Of a stretch of 64,000 nucleotides of DNA, positions 1 through 64,000 are shown one piece after another. The notes beneath the pieces are model-generated. The model was not told the DNA's origin. It searched no databases and was given only the letters and a program-made list of their open reading frames with translations. Origin of the DNA: Lichenifustis flavocetrariae (GTDB taxonomy: Bacteria; Pseudomonadota; Alphaproteobacteria; Rhizobiales; Beijerinckiaceae); the NCBI RefSeq assembly GCF_026130545.1, contig NZ_JAMOIM010000014.1, positions 62,001-126,000 on the forward strand, read 5' to 3'. The translations under genes were made by a program, and so were the position numbers. Positions within the stretch are counted from its first letter, which is position 1, and the number at the start of each line of letters is the position of its first letter.

Positions 1-670
1 ACGCGACAACGCCGTCGATGGCGTTCTTGTTGGCGGTCAGCGCGTCTTCCATGATCTGCAACGCCGTGGTGGCGCTCCACTCAGGCACGAATTGCGAGCC
101 GACCACCTTGACCTTGCCGGCGTCGATGGCGGGCTGCAGCACCTTCATCTGACCCGCGCGCAAAATCTGCGAATTGTTGTCGGTGGGCGAGCCGCCCATC
201 AGGAAATAGTTACCGGCGGGCTTGGCATCGAGAACGCCCTGCGCCTGCATCTCGCCCACGCGCTCGTTGTCGAAGGTCACGTAGGCGTCGATGTCGGAGT
301 TGAGGATCAGCCGATCGTAGGCCACCACCTTGATGCCGGCCTGCTTGGCCTCGTTGATGACATTATCGAGTACCTTGCCGTTGAAGGGCACGATCACGAT
401 GGCGTCGACGCCGCGCGAGATCATGTTCTCGATCTGCGAGACCTGTCGCTCCTCGCTGGCATCGGCCGATTGCACGTTGACGGTGGCACCGAGCTTCTTG
501 GCGGCTTCCACGAAATAGTCGCGGTCACGGGTCCAACGCTCGAGCCGCAGGTCGTCGATCGAAAAGCCGATCACCGGTTTGTCGGCGCTAGCCTGGGCCA
601 CGCCGGACAGGCTGGCCGATGCGGCCAGGATCGCGACGCCGCAAAGAAGATGTGCGAGTGAACGCTTCAT
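1..670 (-). CDS. xylF: D-xylose ABC transporter substrate-binding protein XylF (C-terminus beyond window)
   Basis: Reading leftward from the ATG at 670, an uninterrupted frame of 223 codons runs off the left edge. It begins MKRSLAHLLCGVAILA, a signal peptide ending near ASA (about residue 28). Mature sequence starts DKPVIGFSIDDLRLERW, which is characteristic of XylF, the periplasmic xylose-binding protein of the XylFGH importer. Further hallmarks are RDRDYFVEAAKKLGA, SQIENMISRGVDAIVIVP and FMGGSPTDNNS-like text. A GGAAGGAAAAGGAAAC ribosome site precedes the ATG. It is divergent from a LacI-type regulator and xylA; xylG and xylH presumably follow outside the window (inference). Confidence 0.93.
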   Translation of the reverse strand, partial: MKRSLAHLLCGVAILAASASLSGVAQASADKPVIGFSIDDLRLERWTRDRDYFVEAAKKLGATVNVQSADASEERQVSQIENMISRGVDAIVIVPFNGKVLDNVINEAKQAGIKVVAYDRLILNSDIDAYVTFDNERVGEMQAQGVLDAKPAGNYFLMGGSPTDNNSQILRAGQMKVLQPAIDAGKVKVVGSQFVPEWSATTALQIMEDALTANKNAIDGVVA

Positions 671-771
671 GTTTCCTTTTCCTTCCCCCGACGGCGCGGC
701 GCGCCGCACATGCTGCCCTTCGCGTGCGAGACGCTGATGGAAGGCCAGCTTCACGCAAATCGCTAGCAGCA

Positions 772-787
772 TGAGGTACGTACCGCA
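772..787. promoter_or_regulatory. Candidate LacI-type operator in the xylF / regulator-xylA intergenic region
   Basis: TGAGGTACGTACCGCA is a 16-base near-palindrome with one mismatched pair. Its core GGTACGTACC (775-784) is perfect and centred on CG, the usual geometry of LacI-family operators. It lies about 100 bases ahead of each divergent start. A second short palindrome, ACAAATTTGT, sits at 870-879. The regulator encoded next to it is the natural candidate binder (inference). Confidence 0.45.
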
Positions 788-934
788 ACATAAATCATCA
801 TTTCGGCGCGGGATGAAAGCTTAGCATCATTATTGTGCATCGCCACATCACTTTAACGCAACGCACAAAACAAATTTGTACTTGCTCCGATGTTGTGATC
901 GATGATTTACGTTCGTCAAACGGAGGACGCGGTT

Positions 935-1972
935 GTGGAGCCGGAGCGGCGGGTGACGGCGGGGGATGTGGCGGCGGCGGCCGGCGTAAGCCTCGCGACC
1001 GTTGACCGCGTCTTGAACCGACGGCCAGGCGTGCGCGAGGCGACCGTCCGGGCCGTGCAGGACGCTGTCGAGCGTCTCGGCTTCCGCAAGGACCTGTTCG
1101 CCGCCAACCTCGCCCGCAGCCGGCAATACCGGTTCCGCTTTCTGTTGCCACATCTGCCGCAAAACAGTTTCATGCAGTCCGTCCGGCGCGAAGTCGAACT
1201 AGCGGCCCTGCGCGGGCTCGACGAACGGATCACCGTGTCGAGCAACGACTACGCGGCCTTCGACCCGAAGGCGCTGGCGCAGCAGCTCGCGGCCTGCCGG
1301 CACGATGGCACCATGGGTGTCGCCGTTGTGGCCGTGGATGCGCCCGAGGTCCGCGACGCCATCGCGCGCGTCGCGGCCGACGACATCGCCGTGCTGACGC
1401 TGGTGTCGGACGTGACACCCTCGCGCCGCGCCCGCTTCATCGGGCCGGACAATATCGCGGCCGGCCGCGTGGGCGCCTCCCTGCTCGGCCGCTTCGCCGG
1501 GGGACGCCGTGGCCGTATCCTGACCGTCGCGGGGCGGATGACGCTGCGCGACCACGCCGAGCGCCGGCTCGGCTTCGCCCAGGTGATCGAGCGGGATTTC
1601 CCGGATCTCGGCCTCCTGCCTGTGGCCGAGGGGCTCGACGACGGGGCGGTGACGAAGCCGCTCGTCGCCGCGGCCCTGCGGGAGGTGCCCGACCTTATCG
1701 GCGTCTACAGCATGGGGGCCGGCAATCGCGGCATCGTGGCGGCGATCGAGGAAGCGGGTCGGGCGCGCGACGTGATCGCGATCGGCCACGAACTCACGCC
1801 GTTCATGCGCGAGGCGCTTCTGAGCGGCACTTTCGACGCCGCCATCAACCAGGACGCGTCCGATGAAGTGCGCCGGGCTGTCCGAACCCTGAAAGCCCTG
1901 GCCGATGGCCAGGCCGATTACCAGCCCGATCCCATCCGGATCGATATCTACATGAGGGACAACCTGCCATGA
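935..1972 (+). CDS. LacI-family transcriptional regulator (probable xylose regulator)
   Basis: The N-terminal helix-turn-helix is typical LacI ([19 protein letters not shown], then [10 protein letters not shown]), followed by a periplasmic-binding-protein-like sensor domain to the end. I chose the GTG at 935 because GGAGG lies 8 bases upstream; an ATG at 902 in the same frame has no clear ribosome site and would add 11 residues. The stop overlaps the xylA start (ATGA), so the two are translationally coupled. Position between xylF and xylA implies control of xylose uptake and isomerisation, a job done in enterobacteria by the AraC-type XylR. The ligand is inferred. Confidence 0.88.
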
Positions 1973-3267
1973 CGCTGTTCTCCGACCTTCCCACCGTCCG
2001 CTACGAGGGTGAGGGCTCCACCAACCCGCTCGCCTACCGGTTCTACGATCCCGACAAGATCGTGCTCGGCAAGCCGCTGAAGGAGCACCTGCGGCTCACC
2101 GTGTGCTATTGGCACAGCTTCGTGATGAACGGCACGGATCCGTTCGGCGCCCCGACCATCATCCGTCCGTGGATGGGGGGCAACGACCCGATGGCGGCAG
2201 CCCGAGCCAAGGCCGACGCGGCCTTCGATCTGTTCCGCGTCCTCGACGTCCCGCTCTACTCGTTTCACGACCGCGACGTGGCTCCGGAAGGCGCGACCCT
2301 GGCCGAAACGCTGAAGAACACGCGCACGATGGGCGACTACCTGGCCGAGAAGCAGCAGGCGACAGGCCTCAAGCTCTTGTGGGGCACCGCCAATCTCTTC
2401 AGCCATCCGCGCTTCATGGCAGGCGCCGCCACCAACCCCGATCCGGACGTGTTCGCCTGGTCGGCCGCCACCGTGAAGACCGCGCTCGACGTCACGCACG
2501 CGCTTGGCGGCGCCAATTACGTGATGTGGGGCGGCCGCGAGGGCTACGAGACGTTGCTCAACACCGATCTCAAGCGTGAGCTCGATCAGATGGGGCGCTT
2601 CCTGTCGCTCGTCGTCGACTACAAGCACAAAATCGGCTTTTCGGGCCCGATCCTGATCGAGCCGAAGCCGAAAGAGCCGACCAAGCACCAGTACGATTTC
2701 GACGCCGCGACTGTTTATGGCTTCCTCAAGCATTTCGGGCTCGAGAAGGACGTTAAGCTCAACCTCGAAGAGAACCACGCCCTCCTGGCCGGCCACACCT
2801 TCGAGCACGAGATCGCCGTGGCACAGGCCTTCGGGATCCTGGGCTCCCTCGACATCAACCGCGGCGACCCGCTGCTCGGCTGGGATACGGACCAGTTCCC
2901 CAACGACGTGCCGCAACTCACTCTGGCACTCTATGAAGTCATCAAGGGGGGCGGTCTGACCACAGGCGGCCTCAACTTCGACGCCAAGATCCGCCGCCAA
3001 TCGATCGAGCCCGACGATCTGGTGCATGCCCATGTGGGCGGAATCGACGTCTGCGCGAAAGCCTTCCTGCAAGCCGCGAAGCTCTTCGAGGAGGGTCGGC
3101 TCACCGCGCAAATGCGCGAGCGTTACGCGGGATGGGACAAGCCCGACCATGCCGCGAGCGGAGCGACACTGGAAGACATCGCCGCGGCCGCCGAGAGCCG
3201 TGCCGTGTCGCCACGGCCGCGATCCGGCCGCCAGGAGATGCTGGAGAACGTCGTCAGCCGGCTGTAA
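1969..3267 (+). CDS. xylA: Xylose isomerase
   Basis: A 432-residue protein of the long (class II) xylose isomerase type, interconverting D-xylose and D-xylulose with divalent metal ions in the cytoplasm. Diagnostic segments are [11 protein letters not shown] near residue 45, [16 protein letters not shown] near 183 (the family signature), [17 protein letters not shown] near 228 (metal-ligand Glu) and [17 protein letters not shown] near 305 (metal-ligand Asp). Full length with no defects. The start overlaps the upstream regulator stop by four bases. No xylB (xylulokinase) is present on this side of the window. Confidence 0.97.
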
Positions 3268-3284
3268 CCCCCAGCGGCAGAAGA

Positions 3285-3320
3285 CGTGATCGCCCATCGC
3301 CCGAAGCGAAGGCGATCACG
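3285..3320. terminator. Hairpin between convergent xylA and aldo/keto reductase genes
   Basis: CGTGATCGCC (3285-3294) pairs with GGCGATCACG (3311-3320): a perfect 10-bp stem with a 16-base loop, 18 bases after the xylA stop. There is no T-run on either side, so it is a candidate bidirectional or factor-assisted terminator, not a classical intrinsic one. Confidence 0.4.
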
Positions 3321-3425
3321 CTCGAAATCGCGGCAGTTCAGTCCGAGGCTGGTTCAAGCTCAGACCATGCCTCGGACAACTGACGTGACGGCCTCGTGGG
3401 GGAAGGTCGGACCCCAGCCTCGGGT

Positions 3426-4457
3426 CTACCAGTGTGTCGGCTTGGGATTGCGCTCGTCGAAACCCATCTGGTGCCAGTAGGGATAGGCGGGCAGGCGTCG
3501 GCTCGCCTTGTCGAGCCGCGCGATCTGCTCCTCCTTCAGCATCCAGCCGACCGCCCCGAGGTTGGCCCGAAGCTGCGCCTCGTCGCGTGCGCCCACGACC
3601 ACGTTCGCCACGGTGGGCCGGGTCAGCAGCCAATTGAGCGCGACCTGCGGGATCGTCTTGCCGGTCTCTCCGGCGAGCTCCTCGAGCGCATCGACGACGG
3701 TGTAGAGGTACTCGTCATCGACCTCGGGTCCGCCGGCCGCGCCGCCGGACGCGATGCGGCCACCCTGGATCGGCTGACCGCGTTTGATCTTGCCGGTGAG
3801 GCGTCCCCAGCCGAGGGGGCTCCACACCATCAGGCCCACCCCCTGGTCGAGCCCGAGCGGCATCAGCTCCCATTCATAATCGCGACCGACCAGCGAGTAA
3901 TAGCCCTGGTATGCGACATAGCGGGCCAGTCCGTATTTCTCGGAGGTCGCAAGCGCCTTCATCAGGTGCCATCCCGAGAAGTTGGAGGCGCCGATGTAGC
4001 CGATCTTGCCGGCACTCACGAGATCGTCGAGCGCGCGCAGCGTCTCGTCGACGGGGGTCGTCGCGTCGAATCCGTGCATGAAGTAGAGGTCGATGTGATC
4101 CGTGCCGAGCCGCTTCAGGCTCGCTTCGCAGGAGCGGATCAGATGGTAGCGGGAGGAGCCGACGTCGTTGGCATCCTGCCCGCTGCGGAAGGTCGACTTG
4201 GTGGAGATGAGCGCGCGGTCTCGCTTGCCCTTCAGGGCCGCGCCGAGGATCTCCTCCGATGCGCCTTCGGAGTAGACATCGGCGGTGTCGAAGAGGCTGA
4301 CACCGGCGTCGAGGCAGATGTCCACCAGCCTGGTCGCCTCGTCGATATCGGTCCGGCCCCAGCGCTCAAAAAACTCATTGCTGCCGCCGAACGTCCCCGT
4401 GCCGAAGCTGAGCACCGGCACCTTGAGGCCGGAACGTCCGAGTTGCCGATGTTCCAT
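3426..4457 (-). CDS. Aldo/keto reductase
   Basis: A 343-residue NAD(P)H-dependent oxidoreductase with the AKR (beta/alpha)8 fold. It opens MEHRQLGRSGLKVPVLSFGTG; the catalytic set appears as DTADVYSEG (Asp, Tyr), STKS (Lys) and YFMHG (His), and the C-terminal cofactor region as VANVVVGARDEAQLRANL. The ATG at 4457 has AAGGAG five bases upstream; an open frame continues to 4760 but its extra 101 residues look noncoding. It is convergent with xylA. The substrate is unknown. Related AKRs reduce sugar-derived or reactive aldehydes, which would fit the oxidoreductase genes nearby (inference). Confidence 0.93.
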   Translation of the reverse strand: MEHRQLGRSGLKVPVLSFGTGTFGGSNEFFERWGRTDIDEATRLVDICLDAGVSLFDTADVYSEGASEEILGAALKGKRDRALISTKSTFRSGQDANDVGSSRYHLIRSCEASLKRLGTDHIDLYFMHGFDATTPVDETLRALDDLVSAGKIGYIGASNFSGWHLMKALATSEKYGLARYVAYQGYYSLVGRDYEWELMPLGLDQGVGLMVWSPLGWGRLTGKIKRGQPIQGGRIASGGAAGGPEVDDEYLYTVVDALEELAGETGKTIPQVALNWLLTRPTVANVVVGARDEAQLRANLGAVGWMLKEEQIARLDKASRRLPAYPYWHQMGFDERNPKPTHW

Positions 4458-4928
4458 GAAAACTCCTTGCATTGATCTCGCGTGCCGCTGCCGCGAAGTC
4501 TCAGTCAGCCGGCTCAGCCGATCACCAGCTCCGCGCATTGTAGGGGCGCTACCTGACTCATTAAAGAGCGCCGGCTGAACGTCGTCGGATGCTAACGACG
4601 GGACGAGACGAAAGCTCCACGTCCGAACAACCCGCGTCCATCGCGATGGCATTGCGGATTGCCGCCCCATCGAGAAGCGGCCGGATGTTGCAGCGGAACC
4701 GATGCTTTTGGCCGCCCGTATAGAAGCAGGTGTGGTGCAGCCTGTTGCCCCTCGGATCATGTGACGCCGGCACCTTCGGAACTGCGCCCTTTTGTATCAG
4801 TCCCGGTTGGCTGCCTTGTAATGGCTCCAAACAGGGGAAGCTAATAGGGCGTCGGCGGGCGAGATGCGCTGCGCCGCCAACGGACCACGATCCGTTCACG
4901 TGTTCTGAGGCAACTTGCGGAGGCAGCC
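4458..4928. other. 471-base region upstream of paoA and the aldo/keto reductase, no gene recognised
   Basis: The region lies between divergent starts and should hold both promoters. Minus-strand frames stay open in parts but match no family I recognise and lack a ribosome site. GGAGG at about 4917-4921 is the ribosome site of the downstream gene. Confidence 0.5.
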
Positions 4929-5552
4929 TTGCCGAAAGACAGAGACGATACACGCCCGGACTCCGTCAGCAGGCGGCGCTTCCTCGGCGCGACAGCCTCG
5001 ACCGCGGCCCTGCCGCTGATGGGTGCGGCGGCTGCAAGCCAGGCATCTGCCCAAGCCCTGCCCCCACCCGACCCGCAGGCTCCGCTCGACATGCGCCTCA
5101 CGGTGAACGGCGAGGCCTACCGGCTCGGCCTCGATGTACGCACCACGCTGCTCGATGCGATGCGGGATCATATCGGACTTACCGGATCCAAGAAGGGCTG
5201 CGACCACGGTCAGTGCGGGGCCTGCACTGTCCTGGTCGATGGGCGCCGGACCCTGGCCTGCCTCACGCTCGCGGTTGCGGTGCAGGATCGGGCTGTCACG
5301 ACCATCGAGGGGCTCGCGCGGGCCGATGGGCCGCTGCATCCGATGCAGCAGGCCTTCGTGGATCATGACGCCTTCCAGTGCGGATACTGCACGCCGGGCC
5401 AGATCATGTCCGCCATCGGCTGCGTCAAGGAAGGTCACGCCGACACCGACGACGCTATCCGCGAATATATGAGCGGCAACATCTGCCGCTGTGCGGCCTA
5501 TCCCAATATCGTCGCGGCCGTGCGCCAGGCCAAGACCCAGATGGAGGGCTGA
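4929..5552 (+). CDS. paoA: Aldehyde oxidoreductase iron-sulfur subunit (PaoA/YagT type), Tat-exported
   Basis: A 207-residue [2Fe-2S] subunit of a xanthine-oxidase-family aldehyde oxidoreductase. The N-terminus has a twin-arginine signal, SRRRFLGATASTAALPLMG, with cleavage expected near ASAQA. The plant-ferredoxin cluster cysteines are in KKGCDHGQCGACTVLVDG, and the second cluster in QCGYCTPGQ and NICRCAAYPN. TTG at 4929 follows GGAGG with good spacing. It heads a three-gene set in the same order as E. coli paoABC; PaoA carries the Tat signal for the folded complex and passes electrons from the Mo site towards FAD. Confidence 0.93.
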   Translation: MPKDRDDTRPDSVSRRRFLGATASTAALPLMGAAAASQASAQALPPPDPQAPLDMRLTVNGEAYRLGLDVRTTLLDAMRDHIGLTGSKKGCDHGQCGACTVLVDGRRTLACLTLAVAVQDRAVTTIEGLARADGPLHPMQQAFVDHDAFQCGYCTPGQIMSAIGCVKEGHADTDDAIREYMSGNICRCAAYPNIVAAVRQAKTQMEG

Positions 5553-5556
5553 GCCG

Positions 5557-6579
5557 ATGCGTCCCTTCCTGTACGACCGCGCCGCCTCGACAGAAAGTGC
5601 TCCGCGCGCCTTCGACGGGCTCAAGGAAGCCTCCTTGATCCAGGGCCGCGCTCCCGCTGAATACCTGGCCGGCGGCACGACCCTGCTCGACCTGATGAAG
5701 CTCGACGTGATGCAACCGGCCCGGGTCGTGGACATCACCCCTCTCGAGCCTCAGCACGGCAGCATCGCCATCTCGGATGCGGGTCTGAGGCTCGGCGCCC
5801 TGGTCAAGATGTCGACCGCGGCCGACCATCCCGCGGTCATAAAAACCTATCCGGTTCTGGCACAGAGCCTGACGCTGGCGGCGAGCGCCCAGCTTCGCAA
5901 CATGGCGACGCTCGGCGGCAACCTGTTGCAGCGGACGCGGTGCAACTACTTCCGCGACACCTCGTGGTCGGCCTGCAACAAGCGCAATCCGGGATCGGGC
6001 TGCGCGGCTCTCGACGGGCTCAACCGGCAGCACGCGATCCTGGGCGCCAGCCAGGACTGCATCGCCACTTATCCCGGCGACTTCGCCCAGGCCTTGATGG
6101 CGCTCGACGCCACGCTCGACATCGCAGGACCGTCAGGGTCACGTACCATCCCGATCGCGACCTTGCACAAGCCTCCGGGCTCGACCCCCCATATCGAGAC
6201 GACCCTGGCACCGGGCGAGTTGATCACCGCGCTGTCGATACCGGCGGGCCCCTGGACGCGCCGGTCGCTCTATTTGAAGATCCGCGATCGACAATCGTAT
6301 GAATTCGCGCTCGCCTCAGCCGCCATCGCGCTTCATCTCGATGGGGATACCGTCAAGGATGTCCGGATCGCACTGGGAGGTGTCGCTTCGGTGCCCTGGC
6401 GGGCACGGGACGCGGAAGCCTCGCTGATCGGAAAGCCGCTGAACGAGGCCACGGCGACCGCGGCTGCCCGCATGGCCTTCGTGGGCTCGGCCCCGCGCAC
6501 CCACAATGCCTACAAGGTGACGCTCGGCCAGAAAACCGTGGTGCGCGCGCTGCTGCAAGCCGCAACGCTGGAGGGTTGA
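5557..6579 (+). CDS. paoB: Aldehyde oxidoreductase FAD-binding subunit (PaoB/YagS type)
   Basis: A 340-residue FAD subunit of the xanthine-oxidase family. FAD-binding motifs are AGGTTLLDLMKLDVM near residue 37 and ATLGGNLLQRTRCNYF near 117. The cysteine pattern RTRCNYFRDTSWSACNKR then PGSGCAALDG matches the extra [4Fe-4S] insertion known in PaoB and absent from many relatives. The ATG at 5557 is four bases after the paoA stop. The C-terminus shows the CO-dehydrogenase-flavoprotein region (FALASAAIALHLDGDTV). No signal peptide, as expected if exported by piggyback on PaoA. Confidence 0.92.
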   Translation: MRPFLYDRAASTESAPRAFDGLKEASLIQGRAPAEYLAGGTTLLDLMKLDVMQPARVVDITPLEPQHGSIAISDAGLRLGALVKMSTAADHPAVIKTYPVLAQSLTLAASAQLRNMATLGGNLLQRTRCNYFRDTSWSACNKRNPGSGCAALDGLNRQHAILGASQDCIATYPGDFAQALMALDATLDIAGPSGSRTIPIATLHKPPGSTPHIETTLAPGELITALSIPAGPWTRRSLYLKIRDRQSYEFALASAAIALHLDGDTVKDVRIALGGVASVPWRARDAEASLIGKPLNEATATAAARMAFVGSAPRTHNAYKVTLGQKTVVRALLQAATLEG

Positions 6580-6581
6580 TC

Positions 6582-8810
6582 ATGGTCGACGCAGCCGCAC
6601 CTGCCCCCAAGGCCAATATGGGGGACCCCGTTCCGCGTTATGACGCCCGCGCCAAGGTCACGGGCTCGGCCCTGTACGCCTCCGACGTCGCCTTGCCGGA
6701 TGTCGCTTATGCGTTCCTGCTCAGCAGCGCCATCGCCAAGGGCCGCATCAAATCGTTCGACCTTAGAGAGGCCCGTGCGTTGCCGGGCGTTCTCGACATC
6801 CTGACCCATGAGAACATCGGCGAGGCGATCCGGAAGGTGAAGTTCTTCACCGAAGGCGGTCCCGCTTCGAACAGCATTTTGCCGCTCGGCTCCGCCGAGA
6901 TCGCCTACGGTGGTCAGACCATCGCGGTCGTACTGGCCAACACCTACGAGGTGGCCCGCGATGCCGCGCATCGCGTCAAGGTGGACTACGAGGTCGATCG
7001 ACCCACCGCAACCTTCGAGTCACCGGGCGCCGTCGACCAGGAGCTGGCAACGCAGAACAAGAAGCACGACGACCCGAAGGTCGGGGACTTCGCGGCCGCC
7101 TATGCGACTGCGCCTGTGAAAATCGATGTCGCCTATTCGACACCGGCCCAGCATCACAATCCAATCGAACTCTTCGCGACCCAATGCGGCTGGAATGGGA
7201 GCCAGCTGACCGTTCACGAGCCGAGCCAGAACGTCTACGGCCTCAAGAACGGCCTGGCGACCCAACTCGGCATCGAGCCGAGCCAGGTGCGGGTGGTCAG
7301 TCCGTTCATCGGCGGGGCTTTCGGCTCCAAGGGCGCCCTGACTCAGCGCACCGCGCTCGTCGCCATCGCTGCACGCAAGCTGGGCCGCCCGGTCAAACTC
7401 GTGCCGACGCGTGAGCAGGGATTTACTGTCGCCACCTACCGGGCCGAAACCAAGCACCGCATCAAGCTCGGCGCGACGCGGGACGGCAAGCTCCAGGCCC
7501 TCAGCCACGACGGGTTCGAAGTCACCTCCCGACCCGACCCCTATGCGGTGGCCGGCACGGATGCGTCGACACGCATGTACGCCTGCCCCAACATCACCAG
7601 CAACGTGACGATCGTGCGCGCCGACCGCTCGACACCCGGCTTCATGCGGGCGCCCGCCGAGACGCCCTATTTTTTCGCGCTGGAAAGCGCGATGGACGAA
7701 CTCGCGGTCGCGCTGGCGATGGACCCGGTCGAGCTGCGCCGCCTCAACGACACGATGAAGGAGCCCATCAAGAGCCTTCCGTACACCAGCCGCACGTTGA
7801 TGCCCTGCTTCGACCAGGCCTCGGAGGCATTCGGCTGGTCCAAGCGCAACCCGCAACCCGGCTCCATGCGCGACGGCGACTGGTTGATCGGTTGGGGTTG
7901 CGCGACCTCGGCCTATCCGACCCAGATGGCGCCCGCGACCGCTCGGGTCAGCCTGTTTCCGGACGGCACCGCGCGCGTCGAGGCGGCCAGCCATGAGATC
8001 GGCAACGGCATCTACACCGTCGCCGGCCAGACGGCTGCCGAGCGGCTTGGCGTGCCAGTCGGCAAGGTGCAGGTGCTCATGGGCGACACGGACCTGCCGC
8101 CCGCCCCGGTGTCGGGCGGCTCGATCTCGACCGCCAGCGTCTGCTCGGCCGTGGCACAGGCCTGCGACGCCATCCGGGCCAAGCTCGGCGACAATGGTAC
8201 GGGTGCGGTTCCCACGGTCGACCTCGTCGCGACCTTGAAGGAGCGGGGTCTCGGCTCGGTCCAGGAATATGCCGAATGGATGCCGCACGGCGCCGCGAAG
8301 GGCGGCATGCAGATGCTCTACAAGGGCGCCGCCCAGCCCATCGGCGGCGCCAAACTGCCCGACCGCATCCAATTTGCCTTCGGGGCGCAGTTCGTCGAGG
8401 TGCGGGTGCATGCGCGCACCCGTGAGATCCGCGTTCCCCGCATCGTCGGCGCCTTCGCGTCCGGCCGCATCATGAACACCCGCACGGCGCACAGCCAGTA
8501 CATGGGCGGCATGATCTGGGGGATCGGCTCGGCCCTGCACGAGAAAACCGAGATCGACGCCAATGCCGCACGCTACGTGAACACCAACCTTGCGGATTAC
8601 CTCGTGCCGGTGAACGCCGATGTGGTCGATGTGCAAGTCATCATGGTGCCCGAGGAGGACACGCTGGTAAACCCGCTCGGCATCAAGGGGATCGGCGAGA
8701 TCGGCATCGTGGGCACCTCGGCCGCCATCGCCAACGCGATCTACCACGCGACGGGGCAGCGTTTGAGGGATCTGCCGCTTCGCATCGATTCACTGGTGGA
8801 GGCCGCCTGA
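6582..8810 (+). CDS. paoC: Aldehyde oxidoreductase molybdenum-binding subunit (PaoC/YagR type)
   Basis: A 742-residue molybdopterin subunit. It opens with the aldehyde-oxidase hammerhead region (PVPRYDARAKVTGSALYASD), followed by molybdopterin-contact segments such as SPFIGGAFGSKG near residue 244 and FMRAPAETPYFFALESAMDE near 355. The catalytic Glu is in GIKGIGEIGIVGTSAAI near residue 705. GGAGGG lies six bases before the ATG at 6582. E. coli PaoABC oxidises aromatic and other aldehydes in the periplasm. The MCD-inserting chaperone PaoD that follows in E. coli is not present here and must be elsewhere. Confidence 0.93.
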   Translation: MVDAAAPAPKANMGDPVPRYDARAKVTGSALYASDVALPDVAYAFLLSSAIAKGRIKSFDLREARALPGVLDILTHENIGEAIRKVKFFTEGGPASNSILPLGSAEIAYGGQTIAVVLANTYEVARDAAHRVKVDYEVDRPTATFESPGAVDQELATQNKKHDDPKVGDFAAAYATAPVKIDVAYSTPAQHHNPIELFATQCGWNGSQLTVHEPSQNVYGLKNGLATQLGIEPSQVRVVSPFIGGAFGSKGALTQRTALVAIAARKLGRPVKLVPTREQGFTVATYRAETKHRIKLGATRDGKLQALSHDGFEVTSRPDPYAVAGTDASTRMYACPNITSNVTIVRADRSTPGFMRAPAETPYFFALESAMDELAVALAMDPVELRRLNDTMKEPIKSLPYTSRTLMPCFDQASEAFGWSKRNPQPGSMRDGDWLIGWGCATSAYPTQMAPATARVSLFPDGTARVEAASHEIGNGIYTVAGQTAAERLGVPVGKVQVLMGDTDLPPAPVSGGSISTASVCSAVAQACDAIRAKLGDNGTGAVPTVDLVATLKERGLGSVQEYAEWMPHGAAKGGMQMLYKGAAQPIGGAKLPDRIQFAFGAQFVEVRVHARTREIRVPRIVGAFASGRIMNTRTAHSQYMGGMIWGIGSALHEKTEIDANAARYVNTNLADYLVPVNADVVDVQVIMVPEEDTLVNPLGIKGIGEIGIVGTSAAIANAIYHATGQRLRDLPLRIDSLVEAA

Positions 8811-8971
8811 CCGCTCGGGGCCTTTAGGTCGGCTGCGGCATCGCGCTCGAACATGAGAATGTGCTAGAGACATCAATGATGCTCTCGTTGCGGTTGGATC
8901 GTCCGGCTTGAGGCGGTGCTCAACGATGGCCCTGTGAACATCGCACGGGCCGTGCGCGACGAGTTCGACCC

Positions 8972-9943
8972 ATGACCGACGCTCAATCAGGACACCACCA
9001 GCCGGTCGATGGCGCACAGGTGCCGCGCTATGCCGGCGTGGCGACCTTCATGCGCCTGCCCTTCGTGCCCTCGGCGCAGGGGCTCGACATCGCTCTCTAC
9101 GGCATCCCCTGGGATGGCGGCACCACCAACCGCGCCGGCGCCCGCCATGGCCCGCGCGAGGTCCGCAATCAGTCGAGCCTGATGCGGCGCGTGCACCATG
9201 TGTCCAAGATCGAACCCTTCAACCTCGCCAATATCGCCGATGTCGGCGACCTGTCGGTCAATCCCATCGACCTGCAAGACGGTCTCGCCCGGATCGAAGC
9301 CGGCATTGCTGAGATCGTCGCGGCGGGAGCAATTCCGCTCGGTATCGGCGGCGACCACCTGACGACGTTGCCGGCGCTGCGGGCCGTCGCCAAACACCGG
9401 CCGGTCGGCCTCATCCACTTCGATGCCCATTCGGACACCAACGACACCTATTTCGGAGACAACCGCTACACCCACGGCACGCCCTTTCGCCGCGCCATCG
9501 AGGAGGGCCTGCTCGATCCCAAACGGACGATTCAGATCGGTATCCGGGGTTCGATCTACGATCCCGGCGAGCATGACTGGGCGCGCGCCCAGGGCATCCG
9601 GGTTCTCTACATGGAGGAATTCGTCGCCCGCTCAGCCACGGACGTGATGGCCGAGGCGCGGCGGATCGTCGGTGATGGCCCGACCTATGTGAGCTTCGAC
9701 ATCGACTGCATCGATCCATCCATGGCGCCGGGCACCGGCACCCCCGAGATCGGTGGCTTCACGACACGCGAGGCCCAGGCCATGGTGCGCCTGCTGGAGG
9801 GCGTCGACATCGTGGGCGCCGACGTCGTCGAGGTGGCGCCCCCTTTCGACATCGGCGGCCTAACGGCGCTGACCGGGGCCACCATGGCGTTCGAACTGCT
9901 CTGCGTCATCGCGCACGGGTTGGCTCGGTCACGACAAGCCTGA
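8972..9943 (+). CDS. Agmatinase / ureohydrolase family protein
   Basis: A 323-residue binuclear-manganese hydrolase. All metal-binding motifs are present: GIGGDHLTTLPALRAV, LIHFDAHSDTND and SFDIDCIDPSMAPGTGTPE. The layout (RYAGVATFMRLPF near the N-terminus, THGTPFRRAIEEGLLD mid-protein) is that of the agmatinase/guanidinobutyrase branch, so the product is urea plus an amine or acid from a guanidino compound. Agmatine versus 4-guanidinobutyrate or guanidinopropionate cannot be settled from motifs. It stands alone: 161 bases after paoC and 185 before pgi. Confidence 0.88.
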   Translation: MTDAQSGHHQPVDGAQVPRYAGVATFMRLPFVPSAQGLDIALYGIPWDGGTTNRAGARHGPREVRNQSSLMRRVHHVSKIEPFNLANIADVGDLSVNPIDLQDGLARIEAGIAEIVAAGAIPLGIGGDHLTTLPALRAVAKHRPVGLIHFDAHSDTNDTYFGDNRYTHGTPFRRAIEEGLLDPKRTIQIGIRGSIYDPGEHDWARAQGIRVLYMEEFVARSATDVMAEARRIVGDGPTYVSFDIDCIDPSMAPGTGTPEIGGFTTREAQAMVRLLEGVDIVGADVVEVAPPFDIGGLTALTGATMAFELLCVIAHGLARSRQA

Positions 9944-10128
9944 CAGAGCACCTCGCCACACATGCGCCGCGAAGGACGGCAGGGCGGCGGCGGCGGAAAC
10001 TTTGACGCGGCCGCTGCGCATAGCTGAGCAAGATCGATTGAACAGACCGTCGGGCTGGTCCCTTTCTCCCACCGCGCCCTATGCTATGGACATCGACAGG
10101 CCATACGGCTTCTGAGCGAGGTGTTCAC

Positions 10129-11775
10129 ATGACCGGATCCCAAAACGGCGCAGCCCTTTCGGAATTGAAGAAAGTGCTTGAAGGCCAAGAACCCGTTTCC
10201 ATAAAGGCGGCCTTTGCGAGCGATCCAGGCCGTTTCGCCAAATATCACGTTCAACTCGACGACCTCTTGTTCGACTTCTCGAAGCACCGGATCGACGATG
10301 CGCTGCTCGGCAAGCTCGTGCAGCTCGCACGGGACAGCGAGGTCGAGGCAAAGCGGGACAAGATGTTCTCCGGCGCGGCCTACAACACCACCGAGCATCG
10401 GCCGGCGCTGCATACGGCGCTGCGCAATTTCTCCGGCGAGCCCATTATGGTCGACGGTGAAGACGTCATGCCGGACGTGATCGCCACGCGCGAGAAGGTG
10501 GCGGCCTTCGCCACGGGCATCCGCGACGGCTCGATCCCGGGCGCAACCGGCAAGACCATTACGGATGTGGTGAATATCGGCATTGGTGGATCGGATCTTG
10601 GGCCCGCCATGGCGGCCCGCGCGCTCACGCCCTTCTCCAGCCCACGCCTGCGCACGCATTTCGTATCGAACGTCGACGGCGCCGATCTCGGCGACACGGT
10701 GGCGGCGCTCGACCCGGCGACGACGCTCTTCATCATCTCCTCGAAGACCTTCACGACGCTGGAAACCATGACCAACGCGCAAAGCGCGCGCGACTGGATC
10801 GTGGCGGGCCTTGGCGAAGAGGCGGTGAAACATCATTTCGCGGCCGTCTCGACCAAACTCGATCTCGTGGCGAAATTCGGCATCGGCAGCGAACGGGTGT
10901 TCGGCTTCAAGGATTGGGTGGGCGGCCGTTATTCCATGTGGTCGAGCATCGGGCTGGCCTTGGTCATCGCCATCGGGCCCGCGCAGTTCGAGCAATTCCT
11001 GCGCGGTGGTTTCGAGATCGACACGCATTTCCGGCAGGCGCCGATCGAGGCGAACATCCCCATGCTGATGGGGCTGCTCGGGGTGCTCTATCGCGACATC
11101 CAGGGTGTCTCGACCCAGGCCGTCATTCCCTATGACCAGCGGCTCGGGCGCTTTCCCGCCTATCTCCAGCAGCTCGATATGGAGAGCAATGGCAAGAGCG
11201 TGCATCTGGACGGCTCACACGTCACCGCGCAGACAGGCCCGATCGTGTGGGGCGAGCCCGGCACCAACGGCCAGCACGCCTTCTTCCAGCTGATCCACCA
11301 GGGCACCGAGATCGTGCCGGTGGATTTCCTCGTGGCGGCGGAGCCGACGCAGGCCGACGCTCATCACCACGACCTGCTGCTGGCCAATTGCTTCGCCCAG
11401 AGCCAGGCCCTCATGCAAGGCCGCGACATCGGCGAGGTCGCGGCGCAACTCGAGAAGGGCGGCATGGCGCCGGACGAGGTGAAACGTCTCGCCCCCCACA
11501 AGGTGTTCTCCGGCGACAGGCCTTCCTCGACCTTCCTGTACCGCCGCCTCGACCCACGCACGCTCGGCCGGCTGATCGCGCTCTATGAGCACCGCGTCTT
11601 CACAATGGCGGCGATCTGGGACACGAACCCATTCGATCAATGGGGTGTCGAACTCGGCAAGGAACTGGCCAGCAAGCTCGTGCCGATCGTCAGCGATGCA
11701 GGAGCCGCGACGGATGGGCTCGACAGTTCCACGGCCGGCCTGGTGGCGCATCGTCGTTCGGTGGCGTCGAAATAA
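10129..11775 (+). CDS. pgi: Glucose-6-phosphate isomerase
   Basis: A 548-residue cytoplasmic enzyme interconverting glucose-6-phosphate and fructose-6-phosphate. Signatures are NIGIGGSDLGPAM, SSKTFTTLETMTNAQSARDW, FKDWVGGRYSMWSSIGL, the family pattern QQLDMESNGKSV and GEPGTNGQHAFFQLIHQGT with the catalytic Glu and His. Length matches E. coli Pgi (549). The ATG at 10129 follows a GAGG site; an upstream in-frame ATG at 10081 would add residues not seen in the family. With zwf about 12.6 kb away it feeds the glucose-6-phosphate node. Confidence 0.97.
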   Translation: MTGSQNGAALSELKKVLEGQEPVSIKAAFASDPGRFAKYHVQLDDLLFDFSKHRIDDALLGKLVQLARDSEVEAKRDKMFSGAAYNTTEHRPALHTALRNFSGEPIMVDGEDVMPDVIATREKVAAFATGIRDGSIPGATGKTITDVVNIGIGGSDLGPAMAARALTPFSSPRLRTHFVSNVDGADLGDTVAALDPATTLFIISSKTFTTLETMTNAQSARDWIVAGLGEEAVKHHFAAVSTKLDLVAKFGIGSERVFGFKDWVGGRYSMWSSIGLALVIAIGPAQFEQFLRGGFEIDTHFRQAPIEANIPMLMGLLGVLYRDIQGVSTQAVIPYDQRLGRFPAYLQQLDMESNGKSVHLDGSHVTAQTGPIVWGEPGTNGQHAFFQLIHQGTEIVPVDFLVAAEPTQADAHHHDLLLANCFAQSQALMQGRDIGEVAAQLEKGGMAPDEVKRLAPHKVFSGDRPSSTFLYRRLDPRTLGRLIALYEHRVFTMAAIWDTNPFDQWGVELGKELASKLVPIVSDAGAATDGLDSSTAGLVAHRRSVASK

Positions 11776-11845
11776 AGCGACCACGACCCGGTCTCGTCGC
11801 ACACTCAAGGCCGGGCCTCATGGAGAAGAGACAGGCGGCATCGCG

Positions 11846-12205
11846 ATGGTGAGATTCCTTGCTGTGATCGCCTTCACGCTGACCGCCGGGGGAGCGCCCG
11901 TCTCGACACTGAAGGACCTCGGTTCGGCCTTCGCATCCTGTACCCGGACACAGGACTATCCGGCCGGATCTGAGATCACGATCCGGCTCAGCCTGAACAG
12001 CCGTGGCGCGATCCTGGGCAAGCCCATGATCACCTATTCACGGCTGATCGGCTCGATGAGCGATCGCAGAGCGTTTGTCGCCGACGTTCTCGACGCGCTT
12101 CGACGCTGCACCCCGGTCAACGTGACCTCGGAATTGGGCCGGGCCATCGCGGGACGGCCTCTGTCCATTCACGTGGTGGGCGGCGCGCACGGTTTGGAGA
12201 TCTGA
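11846..12205 (+). CDS. Small secreted protein with TonB-C-terminal-like fold, function unknown
   Basis: A 119-residue protein with a short signal-like N-terminus (MVRFLAVIAFTLTAGGAPV). The rest follows a pattern common in small alphaproteobacterial secreted proteins related to the TonB/TolA C-terminal domain: a Cys in FASCTRTQDYPAGSEI, a strand ITIRLSLNSRGAILGKP, a second Cys in LRRCTPVN and the terminal AIAGRPLSIHVVGG. The two cysteines could form a disulfide. The role is unknown. It is 70 bases after pgi on the same strand, possibly cotranscribed. Confidence 0.7.
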   Translation: MVRFLAVIAFTLTAGGAPVSTLKDLGSAFASCTRTQDYPAGSEITIRLSLNSRGAILGKPMITYSRLIGSMSDRRAFVADVLDALRRCTPVNVTSELGRAIAGRPLSIHVVGGAHGLEI

Positions 12206-12265
12206 ACTTTCGCCGATGGCCCCTCGCTGTGTCCGAGGCCGGTGCCCAAATCTTTTGCCAATCCC

Positions 12266-12295
12266 TGTCGGCTCCGCCCATAGTCCCTCGTCCTT
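12266..12295 (+). promoter_or_regulatory. ECF-type promoter motif, copy 1 (TGTCGGCTC-N14-CGTCCTT)
   Basis: TGTCGGCTC at 12266-12274 and CGTCCTT at 12289-12295 are separated by 14 bases. The same two blocks with the same spacing recur at 13956-13985. Taking TGTCGG as -35 and CGTC as -10 gives 17 bases between them, the geometry of ECF sigma promoters. ECF42-group promoters are reported with a TGTCGA-like -35, so autoregulation by the adjacent sigma factor is the simplest reading. The implied leader before the ATG at 12315 is very short. Confidence 0.65.
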
Positions 12296-12314
12296 AGACG
12301 AGGAAGGAGCCGCC

Positions 12315-12686
12315 ATGCACTACGCCATCCTCTGCTACAATGACGAAGACGTCGTCTATTCCTGGACCAAGGAGGAGGACGATGCGGTCATGGCGCGGCT
12401 CGGGACCGTACACGAGAGGCTCAAGACCGCCGGTAGACTTGGCCCGGCCGCGCGGCTGCTGCCCACGACCGCCGCGACGACGCTGCGGAAGGCGACCGAG
12501 CCCTTCGTGATCGACGGTCCTTTCGCCGAGACCAAGGAGCAGTTGCTCGGTTTCTACATCGTCGACGTCGAAAGTCTCGATGAAGCGCTCGCCATCGCGC
12601 GCGATCTGGCGGCCGCCAATCCGGGCGGCGCCTACGAGCTCCGGCCTGTGTCGCTCTATCTGCCCGACCCGCGGACGGACCCGTGA
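12315..12686 (+). CDS. YCII-related (DGPF domain) protein
   Basis: A 123-residue YCII/DGPF-fold protein. It opens MHYAILCYNDEDVV, carries the DGPF motif as VIDGPFAETKEQLLGFYIVD and ends ELRPVSLYLPDP. GGAAGGAG lies just before the ATG. Its last bases overlap the sigma factor start (GTGA). DGPF proteins are the standard genomic partner of ECF42 sigma factors, but their biochemical function is unknown. Expected to be cytoplasmic. Confidence 0.92.
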   Translation: MHYAILCYNDEDVVYSWTKEEDDAVMARLGTVHERLKTAGRLGPAARLLPTTAATTLRKATEPFVIDGPFAETKEQLLGFYIVDVESLDEALAIARDLAAANPGGAYELRPVSLYLPDPRTDP

Positions 12687-13936
12687 CCGAGGCGGCTTGG
12701 ATCGCCGGGGCACTCACGGCGGCCCGCCCCCAGGTGATCGGCGCCCTGCTCCGCTATTTCCGTGATCTCGACACGGCCGAGGAAGCCTTCCAGGAGGCCT
12801 GCCTGCGGGCGCTCAAGCATTGGCCGGAAAACGGACCGCCGCGCGATCCCGCCGCCTGGCTCATTCTGGTCGGCCGCAATGCCGCGCTCGATGGCGTGCG
12901 ACGGCAGGCCAGGCATACGGCGCTGCCACCCGACGAGATGATCTCCGACCTCGACGACAGCGAGGTTCCACTCGTTGAACGGCTCGATGGCGCGCATTAC
13001 CGCGACGATGTCCTGCGCCTCTTGTTCATCTGCTGCCATCCGGATCTGCCGCACACCCAGCAGATCGCGCTCGCGCTGCGCATTGTCTCGGGACTGACAG
13101 TCGCGCAGATCGCCCGCGCTTTCCTGATCGGCGACGCCGCCATGGAGCAGCGCATCACCCGCGCCAAGGCCAGGGTCGCTAAGGCCGAGGTGCCATTTGA
13201 GGCTCCCGGTGCCATCGAGCGCGCGGAACGCCTCGCCGCCGTCGCGGCCATGATCTATCTCGTGTTCAACGAAGGGTATTCTGCAGGCGACGCCGTGATG
13301 CGCGCTCACCTTTGTGGTGAGGCGATCCGGCTCGGGCGCCTGCTCCTGCGGCTGTTCCCGGCAGAGCCGGAGATCATGGGACTGACAGCGCTCATGCTGC
13401 TGCAGCACGCTCGTTCCCCCGCCCGCTTCGACCCCGATGGCGCCATCATCCTGCTCGACGACCAGAATCGCCGGCTGTGGGATGTCCAGCGCATCGCCGA
13501 GGGCTTGGCGCTGATCGACAAGGCAATGCGCCATCGCCGTCCCGGCGCCTACCAGATTCAGGCGGCACTCGCCGCGACCCACGCCCGCGCGGCACGGGCC
13601 GAGGACACCGACTGGGCCCAAATGGACGCGCTCTATGCGGCCCTCGAACGCCTGCAGCCCTCGCCCGTGGTGACGCTCAATAGGGCGGTCGCGGTGCATA
13701 AACTGTCGGGCGCGGCGGCGGCCTTAGCTCTCATCGCTCCATTGGAGCCGCGGCTTTCGGCCTACTTCCATTTCTTTGGCGCCAAGGGTGCCTTCCTGCG
13801 AGAACTCGGCCGCATGGCCGAGGCGCAGGTGGCTTTCGATCGTGCCATCGCGCTCGCCCGCTCTCCGGCCGAGGCGTCCCATATCCGCCAGCATCTCGAC
13901 CGTCTGACGCAGGACAGCGTTCCGGCGCCGCCCTAA
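12683..13936 (+). CDS. ECF42-type RNA polymerase sigma factor with C-terminal TPR-like extension
   Basis: A 417-residue sigma factor, twice the usual ECF length. Region 2 is at about residues 12-80 (LLRYFRDLDTAEEAFQEACL, then WLILVGRNAALDGVRRQ); region 4 at about 110-165 (LALRIVSGLTVAQIARAFLI, then MEQRITRAKARV). The remaining 230 residues form the alpha-helical TPR-like extension typical of COG4941/ECF42, with FNEGYSAGD and LNRAVAVHKLSG segments. No anti-sigma gene is adjacent; in ECF42 factors the extension is thought to do the control. The GTG start overlaps the DGPF gene stop. Confidence 0.92.
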   Translation: MTEAAWIAGALTAARPQVIGALLRYFRDLDTAEEAFQEACLRALKHWPENGPPRDPAAWLILVGRNAALDGVRRQARHTALPPDEMISDLDDSEVPLVERLDGAHYRDDVLRLLFICCHPDLPHTQQIALALRIVSGLTVAQIARAFLIGDAAMEQRITRAKARVAKAEVPFEAPGAIERAERLAAVAAMIYLVFNEGYSAGDAVMRAHLCGEAIRLGRLLLRLFPAEPEIMGLTALMLLQHARSPARFDPDGAIILLDDQNRRLWDVQRIAEGLALIDKAMRHRRPGAYQIQAALAATHARAARAEDTDWAQMDALYAALERLQPSPVVTLNRAVAVHKLSGAAAALALIAPLEPRLSAYFHFFGAKGAFLRELGRMAEAQVAFDRAIALARSPAEASHIRQHLDRLTQDSVPAPP

Positions 13937-13955
13937 AAAAAATTCCGCATGCCTT

Positions 13956-13985
13956 GTCGGCTCACGATCAACCGTCGCGTCCTTG
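13956..13985 (+). promoter_or_regulatory. ECF-type promoter motif, copy 2 (TGTCGGCTC-N14-CGTCCTT)
   Basis: TGTCGGCTC at 13956-13964 and CGTCCTT at 13979-13985 repeat the two blocks found ahead of the DGPF gene, with identical 14-base spacing but unrelated spacer sequence. It sits 46 bases before the VOC gene ATG at 14031, just after the sigma factor stop. It would place the downstream VOC and SRPBCC genes in the sigma factor's own regulon. Confidence 0.65.
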
Positions 13986-14030
13986 GCATAGGATCGGCCG
14001 ATGATGGCCAGCCTAGCCGAGGAGGACAGC

Positions 14031-14453
14031 ATGACAGACACGACCCAACCCGCCGCCATCGAGACAAAGGGCGGCGTCATCGCCTATCTCAGCCTTGATG
14101 GGGCGCTCGCAGCCGCAGAATTCTACAAAAAGGCATTCGGGGCCGAAGTCGCGATGGCCATGCCGGCCGACGAGAAGGGGCGGACAATGCATGTCCATCT
14201 CCATATCAACGGCAGCTCGGTGATGTTGGGCGACTGTTTTCCCGAACACGGCCACGGCTATGTTCCGGCCCAAGGCTTCAACCTGCTGCTTCCGGTCAAG
14301 GACATCGAGGCCTCGTGGCAACGCGCCGTCGATGCGGGTGCGACCGTCGTGATGCCGCTCACCGATATGTTCTGGGGCGACCGCTACGGCCAATTGCGTG
14401 ACCCCTTCGGTGTCACCTGGGCCATGAATGCGCCGATCACGCGCGGCGCCTGA
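14031..14453 (+). CDS. VOC-family protein (PhnB-like)
   Basis: A 140-residue vicinal-oxygen-chelate fold protein. The paired beta-alpha-beta units are visible: YLSLDGALAAAEFYKKAFGA then HVHLHINGSSVMLGDCFPEH, and FNLLLPVKDIEASWQRAVDA then WGDRYGQLRDPFGVTWAM. This is the PhnB/DUF1428-like type annotated as glyoxalase or bleomycin-resistance-like, but no substrate follows from sequence. AGGAGG precedes the ATG at 14031. It lies immediately downstream of promoter motif copy 2. Confidence 0.88.
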   Translation: MTDTTQPAAIETKGGVIAYLSLDGALAAAEFYKKAFGAEVAMAMPADEKGRTMHVHLHINGSSVMLGDCFPEHGHGYVPAQGFNLLLPVKDIEASWQRAVDAGATVVMPLTDMFWGDRYGQLRDPFGVTWAMNAPITRGA

Positions 14454-14575
14454 GATCAATTTCCGCTTCGCCAGCTTGAAGCTCTCGCGGCCATGTGTCC
14501 GCGCGGATGGCGAAGGTCGAGCCGGACAATCGACCGAGTCGCCAGGAGCTGGGAACGCCTCACGGGGAGGATATC

Positions 14576-15058
14576 GTGGAGACGATCAGGCCGTTTTTGT
14601 GGTTCGACGGTAAAGCCCAGGAGGCCGTCGACTTTTATGTGTCGATTTTTCCTGGCAGCAAGATCCTTGAAACCGTTTCGGGACCGGAAGGGTCGGTCGT
14701 TGGGCTGACGTTCCAGTTGCTCGACCGCACGTTCATGGCGCTGAACGGAGGGCCGCATTTCACATTCACGCCGGCCATTTCGATGTTCGTGCCCTGCCAG
14801 ACACAGGACGAAATCGATACGCTCTGGGTCAAGCTCACTGAGGGCGGCACCGCGCAGCAATGCGGCTGGTTGACCGATCGCTACGGTGTGTCATGGCAGA
14901 TCGTCCCCACGATTTTGGGCGACCTCCTCAAGGACCAGGATCGCCAGCGGGCAAACCGGGTCTTCAAGGCGATGATGGCCATGCGTAAGCTGGATATCGC
15001 TTTATTGCAGAACGCCCATGGGCAGGATGAAGCTGTGTTTTCGCAGGACGGCGGATAA
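14576..15058 (+). CDS. VOC-family protein (3-demethylubiquinone-methyltransferase-like / PhnB)
   Basis: A 160-residue VOC protein of the 3-dmu-9_3-mt type: IRPFLWFDGKAQEAVDFYVS, SKILETVSGPEG, MALNGGPHFTFTPAISMFV, then GGTAQQCGWLTDRYGVSWQI and a C-terminal helix FKAMMAMRKLDIALL. GTG at 14576 follows GGGGAGG with good spacing. Members of this family are frequent in ECF41/ECF42 clusters, and their reactions are uncharacterised. It is 122 bases after the first VOC gene. Confidence 0.88.
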   Translation: METIRPFLWFDGKAQEAVDFYVSIFPGSKILETVSGPEGSVVGLTFQLLDRTFMALNGGPHFTFTPAISMFVPCQTQDEIDTLWVKLTEGGTAQQCGWLTDRYGVSWQIVPTILGDLLKDQDRQRANRVFKAMMAMRKLDIALLQNAHGQDEAVFSQDGG

Positions 15059-15121
15059 TCCCAGGCCGCGCAAACTGGCGCTTGGCACGCTGTTTCCTTT
15101 TCGCCCCAACCGGAGTTGCTC

Positions 15122-15601
15122 ATGTCGACAGAAGAACCGACCCTTAACCGCGACCTCGTCCTCACCCGATTGATCGACGCGCCGCGTGCCAAATTGTTTC
15201 ACGCCTGGACCGATCCTGCGTTGCTGAAACAATGGTTTGCCCCGAAACCCTATATGACGGTCGAAGCCGAGCTCGATGTGCGGGCGGGGGGATCAAGCCG
15301 CATCGTCATGCGAAGCCCGGACGGACAGGATATGCCAATGCATGGCGTGTATCTTGAGGTCGAACCCGACGCGCGGCTCGTCTTTACCGATGCCTACGTC
15401 CGGGCCTGGGAACCGTCGCAAAAGCCCTTCATGACCGTCGTCCTGACCTTCGAGGACGAAGACGGCAAGACGCGCTACACGGCGCGCGTGCGGCACTGGA
15501 CCAACGCCGACCGAGAGGCCCACGAGGCGATGGGATTTCACCAGGGCTGGGGCCAGTGCACGGATCAACTCGCCACGCTGGTCAGCGGAGGCGCGGTCTG
15601 A
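15122..15601 (+). CDS. SRPBCC (AHSA1) domain protein
   Basis: A 159-residue START/AHSA1-fold protein: LVLTRLIDAPRAKLFHAWTD, LLKQWFAPKPYMTVEAELDV, then GVYLEVEPDARLVFTDAY, and a C-terminal helix GFHQGWGQCTDQLATLV. Such proteins bind hydrophobic ligands; the ligand is unknown. The ATG at 15122 is preceded by CGGAG. It closes the ECF42-linked cluster, where AHSA1 proteins are common companions of DGPF and VOC genes. Confidence 0.88.
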   Translation: MSTEEPTLNRDLVLTRLIDAPRAKLFHAWTDPALLKQWFAPKPYMTVEAELDVRAGGSSRIVMRSPDGQDMPMHGVYLEVEPDARLVFTDAYVRAWEPSQKPFMTVVLTFEDEDGKTRYTARVRHWTNADREAHEAMGFHQGWGQCTDQLATLVSGGAV

Positions 15602-15634
15602 TCCGCGCTGCGGATCAAGGTCTTCCCAGCTACC

Positions 15635-15660
15635 GTGGCACCTCAGTCATGAGGTGCCAC
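15635..15660. terminator. Hairpin between convergent SRPBCC and DEAD-helicase genes
   Basis: GTGGCACCTCA (15635-15645) pairs perfectly with TGAGGTGCCAC (15650-15660): an 11-bp stem with a GTCA tetraloop. It fills the 61-base gap between two convergent stops, so it probably serves both. No T-tract follows on either strand. Confidence 0.6.
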
Positions 15661-15662
15661 CA

Positions 15663-17114
<1,452 letters not shown>

Positions 17115-17365
17115 ATGTCGCTATTCTGGCAAAGCCGAGCAAAACGGCGCGACCCTCCGTGGGTGCGCTTCGCTTAAGGCCGACCTGATGCACATCCGCC
17201 AGCCATGAGGCGCGATATTCTCAACGCCGTCGCGTTTGACATAAGTATTATCGGCTCAAAGTCAATAAAATCATTGACCCGCCCTGGCTTTCGCGCATCG
17301 AAAGTGGAGCAATCGTTAAATTTGCAACGCATCGGTGGCTTGATCGAGAGGGTGACGTGCCCTCG

Positions 17366-19414
17366 TCAGAGATCAACCAACGCCGCGGCGGCGGGTGCCC
17401 GTTCCTGGATGAAGGCAAAACGCGCTTCCGGCTTGTTGCCCATCAGGCGCTCCACGGCAGCGGCCGTCGTATCGTCTCCCTCTTCATGGACCACCATCAC
17501 TTTGAGCAGAGTGCGCTTCATCGCATGCATGGTGGTGTCGCGGAGATCCTGCATGGGCATCTCGCCCAGGCCCTTGAAGCGGCTGATCTCCACTTTGCCC
17601 TTCATGGCGCGGATGAGACGCTCCTTGTCGGCGTCGTCGCGCGCATAGACCGACTTCGTCCCCTGCGTCAGCCGGTAGAGCGGCGGCACCGCGATGAAGA
17701 GATGGCCACCCTGGATCAGCTTCGGCATCTGGCGGAAGAAATAGGTGATGAGGAGCGAAGCGATATGTGCCCCATCGACATCGGCATCCGTCATGATGAT
17801 GATCTTGTCGTAGCGCAGGTCCGTGTCGCGATATTGCGAGCCGGTGCCGCAGCCGAGCGCCTGGGCGAGGTCGGCGAGCTGTTGATTGCCGGCAAGCTTG
17901 TCCTTGGTGGCGCTGGCCACGTTCAGGATCTTGCCGCGCAGCGGCAAGACAGCCTGGCTCGCGCGGTCGCGGGCCTGCTTGGCGGACCCGCCCGCCGAGT
18001 CGCCTTCGACGATGAAGAGTTCCGACCCCTGCGCGGCGCTATTCGAGCAGTCGGCGAGCTTGCCGGGCAGCCGGAGTTTGCGCGTCGCGGTCTTGCGGGC
18101 CACGTCCTTCTCGGCGCGGCGCCGCATGCGTTCGTCGGCCCGCTCGACACTCCAGTCGACCAGTTTCAAGGCTTGCGAAGGCGCCGACGCCAGCCAATGG
18201 TCGAAAGCGTCGCGCACTGTCGTGTCGACGATCCGGGAAGCCTCCACGGTCTGCAACCGGCCTTTGTTCTGCCCCTGGAATTCCGGCTCGCGGATAAACA
18301 CCGACAAGAGTCCGGCGCAGTTCAGCATCACGTCGTCGGCCGTGACGGCCGCGAAGCGCTTGGTTTGGCCGATGCGCTCGGCATGGTCCTTGAGGCCGCG
18401 CAGCAACGCCGAGCGCAGCCCCGTCTCATGCGTGCCGCCATTGGGGGTCGGGATCGTGTTGCAATAGGAATGAACGAAACCATCATCGTCGGCCAACCAG
18501 GCCACTGCCCATTCGACCGAGCCGTGACCACCGGGTTTCGTGATCTTGCCCGTGAAGAACTGGTCGGCCACGAGGGTCCGGCCCTCCGTGTCCTGGGCGA
18601 GATAGTCCTTGAGTCCAGCCGGGAATTTGAATGTCGCCTCGGCTGGCACGGACGTGCCGGCGATGAGATCGGGTGCGCAATGCCAGCGGATCTCGACGCC
18701 GCCGAACAGATAGGCTTTCGAGCGCGCCATCTTGAACAGCCGCGCCGGGCTGAGCCGCGCCTCCGCGCCGAAGATCGTCACATCCGGCTTGAACCGGATA
18801 CGGGTGCCGCGCCGGTTCGCCACGCGGCCCGCCGTCTCCAGCGGCCCGAGCGCGAGCCCGCGGGAAAAACTCTGACGGTAGAGCATCTGCCCGCGCGCCA
18901 CTTCCACGTCGAGCCGCTCAGAGAGCGCGTTCACCACCGAGACGCCGACACCGTGCAGGCCGCCGGACGTCTGATAGGCGCCGGAATCGAATTTGCCGCC
19001 CGCATGCAGCGTCGTCATGATGACTTCGAGCGCCGATTTGCCGGGGAATTTCGGGTGCGGGTCGATCGGGATGCCGCGCCCATTGTCGGTCACGGTGACG
19101 ACATCGTCCTTCTCCAACGTCACTTCGATGAAGGTGGCGTGGCCGGCCACCGCCTCGTCCATGGCATTGTCGATCACCTCCGCGAAAAGATGATGCAGCC
19201 CCGCCTCGTCAGTGCCACCGATATACATGCCGGGGCGGCGGCGGACGGGTTCAAGTCCTTCCAGCACCTCGATCGAAGCGGCTGTGTAGCCGGCCTCGCC
19301 CGGCGTGCCGAGCGCAGGCTCGGCGGCCTTACGGGCGCGCGCCGGCGGCACGGGCCGCACGGGCACCGCCTCGCCTCCGTCCCGATCACCTCCGAACAGA
19401 TCACTCTCGTCCAT
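17366..19414 (-). CDS. parE: DNA topoisomerase IV subunit B
   Basis: A 682-residue type IIA topoisomerase ATPase subunit. The GHKL fold is seen in RRRPGMYIGGTDEAGLHHL, EVIDNAMDEA, VTDNGRGIP and GGLHGVGVSVVNALSE; the TOPRIM domain in FIVEGDSAGGSAKQARDR and MTDADVDGAHI. ParE decatenates daughter chromosomes with ParC. Length and the alphaproteobacterial N-terminal extension before YTAASIEVLEGL favour ParE over GyrB. A GTG at 19417 is a possible start one codon earlier. recJ is divergent. Confidence 0.95.
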   Translation of the reverse strand: MDESDLFGGDRDGGEAVPVRPVPPARARKAAEPALGTPGEAGYTAASIEVLEGLEPVRRRPGMYIGGTDEAGLHHLFAEVIDNAMDEAVAGHATFIEVTLEKDDVVTVTDNGRGIPIDPHPKFPGKSALEVIMTTLHAGGKFDSGAYQTSGGLHGVGVSVVNALSERLDVEVARGQMLYRQSFSRGLALGPLETAGRVANRRGTRIRFKPDVTIFGAEARLSPARLFKMARSKAYLFGGVEIRWHCAPDLIAGTSVPAEATFKFPAGLKDYLAQDTEGRTLVADQFFTGKITKPGGHGSVEWAVAWLADDDGFVHSYCNTIPTPNGGTHETGLRSALLRGLKDHAERIGQTKRFAAVTADDVMLNCAGLLSVFIREPEFQGQNKGRLQTVEASRIVDTTVRDAFDHWLASAPSQALKLVDWSVERADERMRRRAEKDVARKTATRKLRLPGKLADCSNSAAQGSELFIVEGDSAGGSAKQARDRASQAVLPLRGKILNVASATKDKLAGNQQLADLAQALGCGTGSQYRDTDLRYDKIIIMTDADVDGAHIASLLITYFFRQMPKLIQGGHLFIAVPPLYRLTQGTKSVYARDDADKERLIRAMKGKVEISRFKGLGEMPMQDLRDTTMHAMKRTLLKVMVVHEEGDDTTAAAVERLMGNKPEARFAFIQERAPAAAALVDL

Positions 19415-19500
19415 CACATCCCACTCGATGACATTCGCAAAATCGACTATGCCACAAGTCGTCTCATAACCGTGAACAAATCAGAAACAAACAGCCAGCC

Positions 19501-21288
19501 GTGATTTCAGGCCTGCCCTTCCTCAATGTCGACCGCTCCTTCCTCGGCGCCGCATGGCGCGCGCGTCTCGATCCGGCCGGCCAGACCCACGCGCTGGCAC
19601 TGGCGCAGCATCACGGCCTGACTGACCTTTTGGCTCGGGTCCTCGCGGGGCGAGGCGTGACGGTCGAGACTTGCCAGGGCCATCTGCAACCGACCCTGCG
19701 CGCCCTTATGCCCGATCCCGACACGATCGTCGACATGCCGGTCGCAGTCGACCGCCTGGCCCGCGCCGTGACGACTGGCGAGACGGTCGCGATTTTCGGC
19801 GATTACGATGTGGATGGCGCCACATCGGCGGCGTTGTTGGGCTCGTTCCTCCGACGCGCCGGCCTCCATCCGCTCATCCACATCCCGGATCGAATCACTG
19901 AAGGTTACGGCCCGAACGAAGCCGTCATCGGCCGGCTGGCCGCGCAGGGCGTGACCCTGCTGGTGACGGTTGATTGCGGCACCGGCAGTCCCGGCCCGCT
20001 CGCGGCCGCCAAAGCGCTCGGGCTCGACACGGTCGTCATCGATCACCACCGCGCCGCCTCGGCCCTCCCCCCGGCGGTCGCCATCGTCAATGCCAACCGG
20101 CAGGACGACCTGTCGGGGCTCGGCCACCTCTGCGCCGCCGGCATGGTCTTCATGGTGCTGGTCGCGCTGTCGCGACGGCTGCGGCAGCAGGGGTTCTGGG
20201 CCGGACGACCCGCTCCCGACCTCCTGGCCGACCTCGACCTCGTGGCGCTCGGCACGGTGGCCGACGTCGTGCCCCTCACCGGCCTCAATCGGGCCTTCGT
20301 GACGCAGGGACTCGCGGTGATGCGCGATCGTGCCCGGCCCGGTCTGCGGGCGCTCTTCGATGTCGCGCGGGCGGACGGCCCCCCCGCCGTCACCCATTTG
20401 GGCTTCCTGATCGGTCCCCGCATCAACGCCGGCGGCCGCATCGGCGATGCGGCGCTCGGAGCACGCCTCCTGATGACCGAAGATCCGGTGGAGGCGAGCC
20501 GCATCGCTGAACAATTGGACCGCCTCAATCGCGAGCGCCGTGTCGTCGAGGGCGTGGCGGTGGATGAGGCGGAGGTGGAGGCACTGGCGGCCGTCAGCGA
20601 GGCGGCGTCCGACGGGCGTACGATCGTCTGTTCGGGGGAAAGCTGGCATCCGGGCGTCGTCGGCCTCGTGGCCTCACGTCTGCGGGAGCGCTTCAACAGG
20701 CCGGTCTTCGCGCTCGCGATCGAAGGCAGCCGCGCCACGGGCTCGGGCCGGTCGATTCCCGGCGTCGATCTGGGCCGCGTGGTTCAGGAGGCCGTCGAGG
20801 CCGGGCTCCTGATCAAGGGAGGTGGCCACGCCATGGCGGCCGGGGTGACGCTCGATGTGGAGCGGATCGCGGCCTTCCGGGCCTTCCTGGATGACTCGAT
20901 CGGCAGCGCGGTCGCGCGGTCGCGGGCCGAAGCTGCGCTTCACATCGATGCCATCCTGACCGCACGAGCGCTGACGGCCGAGTTGGTCGGGACGCTCGAC
21001 GGGGCCGGCCCCTATGGCGCCGGCAATCCGGAACCCGTCATCGTCTTTGCCACGCATCGCCTCAAGGCCGTGCAGCCGGTCGGGACGGATCACCTGCGGC
21101 TGACGGCCGAGGCGGCCGATGGCTCGCGCTTGACCGCGGTCGCGTTCCGGGCCGGCAGCACGGCCCTGGGGGACGGATTGCGCGCCGCTCTCGGCCGACC
21201 GGTGCATCTCGCCGGCACGCTGTCGGTCAACCGGCACGGCGGCGGCGGTCGCGCCGAGCTTCGCCTGATCGACGCCGCCCTGGCTTAG
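19501..21288 (+). CDS. recJ: Single-stranded-DNA-specific exonuclease RecJ
   Basis: A 595-residue DHH-family 5'-3' exonuclease used in recombination and repair. Motifs: IFGDYDVDGATSAALL near residue 97, TEGYGPNEAV, LLVTVDCGT, TVVIDHHRA (the DHH motif), then NAGGRIGDAALGARLL and the DHHA1 signature KGGGHAMAAGVTL. The C-terminal OB-fold domain ends in the RAELRLIDAAL segment. GTG at 19501 gives MISGLPFLNVDRSFLG. The stop is 12 bases from the convergent oxidoreductase stop. Confidence 0.95.
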   Translation: MISGLPFLNVDRSFLGAAWRARLDPAGQTHALALAQHHGLTDLLARVLAGRGVTVETCQGHLQPTLRALMPDPDTIVDMPVAVDRLARAVTTGETVAIFGDYDVDGATSAALLGSFLRRAGLHPLIHIPDRITEGYGPNEAVIGRLAAQGVTLLVTVDCGTGSPGPLAAAKALGLDTVVIDHHRAASALPPAVAIVNANRQDDLSGLGHLCAAGMVFMVLVALSRRLRQQGFWAGRPAPDLLADLDLVALGTVADVVPLTGLNRAFVTQGLAVMRDRARPGLRALFDVARADGPPAVTHLGFLIGPRINAGGRIGDAALGARLLMTEDPVEASRIAEQLDRLNRERRVVEGVAVDEAEVEALAAVSEAASDGRTIVCSGESWHPGVVGLVASRLRERFNRPVFALAIEGSRATGSGRSIPGVDLGRVVQEAVEAGLLIKGGGHAMAAGVTLDVERIAAFRAFLDDSIGSAVARSRAEAALHIDAILTARALTAELVGTLDGAGPYGAGNPEPVIVFATHRLKAVQPVGTDHLRLTAEAADGSRLTAVAFRAGSTALGDGLRAALGRPVHLAGTLSVNRHGGGGRAELRLIDAALA

Positions 21289-21300
21289 GGTCGTTAGGGC

Positions 21301-22566
21301 CTATTCGTCCGACAGAATCGGGCCACGCGTGGCATCCACGGTCTCGACGGGATCGAGTTTCACCGGCTGTCCCGACTCGGCCGATCGATAGATCGCCTCC
21401 ATCAGCTTATGGTCCTGCACCCCTTCCTCACCCGGGGTCCGGGGCTTACGGCCGGTTCGCACGCATTCAGCCATATGGTCGATTTCGAGCGCGAACTGGT
21501 TCTTGGCCGCGAGCCGGCGCTCGTCCACCGATTCGGCCTCACCTTCGCGATGGGCCACCGTGAGGCGGTGACCGGTATACGCGAAGGCATTCTCGAAATT
21601 GACGCTGGCGCCGGGCGCGTGCAGCCCCATGCGACGCGCCTCATGCAGGCCGTAACTCGCAAAACAATTGGCGATGAGCCCGCTCGGGAAGCGCAGCATG
21701 AAGGACACGCTTTCCTCAACCTCGCCGAAACGCTCGTCGTTCGGCGCGCTCCAGGTGCGGCCGAAGATCTCGATGGGTTCCTCGCCCGACATGAACCGCG
21801 CCCCGTTCAGGCAATAGAGCCCGATATCCGGCAGCGCGCCACCGCCCGCAAGCGCCTTCTTCAAGCGCCATTGCTGGGGCGCCGCCATATTTTGCGTGTT
21901 GATGGCATCGATCAGTCCCACAGGTCCGAACGGCTTCTCGCGGACGATCTTCTGCACCGCGCGATTGTGCGGCTCATACTGCGACCGATAGGCGATCATC
22001 AGAGTGCGGCCAGCCATTGCGGCTGCATCGACCATAGCCTGCGCGTCGGCCGACCCCGTCGCCATCGGCTTTTCGCAGAGCACATGTTTTCCGGCCCCCA
22101 CGGCGCCGATCACGTATTCCTTATGCAAGGCATTGGGCGTGACGACATAGACGATCTGGATGGCCCGATTGCTCCTGAGCGCCTCGAAATCCGTGTAGCC
22201 GTAGATCGATTGAGGATCGACGCCGTATTGCGCCGCAATGAGCTTCGCCTTCTCGGGCGTGCCGCTTACGAGACCAACGAGCCGCCCCTGTTTGGCTTCC
22301 GCGAAGGCCGGAAGTATTTCCTCGAGCGCCAGTCGCCCAAGGCCCACGACCGCGAAGCCGATCCGTTCGTTCAGAGGGAGCGGATTGGGGGGCCCACCGG
22401 AGGGTCGCTCCGTGGTCGCGGTCCAGGATGGAAACGTGACCTTTCCCTCCGCGACCCGACCCGAATCGATTTCCGGCGCACTCGCGGCTGGCGTCGACGC
22501 CCAAGCCGCGCCGGCAAGAGCCCCCGCGCTCACCTGTATGAACCGACGCCGTTCGAGCTGCGACAT
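21301..22566 (-). CDS. Secreted Gfo/Idh/MocA oxidoreductase (glucose-fructose oxidoreductase-like)
   Basis: A 421-residue NAD(P)-dependent dehydrogenase. A twin-arginine-like signal, ERRRFIQVSAGALAGAAWA, opens it. The Rossmann motif is IGFAVVGLGRLALEEI near residue 88, and the family signature is AGKHVLCEKPMATG near 175. A Pro-rich linker before the Rossmann fold and an exported location resemble glucose-fructose oxidoreductase of Zymomonas, which keeps a tightly bound NADP. GGAGG is seven bases before the ATG. Substrate inferred to be a sugar; not proven. Confidence 0.88.
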   Translation of the reverse strand: MSQLERRRFIQVSAGALAGAAWASTPAASAPEIDSGRVAEGKVTFPSWTATTERPSGGPPNPLPLNERIGFAVVGLGRLALEEILPAFAEAKQGRLVGLVSGTPEKAKLIAAQYGVDPQSIYGYTDFEALRSNRAIQIVYVVTPNALHKEYVIGAVGAGKHVLCEKPMATGSADAQAMVDAAAMAGRTLMIAYRSQYEPHNRAVQKIVREKPFGPVGLIDAINTQNMAAPQQWRLKKALAGGGALPDIGLYCLNGARFMSGEEPIEIFGRTWSAPNDERFGEVEESVSFMLRFPSGLIANCFASYGLHEARRMGLHAPGASVNFENAFAYTGHRLTVAHREGEAESVDERRLAAKNQFALEIDHMAECVRTGRKPRTPGEEGVQDHKLMEAIYRSAESGQPVKLDPVETVDATRGPILSDE

Positions 22567-22610
22567 GAGCGAACCTCCGTTGTGCCTGAGACTGCGATAT
22601 GAGTCGGCGT

Positions 22611-22916
22611 TCAGTTGATCTTCCGCACGCCATTCGCCATCATCGGAGCGCTTTTGGATCCATTGGCCTTTCCGGCTCCGGTGCTCGGCTTGAGTGCACT
22701 CGGGCCGCGCGGCAAAGGGCCGCCGGTGGCGTTCGGCGTGCCGGCGCCGGTGCTTGGCGCAAAGCCGCTACTCCCTCCGGGGGAGTTCGGACCGATGCCG
22801 ATCGTATGGCCAGGGGCCGTCTGGGTTGAGAGGGCGGTTTGAGCCGATGCTGCGGAAATCGCCAACCCCGCGAAGAGCGAGAAAGCGGAACCGAGAAGAC
22901 AGGCGAGAGATTTCAT
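22611..22916 (-). CDS. Small secreted Gly/Pro-rich protein, function unknown
   Basis: A 101-residue protein with a clear signal peptide (MKSLACLLGSAFSLFAGLA, cleavage near ASAQ) and a low-complexity mature part rich in Gly, Pro, Ser and Ala that repeats a PSTGAG motif twice. AAGGATG precedes the ATG. It lies 44 bases upstream of the secreted oxidoreductase on the same strand. No family recognised. Confidence 0.6.
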   Translation of the reverse strand: MKSLACLLGSAFSLFAGLAISAASAQTALSTQTAPGHTIGIGPNSPGGSSGFAPSTGAGTPNATGGPLPRGPSALKPSTGAGKANGSKSAPMMANGVRKIN

Positions 22917-23041
22917 GATGCATCCTTGAATGGATGCAGCAGCAAGTCCGCGCGGCGGCCAATTGTTTCATGCCGTGACTGCGGCCATGATCCGCACCAA
23001 GACGGCCGAAGCTTATTTTCCCGGGCAAATGGAGTGTGACG

Positions 23042-23245
23042 ATGAACGAAACCGATAAGATCGTGGCCGCCATTTTGGCTGCGGCGCAGACGGCAGCTGA
23101 CGGGCACAACAAGGTGGACAGCTATGTCACCAATTATAGAGCGATGCTGAGCGCGCTGACGGAGGCGTCACCGACCACGCCGGCGGCCGGGCGCGGCGAC
23201 GATATCGGGACGCGCTTTCAGATGCGGAGATCCAACAAGGAGTAA
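23042..23245 (+). CDS. Hypothetical small protein
   Basis: A 67-residue frame starting at ATG 23042 with GGAG about seven bases upstream. It begins MNETDKIVAAILAAAQTAAD, an amphipathic helix, and ends in a basic tail. A GTG six bases earlier is an alternative start. No family recognised; support is the ribosome site and plausible composition only. Confidence 0.45.
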   Translation: MNETDKIVAAILAAAQTAADGHNKVDSYVTNYRAMLSALTEASPTTPAAGRGDDIGTRFQMRRSNKE

Positions 23246-23266
23246 CGGCAGCATCGCCCGATGGTG

Positions 23267-23290
23267 CCACTTCGACAATTCTCGAAGTGG
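23267..23290. terminator. Hairpin after a small hypothetical gene
   Basis: CCACTTCGA (23267-23275) pairs with TCGAAGTGG (23282-23290), a perfect 9-bp stem with a 6-base loop, 21 bases after the stop at 23245. There is no T-run. Confidence 0.35.
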
Positions 23291-23516
23291 TCGGGCATGC
23301 CGGCCACGTCCCGTATTCGTGGCCATGCTCCGGGCGGAAGGCCAAGCGACGTTCGAGGTGAGGCGTTCGTCGTCCACAAGGCGGCGGCGCTCACTCGTCA
23401 TGCCGGCATGGATGCGGCAATACGTCATTCGCCTTATACGCGGCGGCACTCATCCGTGGTTTGCTGACCGCGTTTCAAACATCCCTTACTCGTTCATCGA
23501 TTAAACGACAAAACTG

Positions 23517-23543
23517 GCGTCCCCGCCTCAGGGCGGGGCGCCT
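23517..23543. terminator. GC-rich hairpin in intergenic region
   Basis: GGCG-T-CCCCGCC pairs with GGCGGGG-CGCC around a short loop, with one bulged T. This is an 11-bp GC-only stem. TTCTTC follows on the plus strand and AGTTTTG on the minus strand, so either strand could be terminated. Confidence 0.4.
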
Positions 23544-23545
23544 TC

Positions 23546-23742
23546 TTCGCGTTGTCGCCGCTCGCCGGCCCCCCTGAATCTGGTCAACGAGGAAGCGGCG
23601 CCAGAATCATGCGGCCGACCGCCATTCTCCTCCATTTGGGGGATGCATGTCCTTCGAGCCGAATGGTAGTTTCATGTTGTTTTAAGGAATTCATTTCGAT
23701 CACCGGCTTCGACCCCGCCTGTCGCAAGACCGGCGGGGTTTT
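23546..23742 (+). ncRNA. Candidate small RNA ending in an intrinsic terminator
   Basis: A noncoding stretch that ends in ACCCCGCC (23712-23719), a 12-base loop and GGCGGGGT (23732-23739), then TTT on the plus strand: a textbook rho-independent terminator. No gene precedes it on that strand for more than 460 bases. AT-rich sequence around 23670-23700 could hold a promoter. The 5' end is a guess; only the terminator is well supported. Confidence 0.25.
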
Positions 23743-23910
23743 GCACGGATGGGCGGGCGAACGATGGCTGTTCCCGAGTTGTGCGAGGGTGAGGGGATAG
23801 GCTCGCGGGTCCTCTCCAAGGTTTCATGTTTTTCGCCGAACCGGCACCGTTTCACACCTCCGGCTGCGGCGCTTCACAGTTTTCGTATCGGTCTCCGTAA
23901 AGGTATCGCC

Positions 23911-24171
23911 ATGCATCTCGCCACACTCTTCGCCGCTTGGCCCTTCAGCCCTCGAAACACGGAAGCTCGCGTGCTTACCGACGCTGATGCGCTGATGAAA
24001 ATCTGGGGCGACGCAGCCCACAAGGTGGCCGCGAACCTAGCCTGGCGCGAGGATATCGGATTGATCAAGGTCTCGGAGCCTGGACATTGGACACGCGTCA
24101 CCCAGGAGATCGGCCGCCGGCTCCACAGCAATGACATTCCCGCCGTCGATATGAGCCTTCGGGCGGCCTGA
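23911..24171 (+). CDS. Hypothetical small protein
   Basis: An 86-residue protein from ATG 23911, preceded by AAAGG. The central segment (RVLTDADALMKIWGDAAHKV, then WTRVTQEIGRRLHSND) looks like a folded helical protein, not noncoding translation. It has no signal peptide, no cysteines and no recognised domain. It is the first gene after the terminator at 23742. Confidence 0.5.
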   Translation: MHLATLFAAWPFSPRNTEARVLTDADALMKIWGDAAHKVAANLAWREDIGLIKVSEPGHWTRVTQEIGRRLHSNDIPAVDMSLRAA

Positions 24172-24418
24172 TTGCGGGACGGCACAACGGCTGCGACCGC
24201 AGCGCCTCTTTCGCCGTTTGCACGCCTCTCTGACACGAAGCGGTTGTTGCCTGCAGCCCGGAGCCTCGATCCGCCTAAATTTCGAGCTGACGGGTCACAG
24301 ATGTCTTAACCCAGCCTGCAGAAATGGGTGTTAAATCCGCGATGAGGTTGAGCCGTGGATCGCCGGACCGCCCTGTCGGCCGACGCTCGCGGGACCGTTT
24401 GCGGATGTTGGTTTCATC

Positions 24419-25897
24419 ATGCAGGACATGCGTTTGAAGAAGTCGGCCCGTGGGGTTGGGCCGGGCTATCCACAGGTCGTCGTTCTCGTGGGAGCCACCG
24501 GCGACCTGGCCCGGCGCAAGCTTCTGCCTGGACTGTTCCACCTCTCCCGCTCCGGCTTCATTCCCGGCTGCCGCATCATCGGCGTCTCGCTCGACCAGCA
24601 CGATGTCGAAGCCTTTCGGACCTTGGCACGCGGCGCTCTCGACCAGTTCTCGGCGCGAAAAGCCACCGAGGCCGAGTGGGCTGCGTTTGCCGAGAGCCTC
24701 GACTACGTGCCGCTGGGCGCCGGTGCCGCGGCCCTCAGAGCAGCCGTCGATCAGGCGCGCGCTTCGTTTTCCGGCGAGAGCCGGGTCATCCACTATCTCA
24801 GTGTTCCACCGGAAGCAGCACTCCCGGCCGTCCGCCTCCTCGCCGAGGCCGGGATCGCCGACGGCGCCCGCATCATCATGGAGAAACCCTTCGGGACGGA
24901 CCTCGCGAGCGCCGTGACGCTCAACGAAAAGCTGCACGAGGTATTTTCAGAAGACCGGATCTTCCGCATCGATCATTTTCTCGGCAAGGAGCCGGCGCAG
25001 AACATTCTTGCGTTTCGCTTCGCGAATGGCCTCTTCGAACCGATCTGGAACCGCAACTTCATCGATCACGTGCAGATCGACGTGCCGGAGACGCTGGGCC
25101 TCAATCAGCGATCACGCTTCTACGAGGCGACAGGCGCCTACCGCGACATGGTGGTGACACATCTGTTCCAGATCCTTGGCTTCATGGCCATGGAGCCGCC
25201 GACCTCCCTCGAACCCGCGCCGATCAGCGAGGAAAAGAACAAGGTGTTCCGGTCCATGCTGCCGATCGACCCGGCAAATGTCGTGCGGGGCCAGTATGTC
25301 GGGTATCGGTCGGAAGAGGGCGTCGATCCGGAGTCGGAAACCGAAACCTTCATCGCGTTGAAGTGCTGGATCGACAATTGGCGATGGGCCGGCGTCCCGT
25401 TCTTCCTGCGCACCGGCAAGCGGCTCGCCGAAGGGCAGCGCATCATCTCGATCGCGTTCCGTGAGCCGCCGAAGAGCATGTTTCCGGCGGGCTCGGGCGT
25501 CGGCGCTCAAGGGCCCGACCATCTCACATTCGATCTCGCCGATGCCTCGAAGATGTCGCTGTCCTTCTACGGCAAGCGGCCCGGCCCCGGCATGCGGCTC
25601 GACAAGCTGAGCCTGCAATTCGCCATGAACGACACGGGCCTGATCGGCGATGTGCTCGAAGCCTACGAGCGCCTGATCTTGGACGCGATGCGGGGGGATC
25701 ATACGCTGTTCACCACCGCCGACGGCATCGAGCGGCTCTGGGAAGTCTCGGTGCCGTTGCTCGAGTCGCCGCCGCCCGTCCGCCTCTACCAACCCGGCTC
25801 CTGGGGACCGAAATCCATCCACCAGCTCGTCGCCCCCCACGCGTGGCGTCTGCCCTTCGAGCGGGCCTGGCGGGGAGCAAAGACGCCAGGAAGCTAG
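24419..25897 (+). CDS. zwf: Glucose-6-phosphate 1-dehydrogenase
   Basis: A 492-residue enzyme oxidising glucose-6-phosphate to 6-phosphogluconolactone with NADP(+) or NAD(+). The cofactor motif is VVLVGATGDLARRKLLPGLF near residue 22; the active site is RIDHFLGKEPAQNILAFRFA near residue 183 with its catalytic His and Lys; FFLRTGKRLAEG lies near residue 325. Length is normal. No pgl or edd is adjacent, unlike many proteobacterial operons. A second in-frame ATG lies nine bases after the first. Confidence 0.96.
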   Translation: MQDMRLKKSARGVGPGYPQVVVLVGATGDLARRKLLPGLFHLSRSGFIPGCRIIGVSLDQHDVEAFRTLARGALDQFSARKATEAEWAAFAESLDYVPLGAGAAALRAAVDQARASFSGESRVIHYLSVPPEAALPAVRLLAEAGIADGARIIMEKPFGTDLASAVTLNEKLHEVFSEDRIFRIDHFLGKEPAQNILAFRFANGLFEPIWNRNFIDHVQIDVPETLGLNQRSRFYEATGAYRDMVVTHLFQILGFMAMEPPTSLEPAPISEEKNKVFRSMLPIDPANVVRGQYVGYRSEEGVDPESETETFIALKCWIDNWRWAGVPFFLRTGKRLAEGQRIISIAFREPPKSMFPAGSGVGAQGPDHLTFDLADASKMSLSFYGKRPGPGMRLDKLSLQFAMNDTGLIGDVLEAYERLILDAMRGDHTLFTTADGIERLWEVSVPLLESPPPVRLYQPGSWGPKSIHQLVAPHAWRLPFERAWRGAKTPGS

Positions 25898-25949
25898 AGT
25901 TCCTGGCCGGCGGCAGCGAACCCTTGACGCAGTGCAGCAGAGCCCTTTT

Positions 25950-25973
25950 AAGGTAAAATATCGAACTTACCTT
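25950..25973. promoter_or_regulatory. Inverted-repeat operator candidate upstream of the OYE gene
   Basis: AAGGTAA (25950-25956) and TTACCTT (25967-25973) form a perfect inverted repeat with a 10-base AT-rich spacer, in a locally AT-rich patch 16 bases before the ATG at 25989. The position over the expected promoter start suggests repression. OYE genes are often governed by TetR (NemR) or HxlR repressors, but none is encoded beside it. Confidence 0.45.
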
Positions 25974-25988
25974 GAAAGGCACGCTGTA

Positions 25989-27041
25989 ATGCCAGATCTC
26001 TTCGATCCCCTGATTGCGGGTGATTTCCACCTGCCCAACCGGATCGTGATGGCTCCGTTGACCCGTTGTCGTGCCGGCGGACGTATTCCGAACGACCTCA
26101 TGGCCAGCTATTACGAACAGCGGGCGTCCGCCGGCCTCATTCTCTCGGAAGCCACGAGCGTGACCCCGGAAGGCGTCGGCTATCCCGACACGCCCGGCAT
26201 CTGGTCCGAGGCGCAGGTGGAGGGATGGAAGCGCGTCACCGATCGTGTTCATCGCGCGGGTGGCCGCATCGCCCTCCAGCTCTGGCATGTCGGACGCATC
26301 TCGGATCCGGTCTACCTCGGCGGCGAGAAGCCGGTGGCACCCAGCGCCATCGCGGCCGCCGGCCATGTCAGCCTTCTGCGACCCATGAAGGCCTTCGAAA
26401 CACCTCGTGCGCTGGAAACCTCCGAGCTCGTCCGCGTCGTGGAGAACTATCGGCGCGGCGCCGCCAACGCCAAGGCCGCGGGCTTCGACGGCGTCGAGGT
26501 TCACGGTGCAAACGGCTACCTGCTCGACCAGTTCCTTCAAGACAAGACCAACCAGCGTACCGATTCCTACGGCGGCTCGATTGAAAATCGGGCCCGGCTG
26601 ATGCTCGAAGTGGCGGATGCCTGTATCGACGTCTGGGGCGCGGGGCGCGTCGGCATGCATCTCGCGCCCCGGCGGGACGCGCATGACATGGGCGACTCGA
26701 CGCCGCTCGAAACCTTCGGCTACGTGGCCCGAGAACTCGGGAAGCGAAAGATCGCCTTCATCTGCGCCCGTGAGCATCTGGGCGAGGATCGGCTCGGGCC
26801 GCAACTCAAGAAAATTTTCGGCGGCGTCTACATCGTCAACGAGAATATCAGCAAGGCTGCCGCTCAGGCGGCTCTCGATGCCGGCGACGCGGATGCGGTT
26901 GCGTTTGGGAAGTCCTTCATCGCCAACCCCGACCTGCCGGCACGCTTCAAGAAAGACGCGGCCCTGAACGAACCCCAGCCGGCGACCTTCTACGCGTCGG
27001 GACCAGAGGGCTATACCGACTACCCGGCGCTGGCGGCCTGA
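25989..27041 (+). CDS. Old Yellow Enzyme family alkene reductase (NemA-like)
   Basis: A 350-residue FMN-dependent ene-reductase with the usual TIM-barrel markers: LPNRIVMAPLTRCRA near residue 16, QLWHVGRISDP near 100, GFDGVEVHGANGYLLDQFL near 176, and TDSYGGSIENRARLMLEV near 205. The pair HGAN supplies the substrate hydrogen bonds. Family members reduce electrophilic alkenes, quinones and nitrate esters with NAD(P)H. The ATG at 25989 begins MPDLFDPLIAGDF, the normal family start. It is 91 bases after zwf. Confidence 0.93.
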   Translation: MPDLFDPLIAGDFHLPNRIVMAPLTRCRAGGRIPNDLMASYYEQRASAGLILSEATSVTPEGVGYPDTPGIWSEAQVEGWKRVTDRVHRAGGRIALQLWHVGRISDPVYLGGEKPVAPSAIAAAGHVSLLRPMKAFETPRALETSELVRVVENYRRGAANAKAAGFDGVEVHGANGYLLDQFLQDKTNQRTDSYGGSIENRARLMLEVADACIDVWGAGRVGMHLAPRRDAHDMGDSTPLETFGYVARELGKRKIAFICAREHLGEDRLGPQLKKIFGGVYIVNENISKAAAQAALDAGDADAVAFGKSFIANPDLPARFKKDAALNEPQPATFYASGPEGYTDYPALAA

Positions 27042-27097
27042 TCGTCAATTTTGCAGGGGCGTCGGCTCGACGCCCCTGTGATTCACGACAGCGATCG

Positions 27098-27289
27098 TCA
27101 CAGACTTTGATTTTCGGTGGAGGGAAGATCGCTTGGTTCAGGCGTGTCGTCAAAGCGCACGCGAGCCAAGGTCGCGATCTCGCTGAGGATCGTTGTTACA
27201 GCGGGTGGCACCCCAGCTTGGTTGCTCGCTGTCTCCGCGAGTTCACGGATTTTCTGCAGGACGGTGTCGAGATCATCGTGAGCTTGCAT
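27098..27289 (-). CDS. Hypothetical small protein
   Basis: A 63-residue frame with GGAG seven bases before its ATG at 27289. The sequence is mostly an amphipathic helix (DDLDTVLQKIRELAETASNQ, then TTILSEIATLARVRF), with an acidic tail. No family recognised. It is convergent with the OYE gene, 56 bases apart. Confidence 0.45.
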   Translation of the reverse strand: MQAHDDLDTVLQKIRELAETASNQAGVPPAVTTILSEIATLARVRFDDTPEPSDLPSTENQSL

Positions 27290-27428
27290 GGCGGCACTCC
27301 GAATTCCGTTTGAACACCGGTCGCGCGGTTAGGTTCCGTCCGCCGCTCCGGACAATGCCGCGGCTTCACGGTTCCTTGAGGCCTCGCGCCCATGCTGCTG
27401 GAGTTTTCCGCCTGGAACCCAGTACGGC

Positions 27429-28370
27429 ATGCCTCGCCCCGTCCTCCCGCATGCGGGCTATGTCGCGCCCATGCTGCCGACCCTCGTCACGCATCCGCCC
27501 GAGGGGGATGAATGGGTGCATGAGATCAAGTTCGACGGTTACCGGACGCAACTCGCCGTGCAGGAGCGTGTGGTCCATGCCTATACGCGCAACGGACACG
27601 ACTGGACCGCGAAATATGGGCCTGTTGTCGAGGCGGGACGCGACCTGCAATGTCGCTCGGCGATCCTCGATGGTGAATTGTGTGTCCAGAGCGAGGCGGG
27701 GCTCACGAGCTTCAAGGCATTGCGCCGTGCGATCACTTCGGCACCCGACCGTCTCGTCCTGTTCGCTTTCGACCTGTTGGAGCTCGACGGGCATGATCTG
27801 CGGACCTTGCCGCTGAGAGAGCGCCGCCGGCACCTGAAGGACTTGCTGGAGGCGACATCCTCGCCCCGTATTCTCTTCAGCCCTGAGCATCTGGGCCAAG
27901 GCCCGGCCTTTTTCCGCGCCGCCGACAGCCATGGACTGGAAGGCATCGTCTCCAAACTCGCGGACAGCCGCTACATCGGCGGCCGCAGCAAGGCGTGGCT
28001 GAAGATCAAGAGTTTCACGATCGCCGATTACGGCATATTGGGCATCGAGCGTTCGGCCGCCGGCCATCCGGTGGCGCTTCTCGCGACACTCGGCAAGCAT
28101 CCGAGCTATGTCGGGGATGCCGTCGTGACGCTGAAGCCGAAAGAGAGGGATCGCTTCTGGTCGCGCGTCGAGAAACTAGGCACGCCACGGGCGCGCCTCG
28201 GCGGTGCTCTCGCCAAGCGCCGCGCTTCCTGGGTGAGCGAGGGCCTCGTGGCGCGGGTCCGGCACCTGCGCGGGGAGGACAAGCTCCGGCACGCCACCAT
28301 CCAATCGATCGGGCCGAAAGGCGAGCCTACCGACGAGCTCGATGCCGAGCGTCATCCGCGCGACGAATAG
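27429..28370 (+). CDS. ATP-dependent DNA ligase, stand-alone LigD ligase-domain type
   Basis: A 313-residue adenylation plus OB-fold ligase. The nucleotidyl-transfer motifs are in order: EIKFDGYRTQLAV with the AMP-accepting Lys near residue 35, ILDGELCV, LFAFDLLELDG, LEGIVSKLADSRY and WLKIKSF. The polymerase and nuclease domains of full LigD are missing, as in the LigC/LigD2-type ligases of the bacterial end-joining pathway. No ku gene is in the window. The stop is ten bases before the next gene's chosen start. Confidence 0.92.
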   Translation: MPRPVLPHAGYVAPMLPTLVTHPPEGDEWVHEIKFDGYRTQLAVQERVVHAYTRNGHDWTAKYGPVVEAGRDLQCRSAILDGELCVQSEAGLTSFKALRRAITSAPDRLVLFAFDLLELDGHDLRTLPLRERRRHLKDLLEATSSPRILFSPEHLGQGPAFFRAADSHGLEGIVSKLADSRYIGGRSKAWLKIKSFTIADYGILGIERSAAGHPVALLATLGKHPSYVGDAVVTLKPKERDRFWSRVEKLGTPRARLGGALAKRRASWVSEGLVARVRHLRGEDKLRHATIQSIGPKGEPTDELDAERHPRDE

Positions 28371-28380
28371 GCGCAATGTG

Positions 28381-29313
28381 ATGGTCATAAGGGGCCGAGC
28401 GGGTTTTCGGCAGCTCTTCGTCGCGGTGGCTCTGCTTCTGCTCGGGCACCCTGCCCTCGCGCTGCCGGGACGCCCGTTCGCGACCGAAATCGCCTGCGAG
28501 AAGGCCAAAGCCTACGATGTCGCGACCTGCCGCCGCGCCTTCGCGATGGCGCGCGCCGACTATGTGGCGCACACACGTGCTTACCGAAACCGGGCCACCT
28601 GCTACCGGGCGTTCGGCCCCTGCATGCCCTGGCCGCTTGGGGCCGGGGCTTTTGCGCAGTTCCGGCCGCAATGGATGGGGATCGTGATGGCTGGCGTCGG
28701 CGGAGACGCGACCGCGGCCCCCCTGATCGCAACGGGCCGCATCAAATTGTCGTTCACGCCCCGGCCGCTCAACGGGCCGCTACCCGTCGAAGTTGCGGGC
28801 GAGACTGGAGAACCCAGCCGTCCAGGACCGCAGCCGAAGGGCGCCCTGTGCCGGCAGATCGAAGCGATCGCGGCCAAGGAACACCTCCCATCCGGATTCC
28901 TGGCGCGATTGTTGTGGCAGGAAAGCAGTTTCCGCACCCAGGTGGTCAGTCCGGCCGGTGCCCTCGGCATCGCGCAATTCATGCCCGAAACCGCCCAGGA
29001 ACGCGGGCTCAACGATCCCTTCGATCCCGAGCGCGCGATCGCGACTTCGGCCGCCCTCCTCCGGGACCTCACGCGGCGCTTCGGCAATCTCGGGCTTGCG
29101 GCGGCGGCCTACAATGGCGGCCCGGCGCGCGTCACGGGATGGCTGAAGGGCCGCCGCACGCTGGCGCCGGAAACACACGACTACGTGCAGCGGATCACGG
29201 GTCGGCCGATCGAAGATTGGGCGGCCCGGTCCAATGTCGATGTCCCGCTTGTCGGCACCCCGATATCGTGTCCGGACCTGGCTGGTCCCGTCGCTGGATC
29301 CGCCGCGCGCTGA
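28381..29313 (+). CDS. Lytic transglycosylase, secreted
   Basis: A 310-residue peptidoglycan lyase. A signal peptide (GFRQLFVAVALLLLGHPALA) is followed by a Cys-containing region of unknown role up to about residue 145. The C-terminal SLT goose-lysozyme-like domain has the catalytic Glu in LLWQESSFRTQVVSPAGALG, then IAQFMPETAQERGL and LAAAAYNGGPARV. Start uncertain: GTG 28378 and an ATG at 28342 inside the ligase gene are in frame. I chose ATG 28381 because it gives a compact signal peptide. Confidence 0.88.
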   Translation: MVIRGRAGFRQLFVAVALLLLGHPALALPGRPFATEIACEKAKAYDVATCRRAFAMARADYVAHTRAYRNRATCYRAFGPCMPWPLGAGAFAQFRPQWMGIVMAGVGGDATAAPLIATGRIKLSFTPRPLNGPLPVEVAGETGEPSRPGPQPKGALCRQIEAIAAKEHLPSGFLARLLWQESSFRTQVVSPAGALGIAQFMPETAQERGLNDPFDPERAIATSAALLRDLTRRFGNLGLAAAAYNGGPARVTGWLKGRRTLAPETHDYVQRITGRPIEDWAARSNVDVPLVGTPISCPDLAGPVAGSAAR

Positions 29314-29327
29314 CGGTGGCGTGAGAG

Positions 29328-29546
29328 TTAGGAGGCGTCACTCTCGATCGGCTCGTTATAGCCGACGATGCCGCTCGTGTCGTCGGCCAGCGCGAGGTAG
29401 AGCCCACCCGCTTGGATCAGAATGACCTGACCGTGCTGATCGTGCCGGCCGATCACGGCAATGATGTCGCCCGGGAGGATCTGCTTTTCCGCAAGCTCGG
29501 TTTCCAGAATGGCGAATCCAACCTCATCGATGTCTTTGCGCTGCAT
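29328..29546 (-). CDS. Hypothetical small protein
   Basis: A 72-residue protein; AAGGAG lies eight bases before the ATG at 29546. The sequence alternates beta-like segments (PGDIIAVIGRHDQHGQVILI, then GGLYLALADDTSGIVGYN) with an N-terminal helix DIDEVGFAILETELAEK. No family recognised. It is convergent with the lytic transglycosylase, 14 bases apart. Confidence 0.6.
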   Translation of the reverse strand: MQRKDIDEVGFAILETELAEKQILPGDIIAVIGRHDQHGQVILIQAGGLYLALADDTSGIVGYNEPIESDAS

Positions 29547-29803
29547 GGCGAGGCTCCTTGAGGTGAGGTAAAACGAAGGCTCCGGCATGAGGGAACCCGT
29601 CGCCCTAGGCCCTGAGACACGATACCGGTGGTACCGCGGTTCGTGCAGGCCACATCCCATCCTGCCTGCGGCGCGACACGCCCAATCCGGACCTGTTTCG
29701 AGGGGCGCCGCCCATTACTTCGTCCATATGGGGGACAACCCGCGTCGGACGGTCGGGTTCGGGCAGAAAGCTGGAAATCCTCATCGATCCCGGCAGTTTC
29801 GCA

Positions 29804-30301
29804 TCAGGCGAGGTCGACCGTGCCGATCTCGCCTGCCCGTGCCGGCTGGCCGGTAGCGACCGCCTTAAGGTAACCGAACGCATAGACAAGCGCGCTTGTC
29901 GGCGTGTCCCAATATTCGGCCCGCTCCGCATGCACCCGGATCATGACGACATTCTCATCGCTCGGCCCGCCAGGGAACCAGGCGCGGTAGATCTCGCTCC
30001 AGTTCTTTGTGACGGTGGCGCGGTCCGCCACGATTTCGGCCCTGCCGTTGATCGAGACGAAATGCTGCTGTTTCGGGTCGGCGAAGCTCACGAGGATCTG
30101 CGGATCCGTCTCGACCTCCTTGACCTTGCGCGAGTCTTTTTTCGTAAAAAACCAGAGATCGCCGTCGCCCTCCACAGAACGATAGGCCATCGGGCGCGCA
30201 TGCAGCGGCGCACCGTCCCGGCCTCGCGTGATGAAGAGGGCGTAGTCCATCCCCTCGATCAGCTCCAGAACCTTTCGCCTGCCGGCCACGTCGTCGGTCA
30301 T
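29804..30301 (-). CDS. Pyridoxamine 5'-phosphate oxidase-fold general stress protein
   Basis: A 165-residue split-barrel flavin-binding-type protein: KVLELIEGMDYALFITRGRD, APLHARPMAYRSVEGDGDLW, FFTKKDSRKVKEVETDPQIL, then FVSINGRAEIVADRATV and NWSEIYRAWFPGGPSD. This is the general-stress-protein-26 subfamily, which binds FMN/FAD or F420-like cofactors; the reaction is unknown. AAGGA precedes the ATG at 30301. It is the second such protein in the window (see 61884-62318), and it lies downstream of the formaldehyde dehydrogenase on the same strand. Confidence 0.88.
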   Translation of the reverse strand: MTDDVAGRRKVLELIEGMDYALFITRGRDGAPLHARPMAYRSVEGDGDLWFFTKKDSRKVKEVETDPQILVSFADPKQQHFVSINGRAEIVADRATVTKNWSEIYRAWFPGGPSDENVVMIRVHAERAEYWDTPTSALVYAFGYLKAVATGQPARAGEIGTVDLA

Positions 30302-30404
30302 TGATATCCTTGCGGTGAACCGCCCTTCGAGGGCGATCCCCGTTGTATACGCCCGGAGAGCCCCGGTCAGACCGTCGCCTTGCGGCGGAAGCGCGCGCGG
30401 CTCC

Positions 30405-31595
30405 TTAGGCGGCCTTCGCCACGAGACCGTGCGGGTCGAGCACGTATTTGGCAGCCGCACCCTTGTCGAAATCCTCGTAACCTCTTGGGGCTTCGTCGAG
30501 CGAAATGACCTGGGCGTTGACGATTTTGGCAATCGGCAACCGATCGTACAGCAACGCATTCATGAGCTGGCGATTGTAGCGCACCACCGGGGTCTGCCCG
30601 GTGTGGAACGACAGCGCCTTGGACCAGCCGAGGCCGAAACGCAGGCTGAGACTGCCCTGTTTGGCAGCCTGTTCGGCAGCGCCCGGATCGGCGGTCACAT
30701 AGAGGCCCGGAATGCCGACCGCGCCGCCGGCCCGGGTGACCTCCATCATCTGGTTCAGGACAACCGCTGGCTGCTCGCCGCCAGCATGCCCGCGCGCTTC
30801 GAATCCCACAGCATCGATCGCGGCATCGACCTCGGGCACGCCGACCACTGCGGCCACGAGTTCCCCGAGCTTGTCGTGCCGGCCGAGATCGATCGGCTCG
30901 AAGCCGACCGACTTCGCGTGGGCGAGGCGCTCGGCATTGAAATCGCCGATCATGACGACCGCCGCCCCCAGCAGCCTTGCGGAGGCCGCAGCCGCCAGCC
31001 CCACGGGTCCGGCCCCCGCCACGTAGACGGTCGAACCAACGCCGACGCCGGCTTTGACGGCGCCATGAAAGCCGGTTGGAAGGATATCGCTCAGCATCGT
31101 CAGATCGCGGATCTTCGCCATGGCCCGATCGCGGTCGGGGAACTTCAGCAAGTTGAAGTCGGCATAGGGCACCATCACGTAACGGGCTTGGCCGCCGATC
31201 CAACCGCCCATATCGACATAGCCGTAGGCACCACCCGGACGGGCATGGTTGACGTGAAGGCAGACACCCGTGTCGCCGTCCTTGCAAGTCCGGCAGCGCC
31301 CACATGCCACATTGAAGGGCACCGACACGAGATCGCCGACGTCGAGCATCTCGACATCAAGCCCCTTTTCGATCACCTCGCCGGTAATCTCGTGACCGAG
31401 CACGAGTCCGGCGGGTGCGGTGGTCCGACCTCGGACCATGTGCTGGTCGGAGCCGCAGATGTTGGTCGACACGACCTTCAGGATGACGGCGTGCTCGATG
31501 CGCCTGCCGTCGGGACTTTGCAGTTTCGGATCGGCAATATCCTGGACCTCGACCTTGCCGGGTCCGATGTAGACGACGCCACGATTGCCACTCAT
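30405..31595 (-). CDS. fdhA: Glutathione-independent formaldehyde dehydrogenase
   Basis: A 396-residue zinc-dependent medium-chain dehydrogenase of the Pseudomonas putida FdhA type, converting formaldehyde to formate with bound NAD. Catalytic zinc ligands are in STNICGSDQHMVRGR and GHEITGEV; structural-zinc cysteines in VACGRCRTCKDGDTGVC. The nucleotide fold is VYVAGAGPVGLAAAASARLL. Distinctive family text: HVNHARPGGAYGYVDMGGWI. GGGAG precedes the ATG. It fits the aldehyde-detoxification theme of the window (inference). Confidence 0.95.
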   Translation of the reverse strand: MSGNRGVVYIGPGKVEVQDIADPKLQSPDGRRIEHAVILKVVSTNICGSDQHMVRGRTTAPAGLVLGHEITGEVIEKGLDVEMLDVGDLVSVPFNVACGRCRTCKDGDTGVCLHVNHARPGGAYGYVDMGGWIGGQARYVMVPYADFNLLKFPDRDRAMAKIRDLTMLSDILPTGFHGAVKAGVGVGSTVYVAGAGPVGLAAAASARLLGAAVVMIGDFNAERLAHAKSVGFEPIDLGRHDKLGELVAAVVGVPEVDAAIDAVGFEARGHAGGEQPAVVLNQMMEVTRAGGAVGIPGLYVTADPGAAEQAAKQGSLSLRFGLGWSKALSFHTGQTPVVRYNRQLMNALLYDRLPIAKIVNAQVISLDEAPRGYEDFDKGAAAKYVLDPHGLVAKAA

Positions 31596-31777
31596 TTGCG
31601 CTTCTCCCTTTATGATTATGCACGGAGAAGTGTGAGCGGATGGATGGCCGCGGCTTGGTCAGATGCGACCGCAGCTAAGCGGCCGACGTCGCATTCGATC
31701 TGAGATGAGCGGGTCGGCTATATTTTACCGACGGCCAGCCGAGATCCTCGGTCTCACGAACAGTCGAGGCTGGTGTC

Positions 31778-32146
31778 TCAGCGGCCGAACATCGGACGTC
31801 GCGGCAGGGTCGGAAACGGATCGGAGCGGTCGTCGCCGAACACCTCCTTCGACGACCAGGCCGGCTCTTCGGGCGGTACGGTTCGGGCCGTCTCGCTTCG
31901 CAATTCGACATTGGCCGGACCCGTGGCGCCGCTGTCGCGGCAGGCGCGACAGAAAGCGAGCCGGCCGAGATCGCCAAAGGTCGGCACGGCCGTGAGGTCG
32001 GCCAGTTGCGGCTCGTCGAGCACAGTGGCCTCGCCGCAGTCGTTGCAGACGATCGTGATGCGCCGGAAGGACGACAGCGGCTTGCCGGCATCGGGATGGG
32101 TGCCGCCAACCCCAGTGACGGATTCAGAAAAAGGCACGCGCTTCAT
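31778..32146 (-). CDS. Small zinc-ribbon-like protein, function unknown
   Basis: A 122-residue protein with a paired-cysteine pattern, ITIVCNDCGEATVLDE and LAFCRACRDSG, 37 residues apart, that suggests one bound zinc. The C-terminal third is acidic and proline-rich. GGGAG is six bases before the ATG at 32146. It is divergent from the LysR regulator at 32383. No family recognised. Confidence 0.6.
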   Translation of the reverse strand: MKRVPFSESVTGVGGTHPDAGKPLSSFRRITIVCNDCGEATVLDEPQLADLTAVPTFGDLGRLAFCRACRDSGATGPANVELRSETARTVPPEEPAWSSKEVFGDDRSDPFPTLPRRPMFGR

Positions 32147-32382
32147 GCGGTCTCCCGGCTGAGGTCACGTCTCTCACGACTCGCCGCGCTGCGCCAGCCG
32201 TCGTTTTCGTGGACGTCACAGCTCTTTCGAAGCGCTTCTCATCGACCACAGAGCCGCTACACTCGTGTGGCAAACAGTTGGAGACCGGGCGATCCTTGCA
32301 CAAGATCCAGCATCCTTCCATCGGCCCGCGACTCTGCATGACGCGTGAAGGAATACACCCTTCCGGCCCCAGTTAGCCTTCC

Positions 32383-33285
32383 TTGCGCCTTCCCTCCACC
32401 CAGGCCCTGCGCGCCCTCGAGGCCTTTGCCCGCCACGGCAGCGTGTGGCGGGCTGCCGAGGAACTGAACCTCACCCGCAGCGCCGTAAGCCATCAATTGC
32501 GGCTGCTCGAACAGGATCTCGGCTTCGACGTCCTCAAACGCGCCGGCAAGGGCGCGACGTTGACGCCGCAGGGGCGCCGCTACGCGGTGGATGTCCGCAA
32601 GGCGCTCACGCTGCTCGGTGACGCGGCGGTGCAATATGGTGAAAAGGGCATCCGGGGCGCACTGACCTTGAGCTGCACGCCGGGCTTCGCCTCCTTCTGG
32701 CTCTGCACTCATGTGGCGGAGTTCAAGCAATTGTACCCCGACGTGGCCCTGCGCATCGTCACACCGGCCCGACTCGACGATGTCAACGCCCCGGAGGTCG
32801 ATGCCTTCATCGCCTATGGCGATGGAAATTGGCCACGTTGTTCGGTGGAACTGCTCAGTGCCGTCGAATTCACCCCGCTCTGCAGCCCTGTGCTCCTGAA
32901 CCAGATCGGCGGCCTCGCCGAGCCGCGGGACGTCTTCCGCGCCCTGCTGCTGCACCTCAACGATCACGACGACTGGGTCCGCTGGTTCGCGGCCGCCGGT
33001 CTCGCGCCGGGCAATCTCGAACAGGGCGTCGTCTTTTCCGACATGAACCTGGTTCTGGCCGCCGCAAGTGCCGCGCAAGGAATTGCCATGGGGGATGAGC
33101 TGACCTGCCGCCAGGCGCTCGACACGGGCCGCCTCGTCCGCCCCTTCGATCTGGCGATCCGGTCGAACCGGGCTTACTATTTCGTCGCCGAAGACCGCCG
33201 CAGCGCCAATCCCGCCATTCACGCCCTCTCGGATTGGCTGAAATCGCGGCTGGCCCAGACCGCTCCGGTGCTCCGTCCAGCTTAG
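32383..33285 (+). CDS. LysR-family regulator (GcvA-like)
   Basis: A 300-residue LTTR. The winged helix is MRLPSTQALRALEAFARHGS, then AAEELNLTRSAVSHQLRLLE; the GcvA-type effector domain follows (TLSCTPGFASFWLCTHVAEF, then DVDAFIAYGDGNWP). The start is TTG at 32383, supported by the family start MRLPS. GcvA relatives often control adjacent transport or amino-acid genes, so the ABC operon 130 bases downstream on the same strand is the likely target (inference). Confidence 0.9.
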   Translation: MRLPSTQALRALEAFARHGSVWRAAEELNLTRSAVSHQLRLLEQDLGFDVLKRAGKGATLTPQGRRYAVDVRKALTLLGDAAVQYGEKGIRGALTLSCTPGFASFWLCTHVAEFKQLYPDVALRIVTPARLDDVNAPEVDAFIAYGDGNWPRCSVELLSAVEFTPLCSPVLLNQIGGLAEPRDVFRALLLHLNDHDDWVRWFAAAGLAPGNLEQGVVFSDMNLVLAAASAAQGIAMGDELTCRQALDTGRLVRPFDLAIRSNRAYYFVAEDRRSANPAIHALSDWLKSRLAQTAPVLRPA

Positions 33286-33414
33286 AAAACCGGCAGTTGC
33301 GCCACAGAATTCGGCAGTGCCGTGAAAGAAATTGCCGCAACCCTTGAACGATCTTCGTTTGTCGTGAGCGAACCACGCCAGTAACATCTGATCGAGGACT
33401 GGGAGCGGGACGGA

Positions 33415-34497
33415 GTGACGACGCGGGCTGTCGGATTGAAGGCGGAGGGGATCGGCAAGGCCTTCGGGTCGTTCCGGGCGCTCGACAATATCTCGCTCGA
33501 CATCGCACCCGGCGAATTCCTGACCCTGCTGGGGCCGTCCGGCTCCGGTAAGACCACGTTTCTCATGATCTTGGCTGGTTTCGAGAAACCGACAGTCGGG
33601 CGGCTGACGAGCGAGGAGACCGACATCACCACACGGTCGGCCGAGGCGCGTTCCTTTGGCATGGTGTTCCAGGGCTATGCGTTGTTCCCGCACATGAGCG
33701 TGGAACAGAACGTCGCCTTTCCGCTCCAGGTCAGGGGAGTTCCGCGCGAGGAGATCGCCAAGCGCGTCGATGCGATGATCGCGCGCGTCGGTCTCGTCGG
33801 TCACGAGAAGAAGCGGCCCGCGAAACTTTCCGGGGGGCAGCAGCAACGCGTGGCGCTCGCCCGGGCGCTGATCTTCGAGCCGCCGGTTCTGCTGCTCGAC
33901 GAGCCGTTCTCGGCGCTCGACAAGCATTTGCGCGGGCGCATGCAGGACGAAGTGAAGCGCCTGCACGGCGAGTTCGGCACGACCTTCGTGTTCGTCACCC
34001 ATGATCAGAGCGAGGCGCTCTCGCTGTCGTCGCGCGTGGCGATCTTCAACCACGGGGAGTTGCTGCAGATCGCGACCCCGCAGGCGATCTACGAGCGGCC
34101 CGAAAGCCGTTTCGTCGCGGAGTTTCTCGGCGAGATCAATCTCCTACCGATCGAGCGTGTCGGCCATTGCGCGGCCGGCACGAGCGGTCTGTTCGAGGGA
34201 CATGCGATCAAAGCCCCAAGTCAGGACCATGCGGCGGCGACCGGTACGCTCGCGATCCGGCCGGAACATATGTCGGTTTGCGCCACCCGACGGGGAGACC
34301 ACAACGGCGTGGCGGCTTGCGTGACCGGGACTACCTATCTCGGCGCCGCCATGCGGCTTGCCCTTGCCACCTCGGGCGGGACCCGGCTGAGTGTCACCTT
34401 GCCCATGGAGGCCGCCGCCGCCGCCCTGTCCAAGGGGCCGGATCTGTGGGTCACATGGCCGGCCGACAAGGGCTTTCTTCTTCCCGAACCGCATTGA
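33415..34497 (+). CDS. ABC transporter ATP-binding protein, spermidine/putrescine (PotA) type
   Basis: A 359-residue ATPase. Walker A is GPSGSGKTT near residue 40, the signature is KLSGGQQQRVALARAL near 137, Walker B is VLLLDEPFSALD near 158, followed by FVFVTHDQSEALSLS. The C-terminal TOBE-type regulatory domain (after residue 240) is typical of the PotA/FbpC group, which serve polyamine, iron and related importers. GTG start at 33415. First of at least four ABC genes; the last two permease genes overlap. Confidence 0.92.
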   Translation: MTTRAVGLKAEGIGKAFGSFRALDNISLDIAPGEFLTLLGPSGSGKTTFLMILAGFEKPTVGRLTSEETDITTRSAEARSFGMVFQGYALFPHMSVEQNVAFPLQVRGVPREEIAKRVDAMIARVGLVGHEKKRPAKLSGGQQQRVALARALIFEPPVLLLDEPFSALDKHLRGRMQDEVKRLHGEFGTTFVFVTHDQSEALSLSSRVAIFNHGELLQIATPQAIYERPESRFVAEFLGEINLLPIERVGHCAAGTSGLFEGHAIKAPSQDHAAATGTLAIRPEHMSVCATRRGDHNGVAACVTGTTYLGAAMRLALATSGGTRLSVTLPMEAAAAALSKGPDLWVTWPADKGFLLPEPH

Positions 34498-34514
34498 ACC
34501 CAAGGAGCACGTGC

Positions 34515-35630
34515 GTGAACGACGCTTTCCAGAAAGACTGCCTCGAACTCCTCGCCGACCAAGTGGAGCGGGGCGCGTTGAGCCGCCGCCGCTTCACGCA
34601 ACTCGCCGCCATGGTCCTGGGCGGAGGCCCCTTGGCGCTTCAGGCCGGCGGGGCACGGGCGGCCGACAAGCAATTGGTGCTGGTCAATTGGGGCGGCGAC
34701 GCTCTGAAGGCCTACGACAAGGCTTACGGCCAGGCCTTCGAGAAGGCGACCGGCATCACCGTGAAGGAAGACGGCACGGGCCCCACCGAGGGGGCCATGA
34801 CGGCGCAATTCAAGAGCGGAAAACCGACCTGGGACCTCGTCGACGCCGACCCGTTCTCGGCCATCTCGCTCGGCAAGCAAGGCATGATCGAACCCATCGA
34901 CTATGCGATCGTCGACAAGTCGAAGATGCGGCCGGGCTTTGCCTGGGACTATGCGGCATCGACCTATTTCTTCTCCTACATCATCGCTTATGACGCACAG
35001 AAATTCGGCAAGAACCCGCCAAAGAGCATGGCGGATTTCTTCGACACCAAGACATTTCCGGGCAAGAGGTCGCTCTACAAATGGGGCACCGGCATGTGGG
35101 AAGCGGCCCTGCTGGCCGACGGTGTCGCACCCGAAAAGCTCTACCCGTTGGACCTCAAGCGCGCGCATGACAAGATCGCGGCCTTCAAGGACAATGTCGT
35201 CTCCTACTGGGGCGGCGGCGCTGAAAGCCAGCAGGTGATGTTGAGCGGCGATGCCTCCATGGGCCTCATCTGGTCGACCCGGGCGTCGCTGCTCGACAAG
35301 GATCCGGGCGGCCAGGTCAAGTTCATCTGGGACCAGGGCCTTATCTCGCCGGGGTCGCTGGCCGTGATCAAGAACAATCCGGGCGGCAAGGACGCCGCGA
35401 TGAAATTCATCGCCAGCACGTCCGATCCGCAAAAGCAGCTCATCATGTTCGACATGCTGGGCCAGGGGCCGGCCAATCCCGCGACCGACGCGCTGATCCC
35501 GGCCGATCAGAAGAAATACAATCCGGTCGACCCCGCCAACATGAAGGTCCAGATCCCACTCGACATGCCCTGGTACGCCGACAATTACGGCGCGGCGCTC
35601 GACACCTACACCAAGATCATCTCGGGCTGA
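34515..35630 (+). CDS. ABC transporter substrate-binding protein, PotD/PotF-like, Tat-exported
   Basis: A 371-residue family-1/PotD-type binding protein. The signal contains SRRRFTQLAAMVLGGG, a twin-arginine motif, with cleavage near ARAADK. Mature text LVLVNWGGDALKAYDKAYG, then WDLVDADPFSAISLG, GLIWSTRASLLDKDPGG and PWYADNYGAALDTYTKIISG is that of polyamine-type binding proteins. The start is GTG 34515, seven bases after AAGGAG. The ligand is unknown. Related proteins bind spermidine, putrescine or small cationic compounds. Confidence 0.9.
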   Translation: MNDAFQKDCLELLADQVERGALSRRRFTQLAAMVLGGGPLALQAGGARAADKQLVLVNWGGDALKAYDKAYGQAFEKATGITVKEDGTGPTEGAMTAQFKSGKPTWDLVDADPFSAISLGKQGMIEPIDYAIVDKSKMRPGFAWDYAASTYFFSYIIAYDAQKFGKNPPKSMADFFDTKTFPGKRSLYKWGTGMWEAALLADGVAPEKLYPLDLKRAHDKIAAFKDNVVSYWGGGAESQQVMLSGDASMGLIWSTRASLLDKDPGGQVKFIWDQGLISPGSLAVIKNNPGGKDAAMKFIASTSDPQKQLIMFDMLGQGPANPATDALIPADQKKYNPVDPANMKVQIPLDMPWYADNYGAALDTYTKIISG

Positions 35631-35688
35631 CAATCGACGTCTCTTCTCCCGCCGGCGCGGGCGAAGACCTCTTGCACGAAGCCGTTCC

Positions 35689-36528
35689 ATGCGACTGCGC
35701 ACACCACAGCTGACCCAGATCCTGTTCACCGCCCCGCTGCCGGTATTGCTGCTGCTCGTCTACGTGATCCCCTTCCTTGGCATCGCGCGATGGAGCGTGA
35801 CGATGCCGACGCTCGGCCTTGGGCAATACGAGAAGCTCGTCGGCGATCCGCTCGTGCTCTCGGTGCTGGTGCGCACGGTCCGGATCTGCGCGACCGTGAC
35901 GGCGCTGTCGGTCGCGGCCGCCTACGCGATCGCCTATGTCTGGGTGCGGGGAACACGGTGGCAGCAGCGGGTCGCGGAACTCTGCATCCTGGTGCCGTTC
36001 TGGATCTCGGTACTCACCCGCGCCTTCGGGTGGCTCGCCCTGCTTTCCAACCGCGGCCTCATCAACACTTGGCTGCAGGCCGCGGGCCTCATCGACAGTC
36101 CGCTCAGCATGGTCCGCAACGAGGCGAGCGTGGTGGCCGGCATGACGCATGTGCTGATCCCCTTCGCGGTGTTTCCGCTGGCCTCCGCCATGCGGGCCGT
36201 CGACGAACGGGTGCTGCTCGCCGCGCGAGGGCTCGGCGCATCGCGCCTGCGGATCTTCTGGTCCGTCTTCCTGCCGATGACGGCGCCAGGCGTGATTGGC
36301 GCGGCCTTGATCGTCTTCGTGTTCACGCTCGGCTTCTTCGTGACGCCCGCCATTTTGGGCGGCGGCCGCAGCATCATGATGGCCGAACTCGTCTATCTGC
36401 GCATGTTTCAGAGCCCGGATTGGGGGCTTGGCGCGGCGGTCAGCGTCATGCTGGTCGTTGTCGTGATGGGGTTGATGGCCGCTCTGTTCCGCTTCGCGCG
36501 GCCGGCCCTCATGGGAAGCGCGCGATGA
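35689..36528 (+). CDS. ABC transporter permease, PotB type
   Basis: A 279-residue inner-membrane permease with six predicted membrane segments (for example PLPVLLLLVYVIPFLGIARW near the N-terminus). The EAA loop that contacts the ATPase reads LLAARGLGASRLRIFWSVFL. Its stop overlaps the next permease start (ATGA), so the pair is translationally coupled. Together they form the channel for the binding protein just upstream. Confidence 0.92.
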   Translation: MRLRTPQLTQILFTAPLPVLLLLVYVIPFLGIARWSVTMPTLGLGQYEKLVGDPLVLSVLVRTVRICATVTALSVAAAYAIAYVWVRGTRWQQRVAELCILVPFWISVLTRAFGWLALLSNRGLINTWLQAAGLIDSPLSMVRNEASVVAGMTHVLIPFAVFPLASAMRAVDERVLLAARGLGASRLRIFWSVFLPMTAPGVIGAALIVFVFTLGFFVTPAILGGGRSIMMAELVYLRMFQSPDWGLGAAVSVMLVVVVMGLMAALFRFARPALMGSAR

Positions 36529-37328
36529 CGCTTCAGCGCCCCGGGCCCGCGGCCCTGACCCTTGCGACCGGCGTGGCGCTGTTTCTCCTGCTGCCGCTCT
36601 TGGCCGTGGTGCCGATCTCCTTCACGCCCGCCCGTTTCCTCACCATGCCGAACGGCACATGGTCGCTCCTCCACTACCGCGACCTCATCGACAATCCGGA
36701 TTGGATCGCCGGCATCCTGCTGAGCCTAAGAATCGGGCTCGTCACGAGCGTGATCGCGACGGGGCTCGCCCTTGCGTTCGCCCTCGGCGTATGGATGTAC
36801 CAGCCGCGCTTTGCGGCCGTGCTGGTCGGCTTCGTGCTGCTGCCCATGATCGTCCCGCCGGTCGTCTCTGCCATGACGCTCTATTTCCTGCTCACCGGTC
36901 TGTCGCAGGTCTCCTCCCTGGTCGGATACGACACTTGGCTCGGCGTCACCCTGGCCCATGTGGTGATGACGGTGCCGTTCGCGGTGGTGTTGATCTTCGT
37001 GGCGCTGGCCCAAGTCGATCGCCGCATCGACCTCGCGGCGCGCGGGCTCGGGGCGAGCGTCCTGCAGCGCGCCTTCCGGATCATTCTGCCCAACATCCGG
37101 TTCGGCGTGCTGAGCGCGGCCCTCATGGTCTTCGTCCTGTCCTGGGAGGAGATCGGCGTGACGCTGTTCATCACCAGCGTCAACGCTGTGACGCTCCCCC
37201 GTCTCATGTGGATGGGCGTGCACGACAATATCGATCCCGCCATCGCCGCCCTGTCGGTCGTGCTGATCGTCATCACAACCTTGGTGCTTCTGGGCCGCAT
37301 GGCCTTGCAGCGCCCCGAAACTGCCTGA
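36525..37328 (+). CDS. ABC transporter permease, PotC type
   Basis: A 267-residue permease with six membrane segments; the EAA loop is DLAARGLGASVLQRAFRIIL. The ATG at 36525 overlaps the previous stop. A much longer open frame runs upstream in this frame but it is the shadow of the PotB gene. The next gene, a desaturase, starts ten bases after the stop, so it should be in the same transcript. Confidence 0.92.
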   Translation: MTLQRPGPAALTLATGVALFLLLPLLAVVPISFTPARFLTMPNGTWSLLHYRDLIDNPDWIAGILLSLRIGLVTSVIATGLALAFALGVWMYQPRFAAVLVGFVLLPMIVPPVVSAMTLYFLLTGLSQVSSLVGYDTWLGVTLAHVVMTVPFAVVLIFVALAQVDRRIDLAARGLGASVLQRAFRIILPNIRFGVLSAALMVFVLSWEEIGVTLFITSVNAVTLPRLMWMGVHDNIDPAIAALSVVLIVITTLVLLGRMALQRPETA

Positions 37329-37338
37329 GGATCTGACC

Positions 37339-38331
37339 ATGGATGAAGTGTTCGGCCGCCGCGATATGATCACGCCGGCGCGTCTCAAGGACCTAAGCGC
37401 CAAATCGGATGCCGCCGGCTTCGTGCAGCTCGGAAGCCATCTGGGCGCGATCGCGCTGTCCGGCGCCGCGCTGATCTACACCTGGGGAAGCTGGTGGGCC
37501 GTGCCGGTCTTCGTGGTGCACGGCACGCTCCTCAACTTCCTCTACGCCGGCCAGCACGAGATGAGCCACTGGACCGTATTCAAAACCAAGAAGCTCAACG
37601 AGATTTTCGGGCGATTGTTCGGCTTCGTCCTGTTCTACCCGCGCGACTTCGACCAGATCCAGCATTTCGCCCACCACCGCTACACGCAGGACTGGGAGGG
37701 CGATGGCGAACTCGCGCGGGACCGCTACTCGCTCACCTCCTATCTCCTCTGGGTGCTCGGCCCGACCTATTGGTACACACGCGCCCGCCGCATCCTGCGG
37801 TTTTCATTCGGCATCGTCAGCGAGCCCTACATCCCTGAGAGCCGCAAGCCGGAGGTGATCCGCGAGGCGCGCTGGCACCTGGCCGGCTATGCCCTCATCG
37901 CGTTCGTGTCGGTCCTCACGGGAAGCTGGTTGGCCCTGCAGCTCTGGCTTCTGCCGATGCTGGCGCTGAAACCCGTGCATCAATTGCAGAACACGATTGA
38001 GCATCTCGGCCTGCCGCATGTCGACACGATCACCGAGAACACCCGCTCGACCCGCACCAATGCCGTGATGCGCTGGATGGCGTGGAACATGCAGTACCAT
38101 ACCGCCCATCACGCCTTCCCGGGCGTGCCCTGCTACAAGCTGCCGGAACTGCACAAGACGATCTTCGTCGAGAAGGGCCGCAAGCCCCAAGCCATGACCT
38201 ATCTCGGCTTTCAATGGGCCGTGGTGAAGGCCTTCTGGAACGGCCGGACGGAGGCCGATTATTCCGACGACAAGATCTGGATCAGCGACGACACGGATCT
38301 GGAGCCCGTCGCACCTCGGGTGCGGGCGTGA
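37339..38331 (+). CDS. Membrane fatty acid desaturase family protein
   Basis: A 330-residue integral-membrane di-iron enzyme. The three histidine boxes are complete: GQHEMSHW near residue 74, HFAHHRYTQD near 111, and QYHTAHHAFP near 254. Hydrophobic stretches lie near residues 35-65, 160-200 and 205-225. Such enzymes hydroxylate or desaturate acyl chains, and some act on small amines or sterol-like substrates. It follows the permease gene by ten bases, so a role in processing the imported compound is possible (inference). Confidence 0.88.
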   Translation: MDEVFGRRDMITPARLKDLSAKSDAAGFVQLGSHLGAIALSGAALIYTWGSWWAVPVFVVHGTLLNFLYAGQHEMSHWTVFKTKKLNEIFGRLFGFVLFYPRDFDQIQHFAHHRYTQDWEGDGELARDRYSLTSYLLWVLGPTYWYTRARRILRFSFGIVSEPYIPESRKPEVIREARWHLAGYALIAFVSVLTGSWLALQLWLLPMLALKPVHQLQNTIEHLGLPHVDTITENTRSTRTNAVMRWMAWNMQYHTAHHAFPGVPCYKLPELHKTIFVEKGRKPQAMTYLGFQWAVVKAFWNGRTEADYSDDKIWISDDTDLEPVAPRVRA

Positions 38332-38344
38332 CCACTGATGCCTT

Positions 38345-38474
38345 CCTTCTCCCGCTACGCGGGAGAAGGTGGCGCGGCAAAGCCGTGACGGATGAGGGGC
38401 AACGCGGCGCCGGGAACTCCCTCATCCGACCTTGCTTCGCAAGGCCACCTTCTCCCGTTCACACGGGAGAAGGG
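38345..38474. repeat. Palindromic intergenic repeat (CTTCTCCC / GGGAGAAGG type)
   Basis: A 130-base mosaic palindrome. Each end is itself a hairpin: CCTTCTCCCGC...GCGGGAGAAGG at the left and CCTTCTCCCGT...ACGGGAGAAGG at the right. Inside, GGTGGC and CGGATGAGGG are mirrored by CCCTCATCCG and GCCACC, so the whole unit can also fold on itself. Elements of this look are dispersed in many Hyphomicrobiales genomes. It sits between two genes of one operon. Confidence 0.8.
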
Positions 38475-38476
38475 AC

Positions 38477-39319
38477 GTGAGCCTTCGCGTCTATCAATCT
38501 CTCTGGGCCACCGAGCTCCGCCGTCCGGGAACCCCCGAGCGTCCCATCCCCGAACGCTTCGATCGTGTCCGCGACGCGGGCTTCGACGGCATGGCGGTCG
38601 ACCTCGGGGCGATGGATCTCACGGCGGCCCGCGCCACGGTGCCGGACTTCGTCCGCACTGGCCTGCGCGGCCTGCTCACCGCCTTTCCGACATCGATCGA
38701 GGAGCTGCGCCCGGCTCTCCACCTCGCCAAGGACATCGGATCGCCCTTCGTCATCGTTGTCGGTCAGGTCATGCCGCTTGGCGTGGCCGACATGGCGGAG
38801 GTGATCCGCGCGTGGCTGCGGATTGCCGCTGAAGAGGGTGTGCCGCTGCAGTTCGAGACGCACCGCAACTGCATCACCAACGATCTGTTTTCGACGCTGC
38901 TGCTGCTCGATCTCATCCCCGAAATGCGCCTCAGTGCGGATCTCTCGCATTATGTCGTCGACCGCGAGATGATGCAGCCCATCACTGCCGCTTATCAGGA
39001 TTACGTCACACGCATCCTGACCAGAGCCGACAGTTTTCAGGGCCGCGTCGCCAACCGCTGCCAGGTGCAACTGCCGCTCCACTTCCCCCAACACCAAGTC
39101 TGGATCGACACGTTCCGGGCGTGGTGGCGCCGGGGTTTCGCGCTGTGGCAGGCGCGGGCGGAAGCCGCCGACGATTGCATCTTCCTTTGCGAACTCGGGC
39201 CGCGTGACTATGCCATCACGGATGTGAACGGCGAAGAACTGTCGGACCGCTGGGAGGAAGCGCTGATGTTGAAACGCTGGGCGCAAGAAGACTGGGCGGC
39301 CGCTTCCCTTCTTCTCTGA
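38477..39319 (+). CDS. Sugar phosphate isomerase/epimerase-like TIM-barrel protein
   Basis: A 280-residue protein of the AP-endonuclease-2/xylose-isomerase-like barrel family: RVYQSLWATELRRPG at the start, a metal-ligand region LQFETHRNCITNDLFS near residue 135, and LSADLSHYVVDREM near 155, with the C-terminal FLCELGPRDYAITD. The actual substrate is unknown. GTG at 38477 gives the family-like start, and GGGAGAAGGG from the preceding palindromic repeat serves as ribosome site. Likely last gene of the ABC-transporter operon. Confidence 0.82.
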   Translation: MSLRVYQSLWATELRRPGTPERPIPERFDRVRDAGFDGMAVDLGAMDLTAARATVPDFVRTGLRGLLTAFPTSIEELRPALHLAKDIGSPFVIVVGQVMPLGVADMAEVIRAWLRIAAEEGVPLQFETHRNCITNDLFSTLLLLDLIPEMRLSADLSHYVVDREMMQPITAAYQDYVTRILTRADSFQGRVANRCQVQLPLHFPQHQVWIDTFRAWWRRGFALWQARAEAADDCIFLCELGPRDYAITDVNGEELSDRWEEALMLKRWAQEDWAAASLLL

Positions 39320-39389
39320 AGGGACGATGCCTGCATCATGGAGCATCGACGGCATCCGACCATCTCTCGGCGGGTGCGCGTTGTTGTCG

Positions 39390-40774
39390 TCACGGGTGAG
39401 CGCTGAAGCCGGTTCCGAAGAGCATGTTCAGCCCCTCGGACATGGTCGGATGCGCCAGGATGCCGTCGCGCAAGGCGGTGTACGGCAGGCCGGCCAGCAT
39501 CGCCATCTGCACGACCGCCAGGACCTCGCCGGCCTGGGCTCCGAGCATCGCGAAGCCAAGGATCTGATCGCTGTCCGCCGCGACGACGGCTTTCATGAGC
39601 CCGGTCCGTTTCGAAAGGGTGCGGGCGCGGGGGACCACGTCGACCGTTAGTCGCGCGACACGATAGGACATTCCCGAGCGCTCGGCCTCGCCCTCGCTCA
39701 GGCCGACGCGGGCGAACTCGGGGTCGATGAAGAGGCATGACGGGATCAGGCGCCCCTTCGTGGTCCGGTCGCCGCCCGTGATGCCGCTCTTGGCCACGCG
39801 GTAGTCGTCGAGCGAGACGTGGGTGAACATGGGGCTGCCCGCGACCTCGCCCAGCGCCCAGACGTCGGGCGCCGACGTCCGCAACCGCTCGTCGACCTTG
39901 ATGAAGCCGCGCCCGTCGAGGTCGACGTCCGCGACCTCCAGGCCGATATCGCGTGTCATCGGCTCGCGGCCAGCGGCGACCAGAAGGTGGGACCCCGACA
40001 GACTTCGGCCGTCGAACAGGGTCACCGTGACGTGGTCGCCGGAGCGTCCCTCGACCGCGACGATCTCGGCACCCATGGCGAGGTCGATGCCATCGGCGAC
40101 GAAGAGGTCCCGGATCGCCGCTGCAATATCGTCATCCTCGCGTGCCACAAGACGCGGCCCGCGCTCGATCAGCGTGACCGCGCTGCCGAGCCGCCGGAAG
40201 GCCTGCGCCATTTCGAGGCCCACGTAGCCGCCGCCGAGCACGATAAGATGGGTGGGGAGGACATCGAGCTTCAGGGCCTCCACGTGGGTCAGGGGGCTCG
40301 CCTCGCGGAGGCCGGTCACCGGCGGGATCGCGGCGCGGGTGCCGAGGTTCAGGTAGATGCGCTCGCCCGTGAAACGTCGGATGCCTCCTGCCGTCTCGAC
40401 CTCGATCACCCGGGGGGCGACGAAGCGGCCCCAGCCGATCACCAACTCGAACCCGCTCGCCGCGAAGGCGCGTCGGTTGAAGTCGACCATGTCCGCGACG
40501 ACCTCGGCCGTGCGCGCCGCGACGCGGTGCATGTCCACATGTAGGTCGCCGGCTTTAGTGCCGAAGAAGCCGGCATGCCGGACCGTCTCGGCGACCTCGG
40601 CGCTGCGGACCAGGGCCTTGGTGGGGATGCAGGCGATGTTGATGCAGGAGCCACCGATCATGCCGGCCTCGATGACGGCGACCCGCTTGCCGCCTTTGCC
40701 TGATCCATCGCCAGCGTCTTGCCGGCTTTGCCGCCGCCGAGGATGAGAATGTCGTAAGCGTCGATCTCGGTCAT
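39390..40774 (-). pseudogene. RclA-like pyridine nucleotide-disulfide oxidoreductase, split by a frameshift
   Basis: The reading begins at ATG 40774 (MTEIDAYDILILGGGKAGKT, then LAMDQAK), which is the FAD-binding N-terminus, but this frame stops shortly after. The rest (GGKRVAVIEAGMIGGSCINI, then ACIPTKALV with the redox cysteines) is in another frame and runs intact to 39390. Joining them needs a single extra base near 40690-40700, in GGCAAAGGC. The C-terminal half (HVSLDDYRVAKSG, HPTMSEGLNMLFG) matches RclA, a cupric reductase of the reactive-chlorine response, and mercuric-reductase relatives. Either a recent loss-of-function mutation or a sequencing error. Confidence 0.85.
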
Positions 40775-40852
40775 GGTGCCTCTCTTGCGCTTATCATGGT
40801 CGTGGAACCGCGCCCGCCGCTCAAGAACCGTGTTCGAGAAGCGCGATTCCGA

Positions 40853-41150
40853 TCACCACGGTGGAGCAGGCGCCCAAGACAGAACCGGATCGATGGGCAG
40901 ATTTTGAGCGGGTTCCAGCCGTAAAGCAAACTCGTCGGACACTCTCAGGCCGCGGAGCATCTCTCCGATTGGGTGAAAGGCGATCATCGTCTCGCCGTTG
41001 CCGGCGTCTCGGACGAGAACGCGCGGCGGGAGATCCAGAGCCGCACTTGGAACGGAGAGCATCGCCGGGGTGCATTCAGCCGAAGATTGAGGATCGTGGA
41101 GTTTTGGACAACCTAGACCTCCGACATCGATCTGCATTCCGTCGGGAGTG
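40853..41150 (-). pseudogene. Decayed DUF302-like gene fragment
   Basis: The minus strand encodes CTPAMLSVPSAALDLPPRVL, then VRDAGNGETMIAFHPIGEML, which resembles the C-terminal half of DUF302 proteins. Upstream of it a different frame reads TPRSSIFG and then a stop, as if a frameshift separates it from the preceding strand of the domain. No N-terminal half or ribosome site is seen. A remnant is the simplest explanation. Confidence 0.4.
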
Positions 41151-41193
41151 CGGTGGTGACGTGCAGGTCCGGTGCATGCCCGCGGCGCTCGGC

Positions 41194-41706
41194 TCATTGA
41201 GCACTTGGCTGTTCCGGAACCAGAAACCGGACCGTCTGTCGGTCGATCACATGATGGGTGGGATCGGCGAGTTCGACGAGCACGTGGTGCGGACCGGGGA
41301 CGAGGCCGACGAGGATGATCGTCTCACCGCTGGCGTCGACGAAGTGCCACGGCGCATCGTCGACGGTGATGTGGACGTGTCCGATGCGTGGCGAGACCTG
41401 GAGTGCGCCCTTGCCGAAGACCGGAACGATCCGCAAGTTCTCCGAACGGTACTGGATGAACACGTGACCAAGGGCCAGCGGCTCGGGAAGCGGCGGATCG
41501 ACAATCAGCTTGGGTGCGGGCTCGTTCTCGATGGCGACAAGCGGCGACGGCCCCCGGATGTCCCTCGCGGTTTGCGCCGATGCTGCACCGTTGACCATCA
41601 GGGTCGCGGCCAGCGTGGCGAGGATATGCTGAAGCGCTGCAGGCACGGCGATTTTCCAGATCCGAAACAGGACGGGTCTTCTTGCGTCACGATCACACGC
41701 CCTCAT
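41194..41706 (-). CDS. DUF6130 family secreted protein
   Basis: A protein of about 170 residues. After a hydrophobic export segment (QHILATLAATLMVNGAASAQ) the mature domain reads PLALGHVFIQYRSENLRIVP, FGKGALQVSPRIGHVHITVD, DAPWHFVDASGETI, then VGLVPGPHHVLVELADPTHH: a small beta-sandwich of the DUF6130 type, function unknown. The ATG at 41706 overlaps the end of the upstream gene by 14 bases, consistent with an operon. The start is not certain. Confidence 0.75.
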   Translation of the reverse strand: MRACDRDARRPVLFRIWKIAVPAALQHILATLAATLMVNGAASAQTARDIRGPSPLVAIENEPAPKLIVDPPLPEPLALGHVFIQYRSENLRIVPVFGKGALQVSPRIGHVHITVDDAPWHFVDASGETIILVGLVPGPHHVLVELADPTHHVIDRQTVRFLVPEQPSAQ

Positions 41707-42655
41707 AGACGAGCTTGGTGAAGAGCGCCGAGCCAATGACGAACTTGCCCCATTTGCCGTCAAAGGCGGCGGTCGGTTTGGCCGCAATGATTGCGTCCAG
41801 AGAATGCCCGCTGCTCTTCAAGGCGGCCACGCTGGCCCTCGCGCCGACCAGCATGTCGCGAAACGCCTGCAGTTCGGCGCGATTGCTGACCGGCGGGCCG
41901 TGGCCGGGGATGATGATGGTCTTGTCGGTCGTCATTGCTAGGTCGGCATCGGCCGCTCGGATCGAACCGTCGATGCTGCCGCCGGTCGAGTAGTCGATAA
42001 AGGGGTAGATCCCGTTCCAGAACGTGTCACCGGTGTGCAGCACATCCGGCTCCTTGAAGTAGACCGAGATATCGCTGTCGGTATGGGCCGGCCCATAATA
42101 CTTGAGGGCGATGGTGGTGTTGTTGAGGCTCAGGGTTCGCTCGTCGGCAAAGAGATCGGTTGGCAGGGCGTCCGCGGAGAGCGGTTGGAAATCGTAACTC
42201 CAGTCGTCGACCCGCTGCATCGTCAGGAGATGCTTGCGCGTGTTTTCATGGGCCAGGATTTTAGGGCCGAGCTCGTGTAACCATTCGTTGCCGTTGGCGT
42301 GATCGAAGTGCCAATGCGTGTTGATCAGGTGGGTGACGGGCTCCGGGCCCAGAGCCGCAAGCGCGGTCGCAACCTGCGGGCGGGACACTGCAATTCCGGC
42401 ATCGATGAGGACCTTGCCGTCCGGGCCGCTCAGGACTGCCACATTGCCGCCGGACCCTTCCAACACGGCGATGTCGCCGCGCAGCCGGTGGATGGTGATC
42501 GGCGTTGTGACAGCCGCGGATTTGATCTGCTCCACAATGCCAAGCGCTTCCGCATAGGCTTGGCGGGGTGTGAGCCATGTGCCGGCAGCGAGCGCCGGGG
42601 CCGATAGGCAGCACAGGCAAAATCCGCGCCGCGACATCTTCTGGCCGTGTGCCAT
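41693..42655 (-). CDS. Secreted MBL-fold metallo-hydrolase
   Basis: A 320-residue metallo-beta-lactamase-fold protein with a twin-arginine signal (MSRRGFCLCCLSAPALAAG). The metal site is NTHWHFDHANGNEW near residue 120, LHTGDTFWNG near 215 and IPGHGPPV near 255, all intact. Related proteins are periplasmic hydrolases or quinoprotein-relay-like enzymes of unknown substrate. The ATG at 42655 has AAGGG six bases upstream; two in-frame ATGs lie slightly further up. Confidence 0.9.
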   Translation of the reverse strand: MAHGQKMSRRGFCLCCLSAPALAAGTWLTPRQAYAEALGIVEQIKSAAVTTPITIHRLRGDIAVLEGSGGNVAVLSGPDGKVLIDAGIAVSRPQVATALAALGPEPVTHLINTHWHFDHANGNEWLHELGPKILAHENTRKHLLTMQRVDDWSYDFQPLSADALPTDLFADERTLSLNNTTIALKYYGPAHTDSDISVYFKEPDVLHTGDTFWNGIYPFIDYSTGGSIDGSIRAADADLAMTTDKTIIIPGHGPPVSNRAELQAFRDMLVGARASVAALKSSGHSLDAIIAAKPTAAFDGKWGKFVIGSALFTKLVYEGV

Positions 42656-42714
42656 GACCATCCCTTCCCTCATCCGATCGGTTCAGATTTGCGACATGCG
42701 GTGAGCCGCGCCGC

Positions 42715-43707
42715 TCACTGCGGAGCAAGCTTTCGGTCGAGGAAGTCATGGATCAGGGGCACCATGACATCGGCCTTGTCCTCAAGCGCGAAGTGGCCGG
42801 TGTCGAGCATGTGAACTTCCGCATCGGGAAGATCACGAAGGTAGGGTCCCGCGCCGTCCGCCGGGAATATCTTGTCGTTCTTGCCCCAGACGATCAGCGT
42901 TGGAGGCTTCTTGTCTCTGAAGAAGGCCTGGAATTGCGGATAGAGCGGAACGTTGCTTCCGTAGTCATGGAAGAGGTCGAGCTGGATGTCCTTGTTGCCG
43001 GGACGGTCGAGCAGGGCCTGATCGTGAGCCCAATTGTCCGGGTCGATCCGGGACACGTCCGCAACGCCGTCGGTGTACTGGAACTTGGTCGTTTCCGGTG
43101 AGACAAGGAAACTCAAGGCTTCCCGATGCGCCTTCGAGTTATCGGCCCAATAGGCCTTGATCGGGTCCCAGAACGCCTTGAGGCCTTCCTCATAGGCGTT
43201 GCCGTTTTGCACGATAAGGGCGGTGACACGCTCGGGGTGCTTGAGGGCGAGCCGATAGCCGACCGGTGCTCCATAGTCCATGACGTACATCGCATAGCTC
43301 TTCGCGCCGACCTGCCCGAGGAGGCCATCCATCAATTCGGCATAGTGCTCGAACGTATAGGCGAAGGTTGTATGATCGGGAGCCGCGCTTTCTCCGAACC
43401 CCGGATAGTCGGGTGCGATCACGCGGTAGCAGTCGGCCAGAGCCGGGATCAGATTCCGGAACATGTGCGAGGAGGTCGGAAACCCGTGCAGAAGCACGAC
43501 CACGGGTGCGCCGGACGGGCCAGCCTCGCGGTAGAATATGTCGGCCCCGTCGATCTTTGCCGTTTGGTAATGCACCACCGGCATCCCGGACGTACCGGAC
43601 CTGCAGGCCGGCGCCCCGGCATGGGCCGTTGCCAGGGGAGCCGCCGCCAAGAGCATCAGCGACGCCGCCGTTGATGGAAAGATCGGGGCTCGGAACGGGT
43701 GTCGCAT
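42715..43707 (-). CDS. Secreted alpha/beta hydrolase (epoxide hydrolase/haloalkane dehalogenase-like)
   Basis: A 330-residue alpha/beta-fold enzyme with a signal peptide ([20 protein letters not shown]). Motifs: [18 protein letters not shown] (oxyanion), [26 protein letters not shown] (nucleophile Asp, not Ser) and [11 protein letters not shown] (catalytic His). An Asp nucleophile points to hydrolysis of epoxides or C-halogen bonds instead of esters. GGAG is five bases before the ATG. It lies 59 bases upstream of the MBL gene in one minus-strand run. Confidence 0.9.
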
Positions 43708-43783
43708 GATCGCTCCAGGAACTGGTCGGGGTGACGCAATGGCACGGGATCGAGACCGGACCCGCGCGAGCAAAGACCGAGTG

Positions 43784-44605
43784 TCAGCCTTTGATGAAGG
43801 CGAGCAGTTCGGCATTGATGCGGTCTTTATGGGTGGTGCACATGCCATGCGGCGCGTCCTTCACGACGACCAGCTTGGCGTCCTTGACGATCTTGGAGGA
43901 AAGCAGGGCTGAATCCGCGATGGGAACGATCTGGTCGTCATCGCCATGCAGCACCAATGTTGGAACGTCGAACTTGTGGAGATCACCAGTCAGATCGGTC
44001 TCCGAAAAGGCTTTGATGCAGAAATACGAGGCCGGCAGGCCTGCCAACATGCCCTGCAGCCAAAAGGAGTCTTGCACGCCAGCCGAGATCACGGCATTGG
44101 GGCGATTGTAACCGTAAAACGGCAGACTCAAATCTTTCCAGAACTGCGAGCGATCGGCCAGCACGGCTGTTCGAAGCTTGTCGAAGGCTTCCAGCGGCAG
44201 GCCGCCAGGATTGGCTATGCTTTCTAGCATGGCGGGCGGAACGGCACTGATCAGGACCGCTTTGGAGACCCGCTTGGTACCGTGACGTCCAATGTAGCGG
44301 GCGACTTCCCCGCCGCCGGTTGAGTGGCCGACATGAATGGCATCCTTCACGTTGAGAGACTCGACCAAGGTGGCGAGATCGTCGGCGTAGGTGTCCATGT
44401 CATTGCCTGCCCAGGACTGACTGGAACGACCGTGACCGCGCCGGTCATGGGCGATACAGCGAAACCCTCGGCTCGCAAGGAAGAACATCTGGTCCTCGAA
44501 CGCATCGGCGCTCAAGGGCCAGCCGTGGCTGAACACGATTGGCTGGCCTGACCCCCAATCCTTGTAATAAAGCTCGGTGCCGTCTCTCGTCGTGATGGTA
44601 CCCAT
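43784..44605 (-). CDS. Alpha/beta hydrolase, non-haem chloroperoxidase type
   Basis: A 273-residue cytoplasmic hydrolase closely patterned on cofactor-free chloroperoxidases/esterases: [54 protein letters not shown], the Ser nucleophile in [19 protein letters not shown], and [10 protein letters not shown] near the catalytic Asp. These enzymes are perhydrolases/esterases; the halogenation activity is a side reaction. GGAGG lies ten bases before the ATG at 44605. First gene of the minus-strand run facing the LysR regulator. Confidence 0.92.
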
Positions 44606-44983
44606 CGCGCGGTTCCTCCGGACTTTGAGCATGGCCGAGCCGCTCGCTCGGCGGGGCTCGTGGCTAGTCGCCGTTTTCTTCAGCCGCGAAAGCGATTGCG
44701 GCTCAATTTACTTTCGAGATTGACATCGCGACGAGTTGGAAAGGATCACATCGACCGGTTGCTGAGCGTCGCGACAAACATTTCGGGCACGCTGCCTCTT
44801 AGCCTCTAATTTGATACAGATCGTATCGGCCGCGCTGACGCGACCTATATTGGCTCGCTCGGGGCCAGCCGAAGCATAAAATGCTTACAAAAAACCTAGC
44901 GTGTAGCATTTAACCAATTGCCCTTCATATGACCAGCGGTATTGTTGAAAACAACCTTTTCGCATTCTGGAAGGACGGACCTT
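44606..44983. other. 378-base divergent intergenic region, hydrolase run / LysR
   Basis: No gene is recognised. The region is noticeably AT-richer than its neighbours and must carry two promoters. It contains inverted repeats: GATAC-AGATC-GTATC at 44815-44829, and ATGCT (44881-44885) with AGCAT (44905-44909). Either could be the LysR-binding site. Confidence 0.45.
44815..44829. promoter_or_regulatory. Candidate LysR operator
   Basis: GATAC-AGATC-GTATC is a perfect 5-base inverted repeat with a 5-base spacer, a 15-base site as expected for LTTR recognition boxes. It lies midway between the hydrolase start (44605) and the LysR start (44984). Assignment is by position only. Confidence 0.35.
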
Positions 44984-45889
44984 ATGGACCGCCTCGACTC
45001 AATGTCTGTGGTCGTCAACGTGGCGGAAACGGGCAGTCTGTCCGCGGCATCGAAAAAGATCGGTGTTTCCGTGCCGACGATCAGTCGCAAACTTTCCGAT
45101 CTCGAAGCTCACCTGAACGTGGAGCTGTTTCAGAGGTCCTCTCGTCGGATGTCGCTGACCGAGGCGGGCCGGTCCTATGTCGCGGCGTGTAAACGCATCA
45201 TCGAGCAGATCGAGGATGCGGAGCGGGAGGCCTCTGGAGAATATCGAACGCCGACAGGCGATCTGACCGCGACCTCCCCGTGGGGGATCGGGCACTTGCA
45301 CCTATTGCCGCTCGCCTCCGAGTTCCTCACCGTCTATCCTGAAATCAACTTGCGTCTTCTGCTGAGCGATCGGGTGCTCAGCCCGATAGAGAACAACATC
45401 GACGTCGGAATCCGGATTGGGCCGCTGCCGGACAGCAGCATGGTTGCGACCCGCATCGGCTCGATCAGGGTGGTGGCTTGCGCGAGTCCCGCCTATCTCG
45501 CCCGTCGAGGGACGCCCGTTTCCCTGGACAACCTGTCCGATCATGATTGCATCACCGTCGACGAGGTCGGCCCCCCGCGCGTCTGGAAGTTTGTGAAAGA
45601 CGGTGTAGAAGTCGCGACCCCTATTCGCTCGCGACTTACCGTGAGCACATCGGAGGCGGCCGTCCAAGCGGCTGTCCTGGGCGTCGGGATTGCTCGCGTC
45701 ATGGCTTACAAAATGGAGGCGGAGAGGAGAGCCGGCACACTCGTCGTTATACTGGAGGCATTCGAGAAGGAGCCCTTGCCGGTCCAAATCCTCTACACGG
45801 AGAGAAAGCCCATGCCGCTCAAGCTCAGGGTTTTCCTCAATTGGTTGACGCCACGGCTGAAAGCCCGATTGGCGCCGTTTGTAGCTTGA
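44984..45889 (+). CDS. LysR-family transcriptional regulator
   Basis: A 301-residue LTTR: MDRLDSMSVVVNVAETGSLS, KKIGVSVPTISRKLSDLEAH, LFQRSSRRMSLTEAGRSYV make up the winged helix, and the effector domain follows (LTATSPWGIGHLHLLPLASE). It is of the CrgA/DmlR-like group. AAGGAC precedes the ATG at 44984; a longer start at 44942 is possible. It is divergent from the hydrolase/RclA-like run, which it probably controls (inference from position). Confidence 0.9.
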   Translation: MDRLDSMSVVVNVAETGSLSAASKKIGVSVPTISRKLSDLEAHLNVELFQRSSRRMSLTEAGRSYVAACKRIIEQIEDAEREASGEYRTPTGDLTATSPWGIGHLHLLPLASEFLTVYPEINLRLLLSDRVLSPIENNIDVGIRIGPLPDSSMVATRIGSIRVVACASPAYLARRGTPVSLDNLSDHDCITVDEVGPPRVWKFVKDGVEVATPIRSRLTVSTSEAAVQAAVLGVGIARVMAYKMEAERRAGTLVVILEAFEKEPLPVQILYTERKPMPLKLRVFLNWLTPRLKARLAPFVA

Positions 45890-46072
45890 ATGATGGTTCC
45901 CCGACCAAACCGGATCAATCCCACATCGTCGCGCGGCCGGTCGTGAACATCCTGCGCTTGGTCTTGACGACTGCCAGTTGCCCATGGTCGCTGATCGAGG
46001 TGGCCGGCGCTCATGCATCCGCCAGAAAGGTTCCGGCCTTTCGTCGGCCGGTTTTTATGATATCCAATAACA

Positions 46073-46279
46073 ATGACGTTAGGCCGGGATATCAACAACT
46101 CGCGGGGACGCCCAGCAACGGGGCGCGGCGAGCCCGTTCTCGTAGGCTTTCAGCCTGACCCGCTCGCGGCACTCGATGTCTGTATCGCCGAACAGCCAGA
46201 CTCGAAGCCAACAAGACCTGAGATGATCCGCACGATGGTAGAAGGACATCTTCGCGAGAAGGGCTATCTGCCGAAATGA
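46073..46279 (+). CDS. Ribbon-helix-helix (CopG-like) small protein
   Basis: A 68-residue protein. After a basic N-terminal arm (RGRPATGRG) the sequence EPVLVGFQPDPLAALDVCIA, then RPEMIRTMVEGHLREKG has the strand-helix-helix spacing of CopG/Arc-type DNA-binding proteins, with the strand in PVLVGF. Its stop overlaps the start of the next gene (ATGA). It might regulate that gene, but the operator is not visible. Confidence 0.6.
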   Translation: MTLGRDINNSRGRPATGRGEPVLVGFQPDPLAALDVCIAEQPDSKPTRPEMIRTMVEGHLREKGYLPK

Positions 46280-46608
46280 AGGCGCCCCTGCTCGGAATTG
46301 GATTGCTGGCGCTGAGTCTTTCGACGAGCCAAGCTGACACGATCACCGGCGCGATCCTCGCCGACATGTGCGTCAAACACGAGCCTCGCGCCAGCTACTA
46401 CATTCTCGGTGCGGTCGACGCGTTCAATGTGCGGCTCGGAGCACCGAAGCGGTTCTGCATCCCGAAAGGCTCCGATATCCCGGCCGATCACCTGACGAAT
46501 ATTGCCTGCAAATACGTCGTCGAGCATGCGGCGCAGCGGGAGGTGGAGGCTGGCGTGCTGGTCTACCGTAGCCTGCGAGATGCCTATCCGTGCGCAATGC
46601 GGAGATGA
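46276..46608 (+). CDS. Rap1a/Tai-family-like secreted protein
   Basis: A 110-residue protein with a signal peptide (LLGIGLLALSLSTSQA). Mature text ILADMCVKHEPRASYYILGA, then VDAFNVRLGAP, RFCIPKGSDIPADHLTNIA and LVYRSLRDAYPCAMR is the Rap1a/Tai pattern with conserved cysteines. The founding members are periplasmic immunity proteins against type VI amidase effectors, but most homologues, as here, have no effector beside them. It is coupled to a ribbon-helix-helix gene. Confidence 0.75.
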   Translation: MKAPLLGIGLLALSLSTSQADTITGAILADMCVKHEPRASYYILGAVDAFNVRLGAPKRFCIPKGSDIPADHLTNIACKYVVEHAAQREVEAGVLVYRSLRDAYPCAMRR

Positions 46609-46679
46609 TCCGAAAGATAAGGGAGGGCCGTGCTGGCACGGGAGACCCTGGGCCGACTATGCCCCGATCCAGAAACAAT

Positions 46680-47063
46680 TTACCGGGAGGGCTGAGATAG
46701 GCTTGCCCGAACAGGCGAAGGTGGAGCGGTCCTTTTGCAGCCGTATGCTGCCTGAAGAGCTGCAGTGATGAGGCCGGCCGCCGGAAGTTGAGCGGTTCTA
46801 GCGTCGCCGCCCAAATAGGCTTTCAAGGTCTCTCGGACACCTGTCGTTGAGATCCCCTCTGGAAGGCAGATCTGGGTCCCATCAAGTCGCGCCGCCTGAT
46901 CGACGAGAATGCCTGCCGTGAGCCCGTTGACATAGGCCGCACAGAGCTGGTCGGCCGCTGATCCAGGTGGGCTGCTGCACGCTGCGGAAAAGTCGCTCGC
47001 CTTCATCTCTGCGAAGGCGGGTGTGCCCATGAGCAAAATGACGATCCCAATGGAAGATCTCAT
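46680..47063 (-). CDS. Rap1a/Tai-family-like secreted protein (second copy)
   Basis: A 127-residue protein with a signal peptide (SSIGIVILLMGTPAFA) and the family pattern FSAACSSPPGSAADQLCAAY, VNGLTAGILVD, TQICLPEGISTTGVRETLKA, then ITAALQAAYGCKRT. It is convergent with the other Rap1a-like gene 72 bases away and only distantly similar to it. The ATG at 47063 is chosen because the export signal begins there; the ribosome site is weak. Confidence 0.7.
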   Translation of the reverse strand: MRSSIGIVILLMGTPAFAEMKASDFSAACSSPPGSAADQLCAAYVNGLTAGILVDQAARLDGTQICLPEGISTTGVRETLKAYLGGDARTAQLPAAGLITAALQAAYGCKRTAPPSPVRASLSQPSR

Positions 47064-47350
47064 GCTTACACCGGCTCTACCGCGATGGTTTTCCATCCAA
47101 ACTGACTTATGCAATCACAGATTGCAACGACTCCCTCTCGTGAAGCAGGATCGCTCGGCCTGCTGGTTGTGCCGCTGTGCGGCCTCACGTGACGAGGCGC
47201 AGCGCGGCCGCGTCCTCGCATCGGTCATAACGCTCAGGCGCATCTCAGGGTTGAAAAAACAGGTCTTGCGCGTCCATTCGCGCGGAGGCTAAGGTTTTGT
47301 CAACTTCAGCGTGTATCGTGTGTGGGAGGTCATTGTTGGAGGGAATGAAT

Positions 47351-47509
47351 ATGAAGGTCTCCCGCCGACCCAATCTCAATCAAATTGCAGCACTTAAAAC
47401 ACGACTGTTTGGTTTCACCTTGATCGCGTCTGCGATCATTCTCAGCACAGCATGGGTCACCGCGCTTTTAGCACGCGTCGTCGAGGCGATACTCTGGATG
47501 TTTCGCTAA
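47351..47509 (+). CDS. Small single-span membrane protein
   Basis: A 52-residue frame: a basic N-terminus (MKVSRRPNLNQIAALKTRLF) then a hydrophobic span (GFTLIASAIILSTAWVTALL) and a short tail. GGAGGG lies seven bases before the ATG at 47351; an ATG six bases earlier is too close to it. No family recognised. Its stop overlaps the end of a tiny minus-strand frame. Confidence 0.45.
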   Translation: MKVSRRPNLNQIAALKTRLFGFTLIASAIILSTAWVTALLARVVEAILWMFR

Positions 47510-47595
47510 TCTCCGAAATCGATCTCGGGCGCGATGTCGATCAGGTGCAGAAGGATCGCGAGGCCCAGCATCCATGCATTCACGACCATGAGCAT
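47506..47595 (-). CDS. Tiny membrane peptide (29 residues)
   Basis: ATG at 47595 is preceded by GGGGGAGGTGGACC, an exceptionally strong ribosome site. The 29 codons encode MLMVVNAWMLGLAILLHLID, then IAPEIDFGD: one hydrophobic span and an acidic tail. It ends tail-to-tail with the 47351-47509 gene, overlapping its stop by four bases. Supported by ribosome site and composition only; too short for domain evidence. Confidence 0.35.
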   Translation of the reverse strand: MLMVVNAWMLGLAILLHLIDIAPEIDFGD

Positions 47596-47895
47596 GGTCC
47601 ACCTCCCCCCACTTCTCTTTCAGTTAGAAGATCATGCGCCGGCCTCGGGCACCAGGGCCGGTGTGAAATATAGTTGCCGAACGGTTCAGTCGTCGGGTGT
47701 GAGAAAACGCCGGAAAACGGCCCCACGCGATGCCAGGCTGTCCATCTGTGGACACGCTGGTCTTCAACATGGGAGAGGGAGCATACGTCGCACGAAGAGC
47801 GACCCTTAGAGCACAGACTTCGCTGCATCGTCAATTAGTTACAGGTGACTAGGGTTCAGACTGGTCGCGTTTTAACACCCAGATGGCCATTGCGG
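47596..47895. other. 300-base intergenic region, nothing recognised
   Basis: Between the tiny membrane peptide and the 3' end of the LacI-type regulator. No open frame with a ribosome site, no clear hairpin followed by T-run, and no tRNA-like sequence was found. It presumably holds the promoter of the tiny peptide and the regulator's transcription end. Confidence 0.4.
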
Positions 47896-49017
47896 TTACT
47901 TCTGATTGGCTGGGGATGTTTTGCGACGGGGTTCATGTTTCACATCCTGCACCTCCAGTCTTGCGACTGACTCACGCACAATGATCTTTGCCGCGAGCAG
48001 GCAACGGCGCGGCGCCATCCGTTCACCTTGGATGCGCTCGATCAACATCCGTGCCGCCTCCCGTCCGAGCTCGTAGGTCGGCTGGGCGATGACCGTAATG
48101 GCCGGCTCAACCGCGCTGGTCCAATCCGCGTCGTCGAAGGTGACGAGGGACAAGTGCCGCGGCACCACGAGTCCGGCACTGCGGGCCGCCCGCATCACGT
48201 CGAGCGCGATCTTGCTATCCGACGCCAGAATGGCCGTAGGGCGGTCGGGCGCGGACAGGAGGTCGCCGATGATCCCCTGCCCTTGTACGCCGCTGCTTGC
48301 TCCAAACCGGATGTAGCGCTCCGGTTCAGGCAGCGCCGCCTCGGCCGCGCCCTCCAAAAACCCGGCGATGCGGTTCAACACTGTGCTGAGCGTGATGTCG
48401 GACAAGCCGGTATAGCGTGGACTGGGCGCCTCGGTGGCTGTCACATAGCCGATCCTGCGGTGGCCGGCCTCGACCAGAAGGCGCAGGGCCTCTTTCGTGG
48501 CAGCCTTGCCGTCGACCAGGGCCGTGTCGATATCGAGGCCCGGAACGTCACGGTCGAGCAGAACCAGGGGCCGACCCCGTTTGAGAACCGCTTCGAGATG
48601 TGCCGTCCCGCGCATCATGGCCGGCGCGACGATGAGGCCATCCACTCCCTTCGCCAACATCACGTCGACGGCGGCTCGTTCCTCGACGATGTCCTCACTG
48701 GAGTTCGACAGGATCACGTCGAAGCCGGCGGCCTTGGCGCAGTCGCTCACCCCACGGACCGCGAGGCCGAAGAACGGGTTCTCGATGTCGCCGACAATGA
48801 CGCCGATCGTCCCCGAGCGGCCCGTCGCCATGGTGCGGGCCAGTTCGTTCACGCGATAGTCGAGGCGCCGCGCCGCCTCGATCACGCGCTGTTTCACCTC
48901 GGCGCCGACCGTGCCGTAGTCGCCCAGTGCTCGTGCGGCGGTCGCTTTCGACACCTGGGCCATGCGGGCCACATCCGCGACGGTGACCTGTTTGTGCATC
49001 GTCGGCCGCTTTTCCAT
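47896..49017 (-). CDS. LacI-family transcriptional regulator
   Basis: A 373-residue repressor-type protein: KQVTVADVARMAQVSKATAA, then RALGDYGTVGAEVKQRVIEA is the helix-turn-helix and hinge; GTIGVIVGDIENPFFGLAVR opens the sensor domain and LVTFDDADWTSAVEPAITVI is in its C-terminal lobe. A second in-frame ATG at 48999 could be the true start. It is divergent from the ABC/dehydrogenase operon, with two matching operator sites between, so local repression relieved by a catabolite is likely (inference). Confidence 0.9.
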   Translation of the reverse strand: MEKRPTMHKQVTVADVARMAQVSKATAARALGDYGTVGAEVKQRVIEAARRLDYRVNELARTMATGRSGTIGVIVGDIENPFFGLAVRGVSDCAKAAGFDVILSNSSEDIVEERAAVDVMLAKGVDGLIVAPAMMRGTAHLEAVLKRGRPLVLLDRDVPGLDIDTALVDGKAATKEALRLLVEAGHRRIGYVTATEAPSPRYTGLSDITLSTVLNRIAGFLEGAAEAALPEPERYIRFGASSGVQGQGIIGDLLSAPDRPTAILASDSKIALDVMRAARSAGLVVPRHLSLVTFDDADWTSAVEPAITVIAQPTYELGREAARMLIERIQGERMAPRRCLLAAKIIVRESVARLEVQDVKHEPRRKTSPANQK

Positions 49018-49069
49018 GCACGGGCACTAGCGAGCGCACAAATCTACGTCAAGGACCTAAAAATGCTTG

Positions 49070-49083
49070 TGAGACCGGTTTCA
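49070..49083. promoter_or_regulatory. LacI-type operator, site 1 (TGAGACCGGTTTCA)
   Basis: A 14-base near-perfect palindrome centred on CG (one mismatched pair), the standard LacI-family half-site form. It lies 53 bases before the regulator start on the minus strand. Centre-to-centre distance to site 2 is 22 bases, two helical turns. Confidence 0.65.
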
Positions 49084-49091
49084 CTTGCATA

Positions 49092-49105
49092 AGAGACCGG
49101 TCTCA
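49092..49105. promoter_or_regulatory. LacI-type operator, site 2 (AGAGACCGGTCTCA)
   Basis: Its core GAGACCGGTCTC (49093-49104) is a perfect 12-base palindrome centred on CG. It shares GAGACCGGT with site 1 and lies on the same helix face. Two adjacent sites between divergent genes would allow cooperative repression of both promoters. Confidence 0.65.
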
Positions 49106-49192
49106 GCGGTCGTTCTTGAGAATGACTCAGCCTGAGGCGAGAGGCGATGGCTTTCGACGCTTCGCATAAGGCTCTTCTGGTGGGAGGTGACG

Positions 49193-50011
49193 ATGACAAA
49201 CAGGTTTGATCGCCGCACGGTGCTGTTGTCCGCTGTTGCGGGTGGGTTTCTGCTGCCGGCCGCGGGCTTCGCGGCACCGGCCGGCAACCCCTACAATCTG
49301 ATCGATCCCTCGACCATCAGCGTGGGGAGCATGGGCGACGCCAAGCCCTACACGTTCACCGACAGCAACGGCCAATTCGGCGGTTTCGATGTCGAACTTT
49401 TCCGCGACGTGGCGCGCCGGATCGGCTTCGACAAGGATCATGTCACCTTCACAGGGCAGGACTTCTCAGCCTTGCTTCCGTCGGTGGCGAACGGCCGCTT
49501 CGATGTGGCGGTCGCGGCGATCGGCACCACCGACGCCCGCAAGAAGACTGTCGACTTTTCGGACGGCTATCTGGCCGGGTACCTGACGGTGCTGACTGCC
49601 GACCCCGCGATCAAGACGGTGGACGGTCTCGCCGGCAAGCGTCTTGGCGTTGTCCAGGGCACTCTGCAGGAGACCTATGCCCGCGATCACTTCACCAAGG
49701 CCGACCTCGTCAACTTTCCCGACAACAACTCGGCCCTCTCGGCGCTGAACAGCGGTTCGATCGACGCGCATTTCCTCGATTACGAGGCCGCCAAGCAATA
49801 TGGCGAGCAGTACAAGGGCCTGACCCTCGCGATCAACATTCCCTCGTTCGATGCTCCCGCGGGTTTCGTGGTGAAGAAGGGCAATGACCCGTTCCGGGCT
49901 GCCCTGAACAAGGCGCTGCACGAGGCCATGCAGGACGGCACCTGGAAGACCCTCTACCTCAAATGGTTTCCCGGCTCCCCGATGCCCGACCAATACCTGC
50001 CGAAGAAGTAA
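49193..50011 (+). CDS. Amino-acid-type (family 3) ABC transporter substrate-binding protein
   Basis: A 272-residue periplasmic binding protein. The signal includes [20 protein letters not shown]. The family-3 pattern follows: [52 protein letters not shown], then [15 protein letters not shown] and [19 protein letters not shown]. Family-3 proteins bind amino acids, opines or ectoine-like compounds. GGGAGG sits five bases before the ATG at 49193. First gene of the operon under the twin operators. Confidence 0.92.
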
Positions 50012-50095
50012 CCCCGCGGGGCCGACCCTCCGGGACTCGGCACCGTTTTCAGCCGGCGCCGGTGGCGCGCCTGACGGGGCCTGCAGAGAATCGAC

Positions 50096-51631
50096 ATGAA
50101 CTGGTTCGAGACCATCAACCGGAGCTTCTTCGACTGGCAAGCTATGGCGGCGGTGCTGCCGAACATGATCCTGGTCGGCCTCAAGAACACACTGATCCTT
50201 GCCGTTGCCTCGACGCTGCTCGGAATCGCCATCGGCATGCTGCTGGCCGTGATGGGCATCTCTCGATCGGCGTGGATCCGGACGCCGGCCCGCATCTACA
50301 CCGACGTCTTCCGGGGCCTGCCCGCCATCGTGACGATCCTGCTGATCGGTCAGGGCTTTGCCCGGATCGGCCGGCAGATCTTCGGGCCCTCGCCCTATCC
50401 GCTCGGCATTCTGGCCCTCAGCCTGATCGCCGGAGCCTATATCGGGGAGATCTTCCGCTCAGGCATCCAGAGCGTCGAGCGCGGCCAGATCGAGGCCTGC
50501 CGGGCGCTCGGCATGACCTATCCCAAAGGCATGCGGCTCATCGTCATCCCGCAGGGCGTGCGGCGCGTCCTGCCAGCCCTCGTCAATCAGTTCATCGGCA
50601 ACATCAAGGATTCGAGCCTCGTCTATTTCCTGGGGCTTCTTGCGTCTGAACGCGAACTCTTCCGGGTGGGCCAGGATCAGGCCGTCGTGTCCGGCAACCT
50701 GTCGCCGCTGATGCTGGCCGGTATCTTCTACCTGCTGATCACGGTGCCGTTGACGCATCTCGTGAATGCCATCGACCGTCGGCTCCGCAGCGGTCGCCGC
50801 ATCAAGGCGCCGACCAGTGGCCTCAAGGAGGTCGGTGAACTCGACGAGGCGACAAGCGCGGCTCCGGCCCCACAGGCGCCGGAGAGCACGGCCGCAACGC
50901 GTCGCAAAGGAGCGCGGCTCGAAGTCGTCGATCTCGACATGTTCTATGGCGACTATCAGGTGCTGCAGAAGGTCAATCTCGCGGCCGAGGCCGGAAGCAT
51001 CACTTGTATCATCGGTCCCTCGGGCTCCGGCAAGTCGACCCTGCTGCGCTGCCTCAACCGGCTGGCCGAGCCGCGTGGCGGCGACATCCGTCTCGACGGA
51101 CGCAGCGTCCTCGACATCAAGCCGGACCGGTTGCGGCGGCGGGTCGGCATGGTGTTCCAGCATTTCAACCTGTTTCCGGATCATACGGCGCTCGGCAACG
51201 TCATGCTGTCGCTGCGCAAGGTCAAAGGCGTCGCAACGGGTACGGCGAGGCGGATCGCCATCCAGCGCCTTTCGGAGGTCGGCTTGGCGAGCCGCATGGA
51301 TCATCGCCCGATCGATCTGTCCGGCGGCCAGCAGCAGCGTGTCGCGATCGCCCGCGCCCTCGCGCTCGAACCCGAGTTGATGCTGTTCGACGAGGTCACG
51401 AGCGCCCTCGATCCGGAACTGGTCAAAGGTGTGCTGAAGCTCATGGCGGGGCTCGGAAAGAGCGGCATGACCATGGTGGTCGTGACCCACGAGATGAATT
51501 TCGCGCGGCGCGTGGCGGATCAGGTCGTTTTCATGGACGAGGGTCGGGTGGTGGAGGTCGGCTCACCCGACGCCATCTTCGGCAATCCGCAGAGCGCGCG
51601 CTTGCGGCGCTTCCTCTCGGAAGTGCTCTGA
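50096..51631 (+). CDS. Fused ABC transporter permease and ATPase
   Basis: A 511-residue single polypeptide. Residues 1-230 are an amino-acid-type permease (membrane segments near 25-55, 75-90, 105-120, 170-185, 205-222; EAA loop EACRALGMTYPKGMRLIVIP). An Ala/Pro-rich linker spans about 235-272. Residues 275-511 are a GlnQ/HisP-type ATPase with Walker A GPSGSGKSTLL near 307, DLSGGQQQRVAIARALAL and MLFDEVTSALDPELV, then VVVTHEMNFA. These are normally two proteins. The reading frame is clean, so the fusion is genuine and not a missed stop. Confidence 0.93.
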   Translation: MNWFETINRSFFDWQAMAAVLPNMILVGLKNTLILAVASTLLGIAIGMLLAVMGISRSAWIRTPARIYTDVFRGLPAIVTILLIGQGFARIGRQIFGPSPYPLGILALSLIAGAYIGEIFRSGIQSVERGQIEACRALGMTYPKGMRLIVIPQGVRRVLPALVNQFIGNIKDSSLVYFLGLLASERELFRVGQDQAVVSGNLSPLMLAGIFYLLITVPLTHLVNAIDRRLRSGRRIKAPTSGLKEVGELDEATSAAPAPQAPESTAATRRKGARLEVVDLDMFYGDYQVLQKVNLAAEAGSITCIIGPSGSGKSTLLRCLNRLAEPRGGDIRLDGRSVLDIKPDRLRRRVGMVFQHFNLFPDHTALGNVMLSLRKVKGVATGTARRIAIQRLSEVGLASRMDHRPIDLSGGQQQRVAIARALALEPELMLFDEVTSALDPELVKGVLKLMAGLGKSGMTMVVVTHEMNFARRVADQVVFMDEGRVVEVGSPDAIFGNPQSARLRRFLSEVL

Positions 51632-51687
51632 GCCGAGGTTAGAACGGGCCGGTCGAAGGATCGGCTCGCAATACAGGGAGAACAATC

Positions 51688-52695
51688 ATGACCCGCAAGG
51701 TGAATTGGGGTGTGCTGAGCACGGCGCAGATCGGCACCGAGAGCGTGATACCGGCCATGCAGCGTGGCGAGCGCTCGGCGGTCGTGGCCATCGCGTCGCG
51801 GGATGGCGCCAAGGCCAAGGCCGCCGCCGAAAGGCTCGGCATCGCACGCCCCTATGCCAGCTACGAGGAGTTGCTCGCCGACCCTGCCATTGAGGCGATC
51901 TACAATCCGCTCCCCAACCACCTGCATGTGCCCTGGACCCTGAAGGCGCTGGAGGCCGGCAAGCATGTGCTGTGCGAGAAACCCCTGGCTCTCGATGCCG
52001 CGGGTGCGCAGCAACTGGCCGAGGCGTCGCAACGCACCGGCCGGCTTGTCGCCGAGGCCTTCATGGTGCGACACCATCCGCAATGGCGCAAAGCCAAGTC
52101 GTTGGTCGAGGCGGGCCGGATCGGCGAGGTCCGCGCCGTGCAGACCATCTTCTCCTATTATCTCACGGATCCCGCCAACATCCGTAACCAGGCCGACATC
52201 GGGGGTGGCGGCCTCTACGACATCGGCTGTTACGCCATCAACACGGCACGCTACATATTCGGCGGCGAGCCGGAGCGCGTCATCGGGCTCTTCGACAACG
52301 ATCCCGTCCTGCGGACCGATCGCATGATGAGCGGCCTCTCGGCCTTTGGTGGAGGCCGGCATCTCGCCTTCACCTGTGCCACCCAGCTCGTCCCGTGCCA
52401 GAGCGTGGAGATCCTGGGCATCCGCGGCCGTATCAGGATCGAGATCCCGTTCAACGCCCCGGCCGAACTCGCGACCCGCATCGTCGTCGACGACGGTCGC
52501 GACCTCGCGGGCACCGGTCGCGAGATCATCGACCTGCCGCCGTCGAACCAATACACGGCGCAGGGCGACGCCTTCTCCCGAGCCGTGCTCGGCGAGCAGC
52601 CGCTGGAATGGGGTATCGCCGACGCCGTCGCGAACATGCGGGTGATCGATGCCTTCTTCCGCTCCGGTCGATCCGAGGTCTGGGAACGGCCCTGA
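51688..52695 (+). CDS. Gfo/Idh/MocA family oxidoreductase
   Basis: A 335-residue NAD(P)-dependent dehydrogenase: VNWGVLSTAQIGTESVIPAM (Rossmann), AGKHVLCEKPLALDAAGAQQ with the family's catalytic EKP Lys, then GGGGLYDIGCYAINTARYIF in the substrate domain. Enzymes of this family oxidise sugars, inositols, or opine-type conjugates. It follows the transporter by 56 bases, so it likely acts on the imported compound. The exact substrate is unknown. No signal peptide, so cytoplasmic. Confidence 0.92.
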   Translation: MTRKVNWGVLSTAQIGTESVIPAMQRGERSAVVAIASRDGAKAKAAAERLGIARPYASYEELLADPAIEAIYNPLPNHLHVPWTLKALEAGKHVLCEKPLALDAAGAQQLAEASQRTGRLVAEAFMVRHHPQWRKAKSLVEAGRIGEVRAVQTIFSYYLTDPANIRNQADIGGGGLYDIGCYAINTARYIFGGEPERVIGLFDNDPVLRTDRMMSGLSAFGGGRHLAFTCATQLVPCQSVEILGIRGRIRIEIPFNAPAELATRIVVDDGRDLAGTGREIIDLPPSNQYTAQGDAFSRAVLGEQPLEWGIADAVANMRVIDAFFRSGRSEVWERP

Positions 52696-52744
52696 CCTTC
52701 GGCAATCGCTCCGGCTTTCCCTACTTCAACAAGGCATCTCCAAC

Positions 52745-53875
52745 ATGACCGCATCCTACTCCGCTCACCGCGTCGTCGTCGTCGGTGGCGGCGTCTTCGG
52801 GGTCTCGTCGGCCCTCCAACTGGCCCGTCTCGGCGTCGGCGTGACCCTGGTGACACAAGGCGGTTTCGCCGACGGGGCGTCGGGACGTTCGTTGTCATGG
52901 CTCAACTCGTCACGGATGCGCTCGGCCGCCTATCATCAGCTTCGGATGATCGGCATCGACCGGTACAGGACGCTGGCGGCCAGACATACGGACGCGACGT
53001 GGTTGCGCTTCGATGGCGGTCTGACCTGGGATGCCGACGATGCCGGGAACGGGATCGTCGCAGCTCATGCTCACGAACGCAGCATCGGCTACGATGCCAG
53101 GCTGCTGTCAAAGGATGACGTGGCGGCCGTGACGCCTGGCGTCGATGCCCGGGCGATCACGACGAAGGGGGCGATCTTCAATCCCGGCGAAGGATGGGTC
53201 GATCTTCCATCCCTGATCGACCTCCTCCTGGCCGAATTCGCGGCGCTCGGGGGGCGGCAGGTCGCTCATGCCGGACGTACGAAGGTCGACCTCGCTGGAG
53301 GGAGGGTGGTCGGCGTCAGTACGGTCGAGGCGGGTCGCTTCGAGGCCGACGCGCTGCTCCTCGCGACCGGCCCGGCCGTGCCGAGCATCGTGGCCGAAGT
53401 CGGGATCACGATTCCGGATGCCACCCCCATTTCGCTGCTGGTCAAGACAAAACCCGTCGACCATGCTTTGCGGGCCGTCCTGAACACGCCCCGGGTCGCC
53501 ATCCGGCCGACCCCGACAGGCGCGCTCGTGCTCGACTCCGGCTGGTCGGAGGAGGAGGTCGTGACACGACCGGACGGGACCTATGCGGTGCAGGATAGCA
53601 CCGTTCAAGGCCTGCTCGATGAAGCCTCGGCGGTTCTCGAAGGCAATCCTCGGCTTGTCCTCGACTCCTACGGGGTTGGCCCGAAGCCGATTCCGTTGGA
53701 CGGCGAACCGGTTTTCGGCCCCCTTCAAGGGATTCCGAACTATCACGTGGCCTTCAGCCACAGCGGGGCGACGCTCGGCCTGATCGCCGGGGAACTGTTG
53801 GCTCAGGAGATCGCGTCGGGCGAGCCTCACCCGCTCCTGGCGAGTTTTCGCGCCGCACGTTTCGCGCCGAAGTAG
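52745..53875 (+). CDS. FAD-dependent oxidoreductase (DAO family)
   Basis: A 376-residue D-amino-acid-oxidase-fold flavoprotein: VVVVGGGVFGVSSALQLARL (FAD dinucleotide motif), GASGRSLSWLNSSRMRSAAY, then LLLATGPAVPSIVAE and HVAFSHSGATLGLIAGELLA at the C-terminus. Family members oxidise C-N bonds of amino acids, sarcosine, or fructosyl amines. Last gene of the operon. With the family-3 transporter and sugar-type dehydrogenase it suggests a sugar-amino-acid conjugate as substrate (inference). Confidence 0.9.
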   Translation: MTASYSAHRVVVVGGGVFGVSSALQLARLGVGVTLVTQGGFADGASGRSLSWLNSSRMRSAAYHQLRMIGIDRYRTLAARHTDATWLRFDGGLTWDADDAGNGIVAAHAHERSIGYDARLLSKDDVAAVTPGVDARAITTKGAIFNPGEGWVDLPSLIDLLLAEFAALGGRQVAHAGRTKVDLAGGRVVGVSTVEAGRFEADALLLATGPAVPSIVAEVGITIPDATPISLLVKTKPVDHALRAVLNTPRVAIRPTPTGALVLDSGWSEEEVVTRPDGTYAVQDSTVQGLLDEASAVLEGNPRLVLDSYGVGPKPIPLDGEPVFGPLQGIPNYHVAFSHSGATLGLIAGELLAQEIASGEPHPLLASFRAARFAPK

Positions 53876-53959
53876 TGCGTCAGCACCGCACGAACCGCTA
53901 GATCGCCGCTCTTATCGCCGGCTTCGATCTTCGAAACGGCGGGAAGCGCCACCACTGGG

Positions 53960-55612
53960 TCATCCGCACACTCTCAGGATTTCGCCCACGGTGGTCTGCC
54001 CGCGCGCGGCCTTGTCCAGCCCATCCTCAAGCATGGTCGTGGTTCCGGCCTGACGCGCCGCAGCCAGAAGGGCCTGCGCGTCCGCCTTGCTGCCGATGAG
54101 GCTTCTCACCGTGCTGTCGGCAGCCACGACTTCGAAGACGCCGATCCGGCCTCGGAAGCCCGTCTGGCCGCAGGCCGGGCAGCCCATGGCCTTGCGGTAC
54201 TCCATGCCCGTGGGGAGCGGGAGATTCCGGCTTCGGCAAAGCGCCGCGGCGGCTTCGCTCTGCTCGGGATCGGGGGCGTGGCATCGTTCGCAGAGGCGTC
54301 GCACGAGGCGCTGGCCGACCACGCCCCGCAGGCTCGCGGCGATGAGGAATGGCTCGACCCCCATGTCGGCGAGGCGCACCACTGCGTCCACGGCCGAGTT
54401 GGTGTGAAGCGTCGTCAGCACCAGATGGCCGGTCAGCGCGGCCTGGATGCCGATCTGCGCCGTCTCGCCGTCGCGCATCTCGCCCACCATGATGACGTCG
54501 GGATCGTGGCGCAGGAACGACCGCAGGGCGGTCGCGAAGGTCAGCCCGATCGCCGGTTTGATCTGCGTCTGGTGGATGCCCGGCAACTGATACTCGATCG
54601 GATCTTCCACGGTGACGATCTTGCGTGTCGGCTGGTTCAGGAGCGAGATCGCGGTCGCCAGTGTCGTGGTCTTGCCGCTTCCGGTCGGGCCGGTGACGAT
54701 GAGCACGCCATGCGGCTCGGCGAGCAGCCGTTCGAGAGCGCCGCGCACGGCCGCCGACATGCCGATACGGGCGAAGTCGAGCAATTTGGCATCCTTGAGC
54801 AGGATGCGGCACACCGCTGTCTCGCCATACATGGTCGGCATCACGGCGACGCGAAGGTCGGCTTCGGTGTTGCGGATCATCACGGCCGCGCGCCCGTCCT
54901 GCGGGAGCCGCCGCTCGGAAATATCGAGATTGGCCAGGATCTTCACGCGCGAGATCACGGCCGGGGCGGCGCTCTTCGGCAGCACCTGATCGAGGCGCAG
55001 CAGGCCGTCGACCCGCAGACGGATCTGCAGTTCCTCGCGGCCCGTCTCGAAATGTATATCGGTCGCGCCGCTGTCGAGCGCGCGTTCGAGGATCCCATCG
55101 ATGGCACGCACGACCGGCGCCCCGCGCGCGAGATCCTGCAACGCCTCGATCGTATCCGGCTCCGCGACATCCACCCCGGCGAGCGTCGGCCGGGCCTCGA
55201 TCGATCGCTCCCGTCCGAGGCGCGCGAACAGAAGGTCGAGTTCCTCGATGGAGAGGACACAGAGGGGTGGCGCCTGTCCAAGCGCGAGATTGACGGCGGC
55301 GATAGAGTCGCGGTCGCCGGGATCGGCCACCGCGAGACGGAGGCCCGTGCCGGCATCAAGCGGCAGCAGGTGGGCCTCGCGAAGGAACGGCAGCGACAAC
55401 GCCTCGATCGGGAACCGCGCCTGTTCGAGAGTCTCGACATCGAGCCGGGGCAGATCGTGGAACGCGGCGACGAGCCGTGCCAGTTCATCTCCGCCCAGGC
55501 GCCCCTCGCGCCACACATCGGACAGGCGGAGCGGGCCGGGCCGGGCCGCGGCGGCGCCAAGATCGACGCCGCAGGACGCCGCGAAATCCACGAAGGTTTC
55601 GTGTCGGGTCAT
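53960..55612 (-). CDS. gspE: Type II secretion / type IV pilus assembly ATPase (GspE/PilB family)
   Basis: A 550-residue secretion ATPase: an N-terminal domain to about residue 150, then DIHFETGREELQIRLRVDGL, Walker A IVTGPTGSGKTTTLATAISL, the Asp box VTVEDPIEYQLPGIHQTQI, Walker B DPDVIMVGEMRDGETAQIG, the His box TTLHTNSAVDAVVRLADMGV and the zinc-binding tetracysteine CERCHAP...GCPACGQTGF. All motifs are intact. No other secretion gene is recognised in the window, so it is either orphan or served by genes elsewhere. Confidence 0.93.
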   Translation of the reverse strand: MTRHETFVDFAASCGVDLGAAAARPGPLRLSDVWREGRLGGDELARLVAAFHDLPRLDVETLEQARFPIEALSLPFLREAHLLPLDAGTGLRLAVADPGDRDSIAAVNLALGQAPPLCVLSIEELDLLFARLGRERSIEARPTLAGVDVAEPDTIEALQDLARGAPVVRAIDGILERALDSGATDIHFETGREELQIRLRVDGLLRLDQVLPKSAAPAVISRVKILANLDISERRLPQDGRAAVMIRNTEADLRVAVMPTMYGETAVCRILLKDAKLLDFARIGMSAAVRGALERLLAEPHGVLIVTGPTGSGKTTTLATAISLLNQPTRKIVTVEDPIEYQLPGIHQTQIKPAIGLTFATALRSFLRHDPDVIMVGEMRDGETAQIGIQAALTGHLVLTTLHTNSAVDAVVRLADMGVEPFLIAASLRGVVGQRLVRRLCERCHAPDPEQSEAAAALCRSRNLPLPTGMEYRKAMGCPACGQTGFRGRIGVFEVVAADSTVRSLIGSKADAQALLAAARQAGTTTMLEDGLDKAARGQTTVGEILRVCG

Positions 55613-55941
55613 GAAGCCTTCACTCCCAATCCAGGATGAAGAAGGGACTGTCCGATCCGCGTCCCTCGGCGATCACGGCGTCGCGGGTCGCCTGGGCCAG
55701 AAGCGCAGGTCGGCTGGCCGTCCGGGTTCATCACCGTGAGGATCTTGGACAGAATTGCGGCCTCATCGCGGTTCACCCCGGCAAAGACGAGGAACTCAAG
55801 TTTAACGTAGGCGCGTCCGCCGTAGGGTTGCTCTTCGGCGCGGATATCCGCTCGTCGGTTCTGTCGAGACGGCGCAGCTACAGCGCGGCACACAAGGCCA
55901 AGGTTCTGCGACGTCACGATGACAGCCTTGAGTCGTGACAC
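55609..55941 (-). pseudogene. Possible decayed gene upstream of gspE (GspK-like C-terminus?)
   Basis: A minus-strand frame ends exactly on the gspE start (ATGA). Its middle part, YVKLEFLVFAGVNRDEAAIL, looks coding, but its last 45 residues are Arg/Gly-rich and implausible. In another frame the same DNA reads SRPALLAQATRDAVIAEGRG, then SDSPFFILDWE and a stop at about 55620, a tail reminiscent of minor pseudopilin GspK. A frameshift near 55705-55720 would join the two. Weak evidence. Confidence 0.25.
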
Positions 55942-56057
55942 CAGTCTGATGTCGGCCAGCCCGCCATTGTTCTCGGTTTCGAATGTGCGAAGTTCTTTCG
56001 GGTAGAGATGCCGACCGGGTCAGTCAGGCTGGACGGCGCTAAAGCGGTCGAGATGAC
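55942..56057. other. Gap between the possible remnant and recG, nothing recognised
   Basis: If the fragment at 55609-55941 is not a gene, the noncoding gap between gspE and recG is 445 bases. No hairpin terminator or tRNA-like sequence was found in it. Confidence 0.35.
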
Positions 56058-58154
<2,097 letters not shown>

Positions 58155-58339
58155 CGCGGCTCGGAAAGGCTGCGCCTTGATAGCGCAAGGCGGCGGACCA
58201 GGGGAACAGGGCTCGGATGGCCGAAACCGTCCTTCATGCGATCCGGACCGAACGAGACGGTTCGAGGAATCATTTTAGATCTTCGTCAGGATCGTGATGG
58301 CATCGTTCCAGCATGAGAGCAAAAGAACGGACGTGATGG

Positions 58340-59509
58340 ATGTCGTCGTGGCGAAACACGGATCCTGACCGCCACGTCAGCCGCCGCGATCCGCGCGTCG
58401 ATCTGCTGCGGGGATTGGCTCTCATCATGATCTTCTTCGATCATATCCCTTATAATTCCCTGTCGAATTTAACGCTGCGGTGCTTCGGCTTCAGCGATGC
58501 CGCAGAGGTCTTCGTGTTTCTGGCGGGTTATTCGGGCTTTCTGGTCTATTCGCGCGTGTTCGAGCAGCGGGGTGTTGGCGCCGGATTGCGGAAGATCGCG
58601 ATGCGCTGTGTGTCGATCTGGGGCGCACATGCGATGCTGCTTCTCACGACAGCCGTGGTGTTGATCCTCAGATACCTCTGCAACGGGCGACCGCCGACAG
58701 AGCTCAACCCGCTGATCCAGGACGGGCTCGCCGGTATCATACGAGGATTGAGTTTGCAGGCGCAGCCAGCCTATCTCGATATTCTGCCGCTCTACATCGT
58801 CTTCGTCTTGACTTTGCCGCTGATCATCTTCGGGCTGCAACGTAGCCTCTGGGCGACGCTTGCCGTATCGCTGGCTGTCTACGGGACAGCCATCCTGACG
58901 CATAGGAACCTGCCCAATCAAATTGACGCGCGCGCTGCTGCGGCGGCCTGGTCCTTCAATCCGTTCACATGGCAGGTGGTCTATGTGGCGGGAGCCGCAG
59001 CAGGCCTCGGCATCCGGCGCCGCACGTCCTGGATCATCACGCCGCCCCCTGCCGCCAGGCTCCTCTGCGGCGCCTATCTCGTCTACGCGTTCATTGCCGC
59101 GGACGGCTGGAACCAGTGGCCGTCGCTGGCCGAGGCCATGTTTCCGCGCAGTGCGCTCGACACCGACTGGAAGGTGTTGGCGCCGCCGTGGCGCGTGCTG
59201 CACGGCCTTGCGTTCCTCTACCTTATCCTGACCTCCTCACGTTTCGCCGCGGCGGCCTCCTGGCCGGCGCTGAACTCCCTCACGGCCTGCGGACGTCACT
59301 CCTTGACTATTTTTTCGGCCGGCTGCCTCCTCGCCCTGATAGGCCGGATCGCCTTCCAGGACCTTGGGCGACAACCCGTCGTGCAGATCGCCGTCAACCT
59401 CACCGGTCTCGCGGGGCACCTCGGCCTGGCCATCTGGCTCGATCGAAACCGGAAGGTGACTGCGAGGCCCTCTGACTTCGCGATGGCCCACGCTTCACAG
59501 GGGATCTGA
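58340..59509 (+). CDS. OpgC-like membrane acyltransferase
   Basis: A 389-residue integral-membrane protein with about ten hydrophobic spans. The N-terminus reads RRDPRVDLLRGLALIMIFFD, HIPYNSLSNLTLRCFGFSDA, AEVFVFLAGYSGFLVYSRVF, the pattern of OpgC proteins, which add succinyl groups to osmoregulated periplasmic glucans. Many OpgC-type proteins outside enterobacteria act on other envelope glycans. The gene is divergent from recG and is followed four bases later by an SGNH hydrolase. Confidence 0.88.
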   Translation: MSSWRNTDPDRHVSRRDPRVDLLRGLALIMIFFDHIPYNSLSNLTLRCFGFSDAAEVFVFLAGYSGFLVYSRVFEQRGVGAGLRKIAMRCVSIWGAHAMLLLTTAVVLILRYLCNGRPPTELNPLIQDGLAGIIRGLSLQAQPAYLDILPLYIVFVLTLPLIIFGLQRSLWATLAVSLAVYGTAILTHRNLPNQIDARAAAAAWSFNPFTWQVVYVAGAAAGLGIRRRTSWIITPPPAARLLCGAYLVYAFIAADGWNQWPSLAEAMFPRSALDTDWKVLAPPWRVLHGLAFLYLILTSSRFAAAASWPALNSLTACGRHSLTIFSAGCLLALIGRIAFQDLGRQPVVQIAVNLTGLAGHLGLAIWLDRNRKVTARPSDFAMAHASQGI

Positions 59510-59512
59510 ACC

Positions 59513-60370
59513 GTGCTGCGACGGCGCATGACATCGACCTTTCGCTTTCTGCTCGGCATCTGTGTCATCCTCCTGCCGGCCTTTTTCCTTTTTCACTCTC
59601 CGATCGCCGCCCGGATGGGTGACACACGGAGCAATTCCGCCGCGCCACCGACGCGGTCACGCCCTGGTGCGTTCCAGATCGTCGCCTTCGGTTCCTCCAC
59701 TACGCGCGGCTATGGGGCGAGCAGCGAGGCATCGACCTACCCGGCGCAGCTCCAGATGCTGTTCGCCAAATCCGAGCCCGCGGGTCCGCTGGTCGACGTC
59801 GTCAACCGGGGCATCAACGGCGAGGACGTGGATGCGATGCTGCGGCGCCTCAACGGGGACGTCCTTTCACGCCGGCCCAACCTTATCATCTGGCAGCTCG
59901 GCAGCAACGACGCGCTGCACGGCCACGCGTTGGAGACCTTCCCGGACAAATTGCGTCAAGGCCTGAGAGCGATGCGTGCGGCTGGAAGCGCCGTCATCCT
60001 GATCGGTCCACAATGGAACCCGGACCCGACCGCCATGACCAAGCTGACCGTCTACGCCGACACCATCAGAGCCGTGGCGCGGGACGAGAATGTCGCGTTC
60101 ATCGATCGTCTAACGCTGATGCCTCGATGGGTGCGCGACAAGCTGATCCGTCCGGAAGACCTGATCGGCCAGGACGGAGTCCACATGACCGACAGCGGAT
60201 ACCGGCTGCTTGCAGAGGCCGCCTACGAGACGATCCTGGCCACAACGCCCCAACTTCGGACATCGACTCAAACTGATGTAGGACGAAGCAAAGCCCCCGA
60301 AGTCCATTCTGAGCGTGGAGATGCCTCGCCGCGTGGTCTGTCGGCGTTCGAGGCCAAACTTCACTGTTGA
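59513..60370 (+). CDS. SGNH/GDSL-family hydrolase, exported
   Basis: A 285-residue esterase-type protein with an N-terminal membrane/signal segment (FRFLLGICVILLPAFFLFHS). SGNH blocks: IVAFGSSTTRGYGASSEAST (nucleophile Ser), VNRGINGEDVDAMLRRL, WQLGSNDALHG (Asn) and GQDGVHMTDSGYRLLAEAAY (Asp-His). GTG at 59513 is three bases after the OpgC stop; an ATG at 59528 is an alternative. Pairing with an acyltransferase suggests removal or editing of acyl groups on an envelope glycan (inference). Confidence 0.87.
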   Translation: MLRRRMTSTFRFLLGICVILLPAFFLFHSPIAARMGDTRSNSAAPPTRSRPGAFQIVAFGSSTTRGYGASSEASTYPAQLQMLFAKSEPAGPLVDVVNRGINGEDVDAMLRRLNGDVLSRRPNLIIWQLGSNDALHGHALETFPDKLRQGLRAMRAAGSAVILIGPQWNPDPTAMTKLTVYADTIRAVARDENVAFIDRLTLMPRWVRDKLIRPEDLIGQDGVHMTDSGYRLLAEAAYETILATTPQLRTSTQTDVGRSKAPEVHSERGDASPRGLSAFEAKLHC

Positions 60371-60484
60371 TCGCACTCGCGCCGCGCCAGGCTGCGTTCG
60401 ACAGGTGGCAGCGGCATGATTATTGGACGGCGTCGCGGTGGCCGGCCGCGACCGGCGCGGCCCATGATCCGAGAGGTTTTTTCG

Positions 60485-61114
60485 ATGACGACAGAACCCG
60501 AAATGCCGCTGAACCTGGTCTGGCCGGTCGATGTGGCCGGTCTGCGCATCGACCTGCCGATCGTTCCCATCAAGCCCGATTTCGCCATTTCGCTCATGAT
60601 GATCATCGACCTCGGGGTGCGGTTCGGGGCCCATGTGGGTCAGAAGCTTGCGGAGCGTTGCGCGCCGCTCCGGCCCGACGTCGTCGTCGGTGCGGCGACC
60701 CTGGGGATTCCGGTCGCGATCGAAGTGTCGCGGGCGCTCGGCCTCGACGACTACGTCATCTTGCAGAAATCGCCCAAGATTCATCTCGGCGACGCGCTGA
60801 CCGAGCGGATCTCGTCGATCACCTCGAAAGGCGAGCAGACACTGTTGCTCGACCGCCGCTCAGTCCCCTTGCTGAAAGGCCGGCGTGTGCTCTTCGTCGA
60901 CGATGTGATCGCCACGGGATCCAGCGTCCGAGGCGCCCTGCGGCTGCTGCGCGCGGCCGGCGCCGATGTGGTCGGGATTGGCTGTGTCCTGACCGAGGCC
61001 CATGACTGGCGGGACGTGCTCGGCGCCGACGCGGCGCTGGTGCATGGCCTGGCCCATATCCCACAGTTCATGCCGGGTCCGGACGGCTGGACGCCCATTC
61101 AAGCGACAGTCTGA
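60485..61114 (+). CDS. Phosphoribosyltransferase family protein (adenine/xanthine PRT-like)
   Basis: A 209-residue type I PRTase. The PRPP-binding motif is RRVLFVDDVIATGSSVRGAL; upstream, DVVVGAATLGIPVAIEVSRA and DDYVILQKSPKIHLGDALTE give the base-side half. It resembles Apt/Xpt-like proteins, but the base specificity is not certain. The ATG at 60485 has GAGAGG eight bases upstream; an ATG at 60464 is in frame. Likely nucleobase salvage in the cytoplasm. Confidence 0.85.
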   Translation: MTTEPEMPLNLVWPVDVAGLRIDLPIVPIKPDFAISLMMIIDLGVRFGAHVGQKLAERCAPLRPDVVVGAATLGIPVAIEVSRALGLDDYVILQKSPKIHLGDALTERISSITSKGEQTLLLDRRSVPLLKGRRVLFVDDVIATGSSVRGALRLLRAAGADVVGIGCVLTEAHDWRDVLGADAALVHGLAHIPQFMPGPDGWTPIQATV

Positions 61115-61182
61115 GGGCGCGCTCCGGTTGACCTCGGACGGCGCCGATGCTTCCACCCTCGTCCCGAGACCCCGAGGGTGAA

Positions 61183-61515
61183 ATGATCGGCAAATTGATA
61201 ATTGTGGCCGCCGCTACGGCTCTTTCAACCGCAAGCGTGTCCGCAACGGACACGTCACGCGAGCGAAGCTGGCATGACGTGAAATGCGTCCGCTACAAGC
61301 GCGCCTGGTCGCAGGCGCTGGCGCACCAAGGACCGCAGGGCTTGGGGCGGGCATTTCTCGACAGCCATGCAGCCTTCCTGGCCTCGAACTGCACCCGGCG
61401 GGCCGATGTCTGCGCCCGCTCGCCCGAGGAACTGAAGCTTGCGAATACGATGGTGGTGCTGTCGATGAATGCCGGCACCGCCAGCACCTTCCCGCCCTTC
61501 TATTGTCGGCCGTAA
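61183..61515 (+). CDS. Small secreted protein, function unknown
   Basis: A 110-residue protein with a signal peptide (MIGKLIIVAAATALSTASVS). The mature part has four cysteines (HDVKCVRY, ASNCTRRADVCARS, FYCRP), which probably form two disulfides. GAGGG lies just before the ATG at 61183. It follows the PRTase by 68 bases and is convergent with yggU 15 bases away. No family recognised. Confidence 0.65.
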   Translation: MIGKLIIVAAATALSTASVSATDTSRERSWHDVKCVRYKRAWSQALAHQGPQGLGRAFLDSHAAFLASNCTRRADVCARSPEELKLANTMVVLSMNAGTASTFPPFYCRP

Positions 61516-61530
61516 CGCTTCTCCCCTGCC

Positions 61531-61863
61531 CTATGCCGGCCCGTTGGGGTCGGGCACCCACGCGTCGAGGCGCGGGAGAAGGCTGAGGGGATCACCGGCG
61601 AGATCGAGAATTTTCACGCGTGACCGCTCGCCGGACCGGATGGTGATATCGCTTTGCCGCAGCCCGAGTTGCGCGGCCAAGAACTTCGTCAGCGCGGCAT
61701 TGGCGGCCCCTTCAACCGGCGGCGCCACGAGCCGGACCTGGAGCACCGGGCGCCCGTCAGCTTCCGTCCGGACGCCGTCGAGACCGTTCCGGCTCGCACG
61801 AGGCGTGAGCCGCACGGCCAGTCCGACGCCATCAGGCTTGGGCCAATAGGGCTTGGTCGCCAT
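61531..61863 (-). CDS. yggU: DUF167 (YggU family) protein
   Basis: A 110-residue protein of the YggU/DUF167 fold: GVGLAVRLTPRASRNGLDGV, VLQVRLVAPPVEGAANAALT, then FLAAQLGLRQSDITIRSGER and RVKILDLAG. The family is widespread and of unknown function. In alphaproteobacteria it often sits near yggT, which is not here. The ATG at 61863 is 20 bases after the stop of the upstream flavin-fold gene, so they probably share a transcript. Confidence 0.9.
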   Translation of the reverse strand: MATKPYWPKPDGVGLAVRLTPRASRNGLDGVRTEADGRPVLQVRLVAPPVEGAANAALTKFLAAQLGLRQSDITIRSGERSRVKILDLAGDPLSLLPRLDAWVPDPNGPA

Positions 61864-61883
61864 CCCGACGTTCAGAGGACGTG

Positions 61884-62318
61884 CTATACTTTCACCTCGC
61901 CCTGCTGTTCCCCGTCCCAGTAATGGATCCGGGCGGCATGCACCTTGATGAGCACGAGGCCGGGCGTGTCGATGCCATCGGCAAACCATCGCTCGAGATC
62001 GGAGGTCCAATGCGCCTTGAACGCGGCCTTGTCGCGGATCAGTTCGGCCTGGCCCTCGACGGCGATCATCAGTCCCGGCTTGCCCAACAAGCTCTTGGGC
62101 CCTTGGAACGACAGGGCCACCTTCGGGTCGCGCCCGATATCCTTCACGGTCAGCGTGTCGTCCGACGTGAAGAAGAAACTGTCGCCCTGGTATTCGACGT
62201 CGCCGTTGTTGCTCATCGGCCGGCCCGCGATGGTGCCGCCTTCGCTATGGGTCGAGAGAAAACAGAAATCGAAGTCCTTCATCTTCTTGGCGATGTCGGA
62301 CAGGGTCCAGGAGCTCAT
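61884..62318 (-). CDS. Pyridoxamine 5'-phosphate oxidase-fold general stress protein
   Basis: A 144-residue split-barrel protein: WTLSDIAKKMKDFDFCFLST, RPMSNNGDVEYQGDSFFFTS, VALSFQGPKSLLGKPGLMIA, then HWTSDLERWFADGIDTPGLV and VHAARIHYWDGEQQG. Same superfamily as the 29804-30301 protein, but shorter and not a recent duplicate. AAGGAA is six bases before the ATG at 62318. It may bind a flavin or pyridoxine derivative; role in stress is by family only. Confidence 0.9.
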   Translation of the reverse strand: MSSWTLSDIAKKMKDFDFCFLSTHSEGGTIAGRPMSNNGDVEYQGDSFFFTSDDTLTVKDIGRDPKVALSFQGPKSLLGKPGLMIAVEGQAELIRDKAAFKAHWTSDLERWFADGIDTPGLVLIKVHAARIHYWDGEQQGEVKV

Positions 62319-62386
62319 GGGTGTTCCTTCGCGGTAAGGGCGATGGCCAACGCGCGCCGGGGCGGGAGGTTCAGGGCGTGGGGTTC

Positions 62387-63193
62387 ATGCCGCATCCCCT
62401 ATCACGCCCGTCCGGCAAGAAGGGAGAGCGCCGCAGCCATGTGCCGCAGGATTTCACGGACCTTCTCGCCAGACAGGCGCACGCCATGTTCGACGTGAGA
62501 CCTCTGCAGGACTTGAAAGGCTTCGACGAGGAGCGGTTCAAGCGGGACGGCATTGCCGCGCATCCGCCGATTTGCGGGCCGAACGGCGAATATTTCGGCC
62601 ATGAATGGTCGCGGTGGCGCTACGACACGCTTGATGCCCATATCGACGGCTGGCTCGCCACGCGCCAGGGCTGTGCTGCCATCCTCGACGTCGGCTGTGC
62701 GAGCGGCGTGACGGCCGCGCGCTTTGCCGGCGCGGGTCATGGGGTCACGGCCTTCGACATCGTCGATCCCGCAGGCGGCGCCCTCCCGGCGGGCGTCACG
62801 TTTCTCCAGGCCGATCTCCGCACGCTGTCCGCCGCTCAATTCGCGACCCCGTTCGACCTCATCCACGCCAGCCGCGTCCTCAATTTCCTCACGCTCGACG
62901 ACCTCGATCGCTTCTTCGGCTTCGTCACGGCGGCCCTGGCCCCCGAAGGCCGCCTTGCGGCGCGGTTCTTCGTGACGGACGCCCAGTCGGCCGAAATGCA
63001 AAGCCGCACCCGGCCCGGCACCCGACCTCCCGTGCCGCTCTACCCTGGACTCGTCGCCCATCACGTCGCCGAGGTTCATGCGCTGCTGCATGCGAACGGA
63101 CTGGAGATCGTGACGGGCTTCAGCGACGGACGGGTGGAGGTCGGGGTGGTGGCTCGGCCAGCCCCGAGGCATCACGGCGAACGCGATGCATGA
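62387..63193 (+). CDS. SAM-dependent methyltransferase (class I)
   Basis: Rossmann-fold methyltransferase core: AAILDVGCASGVTAARFAGA (SAM motif I), FDIVDPAGGALPAGVTFLQA, FDLIHASRVLNFLTLDDLDR and LAPEGRLAARFFVTDA. The N-terminal region (GEYFGHEWSRWRYDTLDAHI) does not name a substrate. The start is uncertain: ATG 62387, GTG 62441 and ATG 62486 are all in frame and none has a strong ribosome site. Protein length is therefore 235-268 residues. Confidence 0.8.
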   Translation: MPHPLSRPSGKKGERRSHVPQDFTDLLARQAHAMFDVRPLQDLKGFDEERFKRDGIAAHPPICGPNGEYFGHEWSRWRYDTLDAHIDGWLATRQGCAAILDVGCASGVTAARFAGAGHGVTAFDIVDPAGGALPAGVTFLQADLRTLSAAQFATPFDLIHASRVLNFLTLDDLDRFFGFVTAALAPEGRLAARFFVTDAQSAEMQSRTRPGTRPPVPLYPGLVAHHVAEVHALLHANGLEIVTGFSDGRVEVGVVARPAPRHHGERDA

Positions 63194-63218
63194 AGGAGAC
63201 TTTCGCACGGTACCGGCT

Positions 63219-63320
63219 CTCATTCCGGGGCGCCGAAGGCGAACCCGAAGCGGTGTGCTCAAGTGATCGCCGCCGAGGCACCCCGGTTCCGGATCTCCGC
63301 TGCGCTGCGTCCGGAATGAG
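63219..63320. repeat. Palindromic intergenic repeat, copy 1 (CTCATTCCGG...CCGGAATGAG)
   Basis: A unit of about 102 bases bounded by CTCATTCCGG and CCGGAATGAG. The right 45 bases (from CCCCGGTTCCGG through GGAATGAGGA) are identical to copy 2 at 63672-63774; the left part is similar but diverged. The terminal inverted repeats allow a long hairpin. It lies between convergent genes and may also end their transcripts. Confidence 0.85.
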
Positions 63321-63326
63321 GATGGT

Positions 63327-63614
63327 TCAGTTGTTGAGCGTGTGAAACAGGTCGGCCCAGCCTGGATTCACCGCCTCTATCAGAGCGATCTTCCAATCAC
63401 GACGCCACTTCTTCAGCTGCTTTTCCCGGGCGATAGCATCGACGATGCGCTCATGATCCTCCATCCAGACAAGCCGATGCACACCATAGCGCGCCGAGAA
63501 TCCCGGCGTGACGCCGCTCTTGTGCTCGACGATGCGACGCCCGAGATCCCGTGTGACGCCAAGGTACAACGTCCCGTAGGGCCGGCTCGACAGCAAACAG
63601 ACGTGGCACGGCAT
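63327..63614 (-). CDS. GIY-YIG nuclease superfamily protein
   Basis: A 95-residue single-domain protein of the YhbQ/UPF0213 type. The GIY-YIG core shows as VCLLSSRPYGTLYLGVTRDL, RRIVEHKSGVTPGFSARYGV, the metal-ligand Glu in VDAIAREKQLKKWRRDWKI and a terminal NPGWADLF. The two signature tyrosine-glycine elements are partly substituted, as is usual here (LSSRPYGTLYLG). It is flanked on both sides, within about 60 bases, by copies of one palindromic repeat. Confidence 0.9.
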   Translation of the reverse strand: MPCHVCLLSSRPYGTLYLGVTRDLGRRIVEHKSGVTPGFSARYGVHRLVWMEDHERIVDAIAREKQLKKWRRDWKIALIEAVNPGWADLFHTLNN

Positions 63615-63671
63615 GCGAGTGTCCCAAGGCGACGCCCGAGTTTCGCCAAGGTTCCGAACGCAAGCAAGTGC

Positions 63672-63774
63672 CTCATTCCGGGGCGGCGCAGCCGAACCCG
63701 GAACCGGTGTGCTCCAGCGTCCAACGCCGAAGCTCCCCGGTTCCGGATCTCCGCTGCGCTGCGTCCGGAATGAG
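63672..63774. repeat. Palindromic intergenic repeat, copy 2 (CTCATTCCGG...CCGGAATGAG)
   Basis: Second copy of the 63219-63320 unit in the same orientation. It is on the other side of the GIY-YIG gene, 57 bases before its start. Same terminal inverted repeats, and identical right half. Confidence 0.85.
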
Positions 63775-63803
63775 GACGGTTCAGTGGCACGGAGGAACTG
63801 CGG

Positions 63804-64000
63804 TCAGGTCGTACCCTGACCCTCGTCATAAAGGTAAAGCGTCACGAGACAGGCAAAGCCATTGGCCCAGGTGATCGCGTCGGCGAGGTCGATGCCCTCC
63901 CGCGCCTCGTAGACCACCGCGTCGTTGCCCATCCGCTCTGGGGCCCGGTCGGCATCGGCGCAATTGTTGTCATGCCATGTCGGCTCGATGATGCCGTTGA
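63804..64000 (-). CDS. Hypothetical protein, C-terminal fragment at window edge
   Basis: Reading leftward from the right edge, an open frame of 65 codons ends at a TGA at 63804-63806. It reads NGIIEPTWHDNNCADADRAP, ERMGNDAVVYEAREGIDLAD, AITWANGFACLVTLYLYDEG and looks coding. The N-terminus lies beyond the window. No family recognised. Confidence 0.55.
   Translation of the reverse strand, partial: NGIIEPTWHDNNCADADRAPERMGNDAVVYEAREGIDLADAITWANGFACLVTLYLYDEGQGTT

Follow-up and report, generated by a model that had tools for sequence, protein, structure and literature searches.

Two promoters of ECF42 type were identified in the window (the whole stretch of 64,000 nucleotides of Lichenifustis flavocetrariae DNA that was analyzed), and based on their sequence both are very probably recognized by RNA polymerase bound to the sigma factor whose gene lies between the two, which we take to be an ECF42 sigma factor. 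The two copies are unequal in that the copy ahead of the sigma operon has an extra -10-like element, the hexamer CATAGT, in its spacer. This hexamer is probably a weak housekeeping promoter, which would provide a basal supply of sigma and compete for the same stretch of DNA. That the two copies differ in make-up was missed by the preliminary description of this DNA; it is new here and is worth following. The following features were assigned at the locus.

12248 to 12256, forward strand: A/T-rich tract 5' of the first ECF42 -35, putatively UP-element-like
12255 to 12260, forward strand: TTGCCA, a weak candidate for a -35 partner of CATAGT, with an 18-base spacer
12266 to 12295, forward strand: predicted ECF42-type promoter ahead of the YCII-sigma operon, with -35 TGTCGG (12266-12271), a 17-base spacer and -10 CGTC(CTT) (12289-12295)
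12279 to 12284, forward strand: CATAGT, sigma70-type -10-like hexamer in the ECF42 spacer, conserved at one offset in sigma-operon promoters
12315 to 12686, forward strand: gene for a YCII-related (DGPF) protein (PF03795, E=3.8e-21)
12683 to 13936, forward strand: gene for the ECF42 sigma factor, with a helical C-terminal extension (PF04542, PF08281, PF20239, the last being DUF6596)
13935 to 13944, forward strand: A-tract 5' of the second ECF42 -35, putatively UP-element-like
13955 to 13984, forward strand: second predicted ECF42-type promoter, with -35 TGTCGG (13955-13960) and -10 CGTC(CTT) (13978-13984)
14031 to 14453, forward strand: gene for a VOC/glyoxalase-fold protein (PF00903, E=1.3e-16, searched from 14001)
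14576 to 15058, forward strand: second VOC-type gene, presumably in the same operon (PF06983, E=1e-38)
15122 to 15601, forward strand: SRPBCC (AHSA1) gene, presumably in the same operon (PF08327, E=1.1e-35)

The A/T tracts are presumably UP-element-like, and the spacer hexamer is likewise assumed to be a -10 element. The names "DGPF", "SRPBCC" and, for the second VOC protein, "PhnB-like" are ones which we take to apply to these cluster proteins. The YCII gene lies directly upstream of the sigma gene, and the stop of the former overlaps the start of the latter by 4 bases. Pfam names for the sigma neighbors were phosphoglucose isomerase (PGI), YCII, VOC, VOC-type PF06983, AHSA1 and DEAD-box helicase, the PGI and helicase genes forming the flanks of the cluster. 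No Pfam family matched a 119-residue frame at 11846-12205, between the PGI gene and the cluster. The longest frame of the first VOC gene runs from 14001, and the start at 14031 is preceded by GAGGAGG.

The sigma protein has 417 residues and includes sigma2 and sigma4 regions (PF04542, E=9.3e-14; PF08281, E=1.7e-7) as well as a C-terminal extension of about 200 residues with a PF20239 match at residues 183-282 (E=5.8e-34), the only one found in the 7.5 Mb genome of this organism. In a structure model made with 24 aligned relatives (mean pLDDT 68.7) much of the sigma part was of low confidence and the all-helical C-terminal half was better: residues 177-412 are helices, and helix pairs cover 181-410 with block pLDDT values of 62-95. 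When the model was submitted to Foldseek, many of the 50 matches listed were TPR proteins and some were M. tuberculosis ECF sigmas; the one listed match with E<=0.001 was Tom70 (E=3.9e-4, TM 0.31-0.34). No Pfam TPR model matched the extension. The C-terminal extension of other ECF42 sigmas (Streptomyces venezuelae Sven_0747 and others, Pseudomonas putida ECF-10) is described as TPR-rich in PMC8999054. ECF42 sigmas have no identifiable anti-sigma nearby, according to PMC6180224, and it has been proposed in print that the activating signal acts via the C-terminal extension. Residues 226-334 of the sigma, which belong to the extension, were also matched at 48-49% identity on many plasmids of Klebsiella and E. 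coli (H34-H59; 60 of the 251 records were listed). The plasmid pieces are often annotated as DUF6596, the sigma regions fall outside the match, and such a piece looks like a remnant.

The window contains exactly two occurrences of TGTCGGCTC-N14-CGTCCTT, both on the forward strand, in the gaps preceding the YCII gene (12266-12295) and the first VOC gene (13955-13984). The preliminary description had placed the first copy correctly and the second one base too far to the right, at 13956. With up to three mismatches allowed, 6 matches were found in the window against 1.13 expected from shuffles. By itself an exact repeat of a gapped word is unremarkable, since 22 words of the form 9-N14-7 repeat exactly on the forward strand of the window. 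Among the 20 of these that were listed, 13 came from a local repeat at 63281-63293, one was this motif, and six were other pairs outside the local repeat, which would suit a coincidence or what is left of a local duplication, as would the fortuitous agreement of the final three bases of the first block. Such an origin is nevertheless highly improbable: spacers and flanks differ between the copies, and many genera retain TGTCGG-N17-CGTC at both positions. The preliminary description, which argued for selection and not simple duplication, had stressed the identity of the 9- and 7-base blocks and of the 14-base spacing. The repeat is exact as claimed, but the conserved bases are TGTCGG-N17-CGTC(C/T)T and the shared "CTC" is a coincidence. 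Exact identity was rejected as evidence, as "CTC" varies freely in relatives and other gapped words repeat. Direct repeats were also seen at 63219-63331 and 63672-63785, separated by about 454 bases. Their identity is 88% over 88 nt and 90% over 29 nt, and the second copy also has an inverted repeat.

The motif is beyond chance because it is conserved and position-fixed, not because the two copies are identical. Conservation was scored in 146 loci, comprising the best 80 of at least 549 sigma relatives, 65 loci from a class-level sample of 289 genomes, 47 of which carry the family, and the window; the two collections share some genomes, e.g. L029 and L123. The near set consisted of 96 loci with a sigma at least 60% identical to that of the window, and the far set of 50 alphaproteobacterial loci below 60%. 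Promoter segments were distinct in 82 of 83 near upstream, 60 of 61 near downstream and 25 of 26 far upstream cases, the far duplicate being L151, for which the same sigma was taken as in L111, so that one upstream row was counted twice. Among the best 80 of the at least 549 relatives, TGTCG(A/G)-N17-CGTC gave 141 forward and 14 reverse matches, while other spacers from 8 to 25 gave 3-16 forward and 0-17 reverse in the same relatives.

Over the 146 loci the motif was found upstream in 109 (of 142 with sufficient sequence) and immediately behind the sigma gene in 67 (of 143 with sufficient sequence). In the near set it stands ahead of the YCII gene in 83/96 loci, just after the sigma gene in 61/96 and at both places in 56/96. 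Thirteen near loci have no exact motif ahead of YCII: two end at a contig end (L119, L141), six show a one-mismatch motif by eye (L041, L057, L071, L084, L087, L100) and five lack it. Just after the sigma gene, 35/96 near loci are without the motif, including L027, which is cut off. The far set has it upstream in 26/50 loci (25 distinct) and downstream in 6/50, leaving 24 and 44 loci, respectively, without it. In a further sample from the same order the motif was found ahead of YCII in 75/94 loci. This order sample comprised 94 loci, including that of the window, with a sigma identity of at least 58%, and was not selected for the hexamer; it was drawn from the matches listed (155 of the 397 genomes had one), four candidates being scored for each genome and the partial match G660 being excluded.

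The last base of the -35 element is G in all 83 near upstream motifs (TGTCGG) and A in 21 of the 26 far ones (TGTCGA; one row twice). The "TGTCGA" box given in the preliminary description therefore fits the more distant ECF42 loci and not the near clade. Far loci with TGTCGA, e.g. L108, L131 and L153, may indicate a specificity split within ECF42. An A/T tract lies 5' of the -35 in both promoter classes, T being the commonest base at -15 to -10 of the upstream promoters (71 aligned loci) and A being present at -16 to -14 in about 80% of the downstream promoters (50 aligned loci). Downstream promoters mostly continue as CGTCCTTGG.

Equivalent promoters have been mapped in Sinorhizobium meliloti, whose ECF42 sigma RpoE10 is encoded behind the YCII gene SMc01151 (PMC6180224); motif, spacing, layout and kind of target were thus already known. 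According to that paper, TGTCGG-N17-CGTCCTT stands ahead of SMc01149 (Table 1), the start of which was found by RNA-seq and 5'-RACE and is the 13th base if the first C of CGTC is counted as 1. TGTCGG-N17-CGTC is also present ahead of the YCII gene and of SMb20475 (PMC6180224). Overexpression of RpoE10 raised SMc01149, SMc01148, SMb20475 and SMb20474; the YCII gene did not rise, and its motif overlaps a putative start, per the authors (PMC6180224). S. meliloti is like the window in having the YCII gene, the sigma gene and, after them by locus number, genes for a hydrophobic-ligand-binding and a glyoxalase-like protein, in having TGTCGG-N17-CGTC ahead of both YCII and a target (SMc01149), and in carrying CGTCCTTGG at SMc01149, as at 13978 in the window. 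The two differ in the kind and order of target genes, and S. meliloti adds a target operon on pSymB.

A TGTCG[A/G]-N17-CGTC promoter of ECF42 type is thus present at the window locus and matches the mapped S. meliloti promoters, and the earlier assignment of the motif to an ECF42 sigma holds, given its conservation in relatives and these counterparts (PMC6180224). By analogy, transcripts in the organism itself are predicted to start near 12301 and 13990. The first promoter would stand ahead of the YCII/DGPF-sigma operon, and the second would drive VOC-VOC-SRPBCC, the last two genes via presumed cotranscription. The earlier claim that the sigma drives all three is borne out insofar as the second copy precedes the next gene; the reach to the second VOC and SRPBCC genes is read from spacing only. 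An autoregulated sigma had also been claimed. The motif is kept ahead of YCII-sigma in both the near set and the order sample, but autoregulation is not established, because the YCII gene stayed flat on RpoE10 overexpression in S. meliloti (PMC6180224), and by this analogy the first copy may possibly be no active autoregulatory promoter.

Behind the second promoter the genes vary. In the near set (n=61), BLAST against the window proteins classed the gene behind the downstream motif as VOC in 27 cases, SRPBCC in 17 and YCII in 2, with 15 unmatched, and five of these 15 proteins gave SnoaL_3 (twice), DUF899, Polyketide_cyc2 and DoxX_2 in Pfam. On this sequence comparison, the second promoter slot is constant while the small-protein gene behind it changes.

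A clear wider regulon was not found by the whole-genome scan that the preliminary description had called for: TGTCGG-N17-CGTC matched 26 times in the organism's own genome and its reversed control 16 times. Besides the two cluster sites there were 24 matches, 19 of them inside frames of at least 150 codons and five outside such frames (L005, L013, L015, L016, L018). Five of the 26 matches continue as CGTC(C/T)T, namely the two cluster sites, two within frames of 1008 and 509 codons, and L016 (contig C117), which lies 59 bases ahead of a 126-codon frame. With the pattern TGTCG-N18-CGTC(C/T)T there were 9 matches, and 5 with its control. A wide regulon was rejected for this genome, since outside the cluster and apart from L016 each match either does not continue as CGTC(C/T)T or sits within a long frame.

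The spacer hexamer was examined at offsets 13-18, counted with the T of TGTCGG as 0. The pattern.AT..T was found there in 51/83 near upstream, 0/61 near downstream and 0/26 far upstream promoters, and the weaker xAxxxT in 53/83, 0/61 and 5/26, respectively. The form.ATA.T occurs at offset 13 in 46/83 near upstream promoters (in 6 at the next best offset). Taking one locus per cluster of sigma identity, the hexamer was present upstream in 34/56 versus downstream in 0/43 at 90%, in 23/40 versus 0/31 at 80%, and in 9/21 versus 0/20 at 75% (p=0.0013). The order sample gave.ATA.T in 29/75 upstream promoters, with absence in 46/75; among representatives below 70% YCII identity the count was 5/18. 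The looser ...A.T was seen in 46/75 upstream promoters of this sample, against 1/61 near downstream promoters, and when four segments shared with the near set were removed,.ATA.T remained in 27/71 and ...A.T in 43/71. At offset 13 the mean number of matches to TATAAT was 2.68 for the first upstream set and 3.08 for the second, against 0.85 for the downstream promoters and at most 1.65 elsewhere in the spacer. A search of 397 genomes of the order with the combined pattern TGTCGG-N8-ATANT-N4-CGTC(C/T)T yielded 28 matches, which are spread over 27 genomes and include that of the window; all 28 are followed by a YCII gene, and no reversed-control hit was found among the matches listed. Based on the near-set and order-sample counts the hexamer is real, patchy and, in the sets examined, specific to the sigma operon.

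A housekeeping transcript would be predicted to start at about 12290-12292, inside the ECF42 -10 and about 10 bases before the ECF42 start, and two polymerases would therefore exclude each other. There is about an even chance that, in a large alphaproteobacterial clade, the sigma's own promoter is composite, with a housekeeping -10 in the 17-base ECF42 spacer, and the target promoters are pure ECF42. The housekeeping element would then provide basal sigma, and the sigma's own holoenzyme would replace, boost or block the housekeeping one, as a limiter on autoregulation. Streptomyces coelicolor sigma-E, for which HrdB motifs overlap its own at the target genes accB and accA2 (PMC10771440), is alike in that ECF and housekeeping elements share the same DNA and the polymerases would exclude each other; it differs in being another sigma in another organism, with the overlap at target genes instead of at the sigma's own operon. 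A partial search of the literature, which does not show absence from print, found no description of an interleaved promoter at an ECF42 operon.

A -35 partner for the hexamer was less evident. TTGCCA-N18-CATAGT (12255-12284) is the one sigma70-like site in 11700-15700, and alone it is no more than chance, because shuffles average 0.7. In the raw near set a partner with at least 4/6 matches was present at 34/51 hexamer loci versus 7/32 others, and at 15/61 downstream promoters. Below 90% identity the counts were 19/34 versus 7/22 (p=0.1), and no association with the hexamer was seen below 80% identity (10/23 versus 7/17, p=1) or in the order sample (10/29 versus 15/46). A conserved -35 partner was not supported, its association being lost after dereplication and absent in the order sample.

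This result would suit a different reading, that the conserved hexamer is the binding site of a separate regulator and no -10 element at all. We regard it as rather unlikely, for the most kept hexamer positions are A2, T3, A4 and T6 and position 5 is free, as suits a -10 element, and the mean TATAAT matches peak at just this offset. Similarly doubtful is the possibility that only the downstream copy is a real ECF42 promoter, the YCII-sigma operon being transcribed by the housekeeping polymerase, with the ECF42 polymerase silent or blocking there. In its favor are the YCII gene of S. meliloti, which stayed the same when RpoE10 was overexpressed and whose motif overlaps the putative start (PMC6180224), the -10-like hexamer in the spacer of the sigma-operon copy and not of the target copy, and a precedent in S. 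coelicolor, where sigma-E seems to act as a repressor of genes at which HrdB motifs overlap those of sigma-E (PMC10771440). Against it, the ECF42 motif is kept more often ahead of YCII than downstream (83 versus 61 of 96) and is also kept ahead of YCII in the 32 near loci which have no hexamer. The S. meliloti YCII promoter itself has no hexamer at that place, the printed spacer giving 2/6 matches, so that the S. meliloti YCII result is not explained by the hexamer, which was rejected as the cause of the missing autoregulation in that organism.

The promoter pair itself is one further genomic example of a regulon type that has been mapped in S. meliloti. Of more use is the comparison, which gives a precise motif for ECF42 promoters in this clade, TGTCGG-N17-CGTC(C/T)T preceded by an A/T tract. 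The possible two-in-one promoter of the sigma operon offers a testable idea of how the basal level of a sigma factor with no known anti-sigma may be set.
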